A stretch of 64,000 nucleotides of DNA from Nocardioides panacisoli. GTDB lineage: Bacteria; Actinomycetota; Actinomycetes; Propionibacteriales; Nocardioidaceae. The stretch covers positions 2,852,001-2,916,000 of the forward strand of contig NZ_CP080409.1 in NCBI RefSeq assembly GCF_019448235.1, in the 5' to 3' direction. Made by a program: the position numbers and the translations under genes. Positions 1 to 64,000 of the stretch are shown here, in pieces (position 1 is the first letter of the stretch; each line of letters begins with the position of its first letter). The notes under the pieces are model-generated. The model was not told the origin of the DNA, made no database searches, and saw only the letters and a program-made list of their open reading frames with translations.

Positions 1-208
1 CGGCGAGGATCTTCTCGGCGTGGGCGGAGACCGCGCCCTCGGAGAGGAGCCAGCCCTCCTGGTCGACCGCGGTCACCAGCCGCAGGGCCCGCCCGGCGGC
101 GAGTGCCTCCTCGGCGGCATAGGTGATCGCCGTGTGGTTGCCCTCAGAACCGTCCACGCCCACGACGACGGCGTGCCGGCGGTGGGGGGCTGTCGCCTCG
201 TTGCTCAT
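1..208 (-). CDS. Universal stress protein (UspA family), N-terminal part only
   Basis: The gene runs off the left edge, so only the first 69 residues are visible. After a short polar leader it shows the Usp beta-1 strand and loop, VVVGVDGSEGN at about residues 14-24, then an alpha helix rich in Ala (AAEEALAAGRAL), the start of the adenine-nucleotide-binding Usp fold. The ATG at 208 follows a GGAGGAG ribosome-binding site. Usp proteins are cytoplasmic stress proteins; in mycobacteria several belong to the DosR dormancy regulon. That fits the DevS-like kinase immediately upstream and the DosR-like palindrome at 293-310 in this gene's promoter region. Family call is firm, specific role inferred. 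Confidence 0.85.
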   Translation of the reverse strand, partial: MSNEATAPHRRHAVVVGVDGSEGNHTAITYAAEEALAAGRALRLVTAVDQEGWLLSEGAVSAHAEKILA

Positions 209-292
209 CGGTGTCTCCTCCCGGTCGTGCGTTGACGTCACAAGGACACCCCCGGTGCCCGGGTGGGCGGCAGGGGAGAGGGTCGGGAGGCT

Positions 293-310
293 GCGGGACC
301 TTGGTCCCGC
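293..310. promoter_or_regulatory. DosR/DevR-like palindrome upstream of the Usp gene
   Basis: A perfect dyad, GCGGGACC-TT-GGTCCCGC, lies 85-102 nt upstream of the Usp start and just past the stop of the histidine kinase. Its core GGGACCTTGGTCCC matches the mycobacterial DosR box (GGGACTWWAGTCCC) at 12 of 14 positions. It could also be a hairpin ending the kinase mRNA, but no U-run follows on that strand, which favours a binding site. Confidence 0.5.
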
Positions 311-333
311 GGGAGGCGCGAGGTGGTCCGCCT

Positions 334-3245
<2,912 letters not shown>

Positions 3246-3253
3246 GTCGACAG

Positions 3254-4672
3254 ATGCGTCTCCCACGCTCCCTGACCTCCCGCCTGGTCATCACCGCGGT
3301 CGCACTGGTCGCCGTGGTGTCCGCCTCGGTCGGTCTCGCCACGGCGCTCGCGATGAGCGACCACCTCCACGACGAGCTGGACCGGGAGGTGCTGTCGTCG
3401 GTCGACCGGGCCGGGGGCCCGCGCGCCGGCCTGCCGCTGCCGAGCCGGGACCGGCTGCTGGACCGGTTCGAGGGGGACGTGCCCGAGATCGGCAACCAGC
3501 GGCCAGGGACCCTGGTGGCCTTCCCCGGGCGCGACGTCGGGTTCGTGCTCAGCGAGCAGCGCGGCGAGGCCGAGCTGCTCGACGCCGAGGACCTGGCATC
3601 GCTCGCCGCGGTGCCCAGTGACGGCGAGGCCCACACCGTGGAGGTGGCCGGGGAGAGCTACCGCGTCGCGGCCGATCTCGAGGGGCGGCTGGTGACGGGG
3701 CTCCCGACCGGTGAGGTCGACCGCGCGGTGGCCTCGCTGGTGCAGTGGGAGGTCGTGCTGGGCCTGCTCGGCGTCCTCACCGCCGCCGGGCTCGGCACCC
3801 TGCTCGTACGCCGTCAGCTGCGTCCGCTCAACGAGGTCGCCGAGACCGCCCACGCGGTGGCGGAGCTCCCGCTGAGCGAGGGCGAGATCGCGATCACCGA
3901 GCGGGTGCCGGACCACCTCACCGACCCCCGCACCGAGACCGGGAAGGTCGGTGGTGCGCTCAACACGCTGCTCGCCCACGTGGAGACCTCGCTGGAGGCA
4001 CGCCACCGCAGCGAGCAGCAGGTGCGGCAGTTCGTCGCCGACGCCTCCCACGAGCTGCGCACTCCCCTCACCACGATCGCCGGCTACACCGAGCTCGCCC
4101 GGCGTCGGCGGGACGAGGCCACCATCGACGCCGCACTGACCAAGGTCGGGGAGGAGTCCCAGCGGATGACCGCGCTGGTCGAGGACCTGCTGCTGCTCGC
4201 GCGTCTCGACGCCGGTCGGCCACTGGAGCGTCAGCCGGTCGACCTGTCGCGACTGGTGCTGGAGACCGTGGACGACGCGCACGTCGTCGCCCCGGGTCAC
4301 CACTGGCGGGTGCGGCTGCCCGAGGGCGACGAGCCCGTCGTGGTCACCGGCGACGAGCTGCGGCTGCGCCAGGTGGTGACCAACCTGCTGACCAACGCCC
4401 GCAAGTACACGCCCGCGGGCAGCACCGTCACGGTGGCGCTGCACGAGGGTGGTTTCGAGGTGCGCGACGACGGACCGGGCTTCCCGGCCGAGCTGGTCTC
4501 CTCGGCGTTCGAGCGGTTCTCCCGTGGTGACGCCTCGCGCCACCGGGAGGGCGGCGTGGGTCTCGGCCTGGCGCTGGTCCAGGCCATCGTGACGGCCCAC
4601 GGCGGGGCCGTCTCCCTGCTCAGCGTCCCGGGCGACACCCGGATCCGGGTCGACCTGCCGGTCAGCGACTGA
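3254..4672 (+). CDS. Membrane sensor histidine kinase, partner of the preceding regulator
   Basis: A 472-residue kinase with an N-terminal membrane helix (about 10-32), an extracytoplasmic sensor region (about 35-155), a second membrane helix (about 160-180), a HAMP linker, and a HisKA domain with [10 protein letters not shown], phospho-acceptor His266. The HATPase_c domain contains [10 protein letters not shown] (N box), DDGPGFP (G1) and [13 protein letters not shown] (G2). All catalytic boxes are intact. The layout is that of TrcS/PrrB-type kinases. The ligand is not evident. Its last 11 nt overlap the tail of the convergent MFS gene. Confidence 0.9.
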
Positions 4673-5939
4673 CCGGGTCGGGCTCCACCAGTCCGTTGGC
4701 CGCGGCGGGGATGCGACGCTCGAGCACCAGGGCCAGGGCGGCGACCGCCACGCAGCCGGCCACCATGACCGCGACGTAGCCGTTGCCCCAACCGCGGTCC
4801 AGCAGCAGGCCGGCCGCGATCGGCCCGGCGATCGCGCCGCCCTGGAAGGCGGCCGAGCTGAGCGCGTTGTAGCGGCCGCGGGTGCGGTCGGTGGCGAGGT
4901 CGTTCGTCACCGCCGGGATGGTCGGCTGCAGCATCGTCTCGCCGAGGGCGAAGACGCCCATGAAGGCGAGGACGCCGGCCGCGGCGGCCATGCTCGCCGG
5001 GGCCAGGCCGGTGGTGCCCAGCAGCACCCAGGCGGCGACCCAGGTGCCGGACATCACCAGCATCACGCGCGTGCGCCGCTTGCCGCGGATGCGCCCGAGC
5101 ACGAAGAACTGGAATGCCACGATCACGCCGGTGTTGACCGCGAAGGCGATGCCCAGCGTGCGTGTCGAGACCTCCGAGACCTGGCGGGTGAAGGCCGGCA
5201 GGCCGGCCTCGAGCTGGCCGTAGCCCACGAAGACCGAGAAGAAGGTCAACAGGACCAGCACCGCCATCGCCGGCTGCCGCAGGATCGCCAGGTAGCTGCC
5301 ACCGGCGTCGTCGGTGTCCTCGGTCGTCGCCTCGGGGCGGCCGGCGACGTGACGCAGCGGACCGAGCATCAGGCCGATCGGGATCAGCGTGCTCGCGGCC
5401 TCGACGAGGAAGATCGTGGTGAAGGTGCGCGGCTCGGACACGTCGACGTAGAGGCCGCCGATGATGCCGCCGACACCGATGCCGAGGTTGACCAGGGCGA
5501 AGTTGATGCCGAAGTACTGCAGCCGGAGGTCGCCGGTGGTGATCTCGGCGATCACCGCGTTGAACGCCGGCCAGGTGACGCCGAAGTTGACCCCGATCAG
5601 CGCCAGTCCCAGGGCGGCGGCCCACGGCGTGGTGGCGAAGGCCAGCACGATGCTGCCGACCATCATCGAGCCGAAGCCGACCAGCAGCACGCGGCGGGCG
5701 CCCACGCGGTCGGTGAAGATGCCGCCCGGGCCGGTGGCGAGCAGCGCCACGACGGCGATGAGCGCCATCAGGGTGCCGGACAGGTCGAGGTCGAAGCCGC
5801 GGACCTCGTTGAGGTAGACGATCGTGAACGGCAGCGTCAGGCCGCGCCCCAGGGTCTGGAACGCCACCGTCGAGAGCAGCCACCGCCCCTCGGTCGGGAG
5901 CTGCTGCCAGAACGAACCCATGCCCACCACGGGCTGCAT
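4662..5939 (-). CDS. MFS transporter, drug-exporter type
   Basis: About 425 residues with roughly 12 hydrophobic segments. The loop 2-3 signature is present as GPGGIFTDRVGARRVLLVG, and a central cytoplasmic loop (PEATTEDTDDAG) splits the two six-helix halves, as in 12-helix major facilitator exporters. The substrate cannot be read from sequence. Start is uncertain: ATG at 5939, an upstream GTG at 5963 and a downstream ATG at 5921 (MGSFWQQ) are all in frame and none has a well-spaced ribosome-binding site. The gene converges on the kinase gene with an 11-nt tail overlap. Its upstream region carries the unusual 32-nt-register repeats at 6001-6086. Confidence 0.85.
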   Translation of the reverse strand: MQPVVGMGSFWQQLPTEGRWLLSTVAFQTLGRGLTLPFTIVYLNEVRGFDLDLSGTLMALIAVVALLATGPGGIFTDRVGARRVLLVGFGSMMVGSIVLAFATTPWAAALGLALIGVNFGVTWPAFNAVIAEITTGDLRLQYFGINFALVNLGIGVGGIIGGLYVDVSEPRTFTTIFLVEAASTLIPIGLMLGPLRHVAGRPEATTEDTDDAGGSYLAILRQPAMAVLVLLTFFSVFVGYGQLEAGLPAFTRQVSEVSTRTLGIAFAVNTGVIVAFQFFVLGRIRGKRRTRVMLVMSGTWVAAWVLLGTTGLAPASMAAAAGVLAFMGVFALGETMLQPTIPAVTNDLATDRTRGRYNALSSAAFQGGAIAGPIAAGLLLDRGWGNGYVAVMVAGCVAVAALALVLERRIPAAANGLVEPDPVSR

Positions 5940-6000
5940 TCTCCCGGTCGCCGCCGACGGCACGCGAGCGGGTTTCGGTCAGCTCCGTCGTCCCCGGGTG

Positions 6001-6086
6001 CCGAGTCGGCGCCAACTCGGCTCAGGATCGGGTCGAGTCGGCGCGAACTCGGCTCTCAAGCCCGCCGAGTCGGCGCCAACTCGGCT
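6001..6086. repeat. Three 22-nt near-palindromic repeats in exact 32-nt register
   Basis: The unit CCGAGTCGGCGCCAACTCGG (plus CT) occurs at 6001-6022, 6033-6054 and 6065-6086. Start-to-start distance is exactly 32 nt both times, with unrelated 10-nt spacers. Each unit is a near-palindrome: GAGT and ACTC arms around GGCGCC, with copy 2 changed to GGCGCG. They lie between the GH65 stop and the MFS start, both on the minus strand. They may be multiple operator sites on one DNA face (about three helical turns apart), a REP-like cluster or a set of small hairpins. Confidence 0.8.
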
Positions 6087-6101
6087 GGCCGTGCCCCGTG
6101 G

Positions 6102-8624
6102 TCAGTCGAGGTACGGCGCGTCGTCGTCGCCCCACGGCACGACCGAGCCGATCACCGTGCCGTCGGCACGGCGTACGGCGTCCGGTGGCGCGGGTGCCCC
6201 GGCCAGCTGCGGTCCCTGGTGGGTGAGCGCGACCTTGACCGGCTGGTCGGAGGTGACGGTGACCGACTCGCCGCGCACCAGGAACGGGACCGGCCCGGGG
6301 CCGTCCTCGATCTCCAGCTGCAGCTCCTCGGCGCGCACCGTGACGCGTACCCGCGTGCCGCGCAGGGTGAGCCGGTAGGAGAGCGAGTCCCACTCCTCGG
6401 GCAGCCGCGGGTCGAGCCGCCACTGCTGCTCACCCGCGGAGGCACCGACGTCGCGGAACCCGCCGAACCCGGCGACGAGGGCACTCCACACGCCACCGGT
6501 GGAGGCGACGTGGACGCCGTCGGTCGTGTTGCCGTGCCGGTCGGCCAGGTCGACGTAGAGCGCGCCGTGGAAGTAGCGCAGCGCGAGCTCGTGGTAGCCC
6601 ACCTCGGCCGCCATGATCGACTGCACGACCGCCGACAGCGTGGAGTCGCCGGTGGTCAGCGGGTCGTAGTAGTCGAAGTCGGCCTTCTTCTGCTCCGGGG
6701 TGAACTCCTCGCCCTGCAGGAAGAGCGCCAGCACCACGTCGGCCTGCTTGAGCACCTGGAACCGGTAGATCACCAGCGGGTGGTAGTGCAGCAGCAGCGG
6801 CCGGTTGTCCATCGGCGTGTGCTCGAGGTCCCACATCTCCCGCTCGAGGAAGTGCCGGTCCTGGGGGTGGATGCCGAGGTGCTCGTCGTAGGGGATGAAC
6901 ATCCCCTTCGCGCAGTCGGCCCACTCGTTGACCTCGCTCGGGTCGAGGTTGGTACGCCGGACGAGCCGCTCGTACGCCTCCGGGTCGTCGCGGTGCAGCT
7001 CCCACACGGCGTCGGCCGCCCGTCGGAGATTGAAGCGCGCGAGGACGTTCGTGTACAGGTTGTCGTTGACCACGGTCGTGTACTCGTCCGGGCCGGTGAC
7101 GCCGTGGATGTGGAACCGGCGCTTGCCCTCGTCGCGCCAGAAGCCGAGGTCGGCCCACAGGCGCGCGGTCTCGACGTAGATGTCGATCGCCTCGCGGGCG
7201 ACGAAGTCGGTGTCGCCGGTGGCGCCGACGTACTGGCTCAGTGCATAGGCGATGTCGGCGTCGATGTGGTACTGCGCGGTGCCGGCGGCGTAGTACGCCG
7301 ACGCCTCGTGGCCGTTGATGGTGCGCCACGGGAAGAGCGCACCCCGCTGGGCCAGCTCGCTGGCGCGCACGCGTGCGTAGTCCAGCAGCGAGTAGCGGAA
7401 CCGCAGGGCGTTCCGCGCGGCGTAGGGCATGGTGTAGGTGAGGAACGGCATCACGTACACCTCGGTGTCCCAGAAGTAGTGACCGCCGTAGCCGGAGCCG
7501 GTCACGCCCTTGGCCGAGATGCCCTGTCCCTCCGCGCGGGCGGCCGCCTGGGCGATCGCGAAGAGGTTCCACCGCACGGCCTGCTGCAGGTCGGGCCGTC
7601 CGCCGATCTGGACGTCGCTGCGCTCCCAGAACTCCTCGAGCCAGGCGCGCTGCTCGCCGAACTGGTGGGCCAGGCCCTCCTCGTGGGTGCGGTCCAGGGT
7701 GCGCTCGCACCGGTCGATCAGCTCGCGGGGCGGGATCGAGTCGGCGGTGTGGACCGAGACCAGCTTGGTGAGGGTGATCGGTACGCCGGGCTCGGCCGCG
7801 ACGCGGTAGATCACCTTGGCCATGTCCTCCTCGGAGTGCACCTGCATCGCGCTGTCCGAGGCGGTCCGCAGGTCGTGGTCGGCGACCACGCCGAGCGTCA
7901 TCCCGCTGTCGGCGCACTGGTAGCCCAGCAGGATGCGCCCGGTGTCGTGGGCGCCGTCGAGCTGCGGCAGCAGGACCCGTCGGTCGAACCGGTCGGCCTT
8001 GCGCGGGTCGTAGGCCCCGCCGTCACCGGCACCCTGCTGTCGGGGCACGTCCTGCCGGTTGAGCAGCTGGGAGGAGATCGCCACCGACGCCTTGTGGTCC
8101 AGCAGCGTCACCTCGAAGGTCATCACCGCGAGGTGGCGCTGGTTGAGCGGCACCATGCGCTTGCTGCGCACCTGGACCCGCTTGCCGCCGGGGGTGCGCC
8201 AGATCAGGTCGCGGGTCAGGACGCCGTCGCGGAAGTCGAGCGCGCGCTCGTACTCGAGGAGGTCGGCAGCCGAGAGCTGGAGCGGCTCGTCGTCGACGTA
8301 GAGCCGGATGACCTTCGGGTCGGGCACGTTGACGATGGTCTGCCCCACACGGGCGAAGCCGTAGGCCTCCTCCGCGTGCAGGATCGGCCAGGTCTCGTGG
8401 AAGCCGTTGACGAAGGTGCCGTCGACCGCGGCGTCGCGGCTCTCCTCGTAGTTGCCGCGCATCCCGAGGTAGCCGTTGCCGACGCTGAAGAGGGACTCGG
8501 TGGTGCCGAGGTCGTCGTCGCCGAAGCGGGTCTCGACCAGGCGCCACTCGTCGATCGGGAACCGGGAGCGGTCCAGGGGGTCCGAGGACGGCGGGGCGAC
8601 GTGGGACGGTCCGTCGGGGCTCAC
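6102..8624 (-). CDS. Glycoside hydrolase family 65 protein (disaccharide phosphorylase)
   Basis: An 840-residue GH65 enzyme, the usual length for maltose, trehalose or kojibiose phosphorylases. The N-terminal beta-sandwich (about 20-290) includes SVGNGYLGMRGNYEE; the (alpha/alpha)6 catalytic domain (about 330-720) includes GHYFWDTEVYVMPF and VTGPDEYTTVVND, with general acid Glu514; a C-terminal sandwich follows (about 730-800). These enzymes split an alpha-glucosyl disaccharide with phosphate into beta-glucose 1-phosphate and glucose. GTG at 8624 has GGAGAGGAG upstream and overlaps the HAD stop as GTGA, giving tight coupling with the likely beta-phosphoglucomutase. Which disaccharide is used cannot be told. 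Confidence 0.92.
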   Translation of the reverse strand: MSPDGPSHVAPPSSDPLDRSRFPIDEWRLVETRFGDDDLGTTESLFSVGNGYLGMRGNYEESRDAAVDGTFVNGFHETWPILHAEEAYGFARVGQTIVNVPDPKVIRLYVDDEPLQLSAADLLEYERALDFRDGVLTRDLIWRTPGGKRVQVRSKRMVPLNQRHLAVMTFEVTLLDHKASVAISSQLLNRQDVPRQQGAGDGGAYDPRKADRFDRRVLLPQLDGAHDTGRILLGYQCADSGMTLGVVADHDLRTASDSAMQVHSEEDMAKVIYRVAAEPGVPITLTKLVSVHTADSIPPRELIDRCERTLDRTHEEGLAHQFGEQRAWLEEFWERSDVQIGGRPDLQQAVRWNLFAIAQAAARAEGQGISAKGVTGSGYGGHYFWDTEVYVMPFLTYTMPYAARNALRFRYSLLDYARVRASELAQRGALFPWRTINGHEASAYYAAGTAQYHIDADIAYALSQYVGATGDTDFVAREAIDIYVETARLWADLGFWRDEGKRRFHIHGVTGPDEYTTVVNDNLYTNVLARFNLRRAADAVWELHRDDPEAYERLVRRTNLDPSEVNEWADCAKGMFIPYDEHLGIHPQDRHFLEREMWDLEHTPMDNRPLLLHYHPLVIYRFQVLKQADVVLALFLQGEEFTPEQKKADFDYYDPLTTGDSTLSAVVQSIMAAEVGYHELALRYFHGALYVDLADRHGNTTDGVHVASTGGVWSALVAGFGGFRDVGASAGEQQWRLDPRLPEEWDSLSYRLTLRGTRVRVTVRAEELQLEIEDGPGPVPFLVRGESVTVTSDQPVKVALTHQGPQLAGAPAPPDAVRRADGTVIGSVVPWGDDDAPYLD

Positions 8625-9355
8625 GCGGTCTCCTCTCCGGGGGCGGGCAGCAGCTCCATGAGGTCGCTGACGACGACGTCGGCACCGGCGTCGGTGAGCG
8701 CCTCGGCTCCTGCGCCGCGGTCCACGCCGACCACCAGGCCGACTTCGCCGGCAGCGCCGGCGGCGACGCCGCTCACGGCGTCCTCGAGCACGACGCACCC
8801 GGACGGCCCGACGCCGAGGTCCGCGGCGGCGGCGAGGAAGGTGTCGGGTGCCGGCTTGCCGGACAGTCCGCGTTCGGCGGCCACGCCGCCGTGCATGACG
8901 GTCTCGAAGTGGGCGGTGAGGCCGGCGGCCTCGAGCACGGCCGGCGCGTTGCGGGAGGAGGAGACGATCGCCATCGGGATCCCACGCTCGGCGAGGTGCT
9001 CGATGAGCATCACCGAGCCGGCGTACGCCGTCACGCCGTCGGTGCGCAGCACCTCGTTGAACGCCTCGTTCTTGCGGTTGCCGAGGCCGGCGACCGACTC
9101 GGTGGCCGGGTCGTCGCTCGGGTCGCCCTCGGGCAGCGTGATGCCGCGGGAGGCGAGGAAGGACCGCACCCCGTCATAGCGCGGCATCCCGTCGACGTGG
9201 GCGTAGTAGTCCGCGTCGGTGTAGGCCTCGCTCACCCCGCGGCTGCGCAGGAACTCCTCGAACATCGTCGCCCAGGCGCGCATGTGGACCTCGGCGGTGG
9301 GCGTCACCACCCCGTCGAGGTCGAACAGCGCGGCGTCGTACCGGCCCCAATCCAT
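8621..9355 (-). CDS. HAD-superfamily hydrolase, beta-phosphoglucomutase-like
   Basis: A 244-residue HAD protein. Motif I is FDLDGVVTPTAE with nucleophile Asp12 and acid/base Asp14; motif II is IVSSSRNA; motif III/IV is GKPAPDTF and VVLEDAVSGVAAG. The cap insertion after motif I is the helical type of beta-phosphoglucomutase. In GH65 operons this partner converts beta-glucose 1-phosphate to glucose 6-phosphate, so the two genes would feed a disaccharide into glycolysis. It precedes and overlaps the GH65 gene by 4 nt. ATG at 9355 is preferred; a GTG at 9364 would add three residues. Confidence 0.88.
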   Translation of the reverse strand: MDWGRYDAALFDLDGVVTPTAEVHMRAWATMFEEFLRSRGVSEAYTDADYYAHVDGMPRYDGVRSFLASRGITLPEGDPSDDPATESVAGLGNRKNEAFNEVLRTDGVTAYAGSVMLIEHLAERGIPMAIVSSSRNAPAVLEAAGLTAHFETVMHGGVAAERGLSGKPAPDTFLAAAADLGVGPSGCVVLEDAVSGVAAGAAGEVGLVVGVDRGAGAEALTDAGADVVVSDLMELLPAPGEETA

Positions 9356-9389
9356 GGGCTTCACCGTAGGGCGTGCCCGGGAGAAGGTG

Positions 9390-10238
9390 CTACTTGCTGG
9401 TCGTACGCCGGTACTGCCGCACCGAGAGCGGCAGGAAGATCGCCACGATCAGCACCACCCAGAGCAGGGAGTAGAGCGCCGGGTGCTGCATCGCCCAGGC
9501 GTCGGATCCCGGAGGGGCGCCCCCGGTGTTGCCGAAGAGCTCGCGACTGGCCTGGGTGACCGCCGACACCGGGTTCCACTCCACGAACTTCTGCAGCGGA
9601 CCGCTGAAGTCATCCAGCGGCACGAAGGCGTTGGAGACGAAGGTCAACGGCATGATGACGATGAAGGAGGCGTTGTTGATGACCTCCACGCTGGGCACGA
9701 GCAGGCCGACCCAGGCCATCACCCAGCTCATCGCGTAGGCGAAGAGCAGCAACAGGCCGAAGCCGAGGATCGCGTCGATCACGCCCTCACGGATGCGCCA
9801 CCCGACCAGCAGGCCGGTGAGCGCCATGATGGCCAGCGAGAGCACGTTGTAGACCACGTCGGAGGTCGTGCGGCCGATCAGCACCGCGGCACGCGACATC
9901 GGCAGTGACCGGAACCGGTCGATGATGCCCTTCTGCATGTCCTCGGCCAGGCCCGCGCCGGTGAAGGTCGCACCGAACACGACGGTCTGGGCGAAGATGC
10001 CGCAGATGAGGTACTCCTTGTAGTCCACGGCACCGGGGGGCGCGATGGCGCCGCCGAAGACGTAGGCGAAGAGCAGCACGAACATGATCGGGCTGATCAG
10101 CACGAAGACCAGCACCTCGGGCACGCGCTTGATCTTGATCAGGTTGCGCTGGGCGACCACCCAGCCGTCACTCAGTGCCGCGGCGACTCCGCCGCCGGCG
10201 GGCACCGTGGCCCGGTCGCTGTCCTGCACCGCGCTCAT
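9390..10238 (-). CDS. ABC-2 type transporter permease (DrrB-like)
   Basis: A 282-residue permease with six hydrophobic segments and the ABC2_membrane pattern: a cytoplasmic N terminus ending RNLIKIKRVPEVLVF, then AEDMQKGIIDRFRSLPMSR, the coupling region, and the late motif NAFVPLDDFSGPLQKFVEWNPVSAVTQASREL that marks DrrB-type daunorubicin and lipid exporters. Its ATG overlaps the stop of the ATPase gene (10235-10238), so the two subunits are coupled. It probably exports a hydrophobic compound or lipid; there is no neighbouring biosynthetic cluster to name it. Confidence 0.9.
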   Translation of the reverse strand: MSAVQDSDRATVPAGGGVAAALSDGWVVAQRNLIKIKRVPEVLVFVLISPIMFVLLFAYVFGGAIAPPGAVDYKEYLICGIFAQTVVFGATFTGAGLAEDMQKGIIDRFRSLPMSRAAVLIGRTTSDVVYNVLSLAIMALTGLLVGWRIREGVIDAILGFGLLLLFAYAMSWVMAWVGLLVPSVEVINNASFIVIMPLTFVSNAFVPLDDFSGPLQKFVEWNPVSAVTQASRELFGNTGGAPPGSDAWAMQHPALYSLLWVVLIVAIFLPLSVRQYRRTTSK

Positions 10239-11203
10239 CGGGCGGCCTCCTTGTCGTCGTCCGCCTCGGCCACGTGGCCGGTGAGGGTGAGGAACACGTC
10301 GTCCATGGTCGGGCGCCGCAGGCCCACGTCGAGCACCGTGACGGTCGCGGCCTCGAAGCCGGTCAGCACCCGCGCGAGGTCGGAGGCCCCGCCGGCCGCG
10401 TGGGTCGTGAGGTCGCGGCCGTTGTTGGAGGCCTGCACCTCGTTGCCGGTGACCTCCTGCAGCACGCGGGTGGCGGCGTCGCGGTCCTCGACGTCGGCGA
10501 GCACCACCTCGATGCGCTCCCCGCCGGTGCGCGCCTTGAGCTCGTCTGCGGTGCCGTGGGCGATCGGGCGCCCGTGGTCGATGACGAGGATGTCGTCGGC
10601 CAGCTTGTCGGCCTCCTCGAGGTACTGCGTGGTGAGCAGCAGCGTGGTGCCGGAGGCGATGAGGTCGCGGATGACCTCCCACATCTGTTGCCGGCTGCGC
10701 ACGTCCAGGCCCGTGGTCGGCTCGTCGAGCACGATCACCGGCGGCTCGGCGACGAGGGCGCCGGCCAGGTCGAGGCGGCGGCGCTGGCCACCGGAGTAGG
10801 TCTTGGTGGGCCGGTCGGCGAACTCGGTGAGGTCGAAGCGTTCGAGCAGTTGGCGGGCCCGCTGCTGCGCCGCCTCCTTGCCGAGGTGGTAGAGCCGTCC
10901 GATCATGACGAGGTTCTCGTACGCCGTGAGGTGCTCGTCGACCGCGGCGTACTGCCCGGAGAGGCCGATCTTGGACCGCACGCCGACCGGGTCGGCGAGC
11001 ACGTCGACGCCGGCGATGGTCGCGGTGCCCTCGTCGGGACGGAGCAGTGTCGTCAGGCACCGCACCGCCGTGGTCTTGCCGGCGCCGTTGGGGCCCAGGA
11101 GCGCGAGCACCTGGCCCTCGGCCACCGACAGGTCGAGTCCCGCGAGGGCCTCGACCTCCTTGTACCGCTTCACCAGTCCGCTCGCGCGGATCATCTCGCC
11201 CAT
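10235..11203 (-). CDS. ABC transporter ATP-binding protein (DrrA-like)
   Basis: A 322-residue ATPase with Walker A GPNGAGKTT (37-45), signature YSGGQRRRLDLA, Walker B VIVLDEPTTGLD and a switch His replaced by Gln (TTQYLEEADKL), as is common in DrrA. The C-terminal 100 residues carry the DrrA/CcmA-type extension ending RRPTMDDVFLTLTG. The ATG at 11203 has AGAGG upstream; an ATG at 11194 is possible. It pairs with the DrrB-like permease downstream. Unlike many such pairs, no adjacent TetR regulator is present. Confidence 0.92.
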   Translation of the reverse strand: MGEMIRASGLVKRYKEVEALAGLDLSVAEGQVLALLGPNGAGKTTAVRCLTTLLRPDEGTATIAGVDVLADPVGVRSKIGLSGQYAAVDEHLTAYENLVMIGRLYHLGKEAAQQRARQLLERFDLTEFADRPTKTYSGGQRRRLDLAGALVAEPPVIVLDEPTTGLDVRSRQQMWEVIRDLIASGTTLLLTTQYLEEADKLADDILVIDHGRPIAHGTADELKARTGGERIEVVLADVEDRDAATRVLQEVTGNEVQASNNGRDLTTHAAGGASDLARVLTGFEAATVTVLDVGLRRPTMDDVFLTLTGHVAEADDDKEAAR

Positions 11204-11300
11204 GCCCGTCCTCTCACCGAACTCCCTCGACTGCAGTGTGCAGCCTAGGGACTGCCACCGACATCCGATTTTCGGCCGGTCGGCGGGAAGCGCGGTGCCC

Positions 11301-11319
11301 TTAGGCAAGGCTCACTTTT
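11301..11319. promoter_or_regulatory. Weak IdeR/DtxR iron-box-like site upstream of dps
   Basis: TTAGGCAAGGCTCACTTTT agrees with the actinobacterial iron box TTAGGTTAGSCTAACCTAA at about 13 of 19 positions, best in the left half. It is about 90 nt upstream of the dps start. Iron-regulator control of a ferritin-like gene is plausible, but the right half is poor, so this is tentative. Confidence 0.35.
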
Positions 11320-11358
11320 CTGGAATCGTTCAAGAAAATGTGCCAGTATCGATTCCAG
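11320..11358. promoter_or_regulatory. Long-spaced inverted repeat in the dps promoter region
   Basis: CTGGAATCG (11320-11328) and CGATTCCAG (11350-11358) are perfect 9-nt inverted arms separated by an AT-richer 21-nt stretch, directly after the iron-box-like site. The centre-to-centre spacing is about three helical turns, which suits a cooperative regulator. A further GC hairpin, GGGCCC at 11364-11369 and 11375-11380, falls in the probable 5' leader. Confidence 0.5.
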
Positions 11359-11407
11359 TGAAGGGGCCCGGATCGGGCCCGCAGCAACCTGCGAAGGAGC
11401 ACCGATC

Positions 11408-11944
11408 GTGACCACCGTGCAGTCCGAGACCACCCACCGCGAGAAGCACGTCGCCCACCCGGCCTTCAAGGCCGACGAGCAGTTCGCTGCGCACCTGCAG
11501 CAGCTCCTGGTCGACCTGACCGACCTCGCACTGCAGGGCAAGCAGGCGCACTGGAACGTCGTCGGCCCCAACTTCCGCGACATGCACCTGCAGCTGGACG
11601 AGATCGTCGATGCCGCCCGCGAGTTCGGTGACGACATCGCCGAGCGCATGCGCGCGACGTACGTCGTCCCGGACGGCTCCGCGGCCCGCGTGGCCAAGGA
11701 CACGACCCTGCCGCCGTTCCCGACCGGTGAGGTCGCGGTGAGCGAGGTCGTCGACCGGATCAGCGCTTCGCTCTACGCCGTGGTCGGCACCGCGCGTCGC
11801 ATCCACGACGAGGTCGACGCCGCCGACCCGACGACGGCGGACATGCTCCACGAGATCACCGAGCGCCTGGAGCAGCTCGCCTGGTTCGTCGACGCCGAGA
11901 ACCGGACGGCGGGCCACAGCGTGCCCGCTTCGATCATCGCCTGA
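11408..11944 (+). CDS. dps: Dps-family DNA-protecting ferritin-like protein
   Basis: A 178-residue Dps. The intersubunit ferroxidase ligands are visible at Dps spacing: His48 (QAHWNVVGPNF), His60, Asp75 and Glu79. Dps assembles as a 12-mer that oxidises Fe(II) with H2O2, stores the iron and shields DNA in stationary phase or oxidative stress. GTG at 11408 follows a strong GAAGGAG. The N-terminal tail (His10, Lys13, His14, His17) is polar and could contact DNA. The leader contains an iron-box-like site and a long-spaced dyad, consistent with iron or peroxide control. It stands alone on the plus strand. Confidence 0.93.
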   Translation: MTTVQSETTHREKHVAHPAFKADEQFAAHLQQLLVDLTDLALQGKQAHWNVVGPNFRDMHLQLDEIVDAAREFGDDIAERMRATYVVPDGSAARVAKDTTLPPFPTGEVAVSEVVDRISASLYAVVGTARRIHDEVDAADPTTADMLHEITERLEQLAWFVDAENRTAGHSVPASIIA

Positions 11945-12020
11945 TCGATCCCACGCAGCGCGGCCCGGGCGGGAGCACCCGCTCGGGCCGTCGTGCGTCC
12001 GGAGGTCATAGGATCCGCCC

Positions 12021-12479
12021 GTGCCTGCCGACGGAGTCGACCCCGAGGTCGTGACCATCCACACCGACGGCGCCTGCTCGGGCAACCCCGGGCCGGGCGG
12101 CTGGGGCGCGATCCTGCGCTACGGCGACCACGAGCGGGAGCTGCACGGCGGTGAGGCCGCGACGACCAACAACCGCATGGAGCTGATGGCCGCCATCCGC
12201 GGGTTGGAGTCCCTGACGCGCCCCTCACGGGTGGCGCTCTACACCGACAGCACCTACGTGCGCAGCGGCATCCTGTCGTGGTTGGCCAACTGGAAGGCCA
12301 ACGGCTGGCGTACCGCGGCGAAGAAGCCGGTCAAGAACGTCGACCTGTGGCAGCGCCTGGACGAGGCGCGGCGTACCCACGAGGTCGAGTGGCACTGGGT
12401 CAAGGGCCACGCCGGCGATCCGGGCAACGAGCGGGCCGACGAGCTCGCCCGGCTCGGCGCCGAGGAGGCCCGCGGCTGA
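12021..12479 (+). CDS. rnhA: Ribonuclease HI
   Basis: A 152-residue RNase HI of standard length. The catalytic carboxylates are all present: Asp16 ([16 protein letters not shown]), Glu54 (NNRMELMA), Asp76 (LYTDSTYV) and Asp140 (GNERADELA), with the flap residue His130 in [12 protein letters not shown]. It degrades the RNA strand of RNA:DNA hybrids, removing Okazaki primers and R-loops in the cytoplasm. It is a stand-alone gene; the start ATG/GTG at 12021 puts the first catalytic strand at the usual distance. Confidence 0.95.
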
Positions 12480-12505
12480 GGCCGTGGAAAAAGGTCCTCG
12501 GGTGC

Positions 12506-12511
12506 TGTCGA
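12506..12511 (+). promoter_or_regulatory. Candidate ECF42 promoter -35 element
   Basis: TGTCGA lies 74 nt upstream of the YCII start. TGTCGA is the -35 sequence I recall for ECF42 sigma factors, whose main targets are the adjacent YCII/DGPF genes. The downstream -10 is not clear to me (CGTTCG at about 12525 is a candidate). Confidence 0.35.
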
Positions 12512-12584
12512 ATGGCGGCGGACCCGTTCGTGGTCAGGGTGAGAGGCGGTCATCGGGACCGCCGGAGTACCTGAGGAGAAGGAC

Positions 12585-12947
12585 ATGACCGAGTACCTGT
12601 TGGCCGTGCACGGCCCGGAGGAGAGCTTCCACGGCATCGGTGGCTACGCCTCGGAGCAGGAGATGGAGCAGGCGTTCGCCGACACCGACGCCTTCAACAA
12701 CGAGCTGAAGGCCGAGGGCAGCTGGGTCTTCGCCGGCGGACTCCAGGCGCCCTCGACCGCGAGCGTCATGGACGGCACCGGCGAGGAGCCCGTGGTCACC
12801 GACGGCCCCTACCTGGAGACCAAGGAGTTCATCGGGGGCTTCTGGGTCGTCGACGTCCCGGACCTCGACGCCGCCCTCGCCCTCGCGGCACGGGGCTCGA
12901 AGGCATGCCGGGGCAAGGTCGAGGTCCGGCCCTTCCAGGGCGGGTGA
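12585..12947 (+). CDS. YCII-related (DGPF) domain protein
   Basis: A 120-residue single-domain protein of the YCII/DGPF family: MTEYLLAVHG start, central ATG-like VVTDGPYLETKEFIGGFWVVD block and the closing GKVEVRPFQGG. YCII folds are dimeric alpha/beta barrels; most have no proven reaction. Genes of this type sit next to ECF42 sigma factors across actinobacteria and are their main known targets. The sigma gene starts inside the stop codon (GTGA, 12944-12947), so translation is coupled. A clear AAGGACATG-type leader (GAGAAGGAC) precedes the ATG. Confidence 0.88.
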   Translation: MTEYLLAVHGPEESFHGIGGYASEQEMEQAFADTDAFNNELKAEGSWVFAGGLQAPSTASVMDGTGEEPVVTDGPYLETKEFIGGFWVVDVPDLDAALALAARGSKACRGKVEVRPFQGG

Positions 12948-14266
12948 GCGAGGAGCGCCCGGGGGTCTCGACAGGCTCGACCACCGGGGACGGCCCGACC
13001 ACCGGGGACGGCTCGACCGCCGGGGGCGGCACGAGGACCGGACCGGTGGTTGAGCCTGTCGAAACCACCGACGCGATCGAGCGGGTCTTCCGGGAGGAGC
13101 ACGGCCGCATCATCGCTGCGCTGGTCCGCCGCTTCGGCGACATCGACATCGCCGAGGAGGCGGCCGGCGAGGCGCTGGTCGCGGCCCTGGAGAGGTGGCC
13201 GGTCGAGGGCGTCCCGCCCAACCCCGGCGGCTGGCTCACCACGACCGCGGGCCGTCGAGCGATCGACCGGCTCCGGCGTGAGCAACGGCGCGACGACAAG
13301 CACCGGGCGGCACGGATGATCACCGACGACGAGCCCCACGAGCGCATCGGCGCCGTCGAGGACGACCGGCTGCGGCTGCTGTTCACCTGCTGCCACCCCG
13401 CGCTCGCCCCGGAGGCACGCATCGCGCTCACGCTGCGGCTGCTCGGCGGCCTCACCGTGCCCGAGATCGCCGCGGCGTTCCTGGTCCAGGAGACCACCAT
13501 GGCCGCGCGCATCACGCGGGCGAAGAAGAAGATCGCCGCCGCCCGGATCCCCTACCGCGTGCCGGAGGCCGCCGACCTCCCCGGTCGCCTGGACGGCGTG
13601 CTCACCGTGCTCTTCCTGGTCTTCAACGAGGGCTATCTCGCCTCCGGCGACGGCGCCCCGCTGCGCGAGGAGCTCACCGGGGAGGCCATCCGGCTGACCC
13701 GCGTCCTGCGCTCCCTGCTGCCCGGCGAACCCGAGGTGGCCGGGCTGCTGGCCCTGATGCTGCTCACCGATGCCCGTCGGGCCGCGCGGGTGCGGGGCGG
13801 GGAGCTCGTGCCGCTCCCCGAGCAGGACCGCGGCGGCTGGGACCGCACCCTGATCAAGGAGGGTCACGCCCTGGTGCGGGAGTGCCTCGCGATCGACCGG
13901 CCGGGCCGCTACCAGCTGCTGGCCGCGATCAACGCCGTGCACACCGATGCGCCGACCGCGCGCGACACCGACTGGAGCCAGGTCGTCGCGCTCTACGACC
14001 AGCTCGCGGCGATCGACCCCTCGCCCGTGGTGGCCCTCAACCGCGCTGTCGCGATCGCCGAGCTCGACGGTCCGGAGGTCGCGCTCGCCGTCGTCGACCG
14101 TCTCGACCTGGCCACCTACCACGCCTGGCACGTCACGCGGGCCGACCTGCTGCGACGGCTGGGCCGCAGCGCCGACGCGCGGGCGGCGTACGACGCGGCG
14201 CTGGCGACGTGCGACAACACCGCCGAGCGCGCGTACCTCTCCCGCAAGCGGGGCGAGCTGGTCTGA
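12944..14266 (+). CDS. ECF42-type RNA polymerase sigma factor with C-terminal TPR-like extension
   Basis: A 440-residue sigma factor. Region 2 begins at about residue 38 (DAIERVFREEHGRIIAALVRR) and includes GGWLTTTAGRRAIDRLRRE; region 4 has LRLLGGLTVPEIAAAFLVQ and ARITRAKKKI. The roughly 200-residue C-terminal extension (DUF6596/TPR type, VLFLVFNEGYLAS, ALNRAVAIAEL) is the mark of the ECF42 group, which lacks an anti-sigma factor and depends on this tail. The first 36 or so residues (GSTTGDGPTTGDGST, PVVEPVETT) are translated from a dispersed repeat and do not belong to the family. GTG at 12944 overlaps the YCII stop. Confidence 0.9.
   Translation: MSEERPGVSTGSTTGDGPTTGDGSTAGGGTRTGPVVEPVETTDAIERVFREEHGRIIAALVRRFGDIDIAEEAAGEALVAALERWPVEGVPPNPGGWLTTTAGRRAIDRLRREQRRDDKHRAARMITDDEPHERIGAVEDDRLRLLFTCCHPALAPEARIALTLRLLGGLTVPEIAAAFLVQETTMAARITRAKKKIAAARIPYRVPEAADLPGRLDGVLTVLFLVFNEGYLASGDGAPLREELTGEAIRLTRVLRSLLPGEPEVAGLLALMLLTDARRAARVRGGELVPLPEQDRGGWDRTLIKEGHALVRECLAIDRPGRYQLLAAINAVHTDAPTARDTDWSQVVALYDQLAAIDPSPVVALNRAVAIAELDGPEVALAVVDRLDLATYHAWHVTRADLLRRLGRSADARAAYDAALATCDNTAERAYLSRKRGELV
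12964..13066. repeat. Inverted pair of dispersed GGTCGAGCCTGTCGAGACC-type repeats inside the sigma gene
   Basis: A minus-oriented copy (GGTCTCGACAGGCTCGACCA, 12964-12987) and a plus-oriented copy (CCGGTGGTTGAGCCTGTCGA, 13043-13066) face each other across 55 nt of degenerate GACGGCTCGACC-like sequence. The same element occurs at 31232-31352. The pair lies in frame within the first 41 codons of the sigma gene and could fold as one large hairpin. Confidence 0.8.
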
Positions 14267-14286
14267 ACCCTCCGCCCCGTTCGTTG

Positions 14287-14326
14287 GGTGAACACGAGGT
14301 GAACGTGGCACCATCGCCGGGTGAAC
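14287..14326 (+). promoter_or_regulatory. PHO-box-like direct repeats at the start of the next gene
   Basis: GGTGAAC occurs at 14287-14293, 14298-14304 and 14320-14326, at 11 and 22 nt spacing. Read on the other strand these are GTTCACC units at the 11-nt period that PhoP (Streptomyces) and RegX3 (mycobacteria) recognise. The last unit overlaps the GTG start at 14321. A similar array precedes the small gene at 19022-19165. Confidence 0.45.
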
Positions 14327-14911
14327 CAGTCGACCGCGGTGACGCTGTGGCGGCTGCTGGTCGCCGCCTGCGCCTTCACCGGGGTCGCCCTCGCGGCGCA
14401 GCAGTACGCCGTGTGGTGGACCGCGCTCAGCCAGCTGGCGAGCCTCGCGGTGGGCATCGCCTACCTCGGCCTCGCCGTCGCCGAGCCGCGCTCGCCGTGG
14501 CTGCGGGGAGCCCTGGCGAGCACCATGCTGCTGGTCGCGCTCGCGTTCATCCCGATGAACAACGACAACCTGTGGGACCCGTTCTCGGTCTTCGAGCACA
14601 TGCTCACGCCGGCACTCGTCGTGCTCGACTTCGTGCTGGTCGGCGCCAACCAGGCACGGGTGCGGTGGTGGCACCCGGTGACGTGGCTGGTGCCCTCCGC
14701 GGCCTACCTCGCCTGGTACGTCCTGGGCGGGCTGGACACCTACCACCTGCTCGACGTCGACCGGCCCGCCGCGCTCGCCGCGAACGCGACGGTGCTCGCC
14801 GCGCTGCTGCTGGCCGTCGGCCTGGTGCTCTACGACGTGGGGCGCCGTCGGCGCCCCGTCCCGGTCCCGGCCGACCTCGAGCCAGCACGGGAGCCGGTGC
14901 TCACGGGCTGA
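14321..14911 (+). CDS. Six-helix integral membrane protein, Pr6Pr-like
   Basis: A 196-residue membrane protein with about six hydrophobic helices. It resembles the Pr6Pr family of actinobacterial membrane proteins of unknown function (pattern NDNLWDPFSVFEHMLTPALVVLDF followed by WWHPVTWLVPSAAYLAWY). The C terminus (about 170-196) is a cytoplasmic Arg/Pro-rich tail. Nothing indicates a substrate. GTG at 14321 overlaps the last of three GGTGAAC units, so phosphate-dependent control is possible. Its 3' end overlaps the convergent lipoprotein gene by 11 nt. Confidence 0.75.
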   Translation: MNQSTAVTLWRLLVAACAFTGVALAAQQYAVWWTALSQLASLAVGIAYLGLAVAEPRSPWLRGALASTMLLVALAFIPMNNDNLWDPFSVFEHMLTPALVVLDFVLVGANQARVRWWHPVTWLVPSAAYLAWYVLGGLDTYHLLDVDRPAALAANATVLAALLLAVGLVLYDVGRRRRPVPVPADLEPAREPVLTG

Positions 14912-15443
14912 CCGTGCTGACCTGGTAGGTCACCAGGCTGCCGCCCGAGCTGCTGTCGGGAAGGGCGCCGAGCACGACCTGCAGCCCGTTGCCCTCCAGC
15001 AGTGCGGTGTTGTACGTGCCCGACTGGGTCGTCTGCGCCGCCTCGTAGCCGGCGGACTCCAGGGCCGCCAACGCGCCTGCGAAGGCGTCGCCGGCCTCGG
15101 TCGGCACCTGGAAGTTCGCCGACCAGTTGGTGGTCTCGCCCTCCGTGACCCGGGCGCTGGCGATCAGCTCCCCGTCGACGAGCGGCACCAGGTCGGACGG
15201 GAAGTCGTCGGGCAGGTCGGTCGCGCCGACCTCGAACGACCCGTCCTCGCCCTCGATCCTGAAGCCGTCCTCGCCGTCGATGTCGATGTCGACGTCGCCG
15301 CTGGCGCCCTGTTCGACGGCCTCCTCGACGGCGCGTTCGGCGCCCTCCTGGGCCAACTGGTCCAGGCCGCAGCCACTGACCGCGAGGCCGAGCACGGCGG
15401 CGACGAGGGCGAGACGGGCGGGACGAAGCATGCTGCGATCCAT
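14901..15443 (-). CDS. Secreted lipoprotein of unknown function
   Basis: 180 residues. A signal peptide ends in lipobox AVSGC (Cys about 25), predicting a diacylglyceryl-anchored lipoprotein. The first 60 mature residues are strongly acidic and repetitive (DVDIDIDGEDGF, EGEDGSFEVG); the rest (about 75-180) forms a probable beta-rich domain (GELIASARVTEGETTNWSANF, GLQVVLG). I do not recognise a family. ATG at 15443; an ATG at 15431 is an alternative. It converges on the Pr6Pr-like gene and is otherwise monocistronic. Confidence 0.75.
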   Translation of the reverse strand: MDRSMLRPARLALVAAVLGLAVSGCGLDQLAQEGAERAVEEAVEQGASGDVDIDIDGEDGFRIEGEDGSFEVGATDLPDDFPSDLVPLVDGELIASARVTEGETTNWSANFQVPTEAGDAFAGALAALESAGYEAAQTTQSGTYNTALLEGNGLQVVLGALPDSSSGGSLVTYQVSTVSP

Positions 15444-15563
15444 GGGATCTCCCTGCGCTGGCGACGGGTCCCCTCCCGTCGATGTGTCCCTAGGTTAGGC
15501 CCGCCGGCGGCCGGGCGCACCCGGTCTCGTCGGGCGGCCGTCGCGGCGGCGTACGCTCGGCCG

Positions 15564-17516
<1,953 letters not shown>

Positions 17517-17558
17517 CGCCGTCGTCCCCCTTGCCGATGCCGATCCGTCGGCGTACTC

Positions 17559-17574
17559 TCGCGATATATCGCGA
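17559..17574. promoter_or_regulatory. Perfect palindrome, probable PadR operator
   Basis: TCGCGATATATCGCGA is a perfect 16-nt palindrome, strikingly AT-rich at its centre for this genome, 30 nt upstream of the PadR start. Palindromes with this TATCGCGATA-type core precede many actinobacterial padR genes and are autoregulatory sites. It also overlaps the probable -10 region. Confidence 0.75.
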
Positions 17575-17604
17575 AAGGGTCGCGACATGACGAGGGGAGT
17601 GGCG

Positions 17605-18273
17605 ATGCGCTGGGACGACGACGGATGTGAGGGGCGGCGCCGACAGCACCGCGGCGGCCCGCCCTGGGCGATGTGGGGGGAGTGGGACCGCGGGGGTCAC
17701 CGGCACGCCGGCCCCGGTGGGCCACCGCCGTGGGTGGCCGAGCTGCTGGGCCTGGGGCGACCGGGCGGCAACCGCGGCGCGGGTCGCCGGCGACGAGGCG
17801 ACGTACGCATGGCGATCCTCGACGTGCTGCGCAGTGCGGACGCGCCCCCCAACGGCTACCAGGTGATCCAGGCGATCACCGCCCGCAGCCAGGGTGCCTG
17901 GAAGCCGAGCCCCGGGTCGGTCTACCCGACCATCCAGCAGCTCGAGGACGAGGGGCTGGTGGAGACCGAGGAGGCCAACGGCCGACGCGCGCACCACCTC
18001 AGCCGCGCCGGGCGGGACTACTGCGAGGACCACGGGGAGGAGCTCGGCAACGTGTGGGCACCGTTCGAGGACGCCGCCAACCCGTGGACCGGCGAGGAGC
18101 GCCAGTCCGACATCAAGGCCGAGATCCCGCAGGTGATGAGTGCGATCTGGCAGATCGCGAGCGGGGGGTCGCCCGCACAGCGCGACGCCGCGCTCGACGT
18201 GTTGGTCGATGCGCGGCGTCGGCTCTACGGGATCCTCGCCGACGGGCGGGAGCAGGTCCCCGAGGAGGAGTAG
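17605..18273 (+). CDS. PadR-family transcriptional regulator
   Basis: 222 residues. The N-terminal tail (about 1-65) is rich in Gly, Pro, His and Trp (GGPPWAMWGEWDRGGHRHAG), then comes the PadR winged helix (about 66-145) with MAILDVLRSADAPPNGYQVI and the recognition segment KPSPGSVYPTIQQLEDEGLVE. A C-terminal dimerisation helix region follows (about 160-215). The His-rich head could bind a metal. I chose ATG at 17605, which has AGGGGAG 5 nt upstream; an ATG at 17587 with AAAGGG is also possible. It is probably autoregulated through the palindrome at 17559. No other obvious target gene is adjacent. Confidence 0.88.
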   Translation: MRWDDDGCEGRRRQHRGGPPWAMWGEWDRGGHRHAGPGGPPPWVAELLGLGRPGGNRGAGRRRRGDVRMAILDVLRSADAPPNGYQVIQAITARSQGAWKPSPGSVYPTIQQLEDEGLVETEEANGRRAHHLSRAGRDYCEDHGEELGNVWAPFEDAANPWTGEERQSDIKAEIPQVMSAIWQIASGGSPAQRDAALDVLVDARRRLYGILADGREQVPEEE

Positions 18274-18295
18274 TCCCTGTCCGTCGGCGGCGGGA

Positions 18296-18853
18296 TCAGG
18301 CGTTGCGGATCGCGGAGATGTCGAACTCGAGCTTGATCTTCTCCGAGACCAGGACGCCGCCGGTCTCCAGCGCGGCGTTCCAGGTGAGGTCCCAGTCCTT
18401 GCGGTTGACGGTGACCTCGCCCTCGAAGCCCACGCGCACGTTGCCGAACGGGTCCTGGGCCGAGCCGGTCTCCTCGAAGGTGATCGTCAGTGGCTTGGTG
18501 ACGTCCTTGATGGTGAAGTTGCCGGTGACGGTCCAGTCGTTGCCGTCGCGCGCGACGTCGGTGGAGACGAACGTCAGCTCCGGGTAGGTCTCGGCGTCGA
18601 AGAAGTCGCCGGAGGCCAGGTGGCCGTCACGGTCGGCGGAGCCGGTGTCGATGCTGGCGGCCTTGATGGTCAGCGCCACCGAGGAGGCCGCGGGGTTCTC
18701 GGTGTCGATGGTGGCCGTGCCCTCCCAGTCGGCGAACTGGCCACGGACCTTGGTCACCATGGCGTGCCGCGCCTGGAAGCCCAGGCGGCTGTGGGACGGG
18801 TCGAGCGTGTAGGTGCCGGCAATGTCGGTCAGGGCGGTGCTGGTCTCGGTCAT
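18296..18853 (-). CDS. YceI-family protein (lipocalin-like polyisoprenoid-binding fold)
   Basis: A 185-residue YceI-domain protein: IAGTYTLDPSHSRLGFQARHAMVTKVRGQF opens the barrel (the SHS and RH pattern is conserved), SIDTGSADRDGHLASGDFFDAETYPELTF follows, and GNFTIKDVTKPLTI closes the mid-barrel. The family folds as an extended lipocalin that binds isoprenoid chains such as ubiquinone or menaquinone precursors. There is no signal peptide, unlike the periplasmic E. coli protein, so this one is cytoplasmic. ATG at 18853 follows AAGGTGA. Monocistronic. Confidence 0.92.
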   Translation of the reverse strand: MTETSTALTDIAGTYTLDPSHSRLGFQARHAMVTKVRGQFADWEGTATIDTENPAASSVALTIKAASIDTGSADRDGHLASGDFFDAETYPELTFVSTDVARDGNDWTVTGNFTIKDVTKPLTITFEETGSAQDPFGNVRVGFEGEVTVNRKDWDLTWNAALETGGVLVSEKIKLEFDISAIRNA

Positions 18854-18974
18854 GGGGTGTCACCTTCCAGTGCTGGTTGACTTGGCAACTATTGAAAGTG
18901 TGACAACCCCGTTCAATGTTCCCGCCCGCCGACGTGATCCGGGTCACAAGTGGCGTGTCGGTGCCAATGACGAC

Positions 18975-19001
18975 GGACCGCGCCCCGAGGGGACGCGGTC
19001 C
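18975..19001 (-). terminator. GC hairpin after the small gene
   Basis: GGACCGCG (18975-18982) pairs with CGCGGTCC (18994-19001) around a CCCC/GGGG inner stem. It lies 20 nt past the stop of the 47-residue gene on the minus strand. There is no U-run, which is usual for terminators in GC-rich actinobacteria. Confidence 0.55.
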
Positions 19002-19021
19002 GTGGTGAGTGGCGCGCCTGG

Positions 19022-19165
19022 TCAGGCTGCGTTGTGCGTGATGGCCACCTGCTCGGCGGTCGTCCACCGAGCCTCCATGTGTGTGCGGCCACGGTGATCG
19101 GTCACCGGCACCCAGCGCAGCTGCAAGCGGCCCGGACGCCGCTCGGTCATCGTTGCGTTCTCCAT
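19022..19165 (-). CDS. Small conserved-looking basic protein of unknown function
   Basis: A 47-residue protein (MENATMTERRPGRLQLRW start, middle VPVTDHRGRTHMEARWT, end AEQVAITHNAA). It is too short for a catalytic domain; the WVPVTDHRGRTHMEARW section looks like a small beta-hairpin unit seen in short actinobacterial proteins. I do not recognise a function. The ATG at 19165 has GGAAGGTG just upstream, a good ribosome-binding site, and the gene is followed by a GC hairpin, which supports expression. Three GGTG/GGTGAAC units at 11-nt period cover its leader. Confidence 0.6.
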   Translation of the reverse strand: MENATMTERRPGRLQLRWVPVTDHRGRTHMEARWTTAEQVAITHNAA

Positions 19166-19166
19166 G

Positions 19167-19195
19167 AGACACCTTCCGTTCACCTTCTGTTCACC
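19167..19195 (-). promoter_or_regulatory. PHO-box-like direct repeats upstream of the small gene
   Basis: Read on the minus strand: GGTGAACAGAA, GGTGAACGGAA, GGTGTCT, an exact 11-nt period. On the plus strand these are GTTCACC units (19178-19184, 19189-19195). The orientation relative to the gene, and the overlap with the ribosome-binding region, match the array at 14287-14326. Confidence 0.45.
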
Positions 19196-19267
19196 AAAGG
19201 TATCACAGGCGTACACCGGGCCGCAGACGTCGCGCTCGGGGGAGGCTGCGTGGTCGTCGTGGACGCG

Positions 19268-19831
19268 TCAGCGCGCGGAGGGCCCGGCCAGGGCGGCGAG
19301 CAGTGCCGCGGCGTCCCGCGGGTGGCCGAGCCGCACCACCGGCGGAGCCGCCGGGTCGGCGAGCAGTGACCGGACCTGGTCCCGCTTCTGCGACCAGGTC
19401 CGGAAGTGCCAGGCGATGATGGAGTCCCGGGAGAGCGTCTGCCGCAGGGTCTCGACGTTGCCGTTGCACACCGGTTCGCGGGTGAGGACGCGTCGCGCCG
19501 TACGCCGCAGCAGCCGGCCGAGCGACACCCGCCGGGGATAGTCCAGCGCCACGACGACATCGGCCCGCGCGATCGCGTCCGGGCGGTGGGCGCCGTACGC
19601 CGTGTCGAGCACCCATGCGGGCTCGGCCAGTCGGTCCGCCACCACCCGTGCGGCGACCTCCGGGTTGGTCGGCCGCCAGTCCGGCTGCCACATCAGGTCG
19701 TCCATCAGTGTCACCGGCAGGTCGAGCAGCTCTCCGAGGTGCAGCGCGAGGGTGGACTTGCCGCTGCCGGTGCAGCCGATGCCGAGGATCCGGCGCGCGC
19801 GACGCAGGTCATCGACGGTTCCCGAGGTCAC
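19268..19831 (-). CDS. P-loop kinase-like protein (FlaR/adenylate-kinase-related)
   Basis: 187 residues with a P-loop GCTGSGKST (19-27), a short LID-like basic segment (RRVSLGRLLRRTARRVL, about 105-121) and the family pattern MDDLMWQPDWRPT and WSQKRDQVRSLL. It matches the family annotated as DNA topology modulation protein FlaR or AAA family ATPase, relatives of adenylate kinase with unproven substrates. Cytoplasmic. ATG/GTG at 19831; it is divergent from the DEAD-box helicase with 78 nt between starts. The historic FlaR name should not be taken as evidence for topology control. Confidence 0.8.
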   Translation of the reverse strand: MTSGTVDDLRRARRILGIGCTGSGKSTLALHLGELLDLPVTLMDDLMWQPDWRPTNPEVAARVVADRLAEPAWVLDTAYGAHRPDAIARADVVVALDYPRRVSLGRLLRRTARRVLTREPVCNGNVETLRQTLSRDSIIAWHFRTWSQKRDQVRSLLADPAAPPVVRLGHPRDAAALLAALAGPSAR

Positions 19832-19909
19832 CTCGCGACCCTAGGGGGTGGCCGGCGTCATGCGGGCGACGATGGCGCCGTTGCCTGCCGCGGATCGTAG
19901 GCTTGCCCG

Positions 19910-21604
19910 GTGAGTGAGCCCGCAATGGACGAGACCGTCACGTTTGCCGACCTCGGTCTCGGCGAGCGGATCCTGCAGTCCCTGGCCGAGGTGGGGTACG
20001 AGACCCCGTCGCCGATCCAGGCCGAGACCATCCCGCACCTGCTCGCCGGGCGCGACGTGCTGGGCCTGGCGCAGACCGGCACCGGCAAGACCGCCGCGTT
20101 CGCGCTGCCGATCCTGGACCGGCTCGACGTCAGCCGCGCCGACGCCCCGCAGGCGCTCGTGCTCGCCCCGACCCGCGAGCTCGCGCTGCAGGTGAGTGAG
20201 GCGTTCGAGCGGTACGCCGCGCACCTGCCCGGCGTACGCCTCCTGCCGGTCTACGGCGGCCAGGGGTACGGCGTCCAGCTGTCTGCGCTGCGCCGCGGCG
20301 TGCACGTCGTGGTGGGCACCCCGGGGCGGGTCATGGACCACCTCGACAAGGGGACGCTCGACCTCACCCAGCTGGAGTACCTCGTGCTCGACGAGGCCGA
20401 CGAGATGCTCAACATGGGCTTCGCCGAGGACGTCGAGACGATCCTGGCCGACACCCCGGCCACCAAGCAGGTGGCGCTGTTCTCGGCGACGATGCCCAAG
20501 CAGATCCGCAAGCTCTCGGCGACCTACCTCAACGACCCGGTCGAGGTCGCCATCGAGCGCAAGACCCGCACGGCCGACAACATCGCCCAGCGCTACCTGA
20601 TCGTGCGCTACCAGCAGAAGGTCGACGCGCTGACCCGGATCCTCGAGGTCGAGAACTTCGACGGGATGATCGTCTTCGTCCGCACCAAGCACGAGACCGA
20701 GACGCTCGCCGAGAAGCTGCGGGCCCGCGGCTACTCGGCGTCGGCCATCAACGGCGACGTGCCGCAGAACGTCCGCGAGCGCACCGTCGGGCAGCTGAAG
20801 GACTCCCAGCTCGACATCCTCGTCGCGACCGACGTCGCCGCCCGCGGCCTGGACGTGGAGCGCATCAGTCACGTCGTGAACTACGACATCCCCACCGACA
20901 CCGAGTCCTACGTCCACCGCATCGGCCGCACCGGCCGCGCCGGGCGCAGCGGCGACGCGATCTCCTTCGTCACTCCGCGCGAGCGTTACCTGCTCAAGCA
21001 CATCGAGCGCGCCACCAAGCAGCCGCTGACCGAGATGAAGCAGCCCAGTGCCGACGAGGTCAACGAGACCCGGCTCGCCCGCTTCGACGACAAGATCACC
21101 GAGGCCCTGGAGTCGCCGCAGGTCGGCTTCTTCCGCGACGTGGTCAACCACTACATCCGCGAGCACGACGTGCCCGAGGTCGACGTCGCGGCCGCGCTCG
21201 CGATCGTGCTGCACGGCGACTCGCCGCTGCTGCTCGAGGACGAGCCGGAGCCGCCGCCGCGTGCGCGCGACGACCGTGGCCCCGGCGGCCAGGGTGGTCG
21301 CGGCAAGGGCGGTCCGCGCGGCAAGCGCGGCAACGGCCAGCCGATGGCGACCTACAAGATCGCGGTCGGCAAGAACCAGCGCGTCGAGCCCCGCCAGATC
21401 GTCGGCGCCATCGCCAACGAGGGTGGCCTGGGCCGCGACGACTTCGGCGCCATCACGATCCGCCCCGACCACTCCCTGGTCGAGCTCCCCACCCACATCC
21501 CCAAGGAGGGCTGGGAGAAGCTGAAGCAGACCAAGATCGGCGGCAAGCGGATCAACCTCAAGCGCGACCACGGCCCGCCGAAGGGCCGCAAGCCGCGCGA
21601 CTGA
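19910..21604 (+). CDS. DEAD-box ATP-dependent RNA helicase (DeaD/CsdA type)
   Basis: 564 residues. Motifs in order: Q motif (FADLGLGERILQSLAEVGYETPSPIQ region), I AQTGTGKT, Ia PTRELALQV, II DEAD at Asp161, III SAT, IV IVFVRTK, V ATDVAARGLD, VI HRIGRTGRAGR. A Gly/Arg-rich linker (about 450-475, GGQGGRGKGGPRGKRG) leads to a C-terminal DbpA-like RNA-binding domain (about 480-555, VGKNQRVEPRQIVGAIANEGG). These helicases remodel rRNA and mRNA structure in ribosome assembly and cold adaptation. GTG at 19910 or ATG at 19925 may be the start. Monocistronic. Confidence 0.95.
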   Translation: MSEPAMDETVTFADLGLGERILQSLAEVGYETPSPIQAETIPHLLAGRDVLGLAQTGTGKTAAFALPILDRLDVSRADAPQALVLAPTRELALQVSEAFERYAAHLPGVRLLPVYGGQGYGVQLSALRRGVHVVVGTPGRVMDHLDKGTLDLTQLEYLVLDEADEMLNMGFAEDVETILADTPATKQVALFSATMPKQIRKLSATYLNDPVEVAIERKTRTADNIAQRYLIVRYQQKVDALTRILEVENFDGMIVFVRTKHETETLAEKLRARGYSASAINGDVPQNVRERTVGQLKDSQLDILVATDVAARGLDVERISHVVNYDIPTDTESYVHRIGRTGRAGRSGDAISFVTPRERYLLKHIERATKQPLTEMKQPSADEVNETRLARFDDKITEALESPQVGFFRDVVNHYIREHDVPEVDVAAALAIVLHGDSPLLLEDEPEPPPRARDDRGPGGQGGRGKGGPRGKRGNGQPMATYKIAVGKNQRVEPRQIVGAIANEGGLGRDDFGAITIRPDHSLVELPTHIPKEGWEKLKQTKIGGKRINLKRDHGPPKGRKPRD

Positions 21605-21632
21605 ACCCCGCGGGCGGCGTACGTCCGCGGTG

Positions 21633-21818
21633 TCAGGCGGCTTCCCGGTGCTCGGCCCGTGCGGCAGCCTGCGCGAGCGACGACAACGGCAGCAGGAACC
21701 AGTGACGCTGCACGCACGTGATCTTGGCGTGCTCGACGGGGCCGGCGGTGCTGGGCGCGACGGCGCGCCATTCGACGTCGGCCGGCAGGGCGCACTCCGG
21801 GCAGTCGGTGGTCTCCAT
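21633..21818 (-). CDS. Small CxxC protein under a probable iron box
   Basis: A 61-residue protein starting METTDCPECALPADVEW, with one CPEC knuckle and a third Cys later (KITCVQRHWFLLP). With the nearby His this could bind one metal ion, a half zinc-ribbon. The function is unknown; similar short Cys-pair proteins occur in actinobacteria without a named role. GAGACCGGC precedes the ATG at 21818. A near-consensus IdeR/DtxR site begins 34 nt upstream, which predicts repression by iron and gives the best functional clue. Confidence 0.7.
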   Translation of the reverse strand: METTDCPECALPADVEWRAVAPSTAGPVEHAKITCVQRHWFLLPLSSLAQAAARAEHREAA

Positions 21819-21851
21819 GCCGGTCTCCTCGTCTCGGTTCGACAGTGCAAA

Positions 21852-21870
21852 TTAGGTTAGCCTCACCTAG
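21852..21870. promoter_or_regulatory. Near-consensus IdeR/DtxR iron box
   Basis: TTAGGTTAGCCTCACCTAG matches the DtxR/IdeR consensus TTAGGTTAGSCTAACCTAA at 17 of 19 positions. It lies between the divergent small CxxC gene (34 nt from its start) and the DUF429-RelA/SpoT gene (68 nt from its start), so it could control either or both. Confidence 0.8.
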
Positions 21871-21937
21871 TCGAGGTGGCTACGTGAGTCGCCTCACCCC
21901 CGTGGGTGGGCGGGGCCGATAGGGCAGGGTGGGGCGC

Positions 21938-23698
21938 ATGCACTTCGTCGGACTCGACCTCGCGTGGGGCGAGCGCAAGCCCACCGGCATCGCCGTCCTC
22001 GACGACGAGGGCCACCTGGTCCACCTGTCTGCGGCGCAGGACGACGACGAGATCGTCGCCGCGGTGGCGCCGTACGTCGAGGACGAGTGTGTCGTGGCGA
22101 TCGACGCCCCGCTGGTGGTCACCAACGCCACCGGCAACCGGCCGGCCGAGGCGGCGCTCAACCGCGACTTCGCACGCTTCGACGCCGGCGCCCACCCGGT
22201 CAACACCGGCAAGCCGGAGTTCCGCGACCAGCCGCGCGGGGCGCGGGTGGCCGCACGTCTCGGCCTGGACATGAACCCGCGATCGGGTCGTGCCCGACGC
22301 GCGATCGAGGTCTACCCGCACGCGGCGACCATCGCGCTGTTCCGGTTGGGCAGGACGCTGAAGTACAAGCACAAGCCGGGCCGGGACCTGGAGTACCTCC
22401 GCGGCGAGCTGCTGGTGCTGCTCGGTCGCCTGGAGGGCCTCGCCACCGCCGACCCGCCGCTGCACCTCGAGGCCGACGACACCGCTGGTTGGCGGGCACT
22501 GCGCACCGCGGTCGAGGAGGCGACGACCAAGAGCGAGCTGCGCCGGGTCGAGGACCAGGTCGACGCGGTGGTGTGCGCCCACGTCGCCCGCTACGCGACG
22601 CGGCGCCCCGAGCAGACGACGACGTACGGCGACCTCGAGACCGGCTACATCGTCACCCCGACGCTGCCCGACGACCTCGAGCCGACCCCGCGCGGGAGGC
22701 GCGAGCCGGCGACGCACGACGCGGCCGCCGCCGTGCGGGAGTACGCCGAGCAGCAGCCGGCGCTGCGCGAGGTCGCCGACGGGTTCGTCGACCTGGTGAC
22801 CGCGATCCTGGATGACGCCGGCATCAACTACCTCAGCGTCGGCGGCCGCGCGAAGGGCGTCGCGTCCTTCGCCGCGAAGGCCGCCCGCACCGACGGTGGC
22901 CGCCCGGTCTACCTCGACCCCTTGCGCGAGATCACCGACCAGATCGGCATCCGCGTCATCACCTACGTCCACAGCGACGTTCAGGCCGTCGTGGAGCTCC
23001 TCGACGACCAGGTCGTGGTCCTCGACGACCGGGACATGGGCCGCGAGACAGCCAACGAGGGCCGGTTCGGCTACGCCAGTCGCCACCTGCTCATCAGTCT
23101 CGACCCCGCGCGGGAGGGGCAGCCGGCGTACGAGGCGCTGCGGGGGCGGCAGGCGCAGGTGCAGATCCGCACGGTGCTGCAGCACGCGTGGGCGGAGTTC
23201 GAGCACGACATCCGCTACAAGGGCACGATTCCCGACGAGCACGTCCCCGACTTCGACCGCCGCTTCACCCTCGCGGCGGGCCTGCTGGAGCTGGCCGACC
23301 GTGAGTTCTCCACCATTCGCGACCGGCTGCGGGAGCCGATGGCCGAGCCGGAGGAGTCCGGTGACGGGGACCCGCGGATCAGCCCCCGCGAGCTCGCCGC
23401 CTATCTCGCTGGGCAGTACGCCGCCGCCGGCTGGTCGCGCACCGACCACTACGCGTGGATCGCCGACCTCGTCCTCGAGCTCGGCATCACCTCACTGACC
23501 GAGCTCGGTGACGCGTTGGCGTCGGTGGATGAGGACCTGCTCGCCCAGCGCATGGACTACCGCTACCCGCCGGGCGCCGTACGCCGTCTGGACGACGCGT
23601 TGCTGTGGGAGTACGGCGACACCTACGTCGACCTGCGCGGCAACGCCCACCGCTCCGGGGCGCTCCGCGCCCGACTGGCCCGGATGCGCGGCGACTGA
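21938..23698 (+). CDS. DUF429 - RelA/SpoT-type nucleotidyltransferase fusion protein
   Basis: 586 residues, two domains. N-terminal DUF429 (about 1-240) opens FVGLDLAWGERKPTGIAVLD and has VVAIDAPLVV and IEVYPHAATIALF, an RNase H-like fold with conserved carboxylates. The C-terminal part (about 275-480) is a RelA/SpoT synthetase domain: GGRAKGVASFAAKAA (Arg304, Lys306), DQIGIRVI (Asp334), FGYASRHLLISLD and QVQIRTVLQHAWAEFEHDIRYKG (Gln409 onward). The synthetase motifs look complete and there is no HD hydrolase, TGS or ACT domain, so it resembles a small alarmone synthetase. It would pyrophosphorylate a nucleotide or possibly RNA. ATG at 21938 is chosen for the family start. An iron box lies upstream. 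Confidence 0.85.
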   Translation: MHFVGLDLAWGERKPTGIAVLDDEGHLVHLSAAQDDDEIVAAVAPYVEDECVVAIDAPLVVTNATGNRPAEAALNRDFARFDAGAHPVNTGKPEFRDQPRGARVAARLGLDMNPRSGRARRAIEVYPHAATIALFRLGRTLKYKHKPGRDLEYLRGELLVLLGRLEGLATADPPLHLEADDTAGWRALRTAVEEATTKSELRRVEDQVDAVVCAHVARYATRRPEQTTTYGDLETGYIVTPTLPDDLEPTPRGRREPATHDAAAAVREYAEQQPALREVADGFVDLVTAILDDAGINYLSVGGRAKGVASFAAKAARTDGGRPVYLDPLREITDQIGIRVITYVHSDVQAVVELLDDQVVVLDDRDMGRETANEGRFGYASRHLLISLDPAREGQPAYEALRGRQAQVQIRTVLQHAWAEFEHDIRYKGTIPDEHVPDFDRRFTLAAGLLELADREFSTIRDRLREPMAEPEESGDGDPRISPRELAAYLAGQYAAAGWSRTDHYAWIADLVLELGITSLTELGDALASVDEDLLAQRMDYRYPPGAVRRLDDALLWEYGDTYVDLRGNAHRSGALRARLARMRGD

Positions 23699-23811
23699 CT
23701 CAGGTTTTCGCTCGCCCCCATCTGCGCAAGCCTCGCCGTCGACCGGGACGACGATCCGTTGGCCCCGATTGCAGCAAAGCGCCCCCTTGTGTCGGGGCGG
23801 ACGCTTACGCT

Positions 23812-23832
23812 TCGCAACGTTCGGCAACGTTG
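23812..23832. promoter_or_regulatory. Tandem GCAACGTT motifs upstream of a secreted protein gene
   Basis: TCGCAACGTT is followed directly by CGGCAACGTTG, a 10-nt-period direct repeat in which each AACGTT is itself a palindrome. It ends 15 nt before the ATG at 23848, so it sits in the promoter or leader. Possible regulator site; no regulator is assigned. Confidence 0.4.
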
Positions 23833-23847
23833 CCTCTGGGGGAGATC

Positions 23848-24594
23848 ATGATCCGTCGCACCACCGCAATGCTCTTGGCCATCGGTCTGATGGTCCCGAT
23901 CCTGACGCTGATCGGGAATGGCAATGCGGCCGCTGCGTCGAACGTCGCCGCCTCCGCGCCGGCGGGACAGGACTTCGACGTGTGGTTGCGCGCGGGCGGC
24001 AAGGTGCATGTGAAGTCGGGGTCGTGCCGTGACCTGACGTTCCAGGTGCGCCACAACGGAGGAGTGCTGGATTCCTTCGATGCCGAGGTCGAGGTGTGGC
24101 GAGGATCCAAGTACCTCGGCCAGACGTTCGACTACCAGTACGACTCGAGTGGGCCGCTTCGCGCCTCCTACTACTGGTGCCCGTACGAGGGGCTGGGCAA
24201 GCTGCGTCTGGGGCCGACCGATGTTGAGTGGACCGATGACGACTGGGCCTCGCAAGGCCAGTTCTGGGACAGCTCGCGGGCGGTGATCACCGTCAAGCAG
24301 CACCAGACGTGTCGCGTCGACTGGTCACGCAAGGCGCGTGGCCGGGTCAAGGTGAACGCCAAGCTGCGTTTCTATGCCGTGAATGCCTATCGCTGGGCGA
24401 ACGCCCCCAAGGGGACTGTGGTGAAACTGCAGCGAAAGGCTCCTCGCGGGTGGAAGCTGATCGATCGGGCCCGCGTCGGCAAGAAGGGGAAGGTCCATCT
24501 CGACGGCCGCGCGATCCGGAAGAAGACTCGATACCGAGTCGTTCAGTCCGGGACCAACCGCACGTGGTCGTGTGAGAGGGAGTTCCGCAAGTAG
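23848..24594 (+). CDS. Secreted protein of unknown function
   Basis: 248 residues with a Sec signal peptide (hydrophobic about 8-25, AAAA near 31-34). The mature part has four or so Cys (SGSCRDLTF, YYWCPYEGLG, HQTCRVDW, TWSCERE) that may pair as disulfides, a first beta-rich domain (about 45-155), and a basic C-terminal domain rich in Lys (GKKGKVHLDGRAIRKKTRYRV). No family recognised. ATG at 23848 has GGGGGAGATC upstream. By eye the third-position GC is lower than its neighbours (many aag, gtg, tcg next to ggg aag; gat, tat codons), hinting at a different origin. Confidence 0.75.
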   Translation: MIRRTTAMLLAIGLMVPILTLIGNGNAAAASNVAASAPAGQDFDVWLRAGGKVHVKSGSCRDLTFQVRHNGGVLDSFDAEVEVWRGSKYLGQTFDYQYDSSGPLRASYYWCPYEGLGKLRLGPTDVEWTDDDWASQGQFWDSSRAVITVKQHQTCRVDWSRKARGRVKVNAKLRFYAVNAYRWANAPKGTVVKLQRKAPRGWKLIDRARVGKKGKVHLDGRAIRKKTRYRVVQSGTNRTWSCEREFRK

Positions 24595-24618
24595 CCGGCC
24601 ACCCGCGCCCACTGCGGC

Positions 24619-24915
24619 TCAGTCGCCCCGCATGACCGGCGGCATTCCGGTGCCCATCAGGTCGTCCACCGGCCGCCGGGCGGTGCGCTCGAGTGCGCCG
24701 TCGCGCGTGGCGTTGACCCGCAGCCCCTCCTGGCAGCTCGGGCAGGGGACCCCGCCGCCCGGCGCCATGCTGGGCCGCCCGTTGCGCAGCCACATCCGGA
24801 CCTGGTCGCCGCCGGGGGCCTCGTTGTGGTGCACCTCGTAGGCCACGGACCACTGGTGGCCGCAGTGGCCACAGCCGAAGTTCCACGTCTCGTCGGTGAC
24901 GTCGATCTCGTGCAC
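24619..24915 (-). CDS. Zinc-ribbon protein of unknown function
   Basis: A 98-residue protein with two Cys pairs, NFGCGHCGHQW (about 14-24) and VPCPSCQEG (about 62-70), consistent with one zinc ribbon, and a WSVAYEVHHNEAPGGDQVRMWLRNG insert between. A disordered tail follows (ALERTARRPVDDLMGTG). Possibly a nucleic-acid-binding or redox-sensing protein; no named role. GTG at 24915 has GAGGAGG 5 nt upstream. It is divergent from a MarR gene and shares its promoter region, including direct repeats at 24945-24969, so it is the likely MarR target. Confidence 0.7.
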   Translation of the reverse strand: MHEIDVTDETWNFGCGHCGHQWSVAYEVHHNEAPGGDQVRMWLRNGRPSMAPGGGVPCPSCQEGLRVNATRDGALERTARRPVDDLMGTGMPPVMRGD

Positions 24916-24944
24916 ACCCACCTCCTCGTATTCGTTGCAGCCAC

Positions 24945-24969
24945 CAAAGACTGCATCATGCAAAGACTG
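24945..24969. promoter_or_regulatory. Probable MarR operator
   Basis: CAAAGACTG occurs at 24945-24953 and 24961-24969 (16-nt period) and the intervening TGCATCATGCA (24952-24962) is a perfect odd palindrome. The site lies in the 75-nt gap between the divergent zinc-ribbon and MarR genes, 21 nt from the MarR start. Confidence 0.6.
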
Positions 24970-24990
24970 TGCTGTGGAAGAATCTACGCC

Positions 24991-25482
24991 ATGCCCACAA
25001 GGACGTCGACCGCCAACGCCGCGGCCCGCGACGACCTCGTCGAGGCCGTCGTCGGCGCGAGCCGGGTCCTGGTGGCGATCGCCGCGCGGTCGCTGGCCGA
25101 CCGTTCCGACGACGTCACGCTCCCGCAGTACCGCCTGCTCGTGGTGCTCACCGCCGAGGGGCCGCACCGCGTCGGCGACCTCGCCGCCGCGCTGGACGTC
25201 AACCCCTCCACCGCCACCCGGCTGTGCGACCGCCTCGAGGGCAAGGGCTTGGTCGAGCGACAGCGCATCCCCACCGACCGCCGCGCCGTGCAGCTGGTCG
25301 CCACCGACGCCGGTCACCGCCTCGTGGACCAGGTGATGGCCGATCGTCGCGTCGAGATCGGCCGGATCCTGGCCACGATGTCGCCGGAGCAGCACCGTCA
25401 GGTCGCCGACGGGCTGCGACTGTTCTCCGAGTCCGCCGGTGAGGTGCCGGACCGCCACTGGACGGTGGGCTGGCGGCGCTGA
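24991..25482 (+). CDS. MarR-family transcriptional regulator
   Basis: 163 residues with the MarR winged helix: dimer helices at both ends, LPQYRLLVVLTAEGPHRVGDLAAALDVNPSTATRLCDRLEGKGLVERQRIPTDRR region at about 48-105 (helix-turn-helix plus wing with the conserved D-R). MarR proteins repress by binding palindromes as dimers and release on phenolic or oxidant ligands. ATG at 24991 follows GGAAG at a long spacing; an ATG in frame upstream at 24958 is less likely because it lies inside the operator. Autoregulation and control of the divergent zinc-ribbon gene are likely. Confidence 0.9.
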   Translation: MPTRTSTANAAARDDLVEAVVGASRVLVAIAARSLADRSDDVTLPQYRLLVVLTAEGPHRVGDLAAALDVNPSTATRLCDRLEGKGLVERQRIPTDRRAVQLVATDAGHRLVDQVMADRRVEIGRILATMSPEQHRQVADGLRLFSESAGEVPDRHWTVGWRR

Positions 25483-25492
25483 GCCGCGTCGC

Positions 25493-26146
25493 TCAGGCGG
25501 TGACGACCTCGGACTCCGCGGGCATCGTGGGTCCGTCGGGGCCACGGAAGGCGATCGGGAGGCCACGTGCCCGCTCCCAGGCCGTGGTGTCCGTCGCCTG
25601 GACGTGGACGTGTGGCTGGGTGCTGTTGCCCGAGTTGCCACAGGTGCCGAGGAGGTCCCCCTCCCGCACCTCGTCACCGACCCCGACCCTCACCGACCCG
25701 CGACGTAGGTGGGCGAGGAGGACGTAGGGACCGTGCGGGCCGCCGGAGACGACCACATGATTGCCCGCAACGGCGGGCGCGCCGCCGCGAGCGCGCCGCG
25801 CCTGGCCGAGCATGTAGGGCAGCAGCGTCAGCTGGGATCGGCGTGCCTCGTGGTCGACCTCACCATCGTGGGCCACGACCACCCGGCCCGCGCACGGGGC
25901 CAGGATGTCGGCGCCGAAACCGACGAAGCCCTCGGGCTCCTCGGTGGCCAGTGCCGCGCGCCAACTCCACGGTGCCGAGCGGCCGCGGCCGTCGACGGGG
26001 ATGAAGTCGACGGCGTACGTCGTGCCCATCAGGTGCGAACCGTGGCTCGGCACGCGGCGGGCGGGACTGTTGCGGGCGCGCCAGTGGCCGGAGAACGGGT
26101 ACGCGAGCACCACCGGGTCCACCGGCGCATGGGTGTCGGGGGCCAT
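25493..26146 (-). CDS. M23-family peptidase-like protein, no signal peptide
   Basis: 217 residues with an M23/LytM beta-fold: GFGADILAPCAGRVVVAHDG, GNHVVVSGGPHGPYVLLAHLRRGSVRVGVGDEV, and zinc ligands His179 and His181 in PHVHVQ. The first zinc site is unusual: a His pair in SHGSHLMG precedes TTYAVDF, so the normal HxxxD spacing is absent although Asp is kept. The homologous position in the lipoprotein at 33199-34446 differs in the same way, which suggests a subfamily. There is no signal peptide or membrane segment, so export or a cytoplasmic role is unclear. ATG at 26146. Confidence 0.8.
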   Translation of the reverse strand: MAPDTHAPVDPVVLAYPFSGHWRARNSPARRVPSHGSHLMGTTYAVDFIPVDGRGRSAPWSWRAALATEEPEGFVGFGADILAPCAGRVVVAHDGEVDHEARRSQLTLLPYMLGQARRARGGAPAVAGNHVVVSGGPHGPYVLLAHLRRGSVRVGVGDEVREGDLLGTCGNSGNSTQPHVHVQATDTTAWERARGLPIAFRGPDGPTMPAESEVVTA

Positions 26147-26236
26147 CGCGGCCAGTCTCGCACCGTCCACCGACGGCGCCGTCCGTCTCACCGGTCCGAC
26201 CGAACGGGCCCGAAGACCGCCCGGACCCGCCACACT

Positions 26237-26920
26237 GTGCTGGTGGACCAGGCCCCCTCCCGCGCTGCGACCGTCGCCACCGTGCTGGCGGTCGTCGTCG
26301 TCGCGACCGGAGCCGCCGCACTCCTGGCGTGGGGACCCGACCCCGAGCGGGTGCAGCCCTCGGCTTCGACGACCACCGCCCGGTCGGCCACGACGACGCC
26401 CTCCGCCGCGCCGAGCGCCAGCGCGACACCCACCGCGAGCGCGGAGCCCAGCGTCGGCACCGAGCAGGAGCGCTCGGCCACGGTGATCAAGAAGATCAAG
26501 GCCGCGCGGGCCTCGATCCCCGACCGGGTCATCCTGCGCCAGCTGCGCAACACCGCCGAGCGCATCGCCCAGCAGGAGCCGATGGCGAGCGCGGCCCCGG
26601 CGCCCGCCGACATCGAGCCCGACTCCAACCGGGCGCTGGGCTACCAGCTCATGCTCGACTTCGGCTTCGCCGCCGACCAGTGGCCCGCCCTGGACGCGCT
26701 GTGGACCCGCGAGTCCGGCTGGAACCACCTCGCCGAGAACCCCAGCTCCGGCGCCTACGGCATCCCGCAGTCCCTGCCCGCCAACAAGATGGCCGTCGTC
26801 GGCAAGGACTACCGCACCAACCCGCAGACGCAGATCCAGTGGGGCCTGGCCTACATCGCTGCCCGGTACGGCGTCCCCGACCGCGCCTGGGCGCACTCCG
26901 AGCGGGTCGGCTGGTACTGA
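26237..26920 (+). CDS. Secreted transglycosylase-like protein (aggregation-promoting-factor C-terminal domain)
   Basis: 227 residues: an N-terminal membrane anchor or signal (VATVLAVVVVATGAAALLAW, about 14-33), a Ser/Thr/Ala/Pro linker (about 40-75), a helical spacer, and a C-terminal lysozyme-like domain (about 140-227) with ALWTRESGWNHLAENPSSGAYGIPQS, the catalytic Glu being in RESGW. Such domains cut or bind the glycan strands of peptidoglycan. The gene is divergent from the M23 gene, suggesting a wall-remodelling pair. Start GTG at 26237; GTG at 26243 is also in frame. Confidence 0.8.
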   Translation: MLVDQAPSRAATVATVLAVVVVATGAAALLAWGPDPERVQPSASTTTARSATTTPSAAPSASATPTASAEPSVGTEQERSATVIKKIKAARASIPDRVILRQLRNTAERIAQQEPMASAAPAPADIEPDSNRALGYQLMLDFGFAADQWPALDALWTRESGWNHLAENPSSGAYGIPQSLPANKMAVVGKDYRTNPQTQIQWGLAYIAARYGVPDRAWAHSERVGWY

Positions 26921-26930
26921 CCGCGCTCGG

Positions 26931-27860
26931 TCACCCCATCAGCGAGTCCTGGTGGGCGCCCGCGGCGGCGAGCTGGCCGCTGGCCGCGGCCGCCAGCACC
27001 GAGAACATCGGCTGCGGCAGGCCGGGCGGCTGCGCCATGTCCCCCGCGGCGTACACCCCCGGCACCGAGGTGCGGCCCATCGGGTCGACGGTGACGGCCC
27101 CGACCTCGGAGCGCTCGAGTCCCAGCTGCTCCGCGTGCGGGGCCGCCAGCCGCCAGTCCGGCTTGACCAGCATCCCGCCCAGCGCGACCTCGCTGCCGTC
27201 CTCGAGGGTGACGGTCAGGCCGTGCGCGGCGCGCGCCACCGACGCCACCGGTGCCGTCACCACCTCGCGCCCGTCCCGCTCGAGCGCCGCCCCGGTGTCC
27301 GCGTCCGGCTGCGCGCCGTCGGTCAGCACGACCACGCGCGAGGCGATCGGGTCGAAGAGTCGCGCCATGACCGGCACGTGCGGTGCGGCGCCGAGGATCC
27401 CGACCGGGGTGTCGGCGTACTCGAAGCCGTGGCAGTAGGGACAGTGCGCCACCTCCGCGCCGAAGAGGTCGGCGAGCCCGGCGATGTCGGGTAGCTCGTC
27501 CCTCACGCCGGTCGCGAGGACCACCCGCCGGGCCGTCACCTGTCCGTCCTCGGTCGCGAGCGCGAAGTCACCGACGCTGCCGGCCAGCTTCGTCACCGCT
27601 GCCTCGCGCAAATCCACGGTGGCGTAGCGCGCCAGGTCCGCCCGGGCGGCGTCACGCCACGCGGACGGGTGCTCGCCGTCGTGCCCGAGCACGTTGTGCA
27701 TCTCCTCGGTGGGGTCGTTGCGGTAGCGCCCCGTGCCGAACACGACCACCCGTTGCCGCATCCGTCCAAGCGTCAGCGCTGCCTGGAGGCCCGCGGACCC
27801 CGCCCCGACCACCGCGACGTCGTACGCCGGGTGCCCCGAGTGCTCCGTCTGCTCACCCAT
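26931..27860 (-). CDS. Thioredoxin-reductase-like FAD/NAD(P) oxidoreductase
   Basis: 309 residues. FAD-binding GAGSAGLQAALTLGR near the N terminus, ATG motif VVLATGVRDELP, a redox pair CPYC (Cys140, Cys143) in AHCPYCHGFEY, an NAD(P)H segment GILGAAPHVPVMARL (unusual GxxxA form) and the closing GVYAAGDMAQPP. This is the layout of thioredoxin reductases, but CPYCHG differs from the TrxB CATC, and there is no adjacent thioredoxin, so the partner is unknown. ATG at 27860 has GAGGAG upstream. It is divergent from a MerR gene with a 24-nt perfect operator, hence probably induced by a thiol or electrophile stress. Confidence 0.88.
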   Translation of the reverse strand: MGEQTEHSGHPAYDVAVVGAGSAGLQAALTLGRMRQRVVVFGTGRYRNDPTEEMHNVLGHDGEHPSAWRDAARADLARYATVDLREAAVTKLAGSVGDFALATEDGQVTARRVVLATGVRDELPDIAGLADLFGAEVAHCPYCHGFEYADTPVGILGAAPHVPVMARLFDPIASRVVVLTDGAQPDADTGAALERDGREVVTAPVASVARAAHGLTVTLEDGSEVALGGMLVKPDWRLAAPHAEQLGLERSEVGAVTVDPMGRTSVPGVYAAGDMAQPPGLPQPMFSVLAAAASGQLAAAGAHQDSLMG

Positions 27861-27903
27861 CACTGCTCTCCTCGTTCCCGTGCTTGCGTGGAGCAGCAGC
27901 ATC

Positions 27904-27927
27904 TGACTTCATGTTGACATGAAGTCA
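27904..27927. promoter_or_regulatory. Perfect MerR-type operator that contains the regulator's start codon
   Basis: TGACTTCATG (27904-27913) and CATGAAGTCA (27918-27927) are perfect 10-nt arms around TTGA. The MerR ATG (27919-27921) is inside the right arm. The divergent oxidoreductase starts 44 nt to the left. Typical of MerR sites, which lie between -35 and -10 elements. Confidence 0.85.
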
Positions 27928-28380
27928 ACCCAGGAGACCCGGTGGCGCATCGGCGAGCTCGCCGAGCGCTTCGACCTGCCGACCCACGTGCTGCGTCACT
28001 GGGAGGAGGAGGGCCTCCTGCGTCCCGAACGGGACGCCGCCGACCGGCGGCTCTACCGCGAGTCCGACGCCTACCGCGTCGCGGTCATCCTGGCCAACAA
28101 GTCCGCCGGCATGAGCCTGGAGCAGGTGCGCGCCTTGCTCGACGCCACCGCGACCGACCGGCGCGCGATCCTCGAGCAGCACCTGGCCGACCTCGAGGAC
28201 CGCATCGTCGCCATCCGGCGTTCCCAGCACATGACCGAGCATGCGCTGGAGTGCCGTGCGCACGACATCGCCGCGTGCCCGAACTTCGCCAGCAACGTCG
28301 CCGACATCGTCGCCGGCACCCGCACCTGGCGCGAGCACGCCCGCGCCCACGAGGACCACGACCCTCGCGCCGAGCGGTGA
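27919..28380 (+). CDS. MerR-family transcriptional regulator
   Basis: 153 residues: MerR helix-turn-helix and wing (WRIGELAERFDLPTHVLRHWEEEGLLRPERDAADRRLYRESD, about 9-51), a dimer coiled coil (about 80-110) and a C-terminal region with two Cys (LECRAHDIAACPNF, about 112-126) that could sense thiols or metal. There is no in-frame alternative start before the conserved helix, and the ATG at 27919 lies inside the operator, so the transcript is probably leaderless. It would regulate itself and the divergent thioredoxin-reductase-like gene. Confidence 0.88.
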   Translation: MKSTQETRWRIGELAERFDLPTHVLRHWEEEGLLRPERDAADRRLYRESDAYRVAVILANKSAGMSLEQVRALLDATATDRRAILEQHLADLEDRIVAIRRSQHMTEHALECRAHDIAACPNFASNVADIVAGTRTWREHARAHEDHDPRAER

Positions 28381-28428
28381 TCCGTGGTTGAGTGACCCGC
28401 GTCACATCGCCATTCTCGGAGGTCTCGG

Positions 28429-29244
28429 ATGTCCCTGCTCCCACGCGTCCGGACGGTCGCCATCGCCCCCATGGCCTTGGCACTGCTCGGTCTCGTCGCC
28501 GTCCTGCTCCCGCTCGGCTTCGCCGCCCCCGCCCATGCGGCGGCACCGTCCTACGTCGCGCTGGGTGACTCCTACGCATCCGGACTCGGCACCCGCAGCT
28601 ACACCAACAGCAACTGCCGGCGCTCCGACCTCGCCTACCCCCGGCTGGTCGCGGACCAGCGCGGCTACTCCCTCGACTTCCGTGCCTGCTCCGGCGCCAC
28701 GGTCCCGAATGTCCGCAACAACCAGCTGGGCGGACTCGGTGCCGGGACCGACTTCGTGAGTGTCCAGGTCGGCGGCAACGACGCCGGCTTCGCCGACGTG
28801 ATCACCGAGTGCGCGACCCCGTGGTGGGCCGGCAACTGCAACGCCGCGATCGACGGCGCCCAGGCCTTCATCCGCAACCAGCTGCCCGGTCGGCTGAGCA
28901 ACCTGTACGGCGACATCCGCTCCCGCGCCGCGAGCGCCGAGGTCGTCGTCGTGGGCTACCCGCGGCTGTTCATGGGCGAGGACTGCAACGCCGGCACCTG
29001 GTTCTCCCCGGCCGAGCAGGACCGCCTCAACGCCACCGCCGACCTGCTCAACGACCGCATCCGCGCGCAGGCGGCTGCCGCCGGCTTCGGATTCGTCGAC
29101 CCCACCGGCCGCTTCGTCGGCCACGCGGTGTGCGACAACACCGAGTGGGTCAACGGGCTGGCCTACCCGATCGACGAGAGCTACCACCCCAACCGCGCCG
29201 GCCACCGTGACGGCTACCGCCCCCTGGTCGCCGCGCAGCTCTGA
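28429..29244 (+). CDS. Secreted SGNH/GDSL lipase or esterase
   Basis: 271 residues. A signal peptide (about 1-37, AHA cleavage site) is followed by the SEST-type SGNH hydrolase: block I YVALGDSYASG with nucleophile Ser48, Gly in ACSGATVPN (block II), Asn in QVGGNDAGF (block III) and DESYHPNRAGH (block V, Asp/His). Six Cys (NCRRSD, RACSG, TECATPWW, GNCNA, EDCNA, AVCDN) suggest three disulfides, as in SEST esterases from actinobacteria. It would hydrolyse extracellular short-chain esters or lipids. ATG at 28429. Monocistronic. Confidence 0.92.
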   Translation: MSLLPRVRTVAIAPMALALLGLVAVLLPLGFAAPAHAAAPSYVALGDSYASGLGTRSYTNSNCRRSDLAYPRLVADQRGYSLDFRACSGATVPNVRNNQLGGLGAGTDFVSVQVGGNDAGFADVITECATPWWAGNCNAAIDGAQAFIRNQLPGRLSNLYGDIRSRAASAEVVVVGYPRLFMGEDCNAGTWFSPAEQDRLNATADLLNDRIRAQAAAAGFGFVDPTGRFVGHAVCDNTEWVNGLAYPIDESYHPNRAGHRDGYRPLVAAQL

Positions 29245-29292
29245 GCCCGCGTGCTCAGGGCCGAGGTCGGCGCCCCCTGATAGAACCGGGTC

Positions 29293-31206
29293 ATGCGACG
29301 ACTCTCGGTCCCGGCCGTCCTCCTCTCCCTGCTGCTCGCGGCCTGCTCCTCCGGCAGCGGTGAGGAGGACGACAGCGCGGCCGAGGAAGGCGTCCGCGCG
29401 TCCGCCGAGCAGGTCGCGGCAGCCCTCGTCGAGGGCGAGCCGGGCGAGCTGACCTGGGCGAAGGAGCAGTCCGAGGCCGTCGCGACGGCGTACGCCGACA
29501 CCGTGGCGGGGCTGGGAGGCCTTGAGGCCGACGTCGTGGTCGACGGTGTCGACGTCACCGAGACCGACGCGACGGCCACGCTGGGGTGGTCGTGGCCGAT
29601 CGGCCGTGACGGCGAGACGTGGGAGTACGAGTCGCGGGTGTTCTTCGCCGCCGCCGAGGACGGGGACGAGGCCGCGGCGTCCGGCTGGCGTCCGGTGTGG
29701 TCCCGCGCGATCGTCGAGCCCGGCCTCGGTGAGCAGGGTGAGCTGCTGGTCCGCAGCGACGACGTCGCCCGGGGTGACATCACCGGCGCGCGCGGCGAGG
29801 TGCTGGTGACCCAGCGGCCGGTGCTGCGTTTCGGCATCGACAAGTCCCGCGTGAAGCCGAAGGCGGCCGTGCGCGACGCCCGGGCGCTCGCGCGACTCGT
29901 CGACGTCGCCGCTCCGCCGTTCGTGCAGCGCGTGCGCAAGGCCGGTGACCGCGCCTTCGTCGAGGCGATCACCTACCGCAAGCCCGAGGCGCCGGACGCC
30001 GCCGTCTCCGGGGTGGAGGACATCAAGAGCGCCCGCGCCATCGAGAGCACGATGGCGCTCGCCCCCACCAAGGAGTTCGCCGCCCCGCTGCTCGGTCGCG
30101 TCGGCCCGGTGACGGCCGAGATGGTCGAGGAGGCCCCCGAGACCTACCAGGCCGGTGACATCGCCGGCGTCTCCGGACTGCAGGCGCGCTACGACGACCG
30201 GCTGCGCGGCAACCCCGGCACCCGGGTGATCGCCTTCGACCCCGGCGGGGACGAGCGGGAGCTGTACGCCGTCGAGGCCAGCGGCGGGGAGGACCTCGCG
30301 CTGACGCTGGACCGTCGCCTGCAGCGCACCGCCGAGGACCTGCTCGGCTCACTCGGTCCCGCCGCCTCGCTGGTCGCCGTCCGCCCCAGCGACGGCGCGA
30401 TCCTCGCCGCCGCCAACGGCCCCGGCACCGGCGGCCAGAACCACGCGACCTTCGGCCAGTTCGCGCCCGGCTCCACCTTCAAGGTCGTCAGCGCCCTGGC
30501 CCTGCTGCGCAACGGCCTCCGCCCCGACGGGCGGGTCGACTGCCCGGCCACCACCACTGTGGACGGCAAGCAGTTCGAGAACTACGACGACTTCCCGGCC
30601 GGCAGCGAGGGGACGTTGAGCTTCGCCGAGGCGTTCTCGCTGTCGTGCAACACCGCCTTCATCGACGAGCGCGACCGTCTCGGCGATGCCGCGCTGGGAG
30701 AGGCCGCCGCGAGCCTCGGCGTCGGGGAGGACATGGACGCCGGCTTCCCGGCGTACTTCGGGCAGGTGCCGCCGCCGGCCTCGGAGACCGAACGTGCCGC
30801 CGACCTCATCGGGCAGGGCAAGGTGCTGGCCTCCCCGATGGCCATGGCGACCGCCGTCGCGTCGGTGCAGCAGGGGTCAACGGTCGTGCCGCGGCTGGTG
30901 GAGGGCGTCGACATCGACGCCCCCGATGTCCCAGGGTTGACCGGCCAGGAGGCCGGAGTGTTGCAGGACCTGATGCGCCGCACCGCCAGCGACGGCACCG
31001 CCAGCATCCTCGCCGACCTCCCCGGCCCCGCCGCGCTCGGCAAGACCGGCACCGCCGAGTTCGACGGCGAGGACGGCCTGCAGACCCACGCGTGGATGGT
31101 CGGCGCCCAGGGCGACCTCGCTGTCGCCGTCTTCGTCGAGGTCGGCGCCTCCGGCTCCGGCACCGCCGGCCCGGTCCTGGAGCAGTTCCTCCGCCGCGCT
31201 GGTTGA
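29293..31206 (+). CDS. Penicillin-binding protein with MecA-N-type domain, lipoprotein
   Basis: 637 residues. A lipobox LLLAACSS (Cys about 17) replaces the usual membrane anchor. An NTF2-like MecA_N domain (about 35-140) precedes a PBP dimer region (about 145-310) and the transpeptidase domain (about 325-635) with SxxK Ser394-TFK397, SxN Ser451-CN and KTG at Lys584 (GKTGTAEF). It cross-links peptidoglycan on the outer membrane face; the MecA_N class often has low beta-lactam affinity. ATG at 29293. The stop codon falls in a GGTTGAGCC string that looks like a remnant of the dispersed repeat that fills the next intergenic region. Confidence 0.9.
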   Translation: MRRLSVPAVLLSLLLAACSSGSGEEDDSAAEEGVRASAEQVAAALVEGEPGELTWAKEQSEAVATAYADTVAGLGGLEADVVVDGVDVTETDATATLGWSWPIGRDGETWEYESRVFFAAAEDGDEAAASGWRPVWSRAIVEPGLGEQGELLVRSDDVARGDITGARGEVLVTQRPVLRFGIDKSRVKPKAAVRDARALARLVDVAAPPFVQRVRKAGDRAFVEAITYRKPEAPDAAVSGVEDIKSARAIESTMALAPTKEFAAPLLGRVGPVTAEMVEEAPETYQAGDIAGVSGLQARYDDRLRGNPGTRVIAFDPGGDERELYAVEASGGEDLALTLDRRLQRTAEDLLGSLGPAASLVAVRPSDGAILAAANGPGTGGQNHATFGQFAPGSTFKVVSALALLRNGLRPDGRVDCPATTTVDGKQFENYDDFPAGSEGTLSFAEAFSLSCNTAFIDERDRLGDAALGEAAASLGVGEDMDAGFPAYFGQVPPPASETERAADLIGQGKVLASPMAMATAVASVQQGSTVVPRLVEGVDIDAPDVPGLTGQEAGVLQDLMRRTASDGTASILADLPGPAALGKTGTAEFDGEDGLQTHAWMVGAQGDLAVAVFVEVGASGSGTAGPVLEQFLRRAG

Positions 31207-31213
31207 GCCGTCA

Positions 31214-31352
31214 CCGGTGGTCGAGCCGACCCCGGTGGTCGAGCCTGTCGAGACCGAGGCGCCCCCCGGTGGTCGAGCCCGTCGAGACCGAGCCGATCCC
31301 GGTGGTCGAGCCTGTCGAGACCTGGCCCCCGGTGGTCGAGCCTGTCGAGACC
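31214..31352 (+). repeat. Cluster of five dispersed GGTCGAGCCTGTCGAGACC-type repeats
   Basis: One truncated copy (31214-31227) and four copies of CCGG TGGTCGAGCCTGTCGAGACC type (31232-31255, 31266-31289 with one change, 31299-31322, 31329-31352) run in the same direction with 6-10 nt spacers. A diverged opposite copy begins at 31382 (GGTCTCGACACGCCGG) and runs to about 31440. Together with the two hairpins these fill most of the 480-nt gap between 31206 and 31687; the rest (31551-31686) shows no gene. Confidence 0.85.
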
Positions 31353-31446
31353 CCGGACGCGCGGGCATCATCGGCTGCGGTGGTCTCGACACGCCGGTTC
31401 CGGCCTCGCGAGCTCGGCCGGCCGGCTGCTCGACCTCCTCGGCCAG

Positions 31447-31478
31447 CCGTGCCCCACTCGCAGGCTCGTGGGGCACGG
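31447..31478. terminator. Perfect 11-bp hairpin
   Basis: CCGTGCCCCAC (31447-31457) and GTGGGGCACGG (31468-31478) form an 11-bp perfect stem with a 10-nt loop, after the penicillin-binding-protein gene and the repeat cluster. Likely a factor-independent or assisted terminator; no U-run. Confidence 0.6.
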
Positions 31479-31482
31479 GCCT

Positions 31483-31550
31483 CGGAAAAAGGAGCGAGCC
31501 CCTGGACGCCGCATGGGGTCGGCATCGACAGGGGCTCTCGCCGTTTTCCG
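31483..31550. other. Long stem-loop of unknown role, possible small RNA or terminator
   Basis: CGGAAAAAGGAGCGAGCCCCTG (first 20: CGGAAAAAGGAGCGAGCCCC) at 31483-31504 pairs with 31529-31550 over 22 positions with three mismatches. A small inner GCCG/CGGC stem can form in the 24-nt loop. The distal strand ends in GTTTTCCG, a short U-run, so it may terminate plus-strand transcription. It is not a tRNA, tmRNA or SRP RNA that I recognise. Confidence 0.55.
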
Positions 31551-31686
31551 GGTGCTCCCTCCCGTCGAACGACTGCAACCAGTGTAGGACGCGGCATCAA
31601 GGCTGCGGAAGGGAATGGGTGAATCTCCCCGATTCCGGGGTCGAGCGCCTTCCGGGGCGGTTGGGCGGGCTGACAGTCTGGGCACC

Positions 31687-33144
31687 GTGAGCGATTTCGA
31701 CCTGATCCCCGAAGACCGCCGCCAGCTCCTGATCGGGGGCGAGTGGCGCCCCGCAGCGAGTGGTGACCGGTTCGACGTACTCGACCCCGTGGACGACTCG
31801 GTGCTGGCCGACGTCGCCGACGCCGCGGTCCCGGACGCGATCGCGGCGCTCGACGCCGCGAGCGCCGCGCAGGCCGACTGGGCGGCGACCCCACCGCGCG
31901 AACGCGGCGAGATCCTGCGCCGTGCCTTCGAGATCCTCACCGACCGCGCCGACGACATCGCCCGGGTGCTGAGCCTGGAGATGGGCAAGGCACTGTCCGA
32001 GGCACGCGGCGAGATCGCCTACGGCTCGGAGTTCTTCCGCTGGTTCGCCGAGGAGGCGGTGCGGATCCACGGCCGGTGGATGACCGCCCCGGCCGGCGGC
32101 ACCCGACTGCTCACCGTCCGCAAGCCCGTCGGGCCCTGCCTGTTCGTCACGCCGTGGAACTTCCCGCTCGCCATGGGCACCCGCAAGATCGGCCCGGCGA
32201 TCGCGGCCGGCTGCACGATGATCGTCAAGCCCGCCGGCCAGACGCCGCTGACGATGCTGCTGCTCGCCGACGTCCTCGCCGAGGCCGGCCTGCCCGACGG
32301 TGTCCTCAACGTCATCACCAGCACCGACTCCAGCGGCGTGACCGCTGCCCTGCAGGCCGACGAGCGGCTGCGCAAGATCAGCTTCACCGGCTCCACCGGC
32401 GTCGGTCGGATCCTGGTCAAGCAGTCGGCGGACAACCTGCAGCGGGTGAGCATGGAGCTCGGCGGCAACGCCCCGTTCCTGGTCTTCGACGACGCCGACG
32501 TCGACGCGGCCGTCGAGGGCGCGATGCTGGCCAAGATGCGCAACATCGGCGAGGCCTGTACGGCGGCCAACCGGTTCCTGGTCCACGAGTCGGTGGCGGA
32601 GGAGTTCGGCGCCAAGCTCACCGAGCGCATGGCTGCGCTGCGGCTCGGCCGCGGCCAGGACGACGGGGTCGACGTCGGTCCGCTCATCGACGCCGATGCC
32701 GTCGAGACGGTGACCGAGCTGGTCGACGACGCCGTGGCCGCGGGCGCACGGGTGCTGACCGGTGGCTCGGCCGTGGACGGGCCCGGGCACTTCTTCACCC
32801 CGACCGTGCTGGCCGACGTCCCGCCGACGGCCAAGCTGGCCACGACCGAGGTCTTCGGGCCGGTCGCGCCCATCACGACTTTCGCGTCCGAGGACGAGGC
32901 GATCGCGATGGCCAACGACACCGAGTACGGCCTCTCGGCCTACGCCTACACCCGCGACCTGGCCCGCACGATCCGGTTGGCGGAGCGGATCGAGGCCGGC
33001 ATGCTCGGCCTCAACACGGGGCTGGTCTCCAACCCGGCCGCGCCGTTCGGCGGCATCAAGGCCAGCGGGTTCGGTCGCGAGGGCGGCTTCGAGGGCATCG
33101 AGGAGTACCTCGACACCACCTACGTCGCGATGCCCGCCGACTGA
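31687..33144 (+). CDS. NAD(P)-dependent aldehyde dehydrogenase, succinate-semialdehyde type
   Basis: 485 residues. Cofactor-binding TPWNFPLAMGTRKIGPA and FTGSTGVGRIL, general base Glu257 (MELGGNAPF) and nucleophile Cys291 (IGEACTAANRF) are in place. The FGREGGFEGIEEYL C-terminal block is typical of succinate-semialdehyde dehydrogenases (GabD), which send 4-aminobutyrate carbon into the TCA cycle. GAEACTAAN replaces the usual GQxC context, as in actinobacterial members, so the precise aldehyde is not certain. GTG at 31687 gives the family length. No gabT neighbour. Confidence 0.88.
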   Translation: MSDFDLIPEDRRQLLIGGEWRPAASGDRFDVLDPVDDSVLADVADAAVPDAIAALDAASAAQADWAATPPRERGEILRRAFEILTDRADDIARVLSLEMGKALSEARGEIAYGSEFFRWFAEEAVRIHGRWMTAPAGGTRLLTVRKPVGPCLFVTPWNFPLAMGTRKIGPAIAAGCTMIVKPAGQTPLTMLLLADVLAEAGLPDGVLNVITSTDSSGVTAALQADERLRKISFTGSTGVGRILVKQSADNLQRVSMELGGNAPFLVFDDADVDAAVEGAMLAKMRNIGEACTAANRFLVHESVAEEFGAKLTERMAALRLGRGQDDGVDVGPLIDADAVETVTELVDDAVAAGARVLTGGSAVDGPGHFFTPTVLADVPPTAKLATTEVFGPVAPITTFASEDEAIAMANDTEYGLSAYAYTRDLARTIRLAERIEAGMLGLNTGLVSNPAAPFGGIKASGFGREGGFEGIEEYLDTTYVAMPAD

Positions 33145-33198
33145 GCCCGGATCGGGCCGAACCGGTCCGGCGCCCGTCCCCCCAGGTCGGGCGCCGGC

Positions 33199-34446
33199 TC
33201 AGTCCTCCGGGAACTCGACGACGTCCAGGCCGAGCGGCACCTGCTCGGTGTGCTCCTCCCCGGCGCCGTCGGTCTCGACGGTCCACGGACCCTCGAGTCC
33301 GTCGGTGAGATTCCACGCCCGGTCCGAGATGCGACCGGTGTGGGTGAAGCCGTCGAAGGTGTAGGGGATCGAGTCCGCCGCCAGCGCCGAGTCGGCCGTC
33401 ATGACGTGCAGGTGGAGGTGCGGCGCGCTGGTGTTGCCGGAGTTGCCGAGTCGGCCGATCTCGTCGCCGGCGGAGACCGAGTCGCCCTCCTCGAGGGTGA
33501 TCGAGCCCTCCTTGAGGTGGGCGTAGAACGCGTAGACCCCCTCGGCCAGCTCGAGGATGACGTGGTTGCCGTCGACGGTCTCCAGGGTGATGTCGGAGGG
33601 GTCGGGCAGCGTGCCCGGCGCTTGGTCGGGCAGCTCGTCGAGCACCTGCACGACCTCGGCGTCGGCGACCGCGAGCACGGGCTCGTCGTAGGAGTTCCAG
33701 CTCTCCACCTGGCCGGAGTCGCCGGTGGCGAGCATCCCGTCCTCGTCCAGCCGCATCCAGTCGATGGCGAAGCGCTGGGCGTCGTACAGCCGTCCGCCGA
33801 TCGACTGGACCGCGCCACGGTGCACCCCGGCGGTGGTGTCGAGGCCGTTGACCGCCAGCCATCCGTCGCCGCGCAGCGGCGGGCCCATCACGACCTGGGA
33901 GCGTTCGCGCAGTGGGAACCCCGCGGTCACGTAGTCGACGGCACTCGGGTCCGTCGCCGCCGGGTTCGCCGCACCCTCGCCGACGATCCGGTGGGCGACG
34001 GCGTCCGGCGCGTCGTCGAGGTCGTCGAAGGTGAGCTCGACGAACACCATCGCGGTCTCGTCCGGGGCCAGCGAGGTGGTGGCACGTGGTCCGCCGCTGA
34101 GCCGGTGGAAGAGCCCGACGAGGTCCTCGCCCTCGAAGCTGGCGACGACGGCGTCGGTGTCGTCGGCGTCGACCACGTCGAGCCGGTCGATCCGGGCGGG
34201 GGCGGGCTTGGCGTTGGTGAGCACGAGCTCGTACAGCACCCGCCAGGAGCCGTCGCGTCCCTGCACGGGCGCGGTCTCCACGCCGACGGTGGTGACGAGC
34301 ACCGGGGTGAAGACCTCGGGTACGTCGACGTCCTCGACACCGCTGGACACGGCGGCGACCGGCGACTCGACCGCACTGCAGCCGGAGGCGACGAGGGACA
34401 GCAGGAGGGCCGGCGCGGCGAGGCCGGCGAGGGTGGTGCGCTTCAT
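33199..34446 (-). CDS. M23-family peptidase lipoprotein
   Basis: 415 residues. Signal peptide with lipobox VASGC (Cys about 23). An N-terminal immunoglobulin-like region (about 40-190) precedes the M23 domain (about 215-390): QRFAIDW keeps the Asp, GNHVILELAEGVYAFYAHLKEGSITLEEGD and APHLHLHV with His343 and His345/347 supply zinc ligands. As in the 25493-26146 protein, the classical HxxxD His is shifted (VHRGAVQS precedes). It probably cuts or binds peptidoglycan stems outside the cell. Its start is 13 nt after the stop of the large secreted protein and has GAGGAG, so the two form an operon. Confidence 0.85.
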   Translation of the reverse strand: MKRTTLAGLAAPALLLSLVASGCSAVESPVAAVSSGVEDVDVPEVFTPVLVTTVGVETAPVQGRDGSWRVLYELVLTNAKPAPARIDRLDVVDADDTDAVVASFEGEDLVGLFHRLSGGPRATTSLAPDETAMVFVELTFDDLDDAPDAVAHRIVGEGAANPAATDPSAVDYVTAGFPLRERSQVVMGPPLRGDGWLAVNGLDTTAGVHRGAVQSIGGRLYDAQRFAIDWMRLDEDGMLATGDSGQVESWNSYDEPVLAVADAEVVQVLDELPDQAPGTLPDPSDITLETVDGNHVILELAEGVYAFYAHLKEGSITLEEGDSVSAGDEIGRLGNSGNTSAPHLHLHVMTADSALAADSIPYTFDGFTHTGRISDRAWNLTDGLEGPWTVETDGAGEEHTEQVPLGLDVVEFPED

Positions 34447-34459
34447 CGTGGACTCCTCG

Positions 34460-37330
34460 TCACTTGGGGTAGATCTTGCGGCCCTGGGGGAACCGGTGGA
34501 CCTGGCAGGGTTGGGGGATCTCGTAGAACCGGAATTCGAGCCGGAACCCGACGACCGTCTGGCAGCTGACGTGCGACCAGCCCTGCTTGCCCCCGGCGAC
34601 CTCGTCGCGGGTGAAGCCGAGTCCGCAGTCCTTGGTCCACAGCGTCCAGCAGGTGTCCTTCGGCGTGGTCGTGAAGTGGGCGAGGAGGTCGTCGTTGGAC
34701 TTCAACGGGATCCCGAACGTCGGGAAGGCGAAGGCCTTGTTCGACTGCAGGGCCAGGTAGAGCACCTGGTCGTAGCGCTTGGTGACGCGGTTGCCCGGCA
34801 CCGAGGTCTTCCAGCCGGTGGGCTTCTTGGCGAGCTGGTCGTTCTGGCACCGGTCGTAGGCCTTGAAGTCCGGGTCGGTGTGGAAGTCCAGCTTGGTCGT
34901 GCAGGCCCAGAAGGTGGCGATGCCGGGCAGCAGGGTCTGGTAGGCGTTGACCCAGTCCTGGCGCCGCTGCTCGGCCCGGAGCCTGTCGATGAGGGCGCCG
35001 TCCTTCTCGAACAGGCCCTGCTCGCGCAGACCACCGAGGCTCATCATGGCCGAGTAGTCGGAGACCACCATCCCGCGCGCGGCGTTGTTCCTCGACAGGG
35101 CGGCCTCGCGCTCCTCGGCGAGCTTCAGCAGGATCTCACTGGTCTTGGCGCGGATCGGCTGGTCGTCGAACTCGGCCTCGAGCAGGGTGGCGACGCTGGC
35201 GGCCCCGGAGAACGCGCCGTCGATGCCGACGTCGGTCGCGATGGCGATCGGCTTGACCAGCACGGCGAGCCCCTCCATCACGGCCTTGAAGATCTCCGCT
35301 CCCTGGTTGGCTGCGGTCACGGACTTCTCGCCCTCCAGCTGCAGGGTGGCGCCCAGGTACTGGTGGATCTCCTGCGCACGTTCGGTGCTGAGCCCGAGGT
35401 AGGTGTAGATCTCGGTGAAGTAGCGCGAGGCCTCGAAGGCGGCCCGCAGTTCCTGGTCCACCTGTTGCCACACCCGGCGCCACGCCTCCTCCGAGACGCC
35501 GTCGGGCCGGTGCGTGGGGTCCTGGTACTTCGCGAGGTTGTTGTCCACGTGGGTGATGTCGGCCGGGGACTCGCGGTAGATGCTGCGGATCCCCTTGCCG
35601 ACGCGGTTCACCAGCCGGTTCATCTCCGTGTACGCCGCCGCGTCCTCGCCGCTGAACTCGGGCTGCTCGGACGACGCCACCGAGCGCCACCCGCGGCCGG
35701 GGTACCAGGCGCCGGTCACGAGGCCGGCGGCCTCCTTGCGCACTGCCCGGATGCGCTTCCCGGTGACCCAGGCGTGCTCGAGCGCTGCCGCGATCGCCGG
35801 GTCACCCCGGCGCGGGGCGGCCACCTCGAAGCTGGGCAGGTCGGCGCGGATGCAGCGGTTGCAGTTCGCCTGCAGTCGGACCACGTGGCCGAGCAGGTAG
35901 ATCGCGTCCTTGCCGGTGTCGGGGTGCGGGTAGGTCACCAGTGTCGCGGCCTGGCCGTGGCCCCGGACCGAACCCATCGCCGCGTCCAGGTCGGCGGAGG
36001 CGAGTGCGAACGTGTCGTTCCGTGAGCTGGTGTTGCGCGCCTCGGAGGTCCCGCGGGCCGGGTTCCACACGGTGAGGGTGCCGGTGGTCCGGCGCAGCAG
36101 CTGGTCGACGCCGTCGCCGGAGATGTCGAGCGAGGCGTGCACCGCGTCACCGGAGGAGCCCGGACCGAAGCCGGAGTCGGCCCGGTCGGGTACGCCGTCG
36201 CGCGTGGACTCGACGTACCGGTAGTAGCGAGGGGTCACCACGACGGTCTCGGTCCAGCCCCGTTGGCGGTAGTCGCCGCGGTAGATCGCGGTGACCTGCT
36301 CCTTGATGCCCTCGACCGACACCGTCTGCCACAAACCGCTGGCGGCGTCGCCCTCCCAGTAGGCCATCGTGAGCTGGTCACCGGAGGTGGGCGCCCAGAG
36401 TGCGTCGCGTCCCTTGCCGAGGGTGTCGGGCAGGGGGTGGACAGCGGCCGTGCCGCGGTTGTCGCCGAGCTTCGGCGACTCCGGCATGGCGTGCCAGGTG
36501 ACGCTGAGGCTGCGCCCAATCGTGGCCCGGTAGGGGCGGAGCCGGTAGTCGCCGCCCTCGTCGACGGCGACCAGCAGCTCGTCGCGTCCGTCGCCGTCCA
36601 GGTCGGCGAACTGCAACGCGGCGGCCGCCTGCGCGTCCCACGGCAGGCCCGTGGTCGGCGGCCCGTTGACCAGCGGGACGAAGGTGTTGCAACCGACGCC
36701 GTTGATCTGGCACCACTGGCCCTCGACGGTCGGCGAGAAGCTCCAGACCTCGAACTTGTCGGAGCGGCGGGCGATGACCTCCGGGTGCCCGTCGCCGTCG
36801 ATGTCGCCCCAGCGCACCGAGGCCAGGGCGGTGTCGCTCCACCGGTTCAGGTCGTGCCACCGCGGAGCTTGGTAGAACTGGCAGCCCGCCGTGGCGAGGT
36901 CGCACCCGGGCTTGCCCGGGCTCACGTTGGTGGTGTCGTCGACCGGCGGGTTGTCCTCCTTGCCCAGGCTCGCAGCCGGGCCATGACCCTGGCCCGGCTG
37001 CGGCCGGTCGCCGCTCGTGCTGTCCGGCTCGGTGTCGCCCTCGACCGATCCCCCCTGTCGGTCGGGCGACCCCGTCTCGGTGGGCAGCGGCGTCTCCCCC
37101 CCGCCAGTGGCGGTCTCGGTGGGGGTGCTCGGCGACGGCTGCTCCGTCGCGTCCTCCGACGTGGTTGGCGTCGCCGGTGTCGCCGGTGTCGCCGTCGACT
37201 CATCAGTCGGTTCGGCGCTGGCCAGTGCGGGCGAGGCCAGCACGGCCAGGGCGAGCACGGCCACGATGCCGCGTCGCGCGGACGTGGCACGGCGCTGACG
37301 GCGCACGAGCGCGCGACGTTCTGTTGTCAT
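34460..37330 (-). CDS. Large secreted FG-GAP/VCBS-type protein of unknown function
   Basis: 956 residues. A basic head (RRALVRRQRRATSARR) and hydrophobic segment end at an ASA site near residue 40. A Thr/Pro/Ser/Glu-rich disordered stretch (about 41-145) follows. The next part (about 165-420) has FG-GAP-like calcium loops DIDGDG (Asp176), DLDGDG (Asp243) and DISGDG (Asp402). The C-terminal 400 residues are mostly helical with a hydrophobic hairpin (IFKAVMEGLAVLVKPIAIAT, about 690-720) and then paired Cys. I recognise no enzyme family; a pore-forming or adhesive exoprotein is possible. It is cotranscribed with the M23 lipoprotein and lies behind a TetR operator. Confidence 0.75.
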   Translation of the reverse strand: MTTERRALVRRQRRATSARRGIVAVLALAVLASPALASAEPTDESTATPATPATPTTSEDATEQPSPSTPTETATGGGETPLPTETGSPDRQGGSVEGDTEPDSTSGDRPQPGQGHGPAASLGKEDNPPVDDTTNVSPGKPGCDLATAGCQFYQAPRWHDLNRWSDTALASVRWGDIDGDGHPEVIARRSDKFEVWSFSPTVEGQWCQINGVGCNTFVPLVNGPPTTGLPWDAQAAAALQFADLDGDGRDELLVAVDEGGDYRLRPYRATIGRSLSVTWHAMPESPKLGDNRGTAAVHPLPDTLGKGRDALWAPTSGDQLTMAYWEGDAASGLWQTVSVEGIKEQVTAIYRGDYRQRGWTETVVVTPRYYRYVESTRDGVPDRADSGFGPGSSGDAVHASLDISGDGVDQLLRRTTGTLTVWNPARGTSEARNTSSRNDTFALASADLDAAMGSVRGHGQAATLVTYPHPDTGKDAIYLLGHVVRLQANCNRCIRADLPSFEVAAPRRGDPAIAAALEHAWVTGKRIRAVRKEAAGLVTGAWYPGRGWRSVASSEQPEFSGEDAAAYTEMNRLVNRVGKGIRSIYRESPADITHVDNNLAKYQDPTHRPDGVSEEAWRRVWQQVDQELRAAFEASRYFTEIYTYLGLSTERAQEIHQYLGATLQLEGEKSVTAANQGAEIFKAVMEGLAVLVKPIAIATDVGIDGAFSGAASVATLLEAEFDDQPIRAKTSEILLKLAEEREAALSRNNAARGMVVSDYSAMMSLGGLREQGLFEKDGALIDRLRAEQRRQDWVNAYQTLLPGIATFWACTTKLDFHTDPDFKAYDRCQNDQLAKKPTGWKTSVPGNRVTKRYDQVLYLALQSNKAFAFPTFGIPLKSNDDLLAHFTTTPKDTCWTLWTKDCGLGFTRDEVAGGKQGWSHVSCQTVVGFRLEFRFYEIPQPCQVHRFPQGRKIYPK

Positions 37331-37350
37331 CGAAGGTCCCCTGTTCGATG

Positions 37351-37378
37351 TCGAAGTGAACAGCAGTGTTCACTTCGA
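37351..37378. promoter_or_regulatory. Perfect 28-nt palindrome, probable TetR operator
   Basis: TCGAAGTGAACA (37351-37362) and TGTTCACTTCGA (37367-37378) are perfect 12-nt arms around GCAG. It starts 20 nt upstream of the secreted-protein ATG and lies 25 nt past the end of the TetR gene. The ACTT/AAGT content is unusual for this genome, and the length fits a TetR dimer pair. Confidence 0.85.
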
Positions 37379-37403
37379 TCGATGGGCTGTCAAGCGATTC
37401 GGT

Positions 37404-37988
37404 TCAATAGGCTCGCTCCTCGGACAGCAGTGACCACGCCAGGTCGACGAATCGGTTCGCCTCCATCGCCTCGACCAGGTGCAGGTGGGTGGCCACGCCG
37501 ACGAGGACCTCGACCGCACGGTCGACGTCGCGATCTGCGGGCAGCTCACCGGTGGCGATGCCGCGCTCCACGATGGCGCGCACGTGCTCGCGCCAGCGCT
37601 GCTGCCGCGCGTGGAGTGACCGCCGGGCGTCCTCGTCGTACCCGGCCGCGGCCACGAGCTCGGCCAGCAGCTGGCGCAGCTGGCGTCGCCGTGCGGGTTC
37701 CTCCACGCGGGCGAAGACGGCGTCGAAGGCCTGACGGGCGGTCCAGTCGTCGGGGATCTCCGGGGCGATCGTGCTGAGCAGGTTGAAGCCGTCGATGATG
37801 AGCGCGTGGCGGTCGGGCCAGCGGCGGTAGAGCGTCACGCGGGACACTCCGGCGGCCTTCGCCACGTCGTCGATGGAGACGTTGATGAGGCCGTGCTCGC
37901 CGACCTGCTCGACGAACGCCGTGAGGACCCGGTCGCGGACCGTCGGGTCCGGCGTCGAGCCGCCGCGCTTGCGGGGTGGTGGCGTCAT
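37404..37988 (-). CDS. TetR-family transcriptional regulator
   Basis: 194 residues. The DNA-binding domain (about 18-65) includes NVSIDDVAKAAGVSRVTLYRRWPDRHALI; the C-terminal ligand domain (about 70-194) is helical and TetR_C-like (AFDAVFARVEEPARRRQLRQLLAELVAAAG). It is transcribed in the same direction as the secreted protein, which starts 73 nt after its stop behind a 28-nt palindrome. That placement suggests TetR represses the secreted-protein operon rather than itself. Start ATG at 37988; a GTG at 38006 would add six residues. Its divergent neighbour is the DUF2332 gene. Confidence 0.88.
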   Translation of the reverse strand: MTPPPRKRGGSTPDPTVRDRVLTAFVEQVGEHGLINVSIDDVAKAAGVSRVTLYRRWPDRHALIIDGFNLLSTIAPEIPDDWTARQAFDAVFARVEEPARRRQLRQLLAELVAAAGYDEDARRSLHARQQRWREHVRAIVERGIATGELPADRDVDRAVEVLVGVATHLHLVEAMEANRFVDLAWSLLSEERAY

Positions 37989-38036
37989 GGCGAGGGATTC
38001 AATCACCCCTCAGGTCACGGTGGCAGACTCCGAGGC

Positions 38037-39020
38037 ATGGAAGTCCTCGGGTCGGTGGCGAACCTCTACCGGGACTTCGCCCAGTACGCCGTCGATTCCC
38101 CCTGCTTCGTCGACTGGGCCGAGGGCGTGCTGGAGGACCCCGAGGTCCAGGACTGGATCACCAGCCTGCCCGAGCCCAAGCGCCAGCCGAACCTGGTCTT
38201 CGCCGCCGCGCGCTGGCACGGCGTCCCCGCGCCGGGACCGTACGCCGGGCTCCGGTCGGCGCTGCTGGCCGACGACGGCACCATCCGGGCCACCATCGGG
38301 CTGCGGGCCACCCAGACCAACGAGGTGGGCCGGCTCGCGACGCTCATGCCGGCCTTCGGCCGGATCTCGGGTGGTCGCCCGCTGGCGTTGCTCGAGGTCG
38401 GCGCCAGCGCCGGCCTGTGCCTCTACCCCGACCTGTGGGGCTACCGCTGGCAGACCGGTCGTGGCGTCCGCACCTTCGGGCCCGACCGTCCCGTGCTCGA
38501 GTGCGACGTGACCGGTCCGGTGCCGTTGCGGTTCCCGCCGTTCGAGGTCCACTGGCGCGGCGGCATCGACCTGCATCCCCTCGACGTCCTCGACGACGAC
38601 GACGTCGCATGGCTCACCACGCTGGTCTGGCCCGAGCACGAGGACCGGCGCCGCACGCTGGAGCAGGCGATCTGGATGGCGCGCACGGACCCGCCCCACG
38701 TGCGCGCCGGCAACCTGCTGACGCGACTCCCGCGCATGCTGGCCGAGATGCGTGAAGCGGCGCCCGAGGCGGTGCCGGTGGTCTTCCACTCCGCGGTGAT
38801 CGCCTACCTCGACGACGACGACCGCGCCCGCTTCGCACGGATGATGACCGACCTGGTCGCCGAGGGCCGCTGCCACTGGATCAGCAACGAGGGCCGCCAT
38901 GTGCTGCCGGACGTCACCGCCAGTGCTCCGGCGCCGCCCGGCGGCCAGTTCGTGCTCGGCATCGACGGCCAGTCCGTGGGCCACACCCACGGCCACGGCC
39001 GCTCGCTGCACTGGTGGTGA
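38037..39020 (+). CDS. DUF2332 family protein
   Basis: 327 residues matching DUF2332: SPCFVDWAEGVLEDPEV, LPEPKRQPNLVFAAARWHG, LLEVGASAGLCLYPDLWGYRW (a glycine-rich nucleotide-binding loop like SAM methyltransferases) and VFHSAVIAYLD. The GxSAG loop suggests a Rossmann-like methyltransferase fold, but no function is established for the family. Cytoplasmic. ATG at 38037 (GAGGC just upstream). It is divergent from the TetR gene with 48 nt between starts; there is no sign that it belongs to the TetR operon. Confidence 0.85.
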   Translation: MEVLGSVANLYRDFAQYAVDSPCFVDWAEGVLEDPEVQDWITSLPEPKRQPNLVFAAARWHGVPAPGPYAGLRSALLADDGTIRATIGLRATQTNEVGRLATLMPAFGRISGGRPLALLEVGASAGLCLYPDLWGYRWQTGRGVRTFGPDRPVLECDVTGPVPLRFPPFEVHWRGGIDLHPLDVLDDDDVAWLTTLVWPEHEDRRRTLEQAIWMARTDPPHVRAGNLLTRLPRMLAEMREAAPEAVPVVFHSAVIAYLDDDDRARFARMMTDLVAEGRCHWISNEGRHVLPDVTASAPAPPGGQFVLGIDGQSVGHTHGHGRSLHWW

Positions 39021-39026
39021 GGGTCC

Positions 39027-40595
39027 TCAGGACCGGACCGCGGCGTACCCCAGGGCGCGCTCGGCCGCGGGGACGGCCCGCTCGCGGTCGGCGGCCACCA
39101 GTCCCACGCGCGTACGCCGGTCGAGCAGGTCCGCGGTGTCCGCGGCCCCCTCGTGGGTGACACCGAAGACGAGCTCGGCGAGCGTCGCGGGCAGCCCGTC
39201 GGCGACCGGTGCGAGGAGGTCGGCGTCGGGGAGTCCGGTGGTCTCGCGTGCGACGGTGAGGACCAGGTCGGCGTCGGCGCCGAACCGGCGCAGCAGCCGG
39301 GCCTCGCCCGGTGAGCCCGCGAGCTCGATGCGGCGCGCGAGCTCCTCGCGTGGTGCCGCCCCGGTGAGGGGGAGGGTGGTCGCGCGGCAGGCGCCGGCGC
39401 GCAGCCCGGCGACCTCGACGGCCCGGTCGACCGCGTCCTCGGCCATCTGGCGGTAGGTGGTGAGCTTGCCGCCGACGACGGTGACGACCCCGCTGGCCGA
39501 GGTGAGCACGGCGTGCTTGCGGGAGAGGTCGGCGGTCGCGTCCCCGTCGCCCCCCTGGCCGTTGCCGTTGTCCAGCAGTGGTCGCAGCCCGGCGAAGGCG
39601 CCGACGACGTCCGCGCGGCGCAGCGGCCGCTCGAAGGAGGCGGAGACGACGTCGAGCAGGAAGCCGATCTCGACCTCGCTCGGCTCGGCGACGTCCGGCA
39701 CCGGTCCGTCGACCGGCTCGTCGGTGAGGCCGACGTAGAGCTGGCCGTCCGGCTGCGGCAGCACCAGCACGAACCGGTTGCTCTCGCCGGGGATCGGCGC
39801 GAAGACCGCCACCCGGAGGCCGGGCAGGCTCTCGGGACTGAGCACGAGGTGGGTGCCGCGCGAGGGGCGGAGCCGTACGTCGTCGGTCAGGTCACCGGCC
39901 CAGACGCCGGCCGCGTTGACGACCGCTCGCGCGCGGACCGTCGTACGCCGCCCGTCGAGCTCGTCGCGCAGGGCGACCTCGTGGCCGGAGTCGTCGATCT
40001 CGAGCACCCGGGCGTGGGTGTGGATCGCGGCGCCCTGCTGCGCCGCGGTGCGGGCGATGGTGGTGACCAGGCGGGCGTCGTCCTCGAGCTGCCCGTCCCA
40101 GCCGAGCAGCGCCCCGCGCAGCCCGGCCGCGCGCAGCGACGGTGCGAGGCGACGGGTCTCGGCGGCCGAGAGCCGCCGCGGGCGCGGCAGGGTGTCGGCG
40201 CCGGTGCCGGCCGAGCGTCGCAGCAGGTCGCCGCCGAGCAGGCCGGCGCCGGCGAGCAGGCCCTGGGCGCGTCCGACGCCCACGGAGAGCGGGATCAGGC
40301 TCGGCATCGGGCGCACCAGGTGCGGGGCGGTGGTCTCCATCAGGATGCCGCGCTCGACGGCGCTCTCGTGGGCGACGCCGACCTGCCCGTTGGCGAGGTA
40401 GCGCAGGCCGCCGTGGACGAGCTTGGAGGAGAAGCGGGAGGTGCCGAACGCGAGGTCGTGGGCGTCGACGGCGAGGACGCGCAGCCCGCGGCTGGCGGCG
40501 TCCAGGGCCACGCCGGCGCCGGTGACGCCGAGGCCGATCACGAGCACGTCGACCTCGTCGGGGGCGCCGGCCAGGCCGGGGACGATGCGGTCCAT
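39027..40595 (-). CDS. glpD: Glycerol-3-phosphate dehydrogenase, FAD-dependent
   Basis: 522 residues of the GlpD family. FAD-binding DVLVIGLGVTGAGVALDAA at the N terminus, the SSKLVHGGLRYL signature (about 55-67), GYVGLTDEPVDG-type strand (YVGLTDEPVDGPVP), and VVGGKLTTYRQMAEDAVD, ending with a C-terminal DAO_C domain. It oxidises sn-glycerol 3-phosphate to dihydroxyacetone phosphate, passing electrons to the quinone pool at the membrane. Gene order with the TetR gene (1-nt TGATG overlap), FAD oxidase and lipid kinase equals Mycobacterium Rv2249c-Rv2252, so it may serve lipid turnover rather than glycerol growth alone. Confidence 0.92.
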   Translation of the reverse strand: MDRIVPGLAGAPDEVDVLVIGLGVTGAGVALDAASRGLRVLAVDAHDLAFGTSRFSSKLVHGGLRYLANGQVGVAHESAVERGILMETTAPHLVRPMPSLIPLSVGVGRAQGLLAGAGLLGGDLLRRSAGTGADTLPRPRRLSAAETRRLAPSLRAAGLRGALLGWDGQLEDDARLVTTIARTAAQQGAAIHTHARVLEIDDSGHEVALRDELDGRRTTVRARAVVNAAGVWAGDLTDDVRLRPSRGTHLVLSPESLPGLRVAVFAPIPGESNRFVLVLPQPDGQLYVGLTDEPVDGPVPDVAEPSEVEIGFLLDVVSASFERPLRRADVVGAFAGLRPLLDNGNGQGGDGDATADLSRKHAVLTSASGVVTVVGGKLTTYRQMAEDAVDRAVEVAGLRAGACRATTLPLTGAAPREELARRIELAGSPGEARLLRRFGADADLVLTVARETTGLPDADLLAPVADGLPATLAELVFGVTHEGAADTADLLDRRTRVGLVAADRERAVPAAERALGYAAVRS

Positions 40596-41206
40596 CACCG
40601 GCCTCCGAGGGGGAGCAGGGCGCGGCGGACGAGCTCGCCGAGCTCGGCGTCCAGGGCGGCCTGGTCGACGTCGTCGTCGACCATGGTGTGGGCCGAGAGC
40701 ACCGAGCCGTGCATGGCGAGCAGCAGGGACCTGGCCATCGCCGCCGGGTCGCCGTCGCGGACGGTGCCGGCGGCCTGGCCCCGGGTGATCGCGTCCTGCA
40801 GGATGCCGAGGATGAGCTGCTGGGAGCGCCCGCGGCGCGCGAACAGGTAGGGCAGCAGCAGCTCGGGGTCGAGCTCGACGATGCGGACGAACAGCTCGTT
40901 GTCGCGCAGTGCCCGCGCGGCCTCGGTCATGGTGGTCGCGATGCCGTCCGGGTCCGGGCCGTCGCCGTCGTGGGAGGAGACCGTGGCGACCACGTCGCCC
41001 CACTCGCGGGTCATCAGGTCGCCGAGCAGCTCGGACATGTCCTGCCACGCGCGGTAGATCGTCATCCGGGAGACGCCGGCACGGCGCGCCACCTCGGTGA
41101 GCGTCGTACGCCGCCAGCCCACGTCGAGGATGCAGGCGCGGGCGGCGTCGAGGTAGGCCTGCCGCGAGGCCGACCCGCCGGAGGTGTTGTGACGCTGTGA
41201 CGACAT
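40595..41206 (-). CDS. TetR-family regulator of the glpD/lipid-kinase cluster
   Basis: 203 residues. HTH segment TLTEVARRAGVSRMTIYRAW (about 34-53), helical ligand domain to the C terminus (TMTEAARALRDNELFVRIVELDPELLLPYL). Equivalent to Rv2250c by position. It sits 17 nt from the divergent FAD oxidase, and that gap is filled by two TGTAACAC copies, so it probably represses both operons. ATG at 41206; an in-frame ATG at 41215 (MLHMSSQ) is inside the repeat. Ligand unknown, possibly a lipid or acyl-CoA. Confidence 0.88.
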   Translation of the reverse strand: MSSQRHNTSGGSASRQAYLDAARACILDVGWRRTTLTEVARRAGVSRMTIYRAWQDMSELLGDLMTREWGDVVATVSSHDGDGPDPDGIATTMTEAARALRDNELFVRIVELDPELLLPYLFARRGRSQQLILGILQDAITRGQAAGTVRDGDPAAMARSLLLAMHGSVLSAHTMVDDDVDQAALDAELGELVRRALLPLGGR

Positions 41207-41207
41207 G

Positions 41208-41223
41208 TGTAACACTGTAACAC
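41208..41223. promoter_or_regulatory. Tandem TGTAACAC, probable TetR operator
   Basis: TGTAACAC occurs twice head-to-tail (41208-41215, 41216-41223) and occupies almost the whole gap between the divergent TetR and FAD-oxidase starts. With flanking ACATG/CATGG it also reads as an imperfect dyad (TGTGT...ACACA). Both start codons touch it, implying leaderless or very short-leader mRNAs. Confidence 0.7.
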
Positions 41224-42834
41224 ATGGCCCACCAGAACCCCGCGGTGCCGACGGTGCCGGACCGGACCCAGCCCGAGATGCCCCCGACCCGCTGGGGCGA
41301 CCCCGCCGCGGCCGCGCCGCTGCCCGACGCCATCCGTGAGACCGTCGGCCTGCTGCTGCCCGTGCGCGACACCCCGGCAGCCACCGACGTCGCCACCCCG
41401 GCCACCCGTCTCGCCGACGACGACCTCGCCGCACTCGCGCGCATCGTCGGCGACGGGCACGTCACCGTCGCCGACGACGTACGCCGCCTGCGCACGCGGG
41501 GCAAGTCCACCCCCGACCTGCTCCGCCAGCGCAGCGGCGACCTGGCCGACGCCCCCGACGCCGTGGTGCGCCCCGGGTCGCACGAGGAGGTCGTCGCGCT
41601 GCTCGCCCACGCCGAGGAGGCCCGGATCGCGATCGTGCCCTTCGGTGGCGGCACCTCGGTCACCGGCGGCCTCGTCGCCGCCCGCGAGGGCACCCACGGC
41701 GTGGTCTCGCTCGACCTGGGTCGGCTGCGCCGACTGCTCGCCGTGGACCCGGTCTCCTCGACCGCCACGCTGGAGCCCGGCCTGCGCGGCCCCGAGGCCG
41801 AGGCGCTGCTGGCCGAGCACGGCCTGATGCTCGGCCACTACCCGCAGTCGTTCGAGTACGCCAGCATCGGCGGCTTCGCCGCCACCCGCTCCAGCGGCCA
41901 GTCCAGCGCCGGCTACGGCCGCTTCGACGAGATGGTCGTCGGGCTGCGCGTGGCCACGCCGCGGGGCGACGTACGCCTCGGCACGGCGCCGGCCGACGCC
42001 GCCGGTCCCGACCTCCGCGAGCTGTTCCTGGGGTCCGAGGGTGCCTTCGGCGTCATCACCGAGGTCACCGTGCGGGTCCGTCCGCTGCCGGAGCAGAAGT
42101 CCTACGAGGGGTGGCAGTGGCCGTCGTTCGCCGCCGGCGCGGAGGCGATGCGCACCCTCGCGCAGTCCGACCTGCTGCCCACGGTGCTGCGGCTCTCCGA
42201 CGAGTCCGAGACCGCGATCAACCTCGCCCGCCCCGACGCGATCGGCGGCGACGGCGCGGGCGGCTGCCTGATGATCGTCGGCCACGAGGGCGCGCCGGAG
42301 GCCGTCGCGGCCAAGCAGGCCGCGGTCGCCCGCGTTCTCGAGGCCGCCGGCGGCACCCCGCTGGGCCACGAGCCGGGGGAGTCCTGGGCCGAGGGCCGCT
42401 TCGCCGCCCCCTACCTGCGCGACGCACTGCTCGACGTCAACGTGCTCGTCGAGACCCTGGAGACGGTGACCTTCTGGTCCGGCGTCGACACGTTGTACGC
42501 CGAGGTGAAGCAGGCGCTCACGGGCGCGCTCGGCGACGACGCCGTCGTGCTGTGCCACATCTCCCACGTCTACGCGACCGGCTGCTCGCTCTACTTCACC
42601 GTCGTGACCGGCGGCGGCGAGGACCCGCTGGCGCGCTGGCTGCCCGCGAAGTCCGCGGCGTGTGAGGCCATCGTGGCCTGCGGCGCCTCGATCACCCACC
42701 ACCACGCCGTCGGCACCGACCACAAGCCGTGGCTCACCGCCGGCATCGGCGAGGTGGGCGGCACCGTCCTGCGGGCGGTCAAGGACGCCCTGGACCCCGC
42801 CGGCGTCCTCAACCCGGGGGTCCTGGTGCCGTGA
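41224..42834 (+). CDS. FAD-binding oxidase (AGPS/glycolate-oxidase-like)
   Basis: 536 residues. A PCMH-type FAD domain with PFGGGTSVTGGLVA (about 140-155), FEYASIGGFAATRSSGQSS and LGSEGAFGVITEVTVRV; a C-terminal FAD_lactate-dh_C-like cap with CHISHVYATGCSLYFTVV and SITHHHAVGTDHKPW. It resembles alkyldihydroxyacetonephosphate synthases of ether-lipid formation and D-lactate/glycolate oxidases. The neighbouring glpD makes DHAP, and the next gene is a lipid kinase, so an ether-lipid or glycerolipid role is plausible but unproven. Equivalent to Rv2251. ATG at 41224; stop overlaps the next start by 4 nt. Confidence 0.87.
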   Translation: MAHQNPAVPTVPDRTQPEMPPTRWGDPAAAAPLPDAIRETVGLLLPVRDTPAATDVATPATRLADDDLAALARIVGDGHVTVADDVRRLRTRGKSTPDLLRQRSGDLADAPDAVVRPGSHEEVVALLAHAEEARIAIVPFGGGTSVTGGLVAAREGTHGVVSLDLGRLRRLLAVDPVSSTATLEPGLRGPEAEALLAEHGLMLGHYPQSFEYASIGGFAATRSSGQSSAGYGRFDEMVVGLRVATPRGDVRLGTAPADAAGPDLRELFLGSEGAFGVITEVTVRVRPLPEQKSYEGWQWPSFAAGAEAMRTLAQSDLLPTVLRLSDESETAINLARPDAIGGDGAGGCLMIVGHEGAPEAVAAKQAAVARVLEAAGGTPLGHEPGESWAEGRFAAPYLRDALLDVNVLVETLETVTFWSGVDTLYAEVKQALTGALGDDAVVLCHISHVYATGCSLYFTVVTGGGEDPLARWLPAKSAACEAIVACGASITHHHAVGTDHKPWLTAGIGEVGGTVLRAVKDALDPAGVLNPGVLVP

Positions 42835-43751
42835 GTGCGCCGTCGCGAGCGTTCGCGTTCCTGGTCAACCCGGCGGCCGGTGGCGGCACTGCGGGCGGTG
42901 TCGTCGTGCCGCTCGCCCGCCGGCTGCGCGAGGCCGGCGCCGACGTCGAGGTCACCTACACCACCTCGGCGGAGGGGACGCCGGCCCTGGTCGCGGCCGC
43001 GGTCCGCGACGGCCGCGTCGTGGTCTCGGTCGGCGGCGACGGCATGCTGTCCTCGGTCGCCGGCGCGGTCGCCGACATCGACGGCGTGCTGGCCGTCGTG
43101 CCGGCCGGGCGCGGCAACGACTTCGCCCGCATGCTCCGCGCGCCGGACGACCTCGAGGCGCAGGTCGCGCTGCTGCTGCACGGCGAACCGCGGCCGGTCG
43201 ACCTGCTCGACGTACGGCTGCCCGGCCGGCCGGTGCAGGTCGTGGCCGGCTCGGTCTACGCCGGCGTCGACGCCCGCGCCGCCGCGATCGTCGACGCCTC
43301 CCACTGGCTGCCGGCGCGCCTGCAGTACCCCGTCGCCGCCGTCCGTGCGCTGGCGACCTACCGCCCCGCGGCCGTGAGCGTGGACGTCGACGGCACCCGC
43401 ACCACCCACACCGCCGCCACCGTCGTGGTGGCCAACTCCGGCTACTACGGCAAGGGGATGCACATCGCGCCGAGCGCCGACGTGAGCGACGGCGAGCTCG
43501 ACGTGGTCGTCATCGAGGCCGCCTCCCGCAGCGGGCTGATCCGCTCCCTGCCCACCGTGTACGACGGCAGCCACGTGCACCGTCCCGAGGTCACGGTCGC
43601 CCGCGGCCGGTCGGTCTCGGTGCGTGGCGTCGCGGCCGGCGGCGGCGACGTCCCGGTCGGCGCCGACGGCGAGGCGCTCGGATCGCTGCCCCGCGGTCGG
43701 CAGTCCCTCGAGGTCGAGGTCCGTCCCGGCGCGGTGCAGGTGCTCGGCTGA
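42831..43751 (+). CDS. Diacylglycerol/lipid kinase family protein
   Basis: 306 residues of the DAGK_cat/YegS superfamily. NPAAGGGTAGG (13-23) opens the nucleotide domain, GGDGMLSSVAGAV (GGDG 68-71) is the catalytic loop, and VPAGRGNDFARML is the second conserved block; the C-terminal beta-sandwich starts near residue 140. It phosphorylates a membrane lipid (diacylglycerol in Rv2252, feeding phosphatidylinositol-mannoside lipids) with ATP at the cytoplasmic face. GTG at 42831 overlaps the previous stop as GTGA. Last gene of the operon. Confidence 0.9.
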   Translation: MSAPSRAFAFLVNPAAGGGTAGGVVVPLARRLREAGADVEVTYTTSAEGTPALVAAAVRDGRVVVSVGGDGMLSSVAGAVADIDGVLAVVPAGRGNDFARMLRAPDDLEAQVALLLHGEPRPVDLLDVRLPGRPVQVVAGSVYAGVDARAAAIVDASHWLPARLQYPVAAVRALATYRPAAVSVDVDGTRTTHTAATVVVANSGYYGKGMHIAPSADVSDGELDVVVIEAASRSGLIRSLPTVYDGSHVHRPEVTVARGRSVSVRGVAAGGGDVPVGADGEALGSLPRGRQSLEVEVRPGAVQVLG

Positions 43752-43760
43752 GCGGGTCGC

Positions 43761-44450
43761 TCAGCCGAGGGACCAGACCAGCAGCTCGCTGGGCACGCCC
43801 GCGGTCACGGTCAGGCCGGGTTCCTCGGTGAGGAAGAACCCGTCGCCGGCCTGCAGTGGCTCGGCCAGGGAGGAGCGCCGCAGCGCACCGGTCGCGACGA
43901 ACGCGTGCACCCGCCCGGCCGCCGGGAGCGTGAGCTGCTCACCGGTGTCGAGCCGCGCGACGGCGTACGCCGCCCCGGCGACGCCGACCTCGAGTGGGCC
44001 ACCGGCGCCGGCCACCGGGACGAGCCCGTGCCCCGGTGCGGCGTCGATCGTCGCCGTCGCGTGGTGCGGTGGGCGGTCGGCGTCGTCGGGGGTGAGCCAG
44101 ACCTGCACGAACCGGGCGGGCCCGTCCGTGGTGGCGTGCTCGGCGTGACGGAGGCCGGAGCCGGCCGAGAGCACCCCGCACTCGCCGGCGGCGAGGGTGG
44201 CGTCGTTGCCCTCGGAGTCGACGTGGCGGACCGCGCCCGACACCACCCAGGTCACGATCTCCAGTCCGGAGTGGGCGTGCTCGTCGAAGCCGCGCCCCGC
44301 GCCGAGCAGGTGGTCGTCGTGGCAGACCATCGGGCCGAACGCGGTCCATTCGGGGTCGTAGGCGGCGCCGAAGGCGAACGTGTGGTGGCTGAGCCGTCCG
44401 GGCTCGCGGTCGGCGAAGCGGTGGCCAGCGCGGCGGATCGTCACACTCAC
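43761..44450 (-). CDS. Pirin-family bicupin protein
   Basis: 229 residues, YhhW-type pirin. The N-terminal cupin has FDEHAHSGLEIVTWVVSGAVRHVDSEGN, giving His ligands (HAH plus a later His in GLRHAEHAT) for a metal site; the second cupin is degenerate. Some members are quercetin 2,3-dioxygenases, others are redox sensors; no way to tell here. GTG at 44450 follows GGGCGG; GTG at 44444 is alternative. Convergent with the lipid-kinase gene (9 nt gap). Confidence 0.88.
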   Translation of the reverse strand: MSVTIRRAGHRFADREPGRLSHHTFAFGAAYDPEWTAFGPMVCHDDHLLGAGRGFDEHAHSGLEIVTWVVSGAVRHVDSEGNDATLAAGECGVLSAGSGLRHAEHATTDGPARFVQVWLTPDDADRPPHHATATIDAAPGHGLVPVAGAGGPLEVGVAGAAYAVARLDTGEQLTLPAAGRVHAFVATGALRRSSLAEPLQAGDGFFLTEEPGLTVTAGVPSELLVWSLG

Positions 44451-44564
44451 CCGCCCGATTCTGCCGCAGGGCCACTGGCGGTGAGCGGCGTCGGGGCGTC
44501 CGCGGTTGCCGTGGTGACCCCGATCACGCATGATGCTACTGAGTGGTAACCACGAGAGGACCCC

Positions 44565-45791
44565 ATGAGCTCACGACGTCGCCCGATCCGACTCGCGGCC
44601 GCGCTGGTCGGCGCCGCCCTCGCCCTCACCGCCGTCGACGCAGCACCGGCGAGCGCCAACGACGACCTCCCGCCGTTCTACGTCGCGCCCGCCGAGCTCC
44701 CGCCGGACAACGGCGACCTGATCCGCGAGGAGCCGATGTCCTACCTCCTCGACCCGGCCGGGGCGAGCGACGTCGCCATCACCTCGCGGCGCATGCTCTA
44801 CCGCTCGACGCGTCGCGACGGCGAGTCCCACGCGGTGTCCGGCTCGGTGATCGTGCCGAAGGCGCCGTGGCGCGGGCCGGGGCGTCGTCCCGTGATCGGG
44901 TACGCCGTCGGCACCCAGGGCGTCGGCGACCGGTGTGCCCCGTCGCGCCAGTTCAGCGAGGGCTTCGAGTACGAGGGCCTCTTCATGGCCGGCCTGCTCG
45001 CCCGCGGCTACGCGCTCGCCGTCACCGACTACGAGGGGCTCGGCACCGCCGGTGCCCACACCTACATGGACCGGCTCTCCCAAGGACGGGCCGTGCTCGA
45101 CGCGGTGCGCGCCGCGCAGCGCATGCCCGGGACCGGGCTGGACTCCTCGCACCCCGTCGGGTTCTACGGCTACTCCCAGGGCGGCGGTGGCGCGGCGTCC
45201 GCGGCCGAGCTCGCGGCGTCGTACGCTCCCGAGCTCGACGTCAAGGGCACCGTCGTCGGCGCCGTGCCGGCCGACCTGACGCCGCTGCCGGCGCACCTGG
45301 ACCGCGGCCTGTGGGCGGAGTTCGCCTGGTTCGCCGTCACCGGACTCGCCGCGAGCTACGACCTCGACATCGACCCCTACCTCAACGACGCGGGCCGCGC
45401 GTTCGCGGAGAACGTCTCCGACGACTGCGTCTTCGATCTCGGCAACGCCGCGTTCCGCAGCTCGCGTGACTACACCGCCGACGGGCGCAGCCTCGCCGAG
45501 ATCACCGAGGAGGAGCCGTTCGCGAGCATCCTGGACGACCAGCGGATCGGACGGACCAAGCCCTCCGCCCCGGTGCTGGTGACGCACAGCGTGCTGGACG
45601 ACATCATCCCCTACCGCGTCGGCAAGCAGCTGGCGCGCGACTGGTGCGACGAGGGCGCCCGCGTCCGGTTCACCACCAATGCCTACCCGGGCCACCTCGG
45701 CGGCATCCTGGACAACGCCACCCGGGTCTACGGCTTCTTCGAGGCCCGCTTCGCGGGGCTGCGTGCGCCGTCGTCGTGCTGGCGGCTGTGA
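44565..45791 (+). CDS. Secretory lipase (LIP family, alpha/beta hydrolase)
   Basis: 408 residues. Signal peptide to about 32 (TAVDAAPASAN). Alpha/beta hydrolase with nucleophile Ser204 in GFYGYSQGGG, oxyanion region YAVGTQGVGDRC, a lid-like segment after 235, and Asp/His toward the end (THSVLDDIIPY and YPGHLGGIL). This is the fungal/actinobacterial secretory lipase family (Candida LIP type), acting on exogenous acylglycerols or esters. ATG at 44565 has GAGAGGA. Monocistronic; an imperfect dyad CTACTGAGTGGTAA (44536-44549) sits just upstream. Confidence 0.9.
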   Translation: MSSRRRPIRLAAALVGAALALTAVDAAPASANDDLPPFYVAPAELPPDNGDLIREEPMSYLLDPAGASDVAITSRRMLYRSTRRDGESHAVSGSVIVPKAPWRGPGRRPVIGYAVGTQGVGDRCAPSRQFSEGFEYEGLFMAGLLARGYALAVTDYEGLGTAGAHTYMDRLSQGRAVLDAVRAAQRMPGTGLDSSHPVGFYGYSQGGGGAASAAELAASYAPELDVKGTVVGAVPADLTPLPAHLDRGLWAEFAWFAVTGLAASYDLDIDPYLNDAGRAFAENVSDDCVFDLGNAAFRSSRDYTADGRSLAEITEEEPFASILDDQRIGRTKPSAPVLVTHSVLDDIIPYRVGKQLARDWCDEGARVRFTTNAYPGHLGGILDNATRVYGFFEARFAGLRAPSSCWRL

Positions 45792-45834
45792 GGGTGGGGA
45801 CCACCCGGCATCCGCTGACGGCTAGCCTCGCTGC

Positions 45835-46800
45835 ATGCGCGCCGTACAAGTAGTCGACACCACTGGTCCCGCCCACGTCGTCGTCCGCGAGGTGGACGAG
45901 CCCACCGCTGGTCCCGACGACATCCTGGTCGACGTCCACCGGGTCGGGGTGTCGTTCCCGGACGTGCTGCTGAGCAAGGGCGAGTACCAGCTCAAGCCCG
46001 AGCCGCCGTTCACCCTCGGTGTCGACTACGCCGGCACCGTGGTGTCCGGACCCGGCTTCGAGCCGGGCCAGCGCGTGGTCGGCGTCGGCGCGTACGGCGG
46101 CGCCTGCGAGCGCGTGATCAGCCCGGCTGATGCGACCTTCTCGCTGCCCGACTCGGTCGGCTTCGACGAGGCCGTCGCGCTGCCGATGAACTACCTGACC
46201 GCCGAGTTCGCGCTCCACGAGCGGGCCGGCCTCCGCGCCGGCGAGACCGTGCTGGTCCACGGCGCGGCCGGCGGCGTCGGCACGGCCACCATCCAGGTCG
46301 CCAAGGGCATGGGCGCGCGCACGATCGCGATCGTCTCCAACGAGGCCAAGGCCGCCGTCGCCAAGGCCACCGGTGCCGACGAGGTCGTGCTCGCCGACGG
46401 GTTCAAGGACGCCGTCGCCGAGCTGACCGGCGGTGCCGGGGTCGACGTCGTCATGGACGTCGTCGGCGGGGACGCCTTCACCGACTCGCTGCGCCTGCTC
46501 GCCCCGCAGGGCCGCCTGCTCGTGGTCGGCTTCGCCAGCGGCGCGGGCATCCCGGAGGTCAAGGTCAACCGCCTGCTGCTCAACAACGTCGACGTGCGCG
46601 GCGTCGGCTGGGGCGCCTACGTCTTCGCACGCCCCGGCTACATGCACCAGCAGTGGGACCGCCTCGTCCCGATGATCGAGTCCGGCGTGGTCAAGCCTCC
46701 GGTCGGCGAGGTCTATGCCATGGAGAACTTCTCCGGTGCGCTCGTCGACATGGACGAGCGTCGCGCCGTCGGCAAGTCCGTGGTGCGCATCCGCGACTGA
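45835..46800 (+). CDS. NADPH:quinone oxidoreductase-type zinc-free alcohol dehydrogenase
   Basis: 321 residues of the MDR/quinone-oxidoreductase family: GroES-like N-terminal domain (about 1-120), then the Rossmann domain with VHGAAGGVGTATIQVAKGMGA (the AAGGVG nucleotide loop). There are no zinc-binding Cys sets. It would reduce quinones or enones with NADPH in one- or two-electron steps. ATG at 45835. It is followed by the palindrome at 46806-46839, which can serve as its terminator, and lies left of the AbiEi-like gene element. Confidence 0.9.
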   Translation: MRAVQVVDTTGPAHVVVREVDEPTAGPDDILVDVHRVGVSFPDVLLSKGEYQLKPEPPFTLGVDYAGTVVSGPGFEPGQRVVGVGAYGGACERVISPADATFSLPDSVGFDEAVALPMNYLTAEFALHERAGLRAGETVLVHGAAGGVGTATIQVAKGMGARTIAIVSNEAKAAVAKATGADEVVLADGFKDAVAELTGGAGVDVVMDVVGGDAFTDSLRLLAPQGRLLVVGFASGAGIPEVKVNRLLLNNVDVRGVGWGAYVFARPGYMHQQWDRLVPMIESGVVKPPVGEVYAMENFSGALVDMDERRAVGKSVVRIRD

Positions 46801-46802
46801 GC

Positions 46803-46896
46803 GGCGGGAGTGATCCCCGGTCGACCGGGGATCACGCCCATTGAATGCATTGGTGTGTCGATCGGTGCCATCTGGTGGCAGTGAACGACACGTCAA
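46803..46896. repeat. Left inverted repeat of the AbiEi-like gene element
   Basis: Two dyads in one 94-nt block. The first (46806-46839) is a palindrome with one mismatch whose core is TGATCCCCGGTC/GACCGGGGATCA. The second (46850-46896) has outer arms TTGGTGTGTCG and CGACACGTCAA, with an inner TGCCA/TGGCA stem. The whole block aligns without gaps, reversed, with 47927-48018 at about 70% identity. Confidence 0.8.
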
Positions 46897-46962
46897 AGGC
46901 CTCGTCCACAGCCGTAGCGGAGCGACGTTGCGCGGGATCTTCGGTCTTGTCACCGTCGAGCG

Positions 46963-47955
46963 ATGGTTGCCGGCTTCGACCTCACCGCGGGTGCAGGGCG
47001 ATTGCTGCGCCGGCAGCGAGGCGTGGTGTCGCGCGGTCAGCTCTTCGACCTCGGTGCGGCGCCCACCGACGTACGCCGCCTGCTGCGCCGGGGGCAGATC
47101 CACCGGCGGTGGCCGGGCGTCTACGTCGACCACAACGGCCCACTTACCTCCGGACAACGTGAATGGGTCGCGGTCCTGGCAGCGTGGCCGGCGGCCCTGA
47201 CCAATGTGTCCGCCCTGCCCGAGCCACCGCCCTCGAGCGTCCACGTCGCGATTGCCCACTCACGCAAGGTCGTGGTCCCCGACTGGGTGCGAGTCCACCG
47301 GACCGTCGACCTGGCGGCCCGCACCCTGCCCGGCAGCAATCCGCCGATGATCGCCCCGGAGCAGGCGCTACTCGATGTCATGGCGGAGCGGGTGTCGGGC
47401 GGTGACGTCCCGGGCGCCTTCGCCGCCCTCGCCCGGACGACGTACGCCGGCCGGACCGGTGGCGAACGCGTGCTCGTCGCGCTCGACGCACGACCGAGGC
47501 TGCCCGGCAGGGCGACCGTGCGCGGCCTGGTCATCGACCACCGCGACGGGGCGTGCTCGGTCCTCGAGCGCGGCTACCTGCTGCGGGTCGAGCGAGCGCA
47601 CGGGCTGCCGCCTCCGCTGCGCCAGCACAGGAGTTTCGCCACGGGCAGGCGGACCGACACCGACGTGGAGCACCCGGGGTACGGCGTGATCATCGAGCTG
47701 GACGGCCGCGCCCACCACGACTCGCCTGCCGCGCGCGACAACGACGCCCGGCGCGACATCGCCGAGTTGGCGACGAGGGGCGCGGTGACCGCGCGTGTCA
47801 CCTACGGGCTGGTCTTCGGGGACACCTGTCGTACGGCGGCCTGGGTCGCTGCGATCCTGCGCCGTCGCGGGTGGCGTGGCGCGTTCCGGCGGTGTCCCCA
47901 GTGCCCGCCCGGCCTCGACGTACCGCTTGGTGTGTCGTCAACTGTCACTGGGTGA
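46963..47955 (+). CDS. AbiEi-like HTH plus DUF559 (PD-(D/E)xK/Vsr-like) protein
   Basis: 330 residues. The N-terminal part (about 8-55) is a winged-helix AbiEi_4-type domain (LLRRQRGVVSRGQLFDLGAA, DVRRLLRRGQIHRRWPGVYV). The C-terminal part (about 235-315) resembles DUF559, a Vsr/restriction-endonuclease-like fold, with IIELDGRAHHDS (Glu245, Asp247). No AbiEii toxin gene is adjacent, so this is not a standard type IV toxin-antitoxin pair. Such genes are stand-alone and multi-copy in Nocardioides. Its stop codon falls inside the right inverted repeat, so the last 9 or so codons are repeat-derived. No clear ribosome-binding site at ATG 46963. Confidence 0.75.
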   Translation: MVAGFDLTAGAGRLLRRQRGVVSRGQLFDLGAAPTDVRRLLRRGQIHRRWPGVYVDHNGPLTSGQREWVAVLAAWPAALTNVSALPEPPPSSVHVAIAHSRKVVVPDWVRVHRTVDLAARTLPGSNPPMIAPEQALLDVMAERVSGGDVPGAFAALARTTYAGRTGGERVLVALDARPRLPGRATVRGLVIDHRDGACSVLERGYLLRVERAHGLPPPLRQHRSFATGRRTDTDVEHPGYGVIIELDGRAHHDSPAARDNDARRDIAELATRGAVTARVTYGLVFGDTCRTAAWVAAILRRRGWRGAFRRCPQCPPGLDVPLGVSSTVTG

Positions 47956-48018
47956 CACCTCACGACACATCAAGTGGGGTGGTGGGAGCGATCCCCGGTC
48001 GACCGGGGATCGCTCCCA
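47927..48018. repeat. Right inverted repeat of the AbiEi-like gene element
   Basis: Mirror order of the left block. The structured part (47927-47973) has TTGGTGTGTCG and CGACACATCAA outer arms with a TGTCA/TGACA inner stem; relative to the left copy both partners of one inner base pair changed (C:G to T:A), a compensatory pair. The second dyad is a perfect 40-nt palindrome (47981-48020, arms GGTGGGAGCGATCCCCGGTC and its complement). It also lies between convergent genes and could end both transcripts. Confidence 0.8.
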
Positions 48019-48033
48019 CCAGCAGAACCTGCC

Positions 48034-49290
48034 TCACCCCGGGTGCACCAACCGCAGCGTGCCGTCCTCGCGCTGCCACAACCCGGCGACGTGGAGCCGG
48101 CGGAGCTGGAGCACCTTGCCCGGGTCCCAGGCGTGGTAGAGCAGCCGCAGCGAGTTGTCGTCGTCGAAGGCCGAGGCACCGCCGGGGCCGAGGTTGCCGG
48201 TGCGGGCGGTGGAGAGGAACTGGTGGCCGTTCTTCGGCCGCACGCAGGGGCCCTCGGGGCCGTCGCAGATGGCGTACCCGGTCGCGTAGTTCGAGGTCTT
48301 CCACGAGTTCCCGGAGTAGAACAGGTAGGTCACGCCGCGGAACTGGATCATCGACGGGTTCTCGATGGTCCGCCCCTCCCAGGCGTGCTCCTTGCGCAGC
48401 AGCTCGCGCGTCTTCGCACCGGGCTCGAAGTCGGTGCCGGTGGCGTTGAGCTGCCGGATGAACAGCCCGGCGGGCCGCTTGGCCTTCACGCCGGAGAACT
48501 TCCACAGCAGGTACGGCGTCCCGTCGTCGGCGACGAAGATGTCGGGGTCGATGAGCCCCAGGTTGGCGTTCGGGGAGCAGATCGGGCGACCCACCACCTC
48601 GAACGGCCCGGTCGGCGAGGAGCCGCGGGAGAGTCCGATGCAGTTGTGCCGCTCGCCGCCCTTGAGCGTCGAGGCCTTCGCGGAGTACGCCGCCGTCCAC
48701 CCGCCGCCGACCTCGGCCACCGCCGGTGCCCACAGGCCACGGCCCGGGCTGGGCTTGGTGACCCAGGAACCCACGCGGGGGAGGGCGTCGGCGCGCCCAC
48801 CGCCGCGCGTGAGCGGCTGCCAGCGGGCGAGGTCGGTGGAGGTGAGTGCCGGCATGTGCATCCCGGCGGTGTTGGTGCCGTAGGCGTAGAACCTGCCCCG
48901 GTGCTCGACGATGTCGGGGTCGGCGAAGGTGCCGCGGTAGAGCGAGCCGACCTGCCAACGGGTGCTGCCGGCCGCGACCTGCACCGGCCGCGGCCGCTTC
49001 TGGCCGTAGGTGTCCTCGGCGAGCTGCTCGGCGGCGTCGGCGAGGTCGGCCCGTCCGGTGGAGGGGATGACGTCGCTGGGCTGCACGTCGCGGGGGAGTG
49101 CGGAGGGCAGCTCGGACTCCTGCGGCAGCAGCGGCGCCTCCTTCGACGAGGAGGGCGCGCCGGGGGTCGCGGTCGGGGAGCCGTCCGGACCGGCCGCACC
49201 ACCGCCGGCACCCGCGCACGCGGCCAGCAGCAGGCAGCCCGCGAGCGCGCTGCCGACGTACCCGAGGCGGCGTCTGCCCGAGTCCCCCAC
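48034..49290 (-). CDS. Glycosyl hydrolase family 43 lipoprotein
   Basis: 418 residues. A signal peptide with lipobox LLAAC (Cys about 25) and a Ser/Pro/Ala linker precede a five-bladed beta-propeller GH43 domain (about 110-410). Catalytic carboxylates: FADPDIVEHRGRFYAYGTN (Asp, general base), LIDPDIFVADDG (Asp, pKa modulator) and AWEGRTIENPSMIQF (Glu, general acid). GH43 enzymes release arabinose or xylose from hemicellulose. Its product sugar is not clear. GTG at 49290 follows GAGGAGGACAC. It converges on the AbiEi-like gene; the shared 40-nt palindrome is a bidirectional terminator candidate. Confidence 0.9.
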   Translation of the reverse strand: MGDSGRRRLGYVGSALAGCLLLAACAGAGGGAAGPDGSPTATPGAPSSSKEAPLLPQESELPSALPRDVQPSDVIPSTGRADLADAAEQLAEDTYGQKRPRPVQVAAGSTRWQVGSLYRGTFADPDIVEHRGRFYAYGTNTAGMHMPALTSTDLARWQPLTRGGGRADALPRVGSWVTKPSPGRGLWAPAVAEVGGGWTAAYSAKASTLKGGERHNCIGLSRGSSPTGPFEVVGRPICSPNANLGLIDPDIFVADDGTPYLLWKFSGVKAKRPAGLFIRQLNATGTDFEPGAKTRELLRKEHAWEGRTIENPSMIQFRGVTYLFYSGNSWKTSNYATGYAICDGPEGPCVRPKNGHQFLSTARTGNLGPGGASAFDDDNSLRLLYHAWDPGKVLQLRRLHVAGLWQREDGTLRLVHPG

Positions 49291-49373
49291 GTGTCCTCCT
49301 CTGCGACCTGCTCCCACCAGCGTACGGCCGTGGAGCGGCGTACGGGTTCGAACGCGGGGATAGGCTCGCCGGC

Positions 49374-51332
49374 GTGAGTACGCTCGACGCAGCCCGTGAG
49401 GGCATGGACCCCGACATCCGTCCCCAGGACGACCTCTTCGGCCACGTCAACGGCCGCTGGTTGGCCGAGACCGAGATCCCCTCGGACCGGTCGCGGTGGG
49501 GCCCCTTCATCCAGCTCGCCGACGCCGCCGAGCAGCAGGTGCACGCGATCATCACCGAGCTGGCCGACGGAGGATCCACCAGCGACGGCTCCGAGGAGCA
49601 GCGCAAGATCGCCGGCCTCTACAACTCCTTCATGGACACCGAGGCGATCAACGCCCGCGGCATCGAGCCGGTGCGGCCGCTGCTGGACGAGGTCGCGGCC
49701 CTCACCGAGGTGTCGGAGCTCGGGGCGTTGATCGGCCGCCTGGAGCGCACCGGTGGCGGTGGCGTCTTCGGCGCCTACGTCGCCACCGACGCCCGCAACT
49801 CCGACCGCTACCTCTTCCACCTGGTCCAGGGCGGCATCGGTCTGCCCGACAAGGACTACTACGTCGACGAGAAGTTCGCCGAGATCCGGGAGGCCTACCG
49901 CGGCTACCTCGCGACGATGCTCGGGCTCGCCGGGTACGACGACGCCGAGGGTGCCGCGCAGCGCATCCTGGACCTGGAAACCCGCCTGGCCGAGGGCCAC
50001 TGGGACCGCGCGGACACCCGCGACGTGCAGAAGACCTACAACCTCAAGACCGCGGCGGAGATGGCCGAGCTGACGCCGTCCTTCGACTGGGACGGCTACG
50101 TCACCGCGCTCGGCGGCCACCTCGACGGCCCGCACGCCACCCTCACCGAGGTCGTCGTCGGGCAGCCGTCCTACCTCGAGCACCTCGAGACGGTGCTGGC
50201 CGAGACGCCGATCGCGGTGTGGCGCGACAAGCTGACCGCCCACGTGCTGCGGGCCTCCGCGGCGTACCTGACCGATGAGTTCGTCGAGGCGAACTTCGAC
50301 TTCTACGGCAAGACCCTCAGCGGCACGCCCGAGCTGCGCGAGCGCTGGAAGCGCGCCGTCGGGTTCGTCGAGGGCGCGATCGGCGAGGCCGTGGGCAAGG
50401 AGTACGTCGCCCGCCACTTCCCGCCCCGGTCGAAGCAGATGATGGACGAGCTGGTCGCCAACCTGCTTGCGGCCTACCGGGTCTCCATCACCGCGCTGGA
50501 CTGGATGACCGAGGAGACCAAGCAGCGGGCCTTCGAGAAGCTGGCGACCTTCCGGCCCAAGATCGGCTACCCCGACGAGTTCCGCGACTACTCCGCGCTC
50601 GAGGTCACCCCGGACGACCTGGTGGCCAACGCGCGGGCCGCGGCCGCGTTCGAGACCGACCGCGAGCTGCTCAAGATCGGGTCGCCGGTCGACCGTGACG
50701 AGTGGTTCATGCTGCCGCAGACGGTCAACGCCTACTACAACCCCGGCACCAACGAGATCTGCTTCCCGGCCGGCATCCTGCAGCCGCCGTTCTTCAGCCC
50801 CGACGCCACCGACGCGGAGAACTACGGCGGCATCGGCGCGGTGATCGGCCACGAGATCGGCCACGGTTTTGACGACCAGGGCGCGCAGTACGACGGCGAG
50901 GGCAACCTCAACGACTGGTGGACCCCGGAGGACAAGTCGGCCTTCGAGGTGAAGTCCAAGACCCTGATCGACCAGTACGACGCCCTCTCGCCGCGGGACC
51001 TGCCCGGCGAGTACGTCAACGGGTCGCTGACGGTGGGCGAGAACATCGGTGACCTGGGCGGCCTGACGATCGGGCACACGGCGTACCTGATCGCGCAGGA
51101 CGGCGAGGTCGGTGCCGAGGACCGGCAGCGGCTGTTCCTCAACTGGGCGCTGTGCTGGCGCACCAAGGTGCGCGAGGAGCTGGCCCGCCAGTTCCTGACC
51201 GTCGACCCGCACAGCCCGGCCGAGTTCCGCGCCAACATCGTGCGCAACCTCGACGAGTTCCACGAGGTCTTCGAGACCTCCCCCGGTGACGGGCTCTGGC
51301 TGGAGCCGGCCGACCGGGTGCGGATCTGGTGA
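49374..51332 (+). CDS. M13-family zinc endopeptidase (PepO/neprilysin type)
   Basis: 652 residues of the M13 family. N-terminal Peptidase_M13_N domain (about 10-440) starts DDLFGHVNGRWLAETEIPSD. The catalytic domain contains NAYYNPGTNEICFPAGILQPPFF, VIGHEIGHGFDDQG with His493, Glu494, His497, and GENIGDLGG that holds the third ligand Glu. No signal peptide or membrane helix, so cytoplasmic or released. It cleaves short peptides up to about 40 residues. GTG at 49374 (CGCCGGC GTG) or ATG at 49404. Monocistronic. Confidence 0.92.
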   Translation: MSTLDAAREGMDPDIRPQDDLFGHVNGRWLAETEIPSDRSRWGPFIQLADAAEQQVHAIITELADGGSTSDGSEEQRKIAGLYNSFMDTEAINARGIEPVRPLLDEVAALTEVSELGALIGRLERTGGGGVFGAYVATDARNSDRYLFHLVQGGIGLPDKDYYVDEKFAEIREAYRGYLATMLGLAGYDDAEGAAQRILDLETRLAEGHWDRADTRDVQKTYNLKTAAEMAELTPSFDWDGYVTALGGHLDGPHATLTEVVVGQPSYLEHLETVLAETPIAVWRDKLTAHVLRASAAYLTDEFVEANFDFYGKTLSGTPELRERWKRAVGFVEGAIGEAVGKEYVARHFPPRSKQMMDELVANLLAAYRVSITALDWMTEETKQRAFEKLATFRPKIGYPDEFRDYSALEVTPDDLVANARAAAAFETDRELLKIGSPVDRDEWFMLPQTVNAYYNPGTNEICFPAGILQPPFFSPDATDAENYGGIGAVIGHEIGHGFDDQGAQYDGEGNLNDWWTPEDKSAFEVKSKTLIDQYDALSPRDLPGEYVNGSLTVGENIGDLGGLTIGHTAYLIAQDGEVGAEDRQRLFLNWALCWRTKVREELARQFLTVDPHSPAEFRANIVRNLDEFHEVFETSPGDGLWLEPADRVRIW

Positions 51333-51366
51333 CTGCTGACGCCCCGCCGGGACCGGTGAGGATGCC

Positions 51367-51378
51367 TGACATCTGTCA
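51367..51378. promoter_or_regulatory. TGACATCTGTCA palindrome
   Basis: A perfect 12-nt palindrome (TGACA-TC-TGTCA), 36 nt upstream of the small membrane protein start. Palindromes of this form precede DesR/LiaR-type regulated genes in actinobacteria; no regulator is adjacent here. Confidence 0.4.
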
Positions 51379-51414
51379 CTGGTCCCGGCGGTCGGCGCGC
51401 GGTTGACTGGGGGC

Positions 51415-51657
51415 ATGGCGAGCCAGGACTACGAGGTCTACCGGCCCCCGGCCCACCCGGTGCCGGAGGCGCCGCGCACCCCTGCGCCGCGCCGGCACCA
51501 CCCGGTCGGGTTCTGCGGTGGCGGACCGGCGACCCACCACTGGATGAAGGTCGTCACCATCTGCGTGGTGATCTGGGCTGCCACCGGCGGCGGCTACTTC
51601 TGGCCGATGTGGGTGATGATCGGCCTGGGCATCCCGATCCTCCTCGGCCGCCGCTGA
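51415..51657 (+). CDS. Small membrane protein of unknown function
   Basis: 80 residues. An N-terminal Pro/Arg/His-rich cytoplasmic segment (VYRPPAHPVPEAPRTPAPRRHHP) is followed by two hydrophobic stretches (about 44-57 and 63-75) joined by YFWP, ending GLGIPILLGRR. It resembles short actinobacterial proteins with a 2TM or single hairpin anchor (DUF-type, often near DesK kinases). Two His lie next to the first helix (THHWMK). ATG at 51415 has GGGGG upstream. Function unknown; regulation may use the palindrome at 51367. Confidence 0.7.
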   Translation: MASQDYEVYRPPAHPVPEAPRTPAPRRHHPVGFCGGGPATHHWMKVVTICVVIWAATGGGYFWPMWVMIGLGIPILLGRR

Positions 51658-51691
51658 GGCCCCGCGGCAGGGGCGCCGCCCGCACGCCGGG

Positions 51692-52693
51692 TCAGGAGTC
51701 GATGCTGGACATGTCCCCGTAGCGCTCACCCACGACGGCGTCGCGCGGGACCGCCCGCTCGAGCGCGTCGAGGTCCGCCCCCGTCAGGTCGACCGCGGCG
51801 GCGTCGACGTTCTCCTCGAGGTAGCGCACGCGCTTGGTGCCGGGGATCGGGGCGACGTCCTCACCCTGGGCCAGCACCCACGCCAGCGCCAGCTGCCCCG
51901 GGGTGCAGCCCTTCGTGGTCGCGATCTCGCGGACCTGCTCGACCAGACGGAGGTTGGCGTCGAGCGCCTCACCCTGGAACCGCGGGAAGTACGCCGACCG
52001 GCGGCGGTCGCGATCGCCCGTGGCGCCGGCGTCGGCACTGATCGCACCGGTCAGCAGGCCACGCCCCAGCGGGGAGTAGGGCACCAGGCCGATGCCGAGC
52101 TCGCGGACCGTGGGGAGGATCTCCTCCTCCAGGTCGCGGGTGAACAGGGAGTACTCGGTCTGCAGGGCGGTGATCGGGTGCACGGCGTGGGCGCGCCGGA
52201 TCGTCTCGGGTGCGGCCTCGGAGAGGCCGAGGTGGCGCACCTTGCCGGCCTCGACCAGCTCGGCCATCGCGCCCACGGTCTCCTCGATCGGCACGGACTG
52301 GTCGACGCGGTGCTGGTAGTAGAGGTCGATGTGGTCGACGCCGAGGCGCTGCAACGACGCGTCGCAGGAGGCGCGGACGTACTCGGGACTGCCGTTGATG
52401 CCGACCATGGTGCCGTCGGGGAGTCGCTCGTTGCCGAACTTGGTGGCGAGCTGCACCTCGTCGCGGCGGCCGGCGATGGCCTTCCCGACGAGCTTCTCGT
52501 TGGTGAAGGGGCCGTACATGTCGGCGGTGTCGAGGAAGGTCACGCCCAGGTCGAGCGCGCGGTGGATGGTGTCGGTGCCGCCCTGCTCGTCGGGGGTGCC
52601 GTAGAACTCCGACATCCCCATGCAGCCCAGGCCGAGGGCGCTGACGGTCAGCGGGGAGGTGGTGCCGAGCGTGCGGGTCTTGATCTGTGTCAT
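51692..52693 (-). CDS. Aldo/keto reductase
   Basis: 333 residues, AKR family (YajO/perakine-like). The barrel begins [24 protein letters not shown], catalytic Asp and Tyr are in [18 protein letters not shown], Lys in LATKFGNE and His in DLYYQHRVD; the NADPH-binding C terminus is [18 protein letters not shown]. It reduces aldehydes or ketones. ATG at 52693. The gene follows the MerR gene (42 nt apart) on the same strand, and a 26-nt MerR-type operator sits in between, so it is very probably induced through MerR. Confidence 0.92.
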
Positions 52694-52709
52694 GGCCGCC
52701 ACTCTTCGC

Positions 52710-52732
52710 CTTCGAGTGCGCTCGAAGTCAAG
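52710..52732. promoter_or_regulatory. MerR operator/promoter of the aldo/keto reductase
   Basis: Perfect dyad CTTCGAG-TGCG-CTCGAAG (52710-52727); read on the minus strand it is preceded by CTTGACTT, a strong -35 (TTGAC). The arrangement with a dyad between -35 and -10 is classic MerR activation. Partner site at 53128-53147. Confidence 0.85.
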
Positions 52733-52734
52733 TC

Positions 52735-53109
52735 TCACTCGGCCGGGGCCGTGATTCCCTCGTAGAGCGCGATCTTGTAGTCGATGGCGCGCAGGTGGGA
52801 GGTCACCTCGGCGAGCTGCTGCTCGACCAGCTCGCGGTGGGTGAGCAGCAGTGCGAGGCGCTCGGCCTCGTTGCCCTCGCCCTCGCGCACCAGGGCGGCG
52901 TACCGACGCACGTCACGGATGGGCATGCCGGTCGCACGGAGCCGGACGACCATCTGGATCCAACGCAGGTCCTCGTCGGTGTAGCGGCGGTGGCCCGAGG
53001 GGGCTCGTTCCACGCCGTGGAGCAGCAGCCCGTCGCGCTCGTAGTAGCGCAGGGTGTGGGCGGTGAGGCCGGTGCGCTCGGCGGCCTCGGTGATGCTCAC
53101 GCTGGTCAT
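52735..53109 (-). CDS. MerR-family transcriptional regulator (AKR-linked)
   Basis: 124 residues: [47 protein letters not shown] (HTH and wing, about 4-50) then the dimer coiled coil ([28 protein letters not shown]). There are no Cys, so it is not a metal- or SoxR-type sensor; the family is like those that activate aldo/keto reductases under carbonyl stress (AdhR-type in Bacillus). ATG at 53109. Both its own promoter and the next gene's carry the same dyad, showing autoregulation. Confidence 0.9.
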
Positions 53110-53127
53110 CGGCCCATCCCAGACTGA

Positions 53128-53147
53128 GAGTGCACTCCAAGTCAAGG
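53128..53147. promoter_or_regulatory. MerR operator upstream of the MerR gene
   Basis: GAGTGCACTC (53128-53137) is a perfect palindrome, and on the minus strand CTTGACTT (TTGACT -35) precedes it. The CTTGACTTsGAGyGCACTC string is shared with the site at 52710-52732. Confidence 0.8.
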
Positions 53148-53169
53148 CTCGGATCGCCGTGCCTCCGGG

Positions 53170-54171
53170 TCAGCCCGTGGTCCCACCGCGGCCACTCCGG
53201 TCCCGGTACTGGCCGGGCGTCGTGCCGCGCCAGCGGCGGAAGGCGCGGCTGAAGGCGGTCTCGTCGGAGTAGCCGAGCCGCGCGGCGACGTCGACCACCC
53301 GGTCGCCGCGGTCCAGCGCCCGCACCGCGATGTCGGCCAGCGCCCGCTCCCGCACCGCCTTGAAGGTCAGGCCCTCCTCGCCCAGCAGCCGGTTGAGGTG
53401 GCGGCTGCTCACCGCCAGCTCGGCGGCGACCCGGTCCCGGCCCCAGTCGGGGTGCTCCCGCACGACCTGCTGCACCCGCGGCCCCGGGCCGGCCGCGTCC
53501 AGGCCCGCGAGGGTGCGGTCGACCAGCTCGCGGAGGTGGTCGTGCAGCGCCGGGTTGGCCTGCACCAGCGGCAGGTCGAGCTGGTCGGCGTCGCACACCA
53601 GGGCGTCGTACGCCGCGGCGAAGCGGACCGGGGCCCCGAGCTCGGCTTCGTACTCCTCGGCCGGCGCGAGCGGCTCGTGGGTGAAGGCGACGGCCACGGC
53701 CCCGAACCGCCCGCCGGTCGCCCACCGGGCCAGGTGCAGCAGGCTCGCCAGCACCGCCTCGGTGCGCTCGCGGTGCCGCGTGGTCCGTGGATGGGTGTAC
53801 TCCGCCCGCACCGGCGCGACGTCGCGCCGCAGCTCGAAGCTTCCCTCCCCGATGACCGGCACGTACGCCGCCAGCTCCTCCAGCGCCTCGCCCAGGGTGT
53901 CGCAGGTCGCGAGCAGCACGCCGGGGCTGTCCAGGTGCCCCACCTCGATCCGGCGGCCCAGGCGCAGCCCGGCGAGCGGGTCGCCGGAGCCGGCGCAGTA
54001 GGCCTCCCACAGCTCGTCCTGCCAGGCCAGCGGGACGCGCTCGGCGCCGCGGACCCGGGCGGCTAGGTCGGCGGGCAGGGCGACGCCGTCGTGCTCGGCG
54101 GCCTGGAGGAGGGCGCGGGCGTAGTGCGTCGTGACGCCCCGGCTGCCGCCGCTGCCCTCCACCGTGGTCAT
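53170..54171 (-). CDS. AraC-family regulator (OruR-like)
   Basis: 333 residues. An N-terminal Arabinose_bd-type effector domain (about 15-200; VPLAWQDELWEAYC, VLLATCDTLGEALEELAAYVPVIGEGSFEL) and a C-terminal AraC HTH (about 240-325; AELAVSSRHLNRLLGEEGLTFKAVRE, AARLGYSDETAFSRAFRRWRGTTPGQYR). The family activates catabolic genes in response to amino acids, steroids or other small acids. ATG at 54171. It is divergent from the four-gene monooxygenase operon with 92 nt between starts, so that operon is its likely target. Confidence 0.9.
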   Translation of the reverse strand: MTTVEGSGGSRGVTTHYARALLQAAEHDGVALPADLAARVRGAERVPLAWQDELWEAYCAGSGDPLAGLRLGRRIEVGHLDSPGVLLATCDTLGEALEELAAYVPVIGEGSFELRRDVAPVRAEYTHPRTTRHRERTEAVLASLLHLARWATGGRFGAVAVAFTHEPLAPAEEYEAELGAPVRFAAAYDALVCDADQLDLPLVQANPALHDHLRELVDRTLAGLDAAGPGPRVQQVVREHPDWGRDRVAAELAVSSRHLNRLLGEEGLTFKAVRERALADIAVRALDRGDRVVDVAARLGYSDETAFSRAFRRWRGTTPGQYRDRSGRGGTTG

Positions 54172-54233
54172 GTCCCCGATTGTCGCCGGTCCTGTCCCGT
54201 TCCGCCGAGTGACGTGGCGCGGTGCGCACTACG

Positions 54234-54247
54234 GTGACGTGCGTCAC
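54234..54247. promoter_or_regulatory. GTGACG/CGTCAC dyad before the monooxygenase operon
   Basis: GTGACG (54234-54239) and CGTCAC (54242-54247) around TG form a 14-nt dyad ending 16 nt before the flavin monooxygenase ATG. Near-copies (GTGACG at 54209) occur 25 nt upstream. Possibly the AraC-type target or a CRP/GntR site. Confidence 0.4.
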
Positions 54248-54263
54248 GGAGGAGAGGGACCGG

Positions 54264-55634
54264 ATGAGTGCTCACACGACCGCGCCCTGCTACGCGATCA
54301 TCGGTGCCGGACCGATGGGGCTGGCGGCCGCGCGCAACCTGCAGCGGGCGGGGCTGGACTTCGTCGGGCTCGAGCTGCACGACGACGTCGGCGGGTTGTG
54401 GGACATCGACAACCCGCACAGCACGATGTACGAGAGCGCGCACCTGATCTCCTCGCGCCGGATGACGGAGTTCGTCGAGTTCCCGATGGCCGACGGGGCG
54501 GCGGCGTACCCCCACCACCGGGAGGTCCGCTCCTACCTCGCGGCGTACGCCGACCACTTCGGCCTGCGCGACCACTTCGAGTTCGGCACCCGGGTGGTGG
54601 CGATGGTGCCCGACGGGGACGGGTGGCTGCTGACGACCGAGACCACCGAGGGACGCCGGGAGCGCTGGTTCGACGGCGTCCTCATCGCCAGCGGCACCCT
54701 GCACCGACCGCACCGGCCCGAGCTGCCCGGGAGCTTCGCGGGGGAGCTGCTGCACTCCTCGGACTACCGCACCCCGGAGGTGTTCGCGGGCAAGCGGGTG
54801 CTGATCGTCGGGTGCGGCAACTCCGGTGCCGACATCGCCGTCGACGCGGTGCACCGGGCCGCGTCGGTCGACCTGAGCGTGCGCCGCGGCTACCACTTCC
54901 TGCCCAAGTTCGTCGCCGGGCGACCGATCGACACCCTCGGCGGCGCCCTGCCGCTGCCGCGTGCGGTCAAGCAGCGCGTCGACGCCGCCCTGGTCCGCGC
55001 CGTCGCCGGGCGTCCCAGCGACTTCGGGCTGCCCGACCCCGACTACCGGCTCTACGAGTCGCACCCGGTCATCAACTCCTTGGTGCTGCACCACCTGGGG
55101 CACGGCGACATCACCGCCCGCCGTGACGTCGCCGACATCGACGGCCACACCGTGCACTTCGCCGACGGCGAGTGCGGCGACTACGACCTGGTGCTGCTCG
55201 CAACCGGCTACGAGCTGGACTACCCCTACGTGGACCGTGCCGAGCTCAACTGGCCCGAGGAGGCGGACGCGCCGCGGCTCTACCTCAACGTCTTCCACCC
55301 AGAGCGCGACAACCTCTTCATGATGGGCATGGTCGAGGCCGCGGGCCTGGGCTGGGAGGGACGCAACCAGCAGGCGCGCCTGGTCGCCGGCTACCTGCGC
55401 CACCGCCTCGCCGGCACCGCGGCCGCGGACGCGTTCGACCGCACCAAGCGGGTCCACGCGACCGAGCGCGTCGACGGCGGCTACGACTACCTCCAGCTGG
55501 CGCGGATGGCGTACTACGTCAACAAGGCCGCCTACCTCGACGCGGTCGCCGGGCACCTGACCGACCTCGACCCCGACCTCGCGCCCCGACCCGCGGCGTA
55601 CGCCGCCGCCCCGCTGGACGGGGTCACCCGGTGA
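54264..55634 (+). CDS. Flavin-containing monooxygenase
   Basis: 456 residues. FAD Rossmann loop IIGAGPMGLAAARN near the N terminus, the FMO signature FAGELLHSSDYRTPEVF (FxGxxxHxxxY), NADPH loop VLIVGCGNSGADIAVDA and the late ATGYELDYP. It adds oxygen to a soft nucleophile, or to ketones if of Baeyer-Villiger type; the fingerprint is that of FMO rather than BVMO. ATG at 54264 has GGAGGAGAGGG. First gene of an operon with a BASS transporter, an epimerase-like SDR and another SDR, under the divergent AraC regulator; terpenoid or steroid catabolism is one reading. Confidence 0.9.
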   Translation: MSAHTTAPCYAIIGAGPMGLAAARNLQRAGLDFVGLELHDDVGGLWDIDNPHSTMYESAHLISSRRMTEFVEFPMADGAAAYPHHREVRSYLAAYADHFGLRDHFEFGTRVVAMVPDGDGWLLTTETTEGRRERWFDGVLIASGTLHRPHRPELPGSFAGELLHSSDYRTPEVFAGKRVLIVGCGNSGADIAVDAVHRAASVDLSVRRGYHFLPKFVAGRPIDTLGGALPLPRAVKQRVDAALVRAVAGRPSDFGLPDPDYRLYESHPVINSLVLHHLGHGDITARRDVADIDGHTVHFADGECGDYDLVLLATGYELDYPYVDRAELNWPEEADAPRLYLNVFHPERDNLFMMGMVEAAGLGWEGRNQQARLVAGYLRHRLAGTAAADAFDRTKRVHATERVDGGYDYLQLARMAYYVNKAAYLDAVAGHLTDLDPDLAPRPAAYAAAPLDGVTR

Positions 55635-55647
55635 CGGAGGTCGCCCC

Positions 55648-56568
55648 ATGAACGAGATCGCGCTGCCCGACCTCACGGTGCTCAACGTCCTGCTGGCGTT
55701 CATGATGTTCGGTGTCGCCCTGACGCTGCGCGCCGAGGACTTCCGGCGGGTGCTGCGTGCGCCGCTCGCCCCCGCGGCGGGCCTGGTCGCGCAGTTCCTG
55801 CTGCTGCCCGCCGGCACCTGCCTGGCGACGTACTTGCTCGACATCGACCCCGAGCTCGCGCTGGGCATGATCCTGGTCGCGTCCTGCCCGGGCGGCACGT
55901 TCTCCAACGCGCTGACCTGGCTGGGCCGGGGCAACGTCGCGGTCTCGGTCTCGATGACGGCCGTCTCCAGCCTCGCCGCGACCGTGCTGACGCCGCTGAA
56001 CTTCGCGCTCTACGGCAGCCTCAACCCGCGCACCCGCGAGCTGATGACCGACATCGACGTCGACCGGGTCAACCTGCTGCTGCTCGTGCTGCTGGTGCTG
56101 GGCCTGCCGATGCTGGCGGGCTCGATGATCGGCTCACGGTTCCCGCGGTTCGCCGGCCGCAGCGAGAAGCCGCTGCGGCTGACCTCGGTGCTGGTCTTCC
56201 TCGCGTTCGTGGCGATCGCGTTCGGCAACAACCTGGACCTCTTCCTGGACCAGTTCCACACCTTCTTCTGGCTCGTCGTGGCCCACAACGCCTTCGCCCT
56301 GGTGCTGGGGTGGGCGATCGCCCGCGGCCTCCGGCTCCCGGTCAGCGACCGGCGTGCCGTCACCCTCGAGGTCGGCATCCAGAACTCCGGCCTCGGCCTG
56401 GTCATCGGCTTCACCTTCTTCCCCGAGCTCGGCGGCGTGCTGCTGATCGCCGCGTTCTGGGGCGTGTGGCACCTGGTCGCCGGCCTGACCCTCGCCCAGG
56501 TGTGGTCGCGCCGGCCGCTGCCTGCCGACGACCCGTTCGTCCTCGCCGCCCCGGAGGTGCGCTCGTGA
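55648..56568 (+). CDS. Bile acid:sodium symporter family (BASS) transporter
   Basis: 306 residues, about ten hydrophobic segments. It has the BASS core motifs ASCPGGTFSNALTWLGRGNVAVSVSMTA and LEVGIQNSGLGLVIG (the crossed discontinuous helices of ASBT-like carriers). It imports an organic acid with sodium; bile acids, pantoate or similar carboxylates are typical. Its ATG at 55648 has GGAGG at 8 nt. It lies 13 nt after the monooxygenase gene and its stop overlaps the epimerase start by 4 nt. The substrate is probably the acid degraded by the operon. Confidence 0.9.
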   Translation: MNEIALPDLTVLNVLLAFMMFGVALTLRAEDFRRVLRAPLAPAAGLVAQFLLLPAGTCLATYLLDIDPELALGMILVASCPGGTFSNALTWLGRGNVAVSVSMTAVSSLAATVLTPLNFALYGSLNPRTRELMTDIDVDRVNLLLLVLLVLGLPMLAGSMIGSRFPRFAGRSEKPLRLTSVLVFLAFVAIAFGNNLDLFLDQFHTFFWLVVAHNAFALVLGWAIARGLRLPVSDRRAVTLEVGIQNSGLGLVIGFTFFPELGGVLLIAAFWGVWHLVAGLTLAQVWSRRPLPADDPFVLAAPEVRS

Positions 56569-57509
56569 ACGCCCCACGCGTCCTGGTCACCGGTGCCGCC
56601 GGCTACCTCGGCCGCCAGCTCGCCAACCGTCTCGCCACGGCGGGGTACGACGTCCGCGGCGTCGACGTCGTGCCGCGTGACCGGGTCGCGGGGCCGGTCG
56701 ACTTCGACCTGCACCAGCTCGACGTGCGCGACCCGCGGCTGGCCGACCTGGTCGCCGAGCACCAGAGCACCCACGTCGTGCACCTCGCCTCGATCCTGCA
56801 GGCCTCGCGGGACCGGCAGCGCGACTTCGACATCGACGTCAACGGCACCCGCAACGTGCTCGACGCCTGTCTCGCGGCCGGCGTCGGCCACCTGACGGTG
56901 ACCAGTTCGGGCGCGGCGTACGGCTATCACCCGGACAACCCGTCGTGGATCGACGAGGGCGACCCGCTGCGCGGCAACCCGGAGTTCGCCTACAGCGACC
57001 ACAAGCGGCAGATGGAGGAGCTCCTGGCGCGCTACCGCCAGGAACATCCCGAGCTCCGCCAGCTGGTGCTGCGGCCGGGCACCGTGCTCGGTGCCACCAC
57101 CGCCAACCAGATCACCGGCCTGCTCACGGGCCGTCGCGTGCTCGCGCTGCGGGGGAGCGCCTCGCCCTTCGTCCTGGTGTGGGACGAGGACGTGCTCGCG
57201 ATCCTGCAGCAGGGCGTGGAGCGCTCCACCGTCGGCTGCTTCAACGTCGCCGGCGACGGCGCCCTGACGATGGCCGAGATCGCCGACCGGCTCGACAAGC
57301 CGCTGCTGCGCCTGCCGGTCGGCGTGGTCAGGGCCGGGCTCCGGGTGCAGCGGTGGCTGGGCAAGCCGGTCGGGCCGGAGCAGGTGGCGTTCCTGCAGTA
57401 CCGCCCGGTCCTGTCCAACCGGCGCCTGAAGGAGGGCTTCGGCTACACCCCGCGCAAGACCACCGCCGAGGTCCTCGACCACTTCATGGCTGCGCAGGAG
57501 GGCCGATGA
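56565..57509 (+). CDS. NAD-dependent epimerase/dehydratase-type SDR
   Basis: 314 residues of the extended SDR class. NAD loop VTGAAGYLGRQLA (about 7-19), conserved Ser/Tyr/Lys: TSSGAAYG and YSDHK with Tyr143 and Lys147. A C-terminal substrate domain follows. The GxxGxxG and YxxxK pair are intact, so it is an active NAD(P) dehydrogenase or epimerase; the substrate is probably a steroid- or terpenoid-like alcohol given the neighbours. GTG at 56565 overlaps the transporter stop as GTGA, and the stop overlaps the next ATG as ATGA. Confidence 0.88.
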   Translation: MNAPRVLVTGAAGYLGRQLANRLATAGYDVRGVDVVPRDRVAGPVDFDLHQLDVRDPRLADLVAEHQSTHVVHLASILQASRDRQRDFDIDVNGTRNVLDACLAAGVGHLTVTSSGAAYGYHPDNPSWIDEGDPLRGNPEFAYSDHKRQMEELLARYRQEHPELRQLVLRPGTVLGATTANQITGLLTGRRVLALRGSASPFVLVWDEDVLAILQQGVERSTVGCFNVAGDGALTMAEIADRLDKPLLRLPVGVVRAGLRVQRWLGKPVGPEQVAFLQYRPVLSNRRLKEGFGYTPRKTTAEVLDHFMAAQEGR

Positions 57510-58291
57510 CGGTCGTGCTCGTCACCGGCGCCGCGTCCGGACTGGGCTGGGCGATGGCGCGCCACTGGTACGCCGCGGGCCACCGCCTCGTGCTGGCCGA
57601 CGTCGACGCCGACGCGCTCGCCGCGCGGGAGGCCGAGCTGGACGACGCCGACCGGGTGCTGACGGTCGTGGCCGACGTGACCGAGGCCGACGACGTGGAC
57701 CGCCTCGTCGCCGCGACCCGGGAGCGGTTCGGCGGCCTCGACGTGCTCGTCAACAACGCCGGCATCACCCACCGCTCCGCGGCGCACCGCACCGATCCGG
57801 CCGTCTTCCGCCGCGTGATGGCGGTGGACTGGCAGGGCCCGGTCGAGCTCACGCTCGCCGCGCTGCCGCTGCTGCGCGAGAGCCGCGGCACCGTGGTCTG
57901 CATCGGCTCCATGGCCGGCTGGATGCCGGTGCCGGGCCGGGCGGCGTACGGCGCGGCGAAGTCGGCGCTGGGCCAGTTCTTCGAGGTGCTGCGCCTGGAG
58001 GTCGCCGAGGACGGGGTCGGCGTGCTGCTGGTCTACCCCAGCTTCCTGGACACCCCGATCGAGGCGCACGCCCTCGGCGAGGACGGCCGGCCGACGCAGC
58101 GGCCGCGGTCCACGCTCGGCCGGCTGCGCTCGGCGGAGGACACTGCGGCGCTGGTGGACGAGGCGCTGCGCTCTGGCAGGGAGCGGGTGTTCCCCGACCG
58201 GGCGACGTGGGTCGCGAGCCTGTTGTGGCGTTTGGCGCCGGCCGTCTACCAGCGGCAGGTGCGGCGCCGGTTCGCCGCCGACCTGCACTGA
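57506..58291 (+). CDS. Short-chain dehydrogenase/reductase
   Basis: 261 residues, classical SDR. TGAASGLG (7-14) binds the cofactor, NNAG is present (LVNNAGITH), and the catalytic triad is Ser135, Tyr148, Lys152 (YGAAK). The C-terminal tail (about 225-261) carries basic, amphipathic residues (RRFAADLH), suggesting membrane association. It would oxidise a secondary alcohol in the same pathway. ATG at 57506 overlaps the previous stop. Its stop codon lies in the first unit of the 10-nt tandem repeat at 58281-58310. Confidence 0.9.
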   Translation: MTVVLVTGAASGLGWAMARHWYAAGHRLVLADVDADALAAREAELDDADRVLTVVADVTEADDVDRLVAATRERFGGLDVLVNNAGITHRSAAHRTDPAVFRRVMAVDWQGPVELTLAALPLLRESRGTVVCIGSMAGWMPVPGRAAYGAAKSALGQFFEVLRLEVAEDGVGVLLVYPSFLDTPIEAHALGEDGRPTQRPRSTLGRLRSAEDTAALVDEALRSGRERVFPDRATWVASLLWRLAPAVYQRQVRRRFAADLH

Positions 58292-58310
58292 CCTGCACTG
58301 ACCTGCGCTG
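58281..58310. repeat. Three tandem 10-nt repeats at the SDR stop
   Basis: ACCTGCACTG, ACCTGCACTG, ACCTGCGCTG. The first copy contains the last codons and stop (CTG CAC TGA) of the SDR gene, the others are downstream; slippage here would lengthen the intergenic region, not the protein. Confidence 0.8.
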
Positions 58311-58346
58311 ACCCGGGCGTCGGCGGCCGCTGGTAGACAGGCGGCC

Positions 58347-60455
58347 ATGAGCACCACCACCGCCACCGTCCGCGACCGTGCCGAGGAGCACCTGCGCGCC
58401 CTGGTCGGGCGTGAGGACGTCGAGCTGTACGACGACCAGTGGGCCGCCATCGAGGCGCTCGCGGTCGACCACCGCCGGGCGCTGGTGGTGCAGCGCACCG
58501 GGTGGGGCAAGTCGGCGGTCTACTTCATCGCCACGCTGCTGCTGCGTGAGGCCGGCTCGGGACCGACGGTGATCATCTCGCCGCTGCTCGCCCTGATGCG
58601 CAACCAGATCGATGCCGCCCGGCGGGCCGGCATCCGCGCCGTGACCATCAACTCCACCAACGTCGAGGAGTGGGAGGAGACCCACGCCGCGATCGGCCGC
58701 GGCGAGGTCGACGTGCTGCTGGTGAGCCCGGAGCGGCTCAACAACCCCGGCTTCCGCGACGAGGTCATGCCGCGCCTGGCCGCCACCTGCGGGCTGTTGG
58801 TCATCGACGAGGCCCACTGCATCTCCGACTGGGGCCACGACTTCCGGCCCGACTACCGCCGCATCCGCACCCTGCTCGGTGAGCTGCCCGACGGGATCCC
58901 CGTGCTGGCCACCACGGCGACGGCCAACGAGCGGGTCACCGAGGACGTCGCCGAGCAGATGGGCGCCGAGACCCTCGTGCAGCGCGGCTCGCTGGACCGG
59001 TCCTCGCTGCGGCTGGGCGTCGTACGCCTGCCCACGCCGGAGCAGCGGCTCGCGTGGCTCGCCGACCACCTGACCGAGCAGCCCGGCAGCGGCATCATCT
59101 ACTGCCTCACCGTCGCCGCGACCCAGGACGTCGCCGACTACCTCCGCTCCCGTGGGCACACCGTGGCGGCGTACTCCGGGCAGACCGAGCCGACCGAGCG
59201 CCACGCGTTGGAGCAGTCGCTGCTCGCCGGTGAGGTCAAGGCGCTGGTCGCCACCAGCGCGCTCGGCATGGGCTTCGACGCCACGCTGGGCTTCGTGGTC
59301 AACCTGGGCGCCCCGAGCTCGCCGGTGGCCTACTACCAGCAGGTCGGCCGTGCCGGCCGCGGCACGGCCGATGCCACGGTGGTGCTGCTGCCGGCGGTCG
59401 AGGACCGCGACATCTGGGCCTACTTCGCCTCCCTCGCCTTCCCGCGCGAGGAGCAGGTCCGCCACACCCTCGACGTGCTTGCCGAGGAGGGACGGCCGAT
59501 GAGCACCGCGATGCTCGAGACCCACGTCGACCTGGGCCGCAGTCGCCTGGAGACGATGCTGAAGGTCCTCGACGTCGACGGCGCGGTCCGGCGGGTCAAG
59601 GGCGGTTGGGAGGCGACCGGCCAGCCCTGGGAGTACGACGCCGAGCGCTACCGCCGCGTCGCGGAGGCCCGCGAGCGCGAGCAGCGCGCGATGCTCGACT
59701 ACACCGCCACCGACCAGTGCCGCATGTGGTTCCTGCGCGACCAGCTCGACGACCCCGAGGCCGCGGCCTGCGGGCGGTGCGACAACTGCGGCGGACTGGC
59801 CGTGCCCACCAGCATCGACGCCGCCGCGGTGGCCGCCGCCGAGGAGCGGCTGCAGCGCCCCGGCGTCCCGATCCAGCCGCGGCGCATGTGGCCGACGGCG
59901 CTGGCCAACCTCGGCCTGGACCTCAAGGGCAAGATCCGCGAGCCCGCTGCCGAGGGCCGCGCCATCGCCCGCCTCACCGACCTCGGACACGGCCAGGCGC
60001 TCCGCGAGCTCTTCCGGACCCCGGGCGCGGCCGCGGACGACACCGGGGGGACCCCGCAGGCGGTGCCGACCGGCCTGGTCCGCGCCATGGTGGCGGTGCT
60101 GGAGGACTGGCGGCCCGGAGTGGACGCCATCGTGTGCGTGGAGTCCGCGACCCGGCCGGCGCTGGTCCGCGACCTTGCCGACGGTCTCTCGCGCTACCTC
60201 GGCGTGCCCGTGGTGGGGGAGTTCGCCATCGTCGACCCCGACGTCGCGCCCGAGCAGGGAGCGACCAACTCCGCCCAGCGCATCGCCGCCGTACGCCGCC
60301 GCTTCGCGCTGCGTGGCGAGGTGCCGGACGGCGCGCGGGTGCTGCTGGTCGACGACCGCGTGGGCACCGGCTGGACCCTCACCGTCGCCACCCAGGACCT
60401 CCGGGGCGCGGGAGCCGCCGAGGTCCACCCGCTCGCGCTCGCGCTCACCAGCTAG
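58347..60455 (+). CDS. RecQ-family DNA helicase with C-terminal phosphoribosyltransferase-like domain
   Basis: 702 residues. Helicase motif I is RTGWGKSAVY (Lys55; Trp replaces the usual Gly), motif II DEAHCISDWGHDFRPDYRR (Asp154), then motif V/VI (GMGFDATLGFVVNLG, YYQQVGRAGRG). The RecQ zinc site is Cys458, Cys475, Cys478, Cys481. The C-terminal 150 or so residues (about 545-702) are a PRTase-type fold with VLLVDDRVGTGWT (Asp669, Asp670), the PRPP-binding signature, as in ComF. No HRDC domain. RecQ unwinds DNA 3' to 5' at forks and breaks; the added domain is of unknown purpose. ATG at 58347. Confidence 0.9.
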   Translation: MSTTTATVRDRAEEHLRALVGREDVELYDDQWAAIEALAVDHRRALVVQRTGWGKSAVYFIATLLLREAGSGPTVIISPLLALMRNQIDAARRAGIRAVTINSTNVEEWEETHAAIGRGEVDVLLVSPERLNNPGFRDEVMPRLAATCGLLVIDEAHCISDWGHDFRPDYRRIRTLLGELPDGIPVLATTATANERVTEDVAEQMGAETLVQRGSLDRSSLRLGVVRLPTPEQRLAWLADHLTEQPGSGIIYCLTVAATQDVADYLRSRGHTVAAYSGQTEPTERHALEQSLLAGEVKALVATSALGMGFDATLGFVVNLGAPSSPVAYYQQVGRAGRGTADATVVLLPAVEDRDIWAYFASLAFPREEQVRHTLDVLAEEGRPMSTAMLETHVDLGRSRLETMLKVLDVDGAVRRVKGGWEATGQPWEYDAERYRRVAEAREREQRAMLDYTATDQCRMWFLRDQLDDPEAAACGRCDNCGGLAVPTSIDAAAVAAAEERLQRPGVPIQPRRMWPTALANLGLDLKGKIREPAAEGRAIARLTDLGHGQALRELFRTPGAAADDTGGTPQAVPTGLVRAMVAVLEDWRPGVDAIVCVESATRPALVRDLADGLSRYLGVPVVGEFAIVDPDVAPEQGATNSAQRIAAVRRRFALRGEVPDGARVLLVDDRVGTGWTLTVATQDLRGAGAAEVHPLALALTS

Positions 60456-60458
60456 GGG

Positions 60459-60779
60459 TCAGTGGGCGCCGTCGAGGTTGAGGATGACCACGCCCCCCAC
60501 CACCAGTGCGATGCCGAGCAGCTTGGTCGCCGTCAGTGGCTCGCCCAGGAACGCCGCCGCGATCCCGACGATCGCGACGGTGCCCAGGCCGGCCCAGAGC
60601 GCGTAGACGACGCCGACCGGCAGGTCCCGCACCGCCTGGGAGAGGAAGAAGAACGACAGGGCGTACGCGCCGAGCGTGCCGACCGTGGGCCACGGGCGGG
60701 TGAAGCCCTCGCTGGGTTTGAGCAGGCTGGTCCCGGCCACCTCGAACCCGATCGCCAGCAGGAGGTACGCGTACGCCAT
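60459..60779 (-). CDS. Small multidrug resistance (SMR) family transporter
   Basis: 106 residues with four membrane helices. Conserved Glu13 in AIGFEVAGTSLLKPSEGFTRPWPT, the central proton/substrate carboxylate of SMR proteins, and YALWAGLGTVAIVGIAA in helix 3. Likely a quaternary-ammonium or guanidinium exporter (QacE/SugE type). It ends 4 nt after the RecQ stop on the opposite strand. Start ATG at 60779 chosen because helix 1 begins there. Confidence 0.9.
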   Translation of the reverse strand: MAYAYLLLAIGFEVAGTSLLKPSEGFTRPWPTVGTLGAYALSFFFLSQAVRDLPVGVVYALWAGLGTVAIVGIAAAFLGEPLTATKLLGIALVVGGVVILNLDGAH

Positions 60780-60820
60780 GGCAGCAGTCTGGCAGCCCTG
60801 CTGCTGGGGGCGCGGTGTGC

Positions 60821-62332
60821 TCAGCGCTGGCGGTAGGGCGTCAGCAGCTGGTCCACCGGTGCGCGGTCGTCGGTGAGCACCGGGGCGTCGTCGACCCACT
60901 CCGCCAGGGACGGACCCGCCAGCACGGTCCACCCGTCGCCGGCTGCCGCGAGCTCCTCGGCCAGCGCCTCGGTGTCGATCGTGCGGTCGGACGCGACGGC
61001 GACCAGGTTGCCGCCGGAGCGTCCGTCGGGGCCGGCGTCGACGTCGACGGGCTCACCCAGCACCACGACCTCCTCCCAGACCTCCTCCAGCGTCGCGACC
61101 TCGGCCCGGGCGAAGGCGAGGTCGCCGTGGTCGATCAGGTTGGCGGCGTACACGCCCTCGGGCCGCAGGATCCGCCGCACCTCGGCCATCGCCTCCACGG
61201 TGGTGAGGTGCCACGGGATGCTGACGCCGCCGAAGGCGTCACCCACCACGAGGTCGCGGGAGTCGGTGGCCACCTCGGCCATCCCGAGGCGCGCGTCCTC
61301 GACCCGGACCTCGAGGTCGGGCCCGGTCTCCAGGCCGAGCCGCTCCCGGTCCAGCTCGACCACGCCGCCGTCGATCTCGGAGACCGTGCTGGCGCTGCCG
61401 GGCCGGGTCGCCTCCAGCCAGCGCGGCAGGGTCAGCCCGCCGCCGCCGAGGTGGTGGGCCTCGACAGGCCCGTCCGGGAGCTGGCTGTCGACGACGGCCG
61501 CCAGACCGGCGACGTAGGCGAACTCCAGGTGGGTCGGGTCCTCGAGGTCGACGTAGGAGTGGCGGAGCCCGTCGAGCACGAGCACCCGCCCCGACTCGCG
61601 CTCGTCGTCGGCCACGACCTCGGCGCAGTGGTAGGTCGTCTCGGCGTCACAGGAGTCGGGGAGCGCCCAGGCGCTGAGCGCCCCGCCGGCCACCACGGCG
61701 GCCGCAGCGGACCGGCCGAACCGGCCCCAGCCCCGCACCCGGATGTCGACCAGCAGTGCGGTGATCAGCAGCAGCGCGCCGAGCCCGACGAGGATGCCGG
61801 TCACGGGGAAGCGCGTCACCAGCACGAAGCCGGTGACGACGGTGCCCACGATCGAGCCGGCGGTGGCGGCTGCGGAGAGCCGGCCGACGACGCGGCCGGT
61901 CTCGTCGAGGGTGGCGAGCCGCAACTTGGTCAGCATCGGCACCACTGCCGACAGCAGCGCTCCCGGCACCACCAGGCACAGCGCGGTGACCGGCAGCAGC
62001 AGTCCGTTGGCCGGGTCGTTCGCCGCGGTCCGCACCAGCACCGGCGTGATCGCGACGACCGCGCCGGAGACGCCGATCGCGGGTCCGAGCAGGCGCCGGG
62101 GCGGCTTCGCGTCCGCGACGCGGCCGCCGAGCCATGAGCCCAGCGCGATGGCGCTGAGCACCATGCCGATGACGATGGTGTTGGTCTCCAGCGTGAGGCC
62201 GAGGTACGGCGCCAGCAGGCGCAGCGCCGTCAGCTCCACGACCAGCACCGCTGCGGCGGTCCACGCCGCCAGGGCGACCATCGTGCGGTCCCCGAGCTCG
62301 CCCGGTGCGGGTCGGTCGGGGGAGTCAGCCAT
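60821..62332 (-). CDS. Spermidine-synthase-like protein fused to a membrane domain
   Basis: 503 residues. N-terminal membrane part (about 15-235) with about seven or eight helices (MFS-like half). The C-terminal part (about 240-500) is a spermidine synthase-type Rossmann domain with HHLGGGGLTLPRWLE, EIDGGVVELDRE, VRVEDARLG and DLVVGDAFGGVSIPWHL. The membrane-fused family has no proven polyamine activity, and the aminopropyl-binding Asp motif is altered (DAFGG). Cytoplasmic-face SAM or decarboxylated-SAM binding is likely. Start ATG at 62332; divergent from clpP. Confidence 0.82.
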   Translation of the reverse strand: MADSPDRPAPGELGDRTMVALAAWTAAAVLVVELTALRLLAPYLGLTLETNTIVIGMVLSAIALGSWLGGRVADAKPPRRLLGPAIGVSGAVVAITPVLVRTAANDPANGLLLPVTALCLVVPGALLSAVVPMLTKLRLATLDETGRVVGRLSAAATAGSIVGTVVTGFVLVTRFPVTGILVGLGALLLITALLVDIRVRGWGRFGRSAAAAVVAGGALSAWALPDSCDAETTYHCAEVVADDERESGRVLVLDGLRHSYVDLEDPTHLEFAYVAGLAAVVDSQLPDGPVEAHHLGGGGLTLPRWLEATRPGSASTVSEIDGGVVELDRERLGLETGPDLEVRVEDARLGMAEVATDSRDLVVGDAFGGVSIPWHLTTVEAMAEVRRILRPEGVYAANLIDHGDLAFARAEVATLEEVWEEVVVLGEPVDVDAGPDGRSGGNLVAVASDRTIDTEALAEELAAAGDGWTVLAGPSLAEWVDDAPVLTDDRAPVDQLLTPYRQR

Positions 62333-62401
62333 GCGCCGAAACTACCGTGGCGCCGGTCGCCCCGAGGCCGCGGGAGCGGGACCCTCCGGGGGATCGGCCC
62401 T

Positions 62402-62415
62402 GGGCGGATCCGCCC
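62402..62415. promoter_or_regulatory. GGGCGGATCCGCCC palindrome before the clpP pair
   Basis: A perfect 14-nt palindrome 50-63 nt upstream of the first clpP start, in the gap divergent from the spermidine-synthase-like gene. It could be the target of the adjacent PopR/ClgR-like regulator, but I cannot match it to a recalled consensus. Confidence 0.4.
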
Positions 62416-62464
62416 TCGGCAGCACGCCCTTCTCCCGCGGCGACCCGGCGGCGAGGCTCGCCAC

Positions 62465-63100
62465 ATGAGCGATGAACAACCACCCCCAACCCTGCGCCGC
62501 CGCACCGCCGAGCACCTGCTCGACGAGCGCATCCTGCTGCTCGACACCGCCCTGGACGACGAGACCGGCGCCATGCTGTGCGCCCAGCTCGTCCTGCTCT
62601 CCGCGGAGGACCCGACCACCGACATCGGGCTGTGGATCAACTCCCCGGGCGGCTCGGTGTCGGCGATGCTGGCGATCGCCGACACCATGCGGCTCGTCCC
62701 CAACGACGTGTCCACCGTCGTGCTGGGCATGGCCTACAGCGCCGGCCAGTTCCTGCTGTGCTGCGGCACCGAGGGCAAGCGCTACGCGCTGCCGCACGCG
62801 AAGGTGCTGCTGCACCAGGGCTCGGCCGGCATCGGTGGCAATGCCGTGGACATCGAGCTGCAGGCCGACGACCTGCGCCACATGCGCGAGACCGTGCTCG
62901 GCATCATCGCCGAACGCACCGGGCAGAGCGTGGACCAGGTCTTCGAGGACTCGCTGCGCGACCACGTGTTCACCGCCGAGGGGGCCCGCGACTACGGCTT
63001 CGTTGACCACGTCGTGACCGACCTCGCGCAGGTCCGCCCGCGGCGACGGCGTACGGCGGGGCTCGGCCCGCGCGGCACGGAGGCGGGTGGCGAGCGATGA
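62465..63100 (+). CDS. ATP-dependent Clp protease proteolytic subunit, ClpP3-like
   Basis: 211 residues. The catalytic triad is Ser92 ([13 protein letters not shown]), His117 (LLHQ) and Asp166 ([12 protein letters not shown]). The nucleophile context AYSAGQ departs from the usual GQAASMG, a deviation typical of ClpP3/ClpP4-type paralogues of Streptomyces. With the next gene it likely forms a hetero-tetradecameric peptidase fed by a Clp ATPase. ATG at 62465. Its stop overlaps the next ATG as ATGA (63097-63100). The basic C-terminal tail ([14 protein letters not shown]) is unusual. Confidence 0.92.
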
Positions 63101-63684
63101 GCACCTATACGATCCCGAACGTCGTCAGCCGCTCCCCGCGCGGGGAGAAGGTGATGGACGTCTACAGCCGGCTGTTGGAGGAGCGGATCGTCTACCTCGG
63201 CACCGAGATCGACGACGGTGTCGCCAACGCGTTGATCGCGCAGATCCTGCACCTGGAGGCGGAGAGCCCGGACGTCCCGATCAACCTCTACCTGAACTCG
63301 CCGGGCGGCTCGGTCACCGCGACGTTCGCGCTCTACGACACGATGCAGTTCTGCCGAGTGCCGGTCGCCACGACCTGCGTCGGGCAGGCGTTCTCCAGCA
63401 CGGCGCTGCTGCTCGCCGCCGGTGAGCCCGGCCAGCGCTCGGTCCTGCCGCACGCGCGGGTGCTGCTGCACCAGCCCTCGGGGCAGGGCCGTGGCGCGAT
63501 CCCGGACCTGATCCTCGCGGCCGACGAGATCCTGCGGGTGCGCGAGGAGATGGAGCAGGCGTTGAGCACGCACACCGGGCAGGACGTCGCGACGCTGCGG
63601 CGCGACACCGACCGGGACCGGATCTTCCGGGCGGAGGAGGCGATCGCCTACGGCCTGGCCGACCGGGTCATCAGCAGCCGGTGA
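63097..63684 (+). CDS. ATP-dependent Clp protease proteolytic subunit, ClpP4-like
   Basis: 195 residues. Triad Ser100 ([11 protein letters not shown]), His125 (LLHQP) and Asp174 ([12 protein letters not shown]). The N-terminal [23 protein letters not shown] is standard ClpP. The pairing of two overlapping clpP genes away from the main clpP1P2-clpX locus, beside a ClgR-like gene, matches Streptomyces clpP3-clpP4. It would take over when the primary ClpP1/P2 is compromised. ATG at 63097. Confidence 0.93.
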
Positions 63685-63711
63685 GCCCGGCCGCGGCCAC
63701 CGGTCCGGCGG

Positions 63712-64000
63712 TCAGGCCGCCAGCGCCAACGGCCCGCGCAACGGGCCGACCTCGTGCCGCAGCGGGGCCACGGGCTCCGGGGCGGCGGGCAGTCGTCGGG
63801 CGACCTCGATCGCCAAGGCCCGCAGGGTGAGGTCGAGGGCGCCGGCGACCGCGGCGAGCACCTCGGAGGAGGGGTCCTTGCGGCCCCGCTCGACCTCGGA
63901 GAGGTACTGCGTGGAGATCCCGGCGCGGGCCGCGGTCTCGACGAGTCGCTCGCCGCGGGCGTGGCGGCGTTCGCGGAGCACCTCGCCGGTGAGCTCGCGC
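63712..64000 (-). CDS. PopR/ClgR-like HTH activator, C-terminal part (runs off the edge)
   Basis: About 96 residues visible; the start lies beyond 64000, because the open frame continues through ELTGEVLRERRHARGERL to the last base. The Xre-type HTH is VETAARAGISTQYLSEVERGRKDPSSEVLAAV, the same pattern as ClgR (regulator of Clp genes). The tail ends ALRHEVGPLRGPLALAA-like, LAA being the ssrA-type ClpP recognition ending. In Streptomyces, PopR activates clpP3 clpP4 and is itself removed by ClpP1/P2 through two C-terminal Ala. The same logic fits here, with the genes convergent and 27 nt apart. Confidence 0.8.
   Translation of the reverse strand, partial: RELTGEVLRERRHARGERLVETAARAGISTQYLSEVERGRKDPSSEVLAAVAGALDLTLRALAIEVARRLPAAPEPVAPLRHEVGPLRGPLALAA

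What the first reader, a model, noticed from the sequence alone, without database searches (positions are those of the whole stretch)
46803..48020. AbiEi-like/DUF559 nuclease-type gene inside colinear inverted repeats, each with two dyads
Seen: a 94-nt block left of the gene aligns without any gap, in reverse, with the right block: a palindrome (core GATCCCCGGTC/GACCGGGGATC) 27.5 nt from a second, 47-nt nested stem-loop. About 70% identity, with the loop of the second dyad exactly equal in length and one inner pair changed C:G to T:A on both partners. The gene's stop codon and last codons lie in the right block. There is no toxin partner and no transposase. Inference: a self-contained mobile or selfish unit in which a restriction-endonuclease-like protein is framed by structured ends, or a paired regulatory RNA system. 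A pair of bidirectional terminators would explain only the palindromes, not the nested stem-loops.
Basis: partly seen in the sequence, partly recalled or inferred. Interest (0 to 1): 0.75.

Follow-up and report, generated by a model that had tools for sequence, protein, structure and literature searches.

The report
Nuclease gene with its own palindromes
A gene for a predicted DNA-cutting enzyme sits between two similar 47-base palindromes; most related genes examined in actinobacteria carry a matching pair of their own, and in some genomes loose copies of one gene's palindrome lie elsewhere, so the enzyme likely moves or copies palindromes.

Summary
In detail: two 94-nt blocks match 68/94, inverted and ungapped, around a 330-aa gene. 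They hold two unrelated things. The outer dyad (GATCCCCGG-N4-CCGGGGATC) recurs across the genome and is terminator-like. The inner 47-nt palindrome is the finding. Relatives in Nocardioides, Mycobacterium, Gordonia and Pseudactinotalea mostly carry a gene-specific, matching pair of ~45-nt palindromes, typically centred on CACCWGGTG: 74 of 136 loci score 24 or more, against 0 of 525 shifted windows. For three of four palindromes searched in 16 genus genomes, solo copies lie in the same genome far from any such gene (8, 9 and 3), with few or weak matches in the 15 others. The window's own palindrome has no solo copy at home, but a 38/47 relative stands alone in another species. PF01797 (REP transposase) is absent from 16 of 16 genomes. 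Full, internally deleted, solo and empty states occur; a hotspot beside miaB holds units in both orientations. The protein model is an AbiEi-like half plus a Vsr/I-Bth0305I-like domain. A DnaA-box-like TCCACAG precedes 118 of 137 genes. I read this as a REP/RAYT-like mobile palindrome system with an unrelated nuclease; that the protein does the moving is inferred.

The parts
46806..46839 (.). left outer dyad, terminator-like; member of a genome-wide repeat, probably not part of the unit
   Evidence: 16/17 pairs; other copies in the genome
46850..46896 (+). left (upstream) gene-specific palindrome of the unit
   Evidence: 34/47 inverted match to the right copy; 38/47 to a solo palindrome in G059
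46905..46911 (+). TCCACAG, DnaA-box-like motif upstream of the promoter
   Evidence: 68 of 82 genus loci, 118 of 137 loci
46928..46930 (+). proposed -35 element (TTG)
   Evidence: read by eye against the aligned consensus; inferred
46951..46956 (+). proposed -10 element (CACCGT); start codon 7 nt further, probably a leaderless mRNA
   Evidence: read by eye against the aligned consensus; inferred
46963..47955 (+). gene: AbiEi-like half (model residues 2-194) plus Vsr/I-Bth0305I-like nuclease domain (197-305)
47927..47973 (+). right (downstream) gene-specific palindrome, overlapping the last codons and the stop
   Evidence: 18/23 pairs
47980..48021 (.). right outer dyad, terminator-like, between the convergent gene ends
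   Evidence: 21/21 pairs

Best explanation
The unit is a predicted nuclease gene bracketed by its own pair of palindromes, and it likely works like a REP/RAYT system: the protein would bind the palindrome through its AbiEi-like half, cut or nick there through its Vsr/homing-type domain, and so spread both the whole unit and bare palindromes into gaps at gene ends. Shown: gene-specific matched pairs around most relatives; solo palindromes of the same family in the same genome for three of four gene palindromes searched in the genus; similarity that stops at the palindrome ends; full, internally deleted, solo and empty states; no Y1 REP transposase in 16 genomes. Inferred: that the protein binds and cuts its palindrome, that it causes the spread, and that the TCCACAG site answers to DnaA.
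Against: No binding, cutting or movement was shown. 37 of 136 loci have no clear pair. Copy numbers are low. The window's own palindrome has no solo copy in its genome. G062 and G107 were picked because one search showed many copies of the core motif there, so they are not a random draw; the palindrome of the third G000 gene (L003) was not searched. In G023 the solos do not match the intact gene's palindrome (L071, at most 28/42); two match that of the decayed copy L276 at 34/37. In Mycobacterium the searched palindrome also matches 5 of 7 other genomes, best E 1.2e-10, so privacy is weaker there. Solo copies often lie at gene ends, where terminators belong. Residence at miaB is strongly clustered on the tree, so much of it is inherited. 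No target duplication or exact junction was defined.
Confidence: 0.55

Rival explanations
1. The palindromes are species-specific bidirectional transcription terminators that happen to bracket the gene; matched pairs and families arise by gene conversion between terminators.
For: Many solo copies lie at gene ends, often between convergent genes; the outer dyad does behave like a genome-wide terminator family.
Against: Shifted windows in the same loci, which also hold gene ends, give 0 of 525 strong pairs against 74 of 136 at the gene; three genes of one genome have three different pairs; the right copy overlaps or abuts the gene end and the left lies just before a conserved promoter.
Confidence: 0.17
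2. The protein is a DNA-binding regulator, as AbiEi antitoxins are, and the palindromes are its operators: one pair for self-regulation, solo copies as a regulon.
For: AbiEi-like half; AbiEi and Rv2827c bind inverted repeats in their own promoters (PMC7319586, abstract); dyad centres look like a dimer's binding site.
Against: Copies are ~45 nt at 79-97% identity with their asymmetries kept, more than a binding site needs; solo sites are mostly at gene ends, not promoters; a second copy stands behind the gene; the nuclease residues are invariant.
Confidence: 0.13
3. The gene is a free-standing homing endonuclease gene: it cuts the empty gap and is copied in by repair, and the palindromes only insulate or protect the unit.
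Against: Homing does not explain solo palindromes dispersed through one genome, nor palindromes that differ from gene to gene but match within a pair.
Confidence: 0.08

Closest known systems
REP sequences and RAYTs (TnpA-REP), 'REPtrons'
   Same: A nuclease gene flanked by the palindrome family that is also dispersed as solo, extragenic copies in the genome (PMC3733652, passages; here).
   Different: No HUH Y1 transposase in 16 of 16 genomes; an unrelated AbiEi + Vsr-like protein instead; palindromes ~45 nt rather than 20-40; about 3-10 copies found per family here rather than high copy number.
AbiEi antitoxin / Rv2827c (type IV toxin-antitoxin)
   Different: No toxin gene next to it; carries a nuclease domain; the palindromes stand on both sides of the gene.
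Vsr and EDxHD homing endonuclease I-Bth0305I
   Different: Fused to an AbiEi-like half; bracketed by paired palindromes; no intron or intein was seen around the gene.
Bidirectional terminators of GC-rich genomes
   Same: The outer dyad; solo palindromes at gene ends.
   Different: The inner pair is gene-specific and matched across the gene.

Membership tests
REP/RAYT (REPtron) | Y1 HUH transposase (PF01797) | tested here: not met
   0 of 16 genomes, control rings in 5 of 14; the window protein has no such Pfam hit
REP/RAYT (REPtron) | gene flanked by the palindrome type | tested here: met
   99 of 136 loci above 13.5
REP/RAYT (REPtron) | same palindrome dispersed in the genome without the gene | tested here: inconclusive
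   met for L077, L060 and L002, not for the window's own palindrome in its genome
REP/RAYT (REPtron) | GTAG or CGTC tag at one end of the repeat | not tested
   no count was made
Type IV toxin-antitoxin (AbiE) | AbiEi-type DNA-binding antitoxin fold | tested here: met
Type IV toxin-antitoxin (AbiE) | adjacent DUF1814/AbiEii toxin gene | tested here: not met
   both neighbours are other enzymes
EDxHD homing endonuclease | Vsr-like catalytic fold | tested here: met
EDxHD homing endonuclease | EDxHD active-site residues | tested here: inconclusive
   E202, D234, E245 and H213 are invariant but were not mapped onto the known site
EDxHD homing endonuclease | cuts the empty allele and is copied in by repair | not testable with these tools
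   needs biochemistry
Ordinary bidirectional terminators | occur singly at gene ends without DUF559 genes | tested here: inconclusive
   holds for the outer dyad; the inner palindrome is paired around the gene, while solo relatives of other families also lie at gene ends

The most novel reading that the evidence does not exclude
A new class of bacterial mobile element: an AbiEi-Vsr nuclease copies its own palindrome, and itself, into gene-end gaps across Actinomycetota, each gene with a private palindrome, its promoter timed by DnaA so that movement follows replication.
Probability: 0.35. Interest if true: 0.92.

Novelty: categorically new. Interest (0 to 1): 0.82.

Why it matters
In the papers seen here, dispersed REP palindromes are tied to one enzyme class, the HUH Y1 transposases (or to no known enzyme). 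A second, unrelated nuclease family paired with its own palindromes in the same way would mean that this partnership evolved twice. It would give a role to an actinobacterial family that Pfam and PADLOC models here see only as AbiEi-like, and would offer many natural pairs of enzyme and matching site. The test is direct: does each protein bind and cut its own palindrome and not its neighbour's?

Tried and rejected

Papers: PMC3733652 and PMC4285127 seen as passages, PMC7319586 as abstract and outline, all others as search listings. That the system was not found in print rests in an open-access library without bioRxiv; subscription papers were not searched.

Full report
What is in the window. 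A 330-aa gene at 46963-47955 lies between a zinc-type dehydrogenase (upstream, same strand) and a convergent GH43 gene. They are composite. The outer dyad belongs to a repeat found all over the 3.57-Mb genome: a search with the left block gave 70 match rows (both strands, E up to 10, its own included), and all but three of them lie in the outer dyad. It looks like an ordinary bidirectional terminator. The inner dyad is 47 nt long and specific to this gene: its right copy finds only itself in the genome at E up to 0.1.

The relatives. The genome holds two paralogues, 45-46% identical, each bracketed by its own pair of palindromes unlike those of the window gene. Of 118 genomes of the genus, 105 have a relative. 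I compared the upstream and downstream flanks of each gene. Of 72 loci, 48 exceed the 95th percentile of 1500 cross-locus pairs and 37 the 99th. Among 80 named loci from several genera, 59 exceed the same threshold: Mycobacterium 18/21, Gordonia 10/12, Pseudactinotalea 3/3, Nocardioides 25/41 and three single records. In the pooled set of 136 scored loci, 99 exceed 13.5 and 74 reach 24, while windows of the same size shifted along the same loci give 13 and 0 of 525. 37 of the 136 show no clear pair. Several genus loci carry the same palindromes as named Nocardioides records (for example L067 and L187), so the genus is probably Nocardioides.

The palindromes. Of 74 strong pairs, 56 match better as direct repeats and 18 as inverted, so copied asymmetries are kept. 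All 109 located palindromes have an odd centre, most often CACCWGGTG (C at -4 in 96, A at -3 in 95); the arms 13-19 nt from the centre pair almost perfectly, the inner part less so, and G.T and A.C mismatches are about equally common, 108 and 118. A conserved palindromic centre without wobble bias speaks for recognition of DNA rather than of an RNA hairpin; this is an inference.

Solo copies. Four palindromes were searched one by one in 16 genomes of the genus. Two were chosen because one search showed many core motifs in their genomes (G062, G107), two because they are in the window's genome. The G062 palindrome has 10 places in G062, two of them flanking its gene, and none in 13 of the 15 others; the exceptions are two matches in G000 (a solo copy and the palindrome of the L002 gene) and three weak ones in G058. 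The G107 palindrome has 11 places in G107, two of them flanking, and none in 14 of 15 others. The palindrome of the L002 gene has five places in G000, two of them flanking, plus a 19-nt match, and only weak matches (E 2.5e-4 or worse) in 6 of 15 others. The window's own palindrome has none besides itself in G000; a solo palindrome in G059 matches its left copy at 38/47, where 100 shuffles reach at most 26. No DUF559 relative lies in the 2-3-kb loci around 8/8, 10/10 and 3/3 solo sites. In the aligned copies similarity stops at the palindrome ends. Many lie at gene ends, often between convergent genes. In G023 the solos do not match the intact gene's palindrome; two match that of a decayed copy, L276, at 34/37. 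In Mycobacterium the L152 palindrome has two flanking copies, an internally deleted unit and one weak solo in its own genome, and also matches 5 of 7 other genomes, best E 1.2e-10, so it is less private there. None of the 16 genus genomes holds a Y1 transposase of the RAYT kind; the Mycobacterium genomes were not tested for it.

Gain and loss. Beside miaB 17 of 70 surveyed loci carry a unit; with the loci found first, 23 genomes do, and 22 of these 23 show a pair above 13.5. Units lie in both orientations. On a quick tree, residence at this site needs 5 changes, of which starred branches force at least 2; it is also strongly clustered (0 of 500 shuffles as low), so much of it is inherited. The same gap is empty in G030 (L094), holds a solo palindrome in G021 (L252), and a full unit with a very similar palindrome in G086 (L061). 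L276 and L291 keep both palindromes around a fragment of the gene. Exact insertion boundaries were not defined.

The promoter. TCCACAG lies upstream of 68 of 82 genes in sense, 3 in reverse and 1 downstream, against 26 occurrences, both strands, in 269,613 bases of the rest of the loci. In the 118 of 137 loci that hold it, the neighbourhood reads GTTRTCCACAGG, followed by weaker but placed signals: TTG at +22 to +24, an A at +47 and a T at +51 of a -10-like hexamer, and a start codon often at +58. That is the promoter of a leaderless mRNA with a fixed upstream site resembling the actinobacterial DnaA box TTGTCCACA (PMC4285127, passage). In 24 solo loci no TCCACAG lies near the palindrome. That DnaA binds it is untested.

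Reading. Enzyme gene, private palindrome pair and, in some genomes, solo copies: this is the organisation of REP/RAYT systems (PMC3733652, passages) with an unrelated enzyme. I commit to the model that the protein binds its palindrome through the AbiEi-like half and cuts or nicks it through the Vsr-like domain, and that repair or transfer then spreads palindromes and units. The organisation is shown; the activity is inferred. Terminators, self-regulation and homing are the rivals, and each leaves part of the data unexplained. Copy numbers are low, the window gene is a poor example of dispersal, and some relatives have no pair. I call it categorically new because it shares no component with a RAYT system and fails the toxin-antitoxin test; only its organisation is familiar.

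Noticed in passing
window 46806-46839 and 47980-48021: The outer dyad GATCCCCGG-N4-CCGGGGATC is a genome-wide terminator-like repeat; similar dyads (GGATATCC or GGTACC centres) flank several miaB-site units on the outside.
   Followed up: partly
window 22791-22809: A 19-nt exact match to the palindrome of the L002 gene (G000:C1:2874791-2874809, E 0.0045).
   Followed up: no
L092 (G076), just after the miaB stop: A solo palindrome with a GTCACCAGGTGAC centre where close relatives carry full units; the gene on its far side differs from that of the relatives.
   Followed up: partly
L264, L266, L269 (G062): Solo palindromes of other families in the same genome as L077, with no DUF559 relative in 3 kb; their parent gene was not looked for.
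   Followed up: no
L143, L144, L172, L182: Relatives whose matched stretch holds one stop codon: decayed copies, or a match running past the true end.
   Followed up: no
L194, L196, L197, L199, L207, L210, L212, L214, L220: The same 23-mer CGACCGTCACCAGGTGACGGACG (or its reverse complement) recurs in nine genomes without a longer palindrome or a DUF559 relative; perhaps a conserved coding stretch.
   Followed up: no
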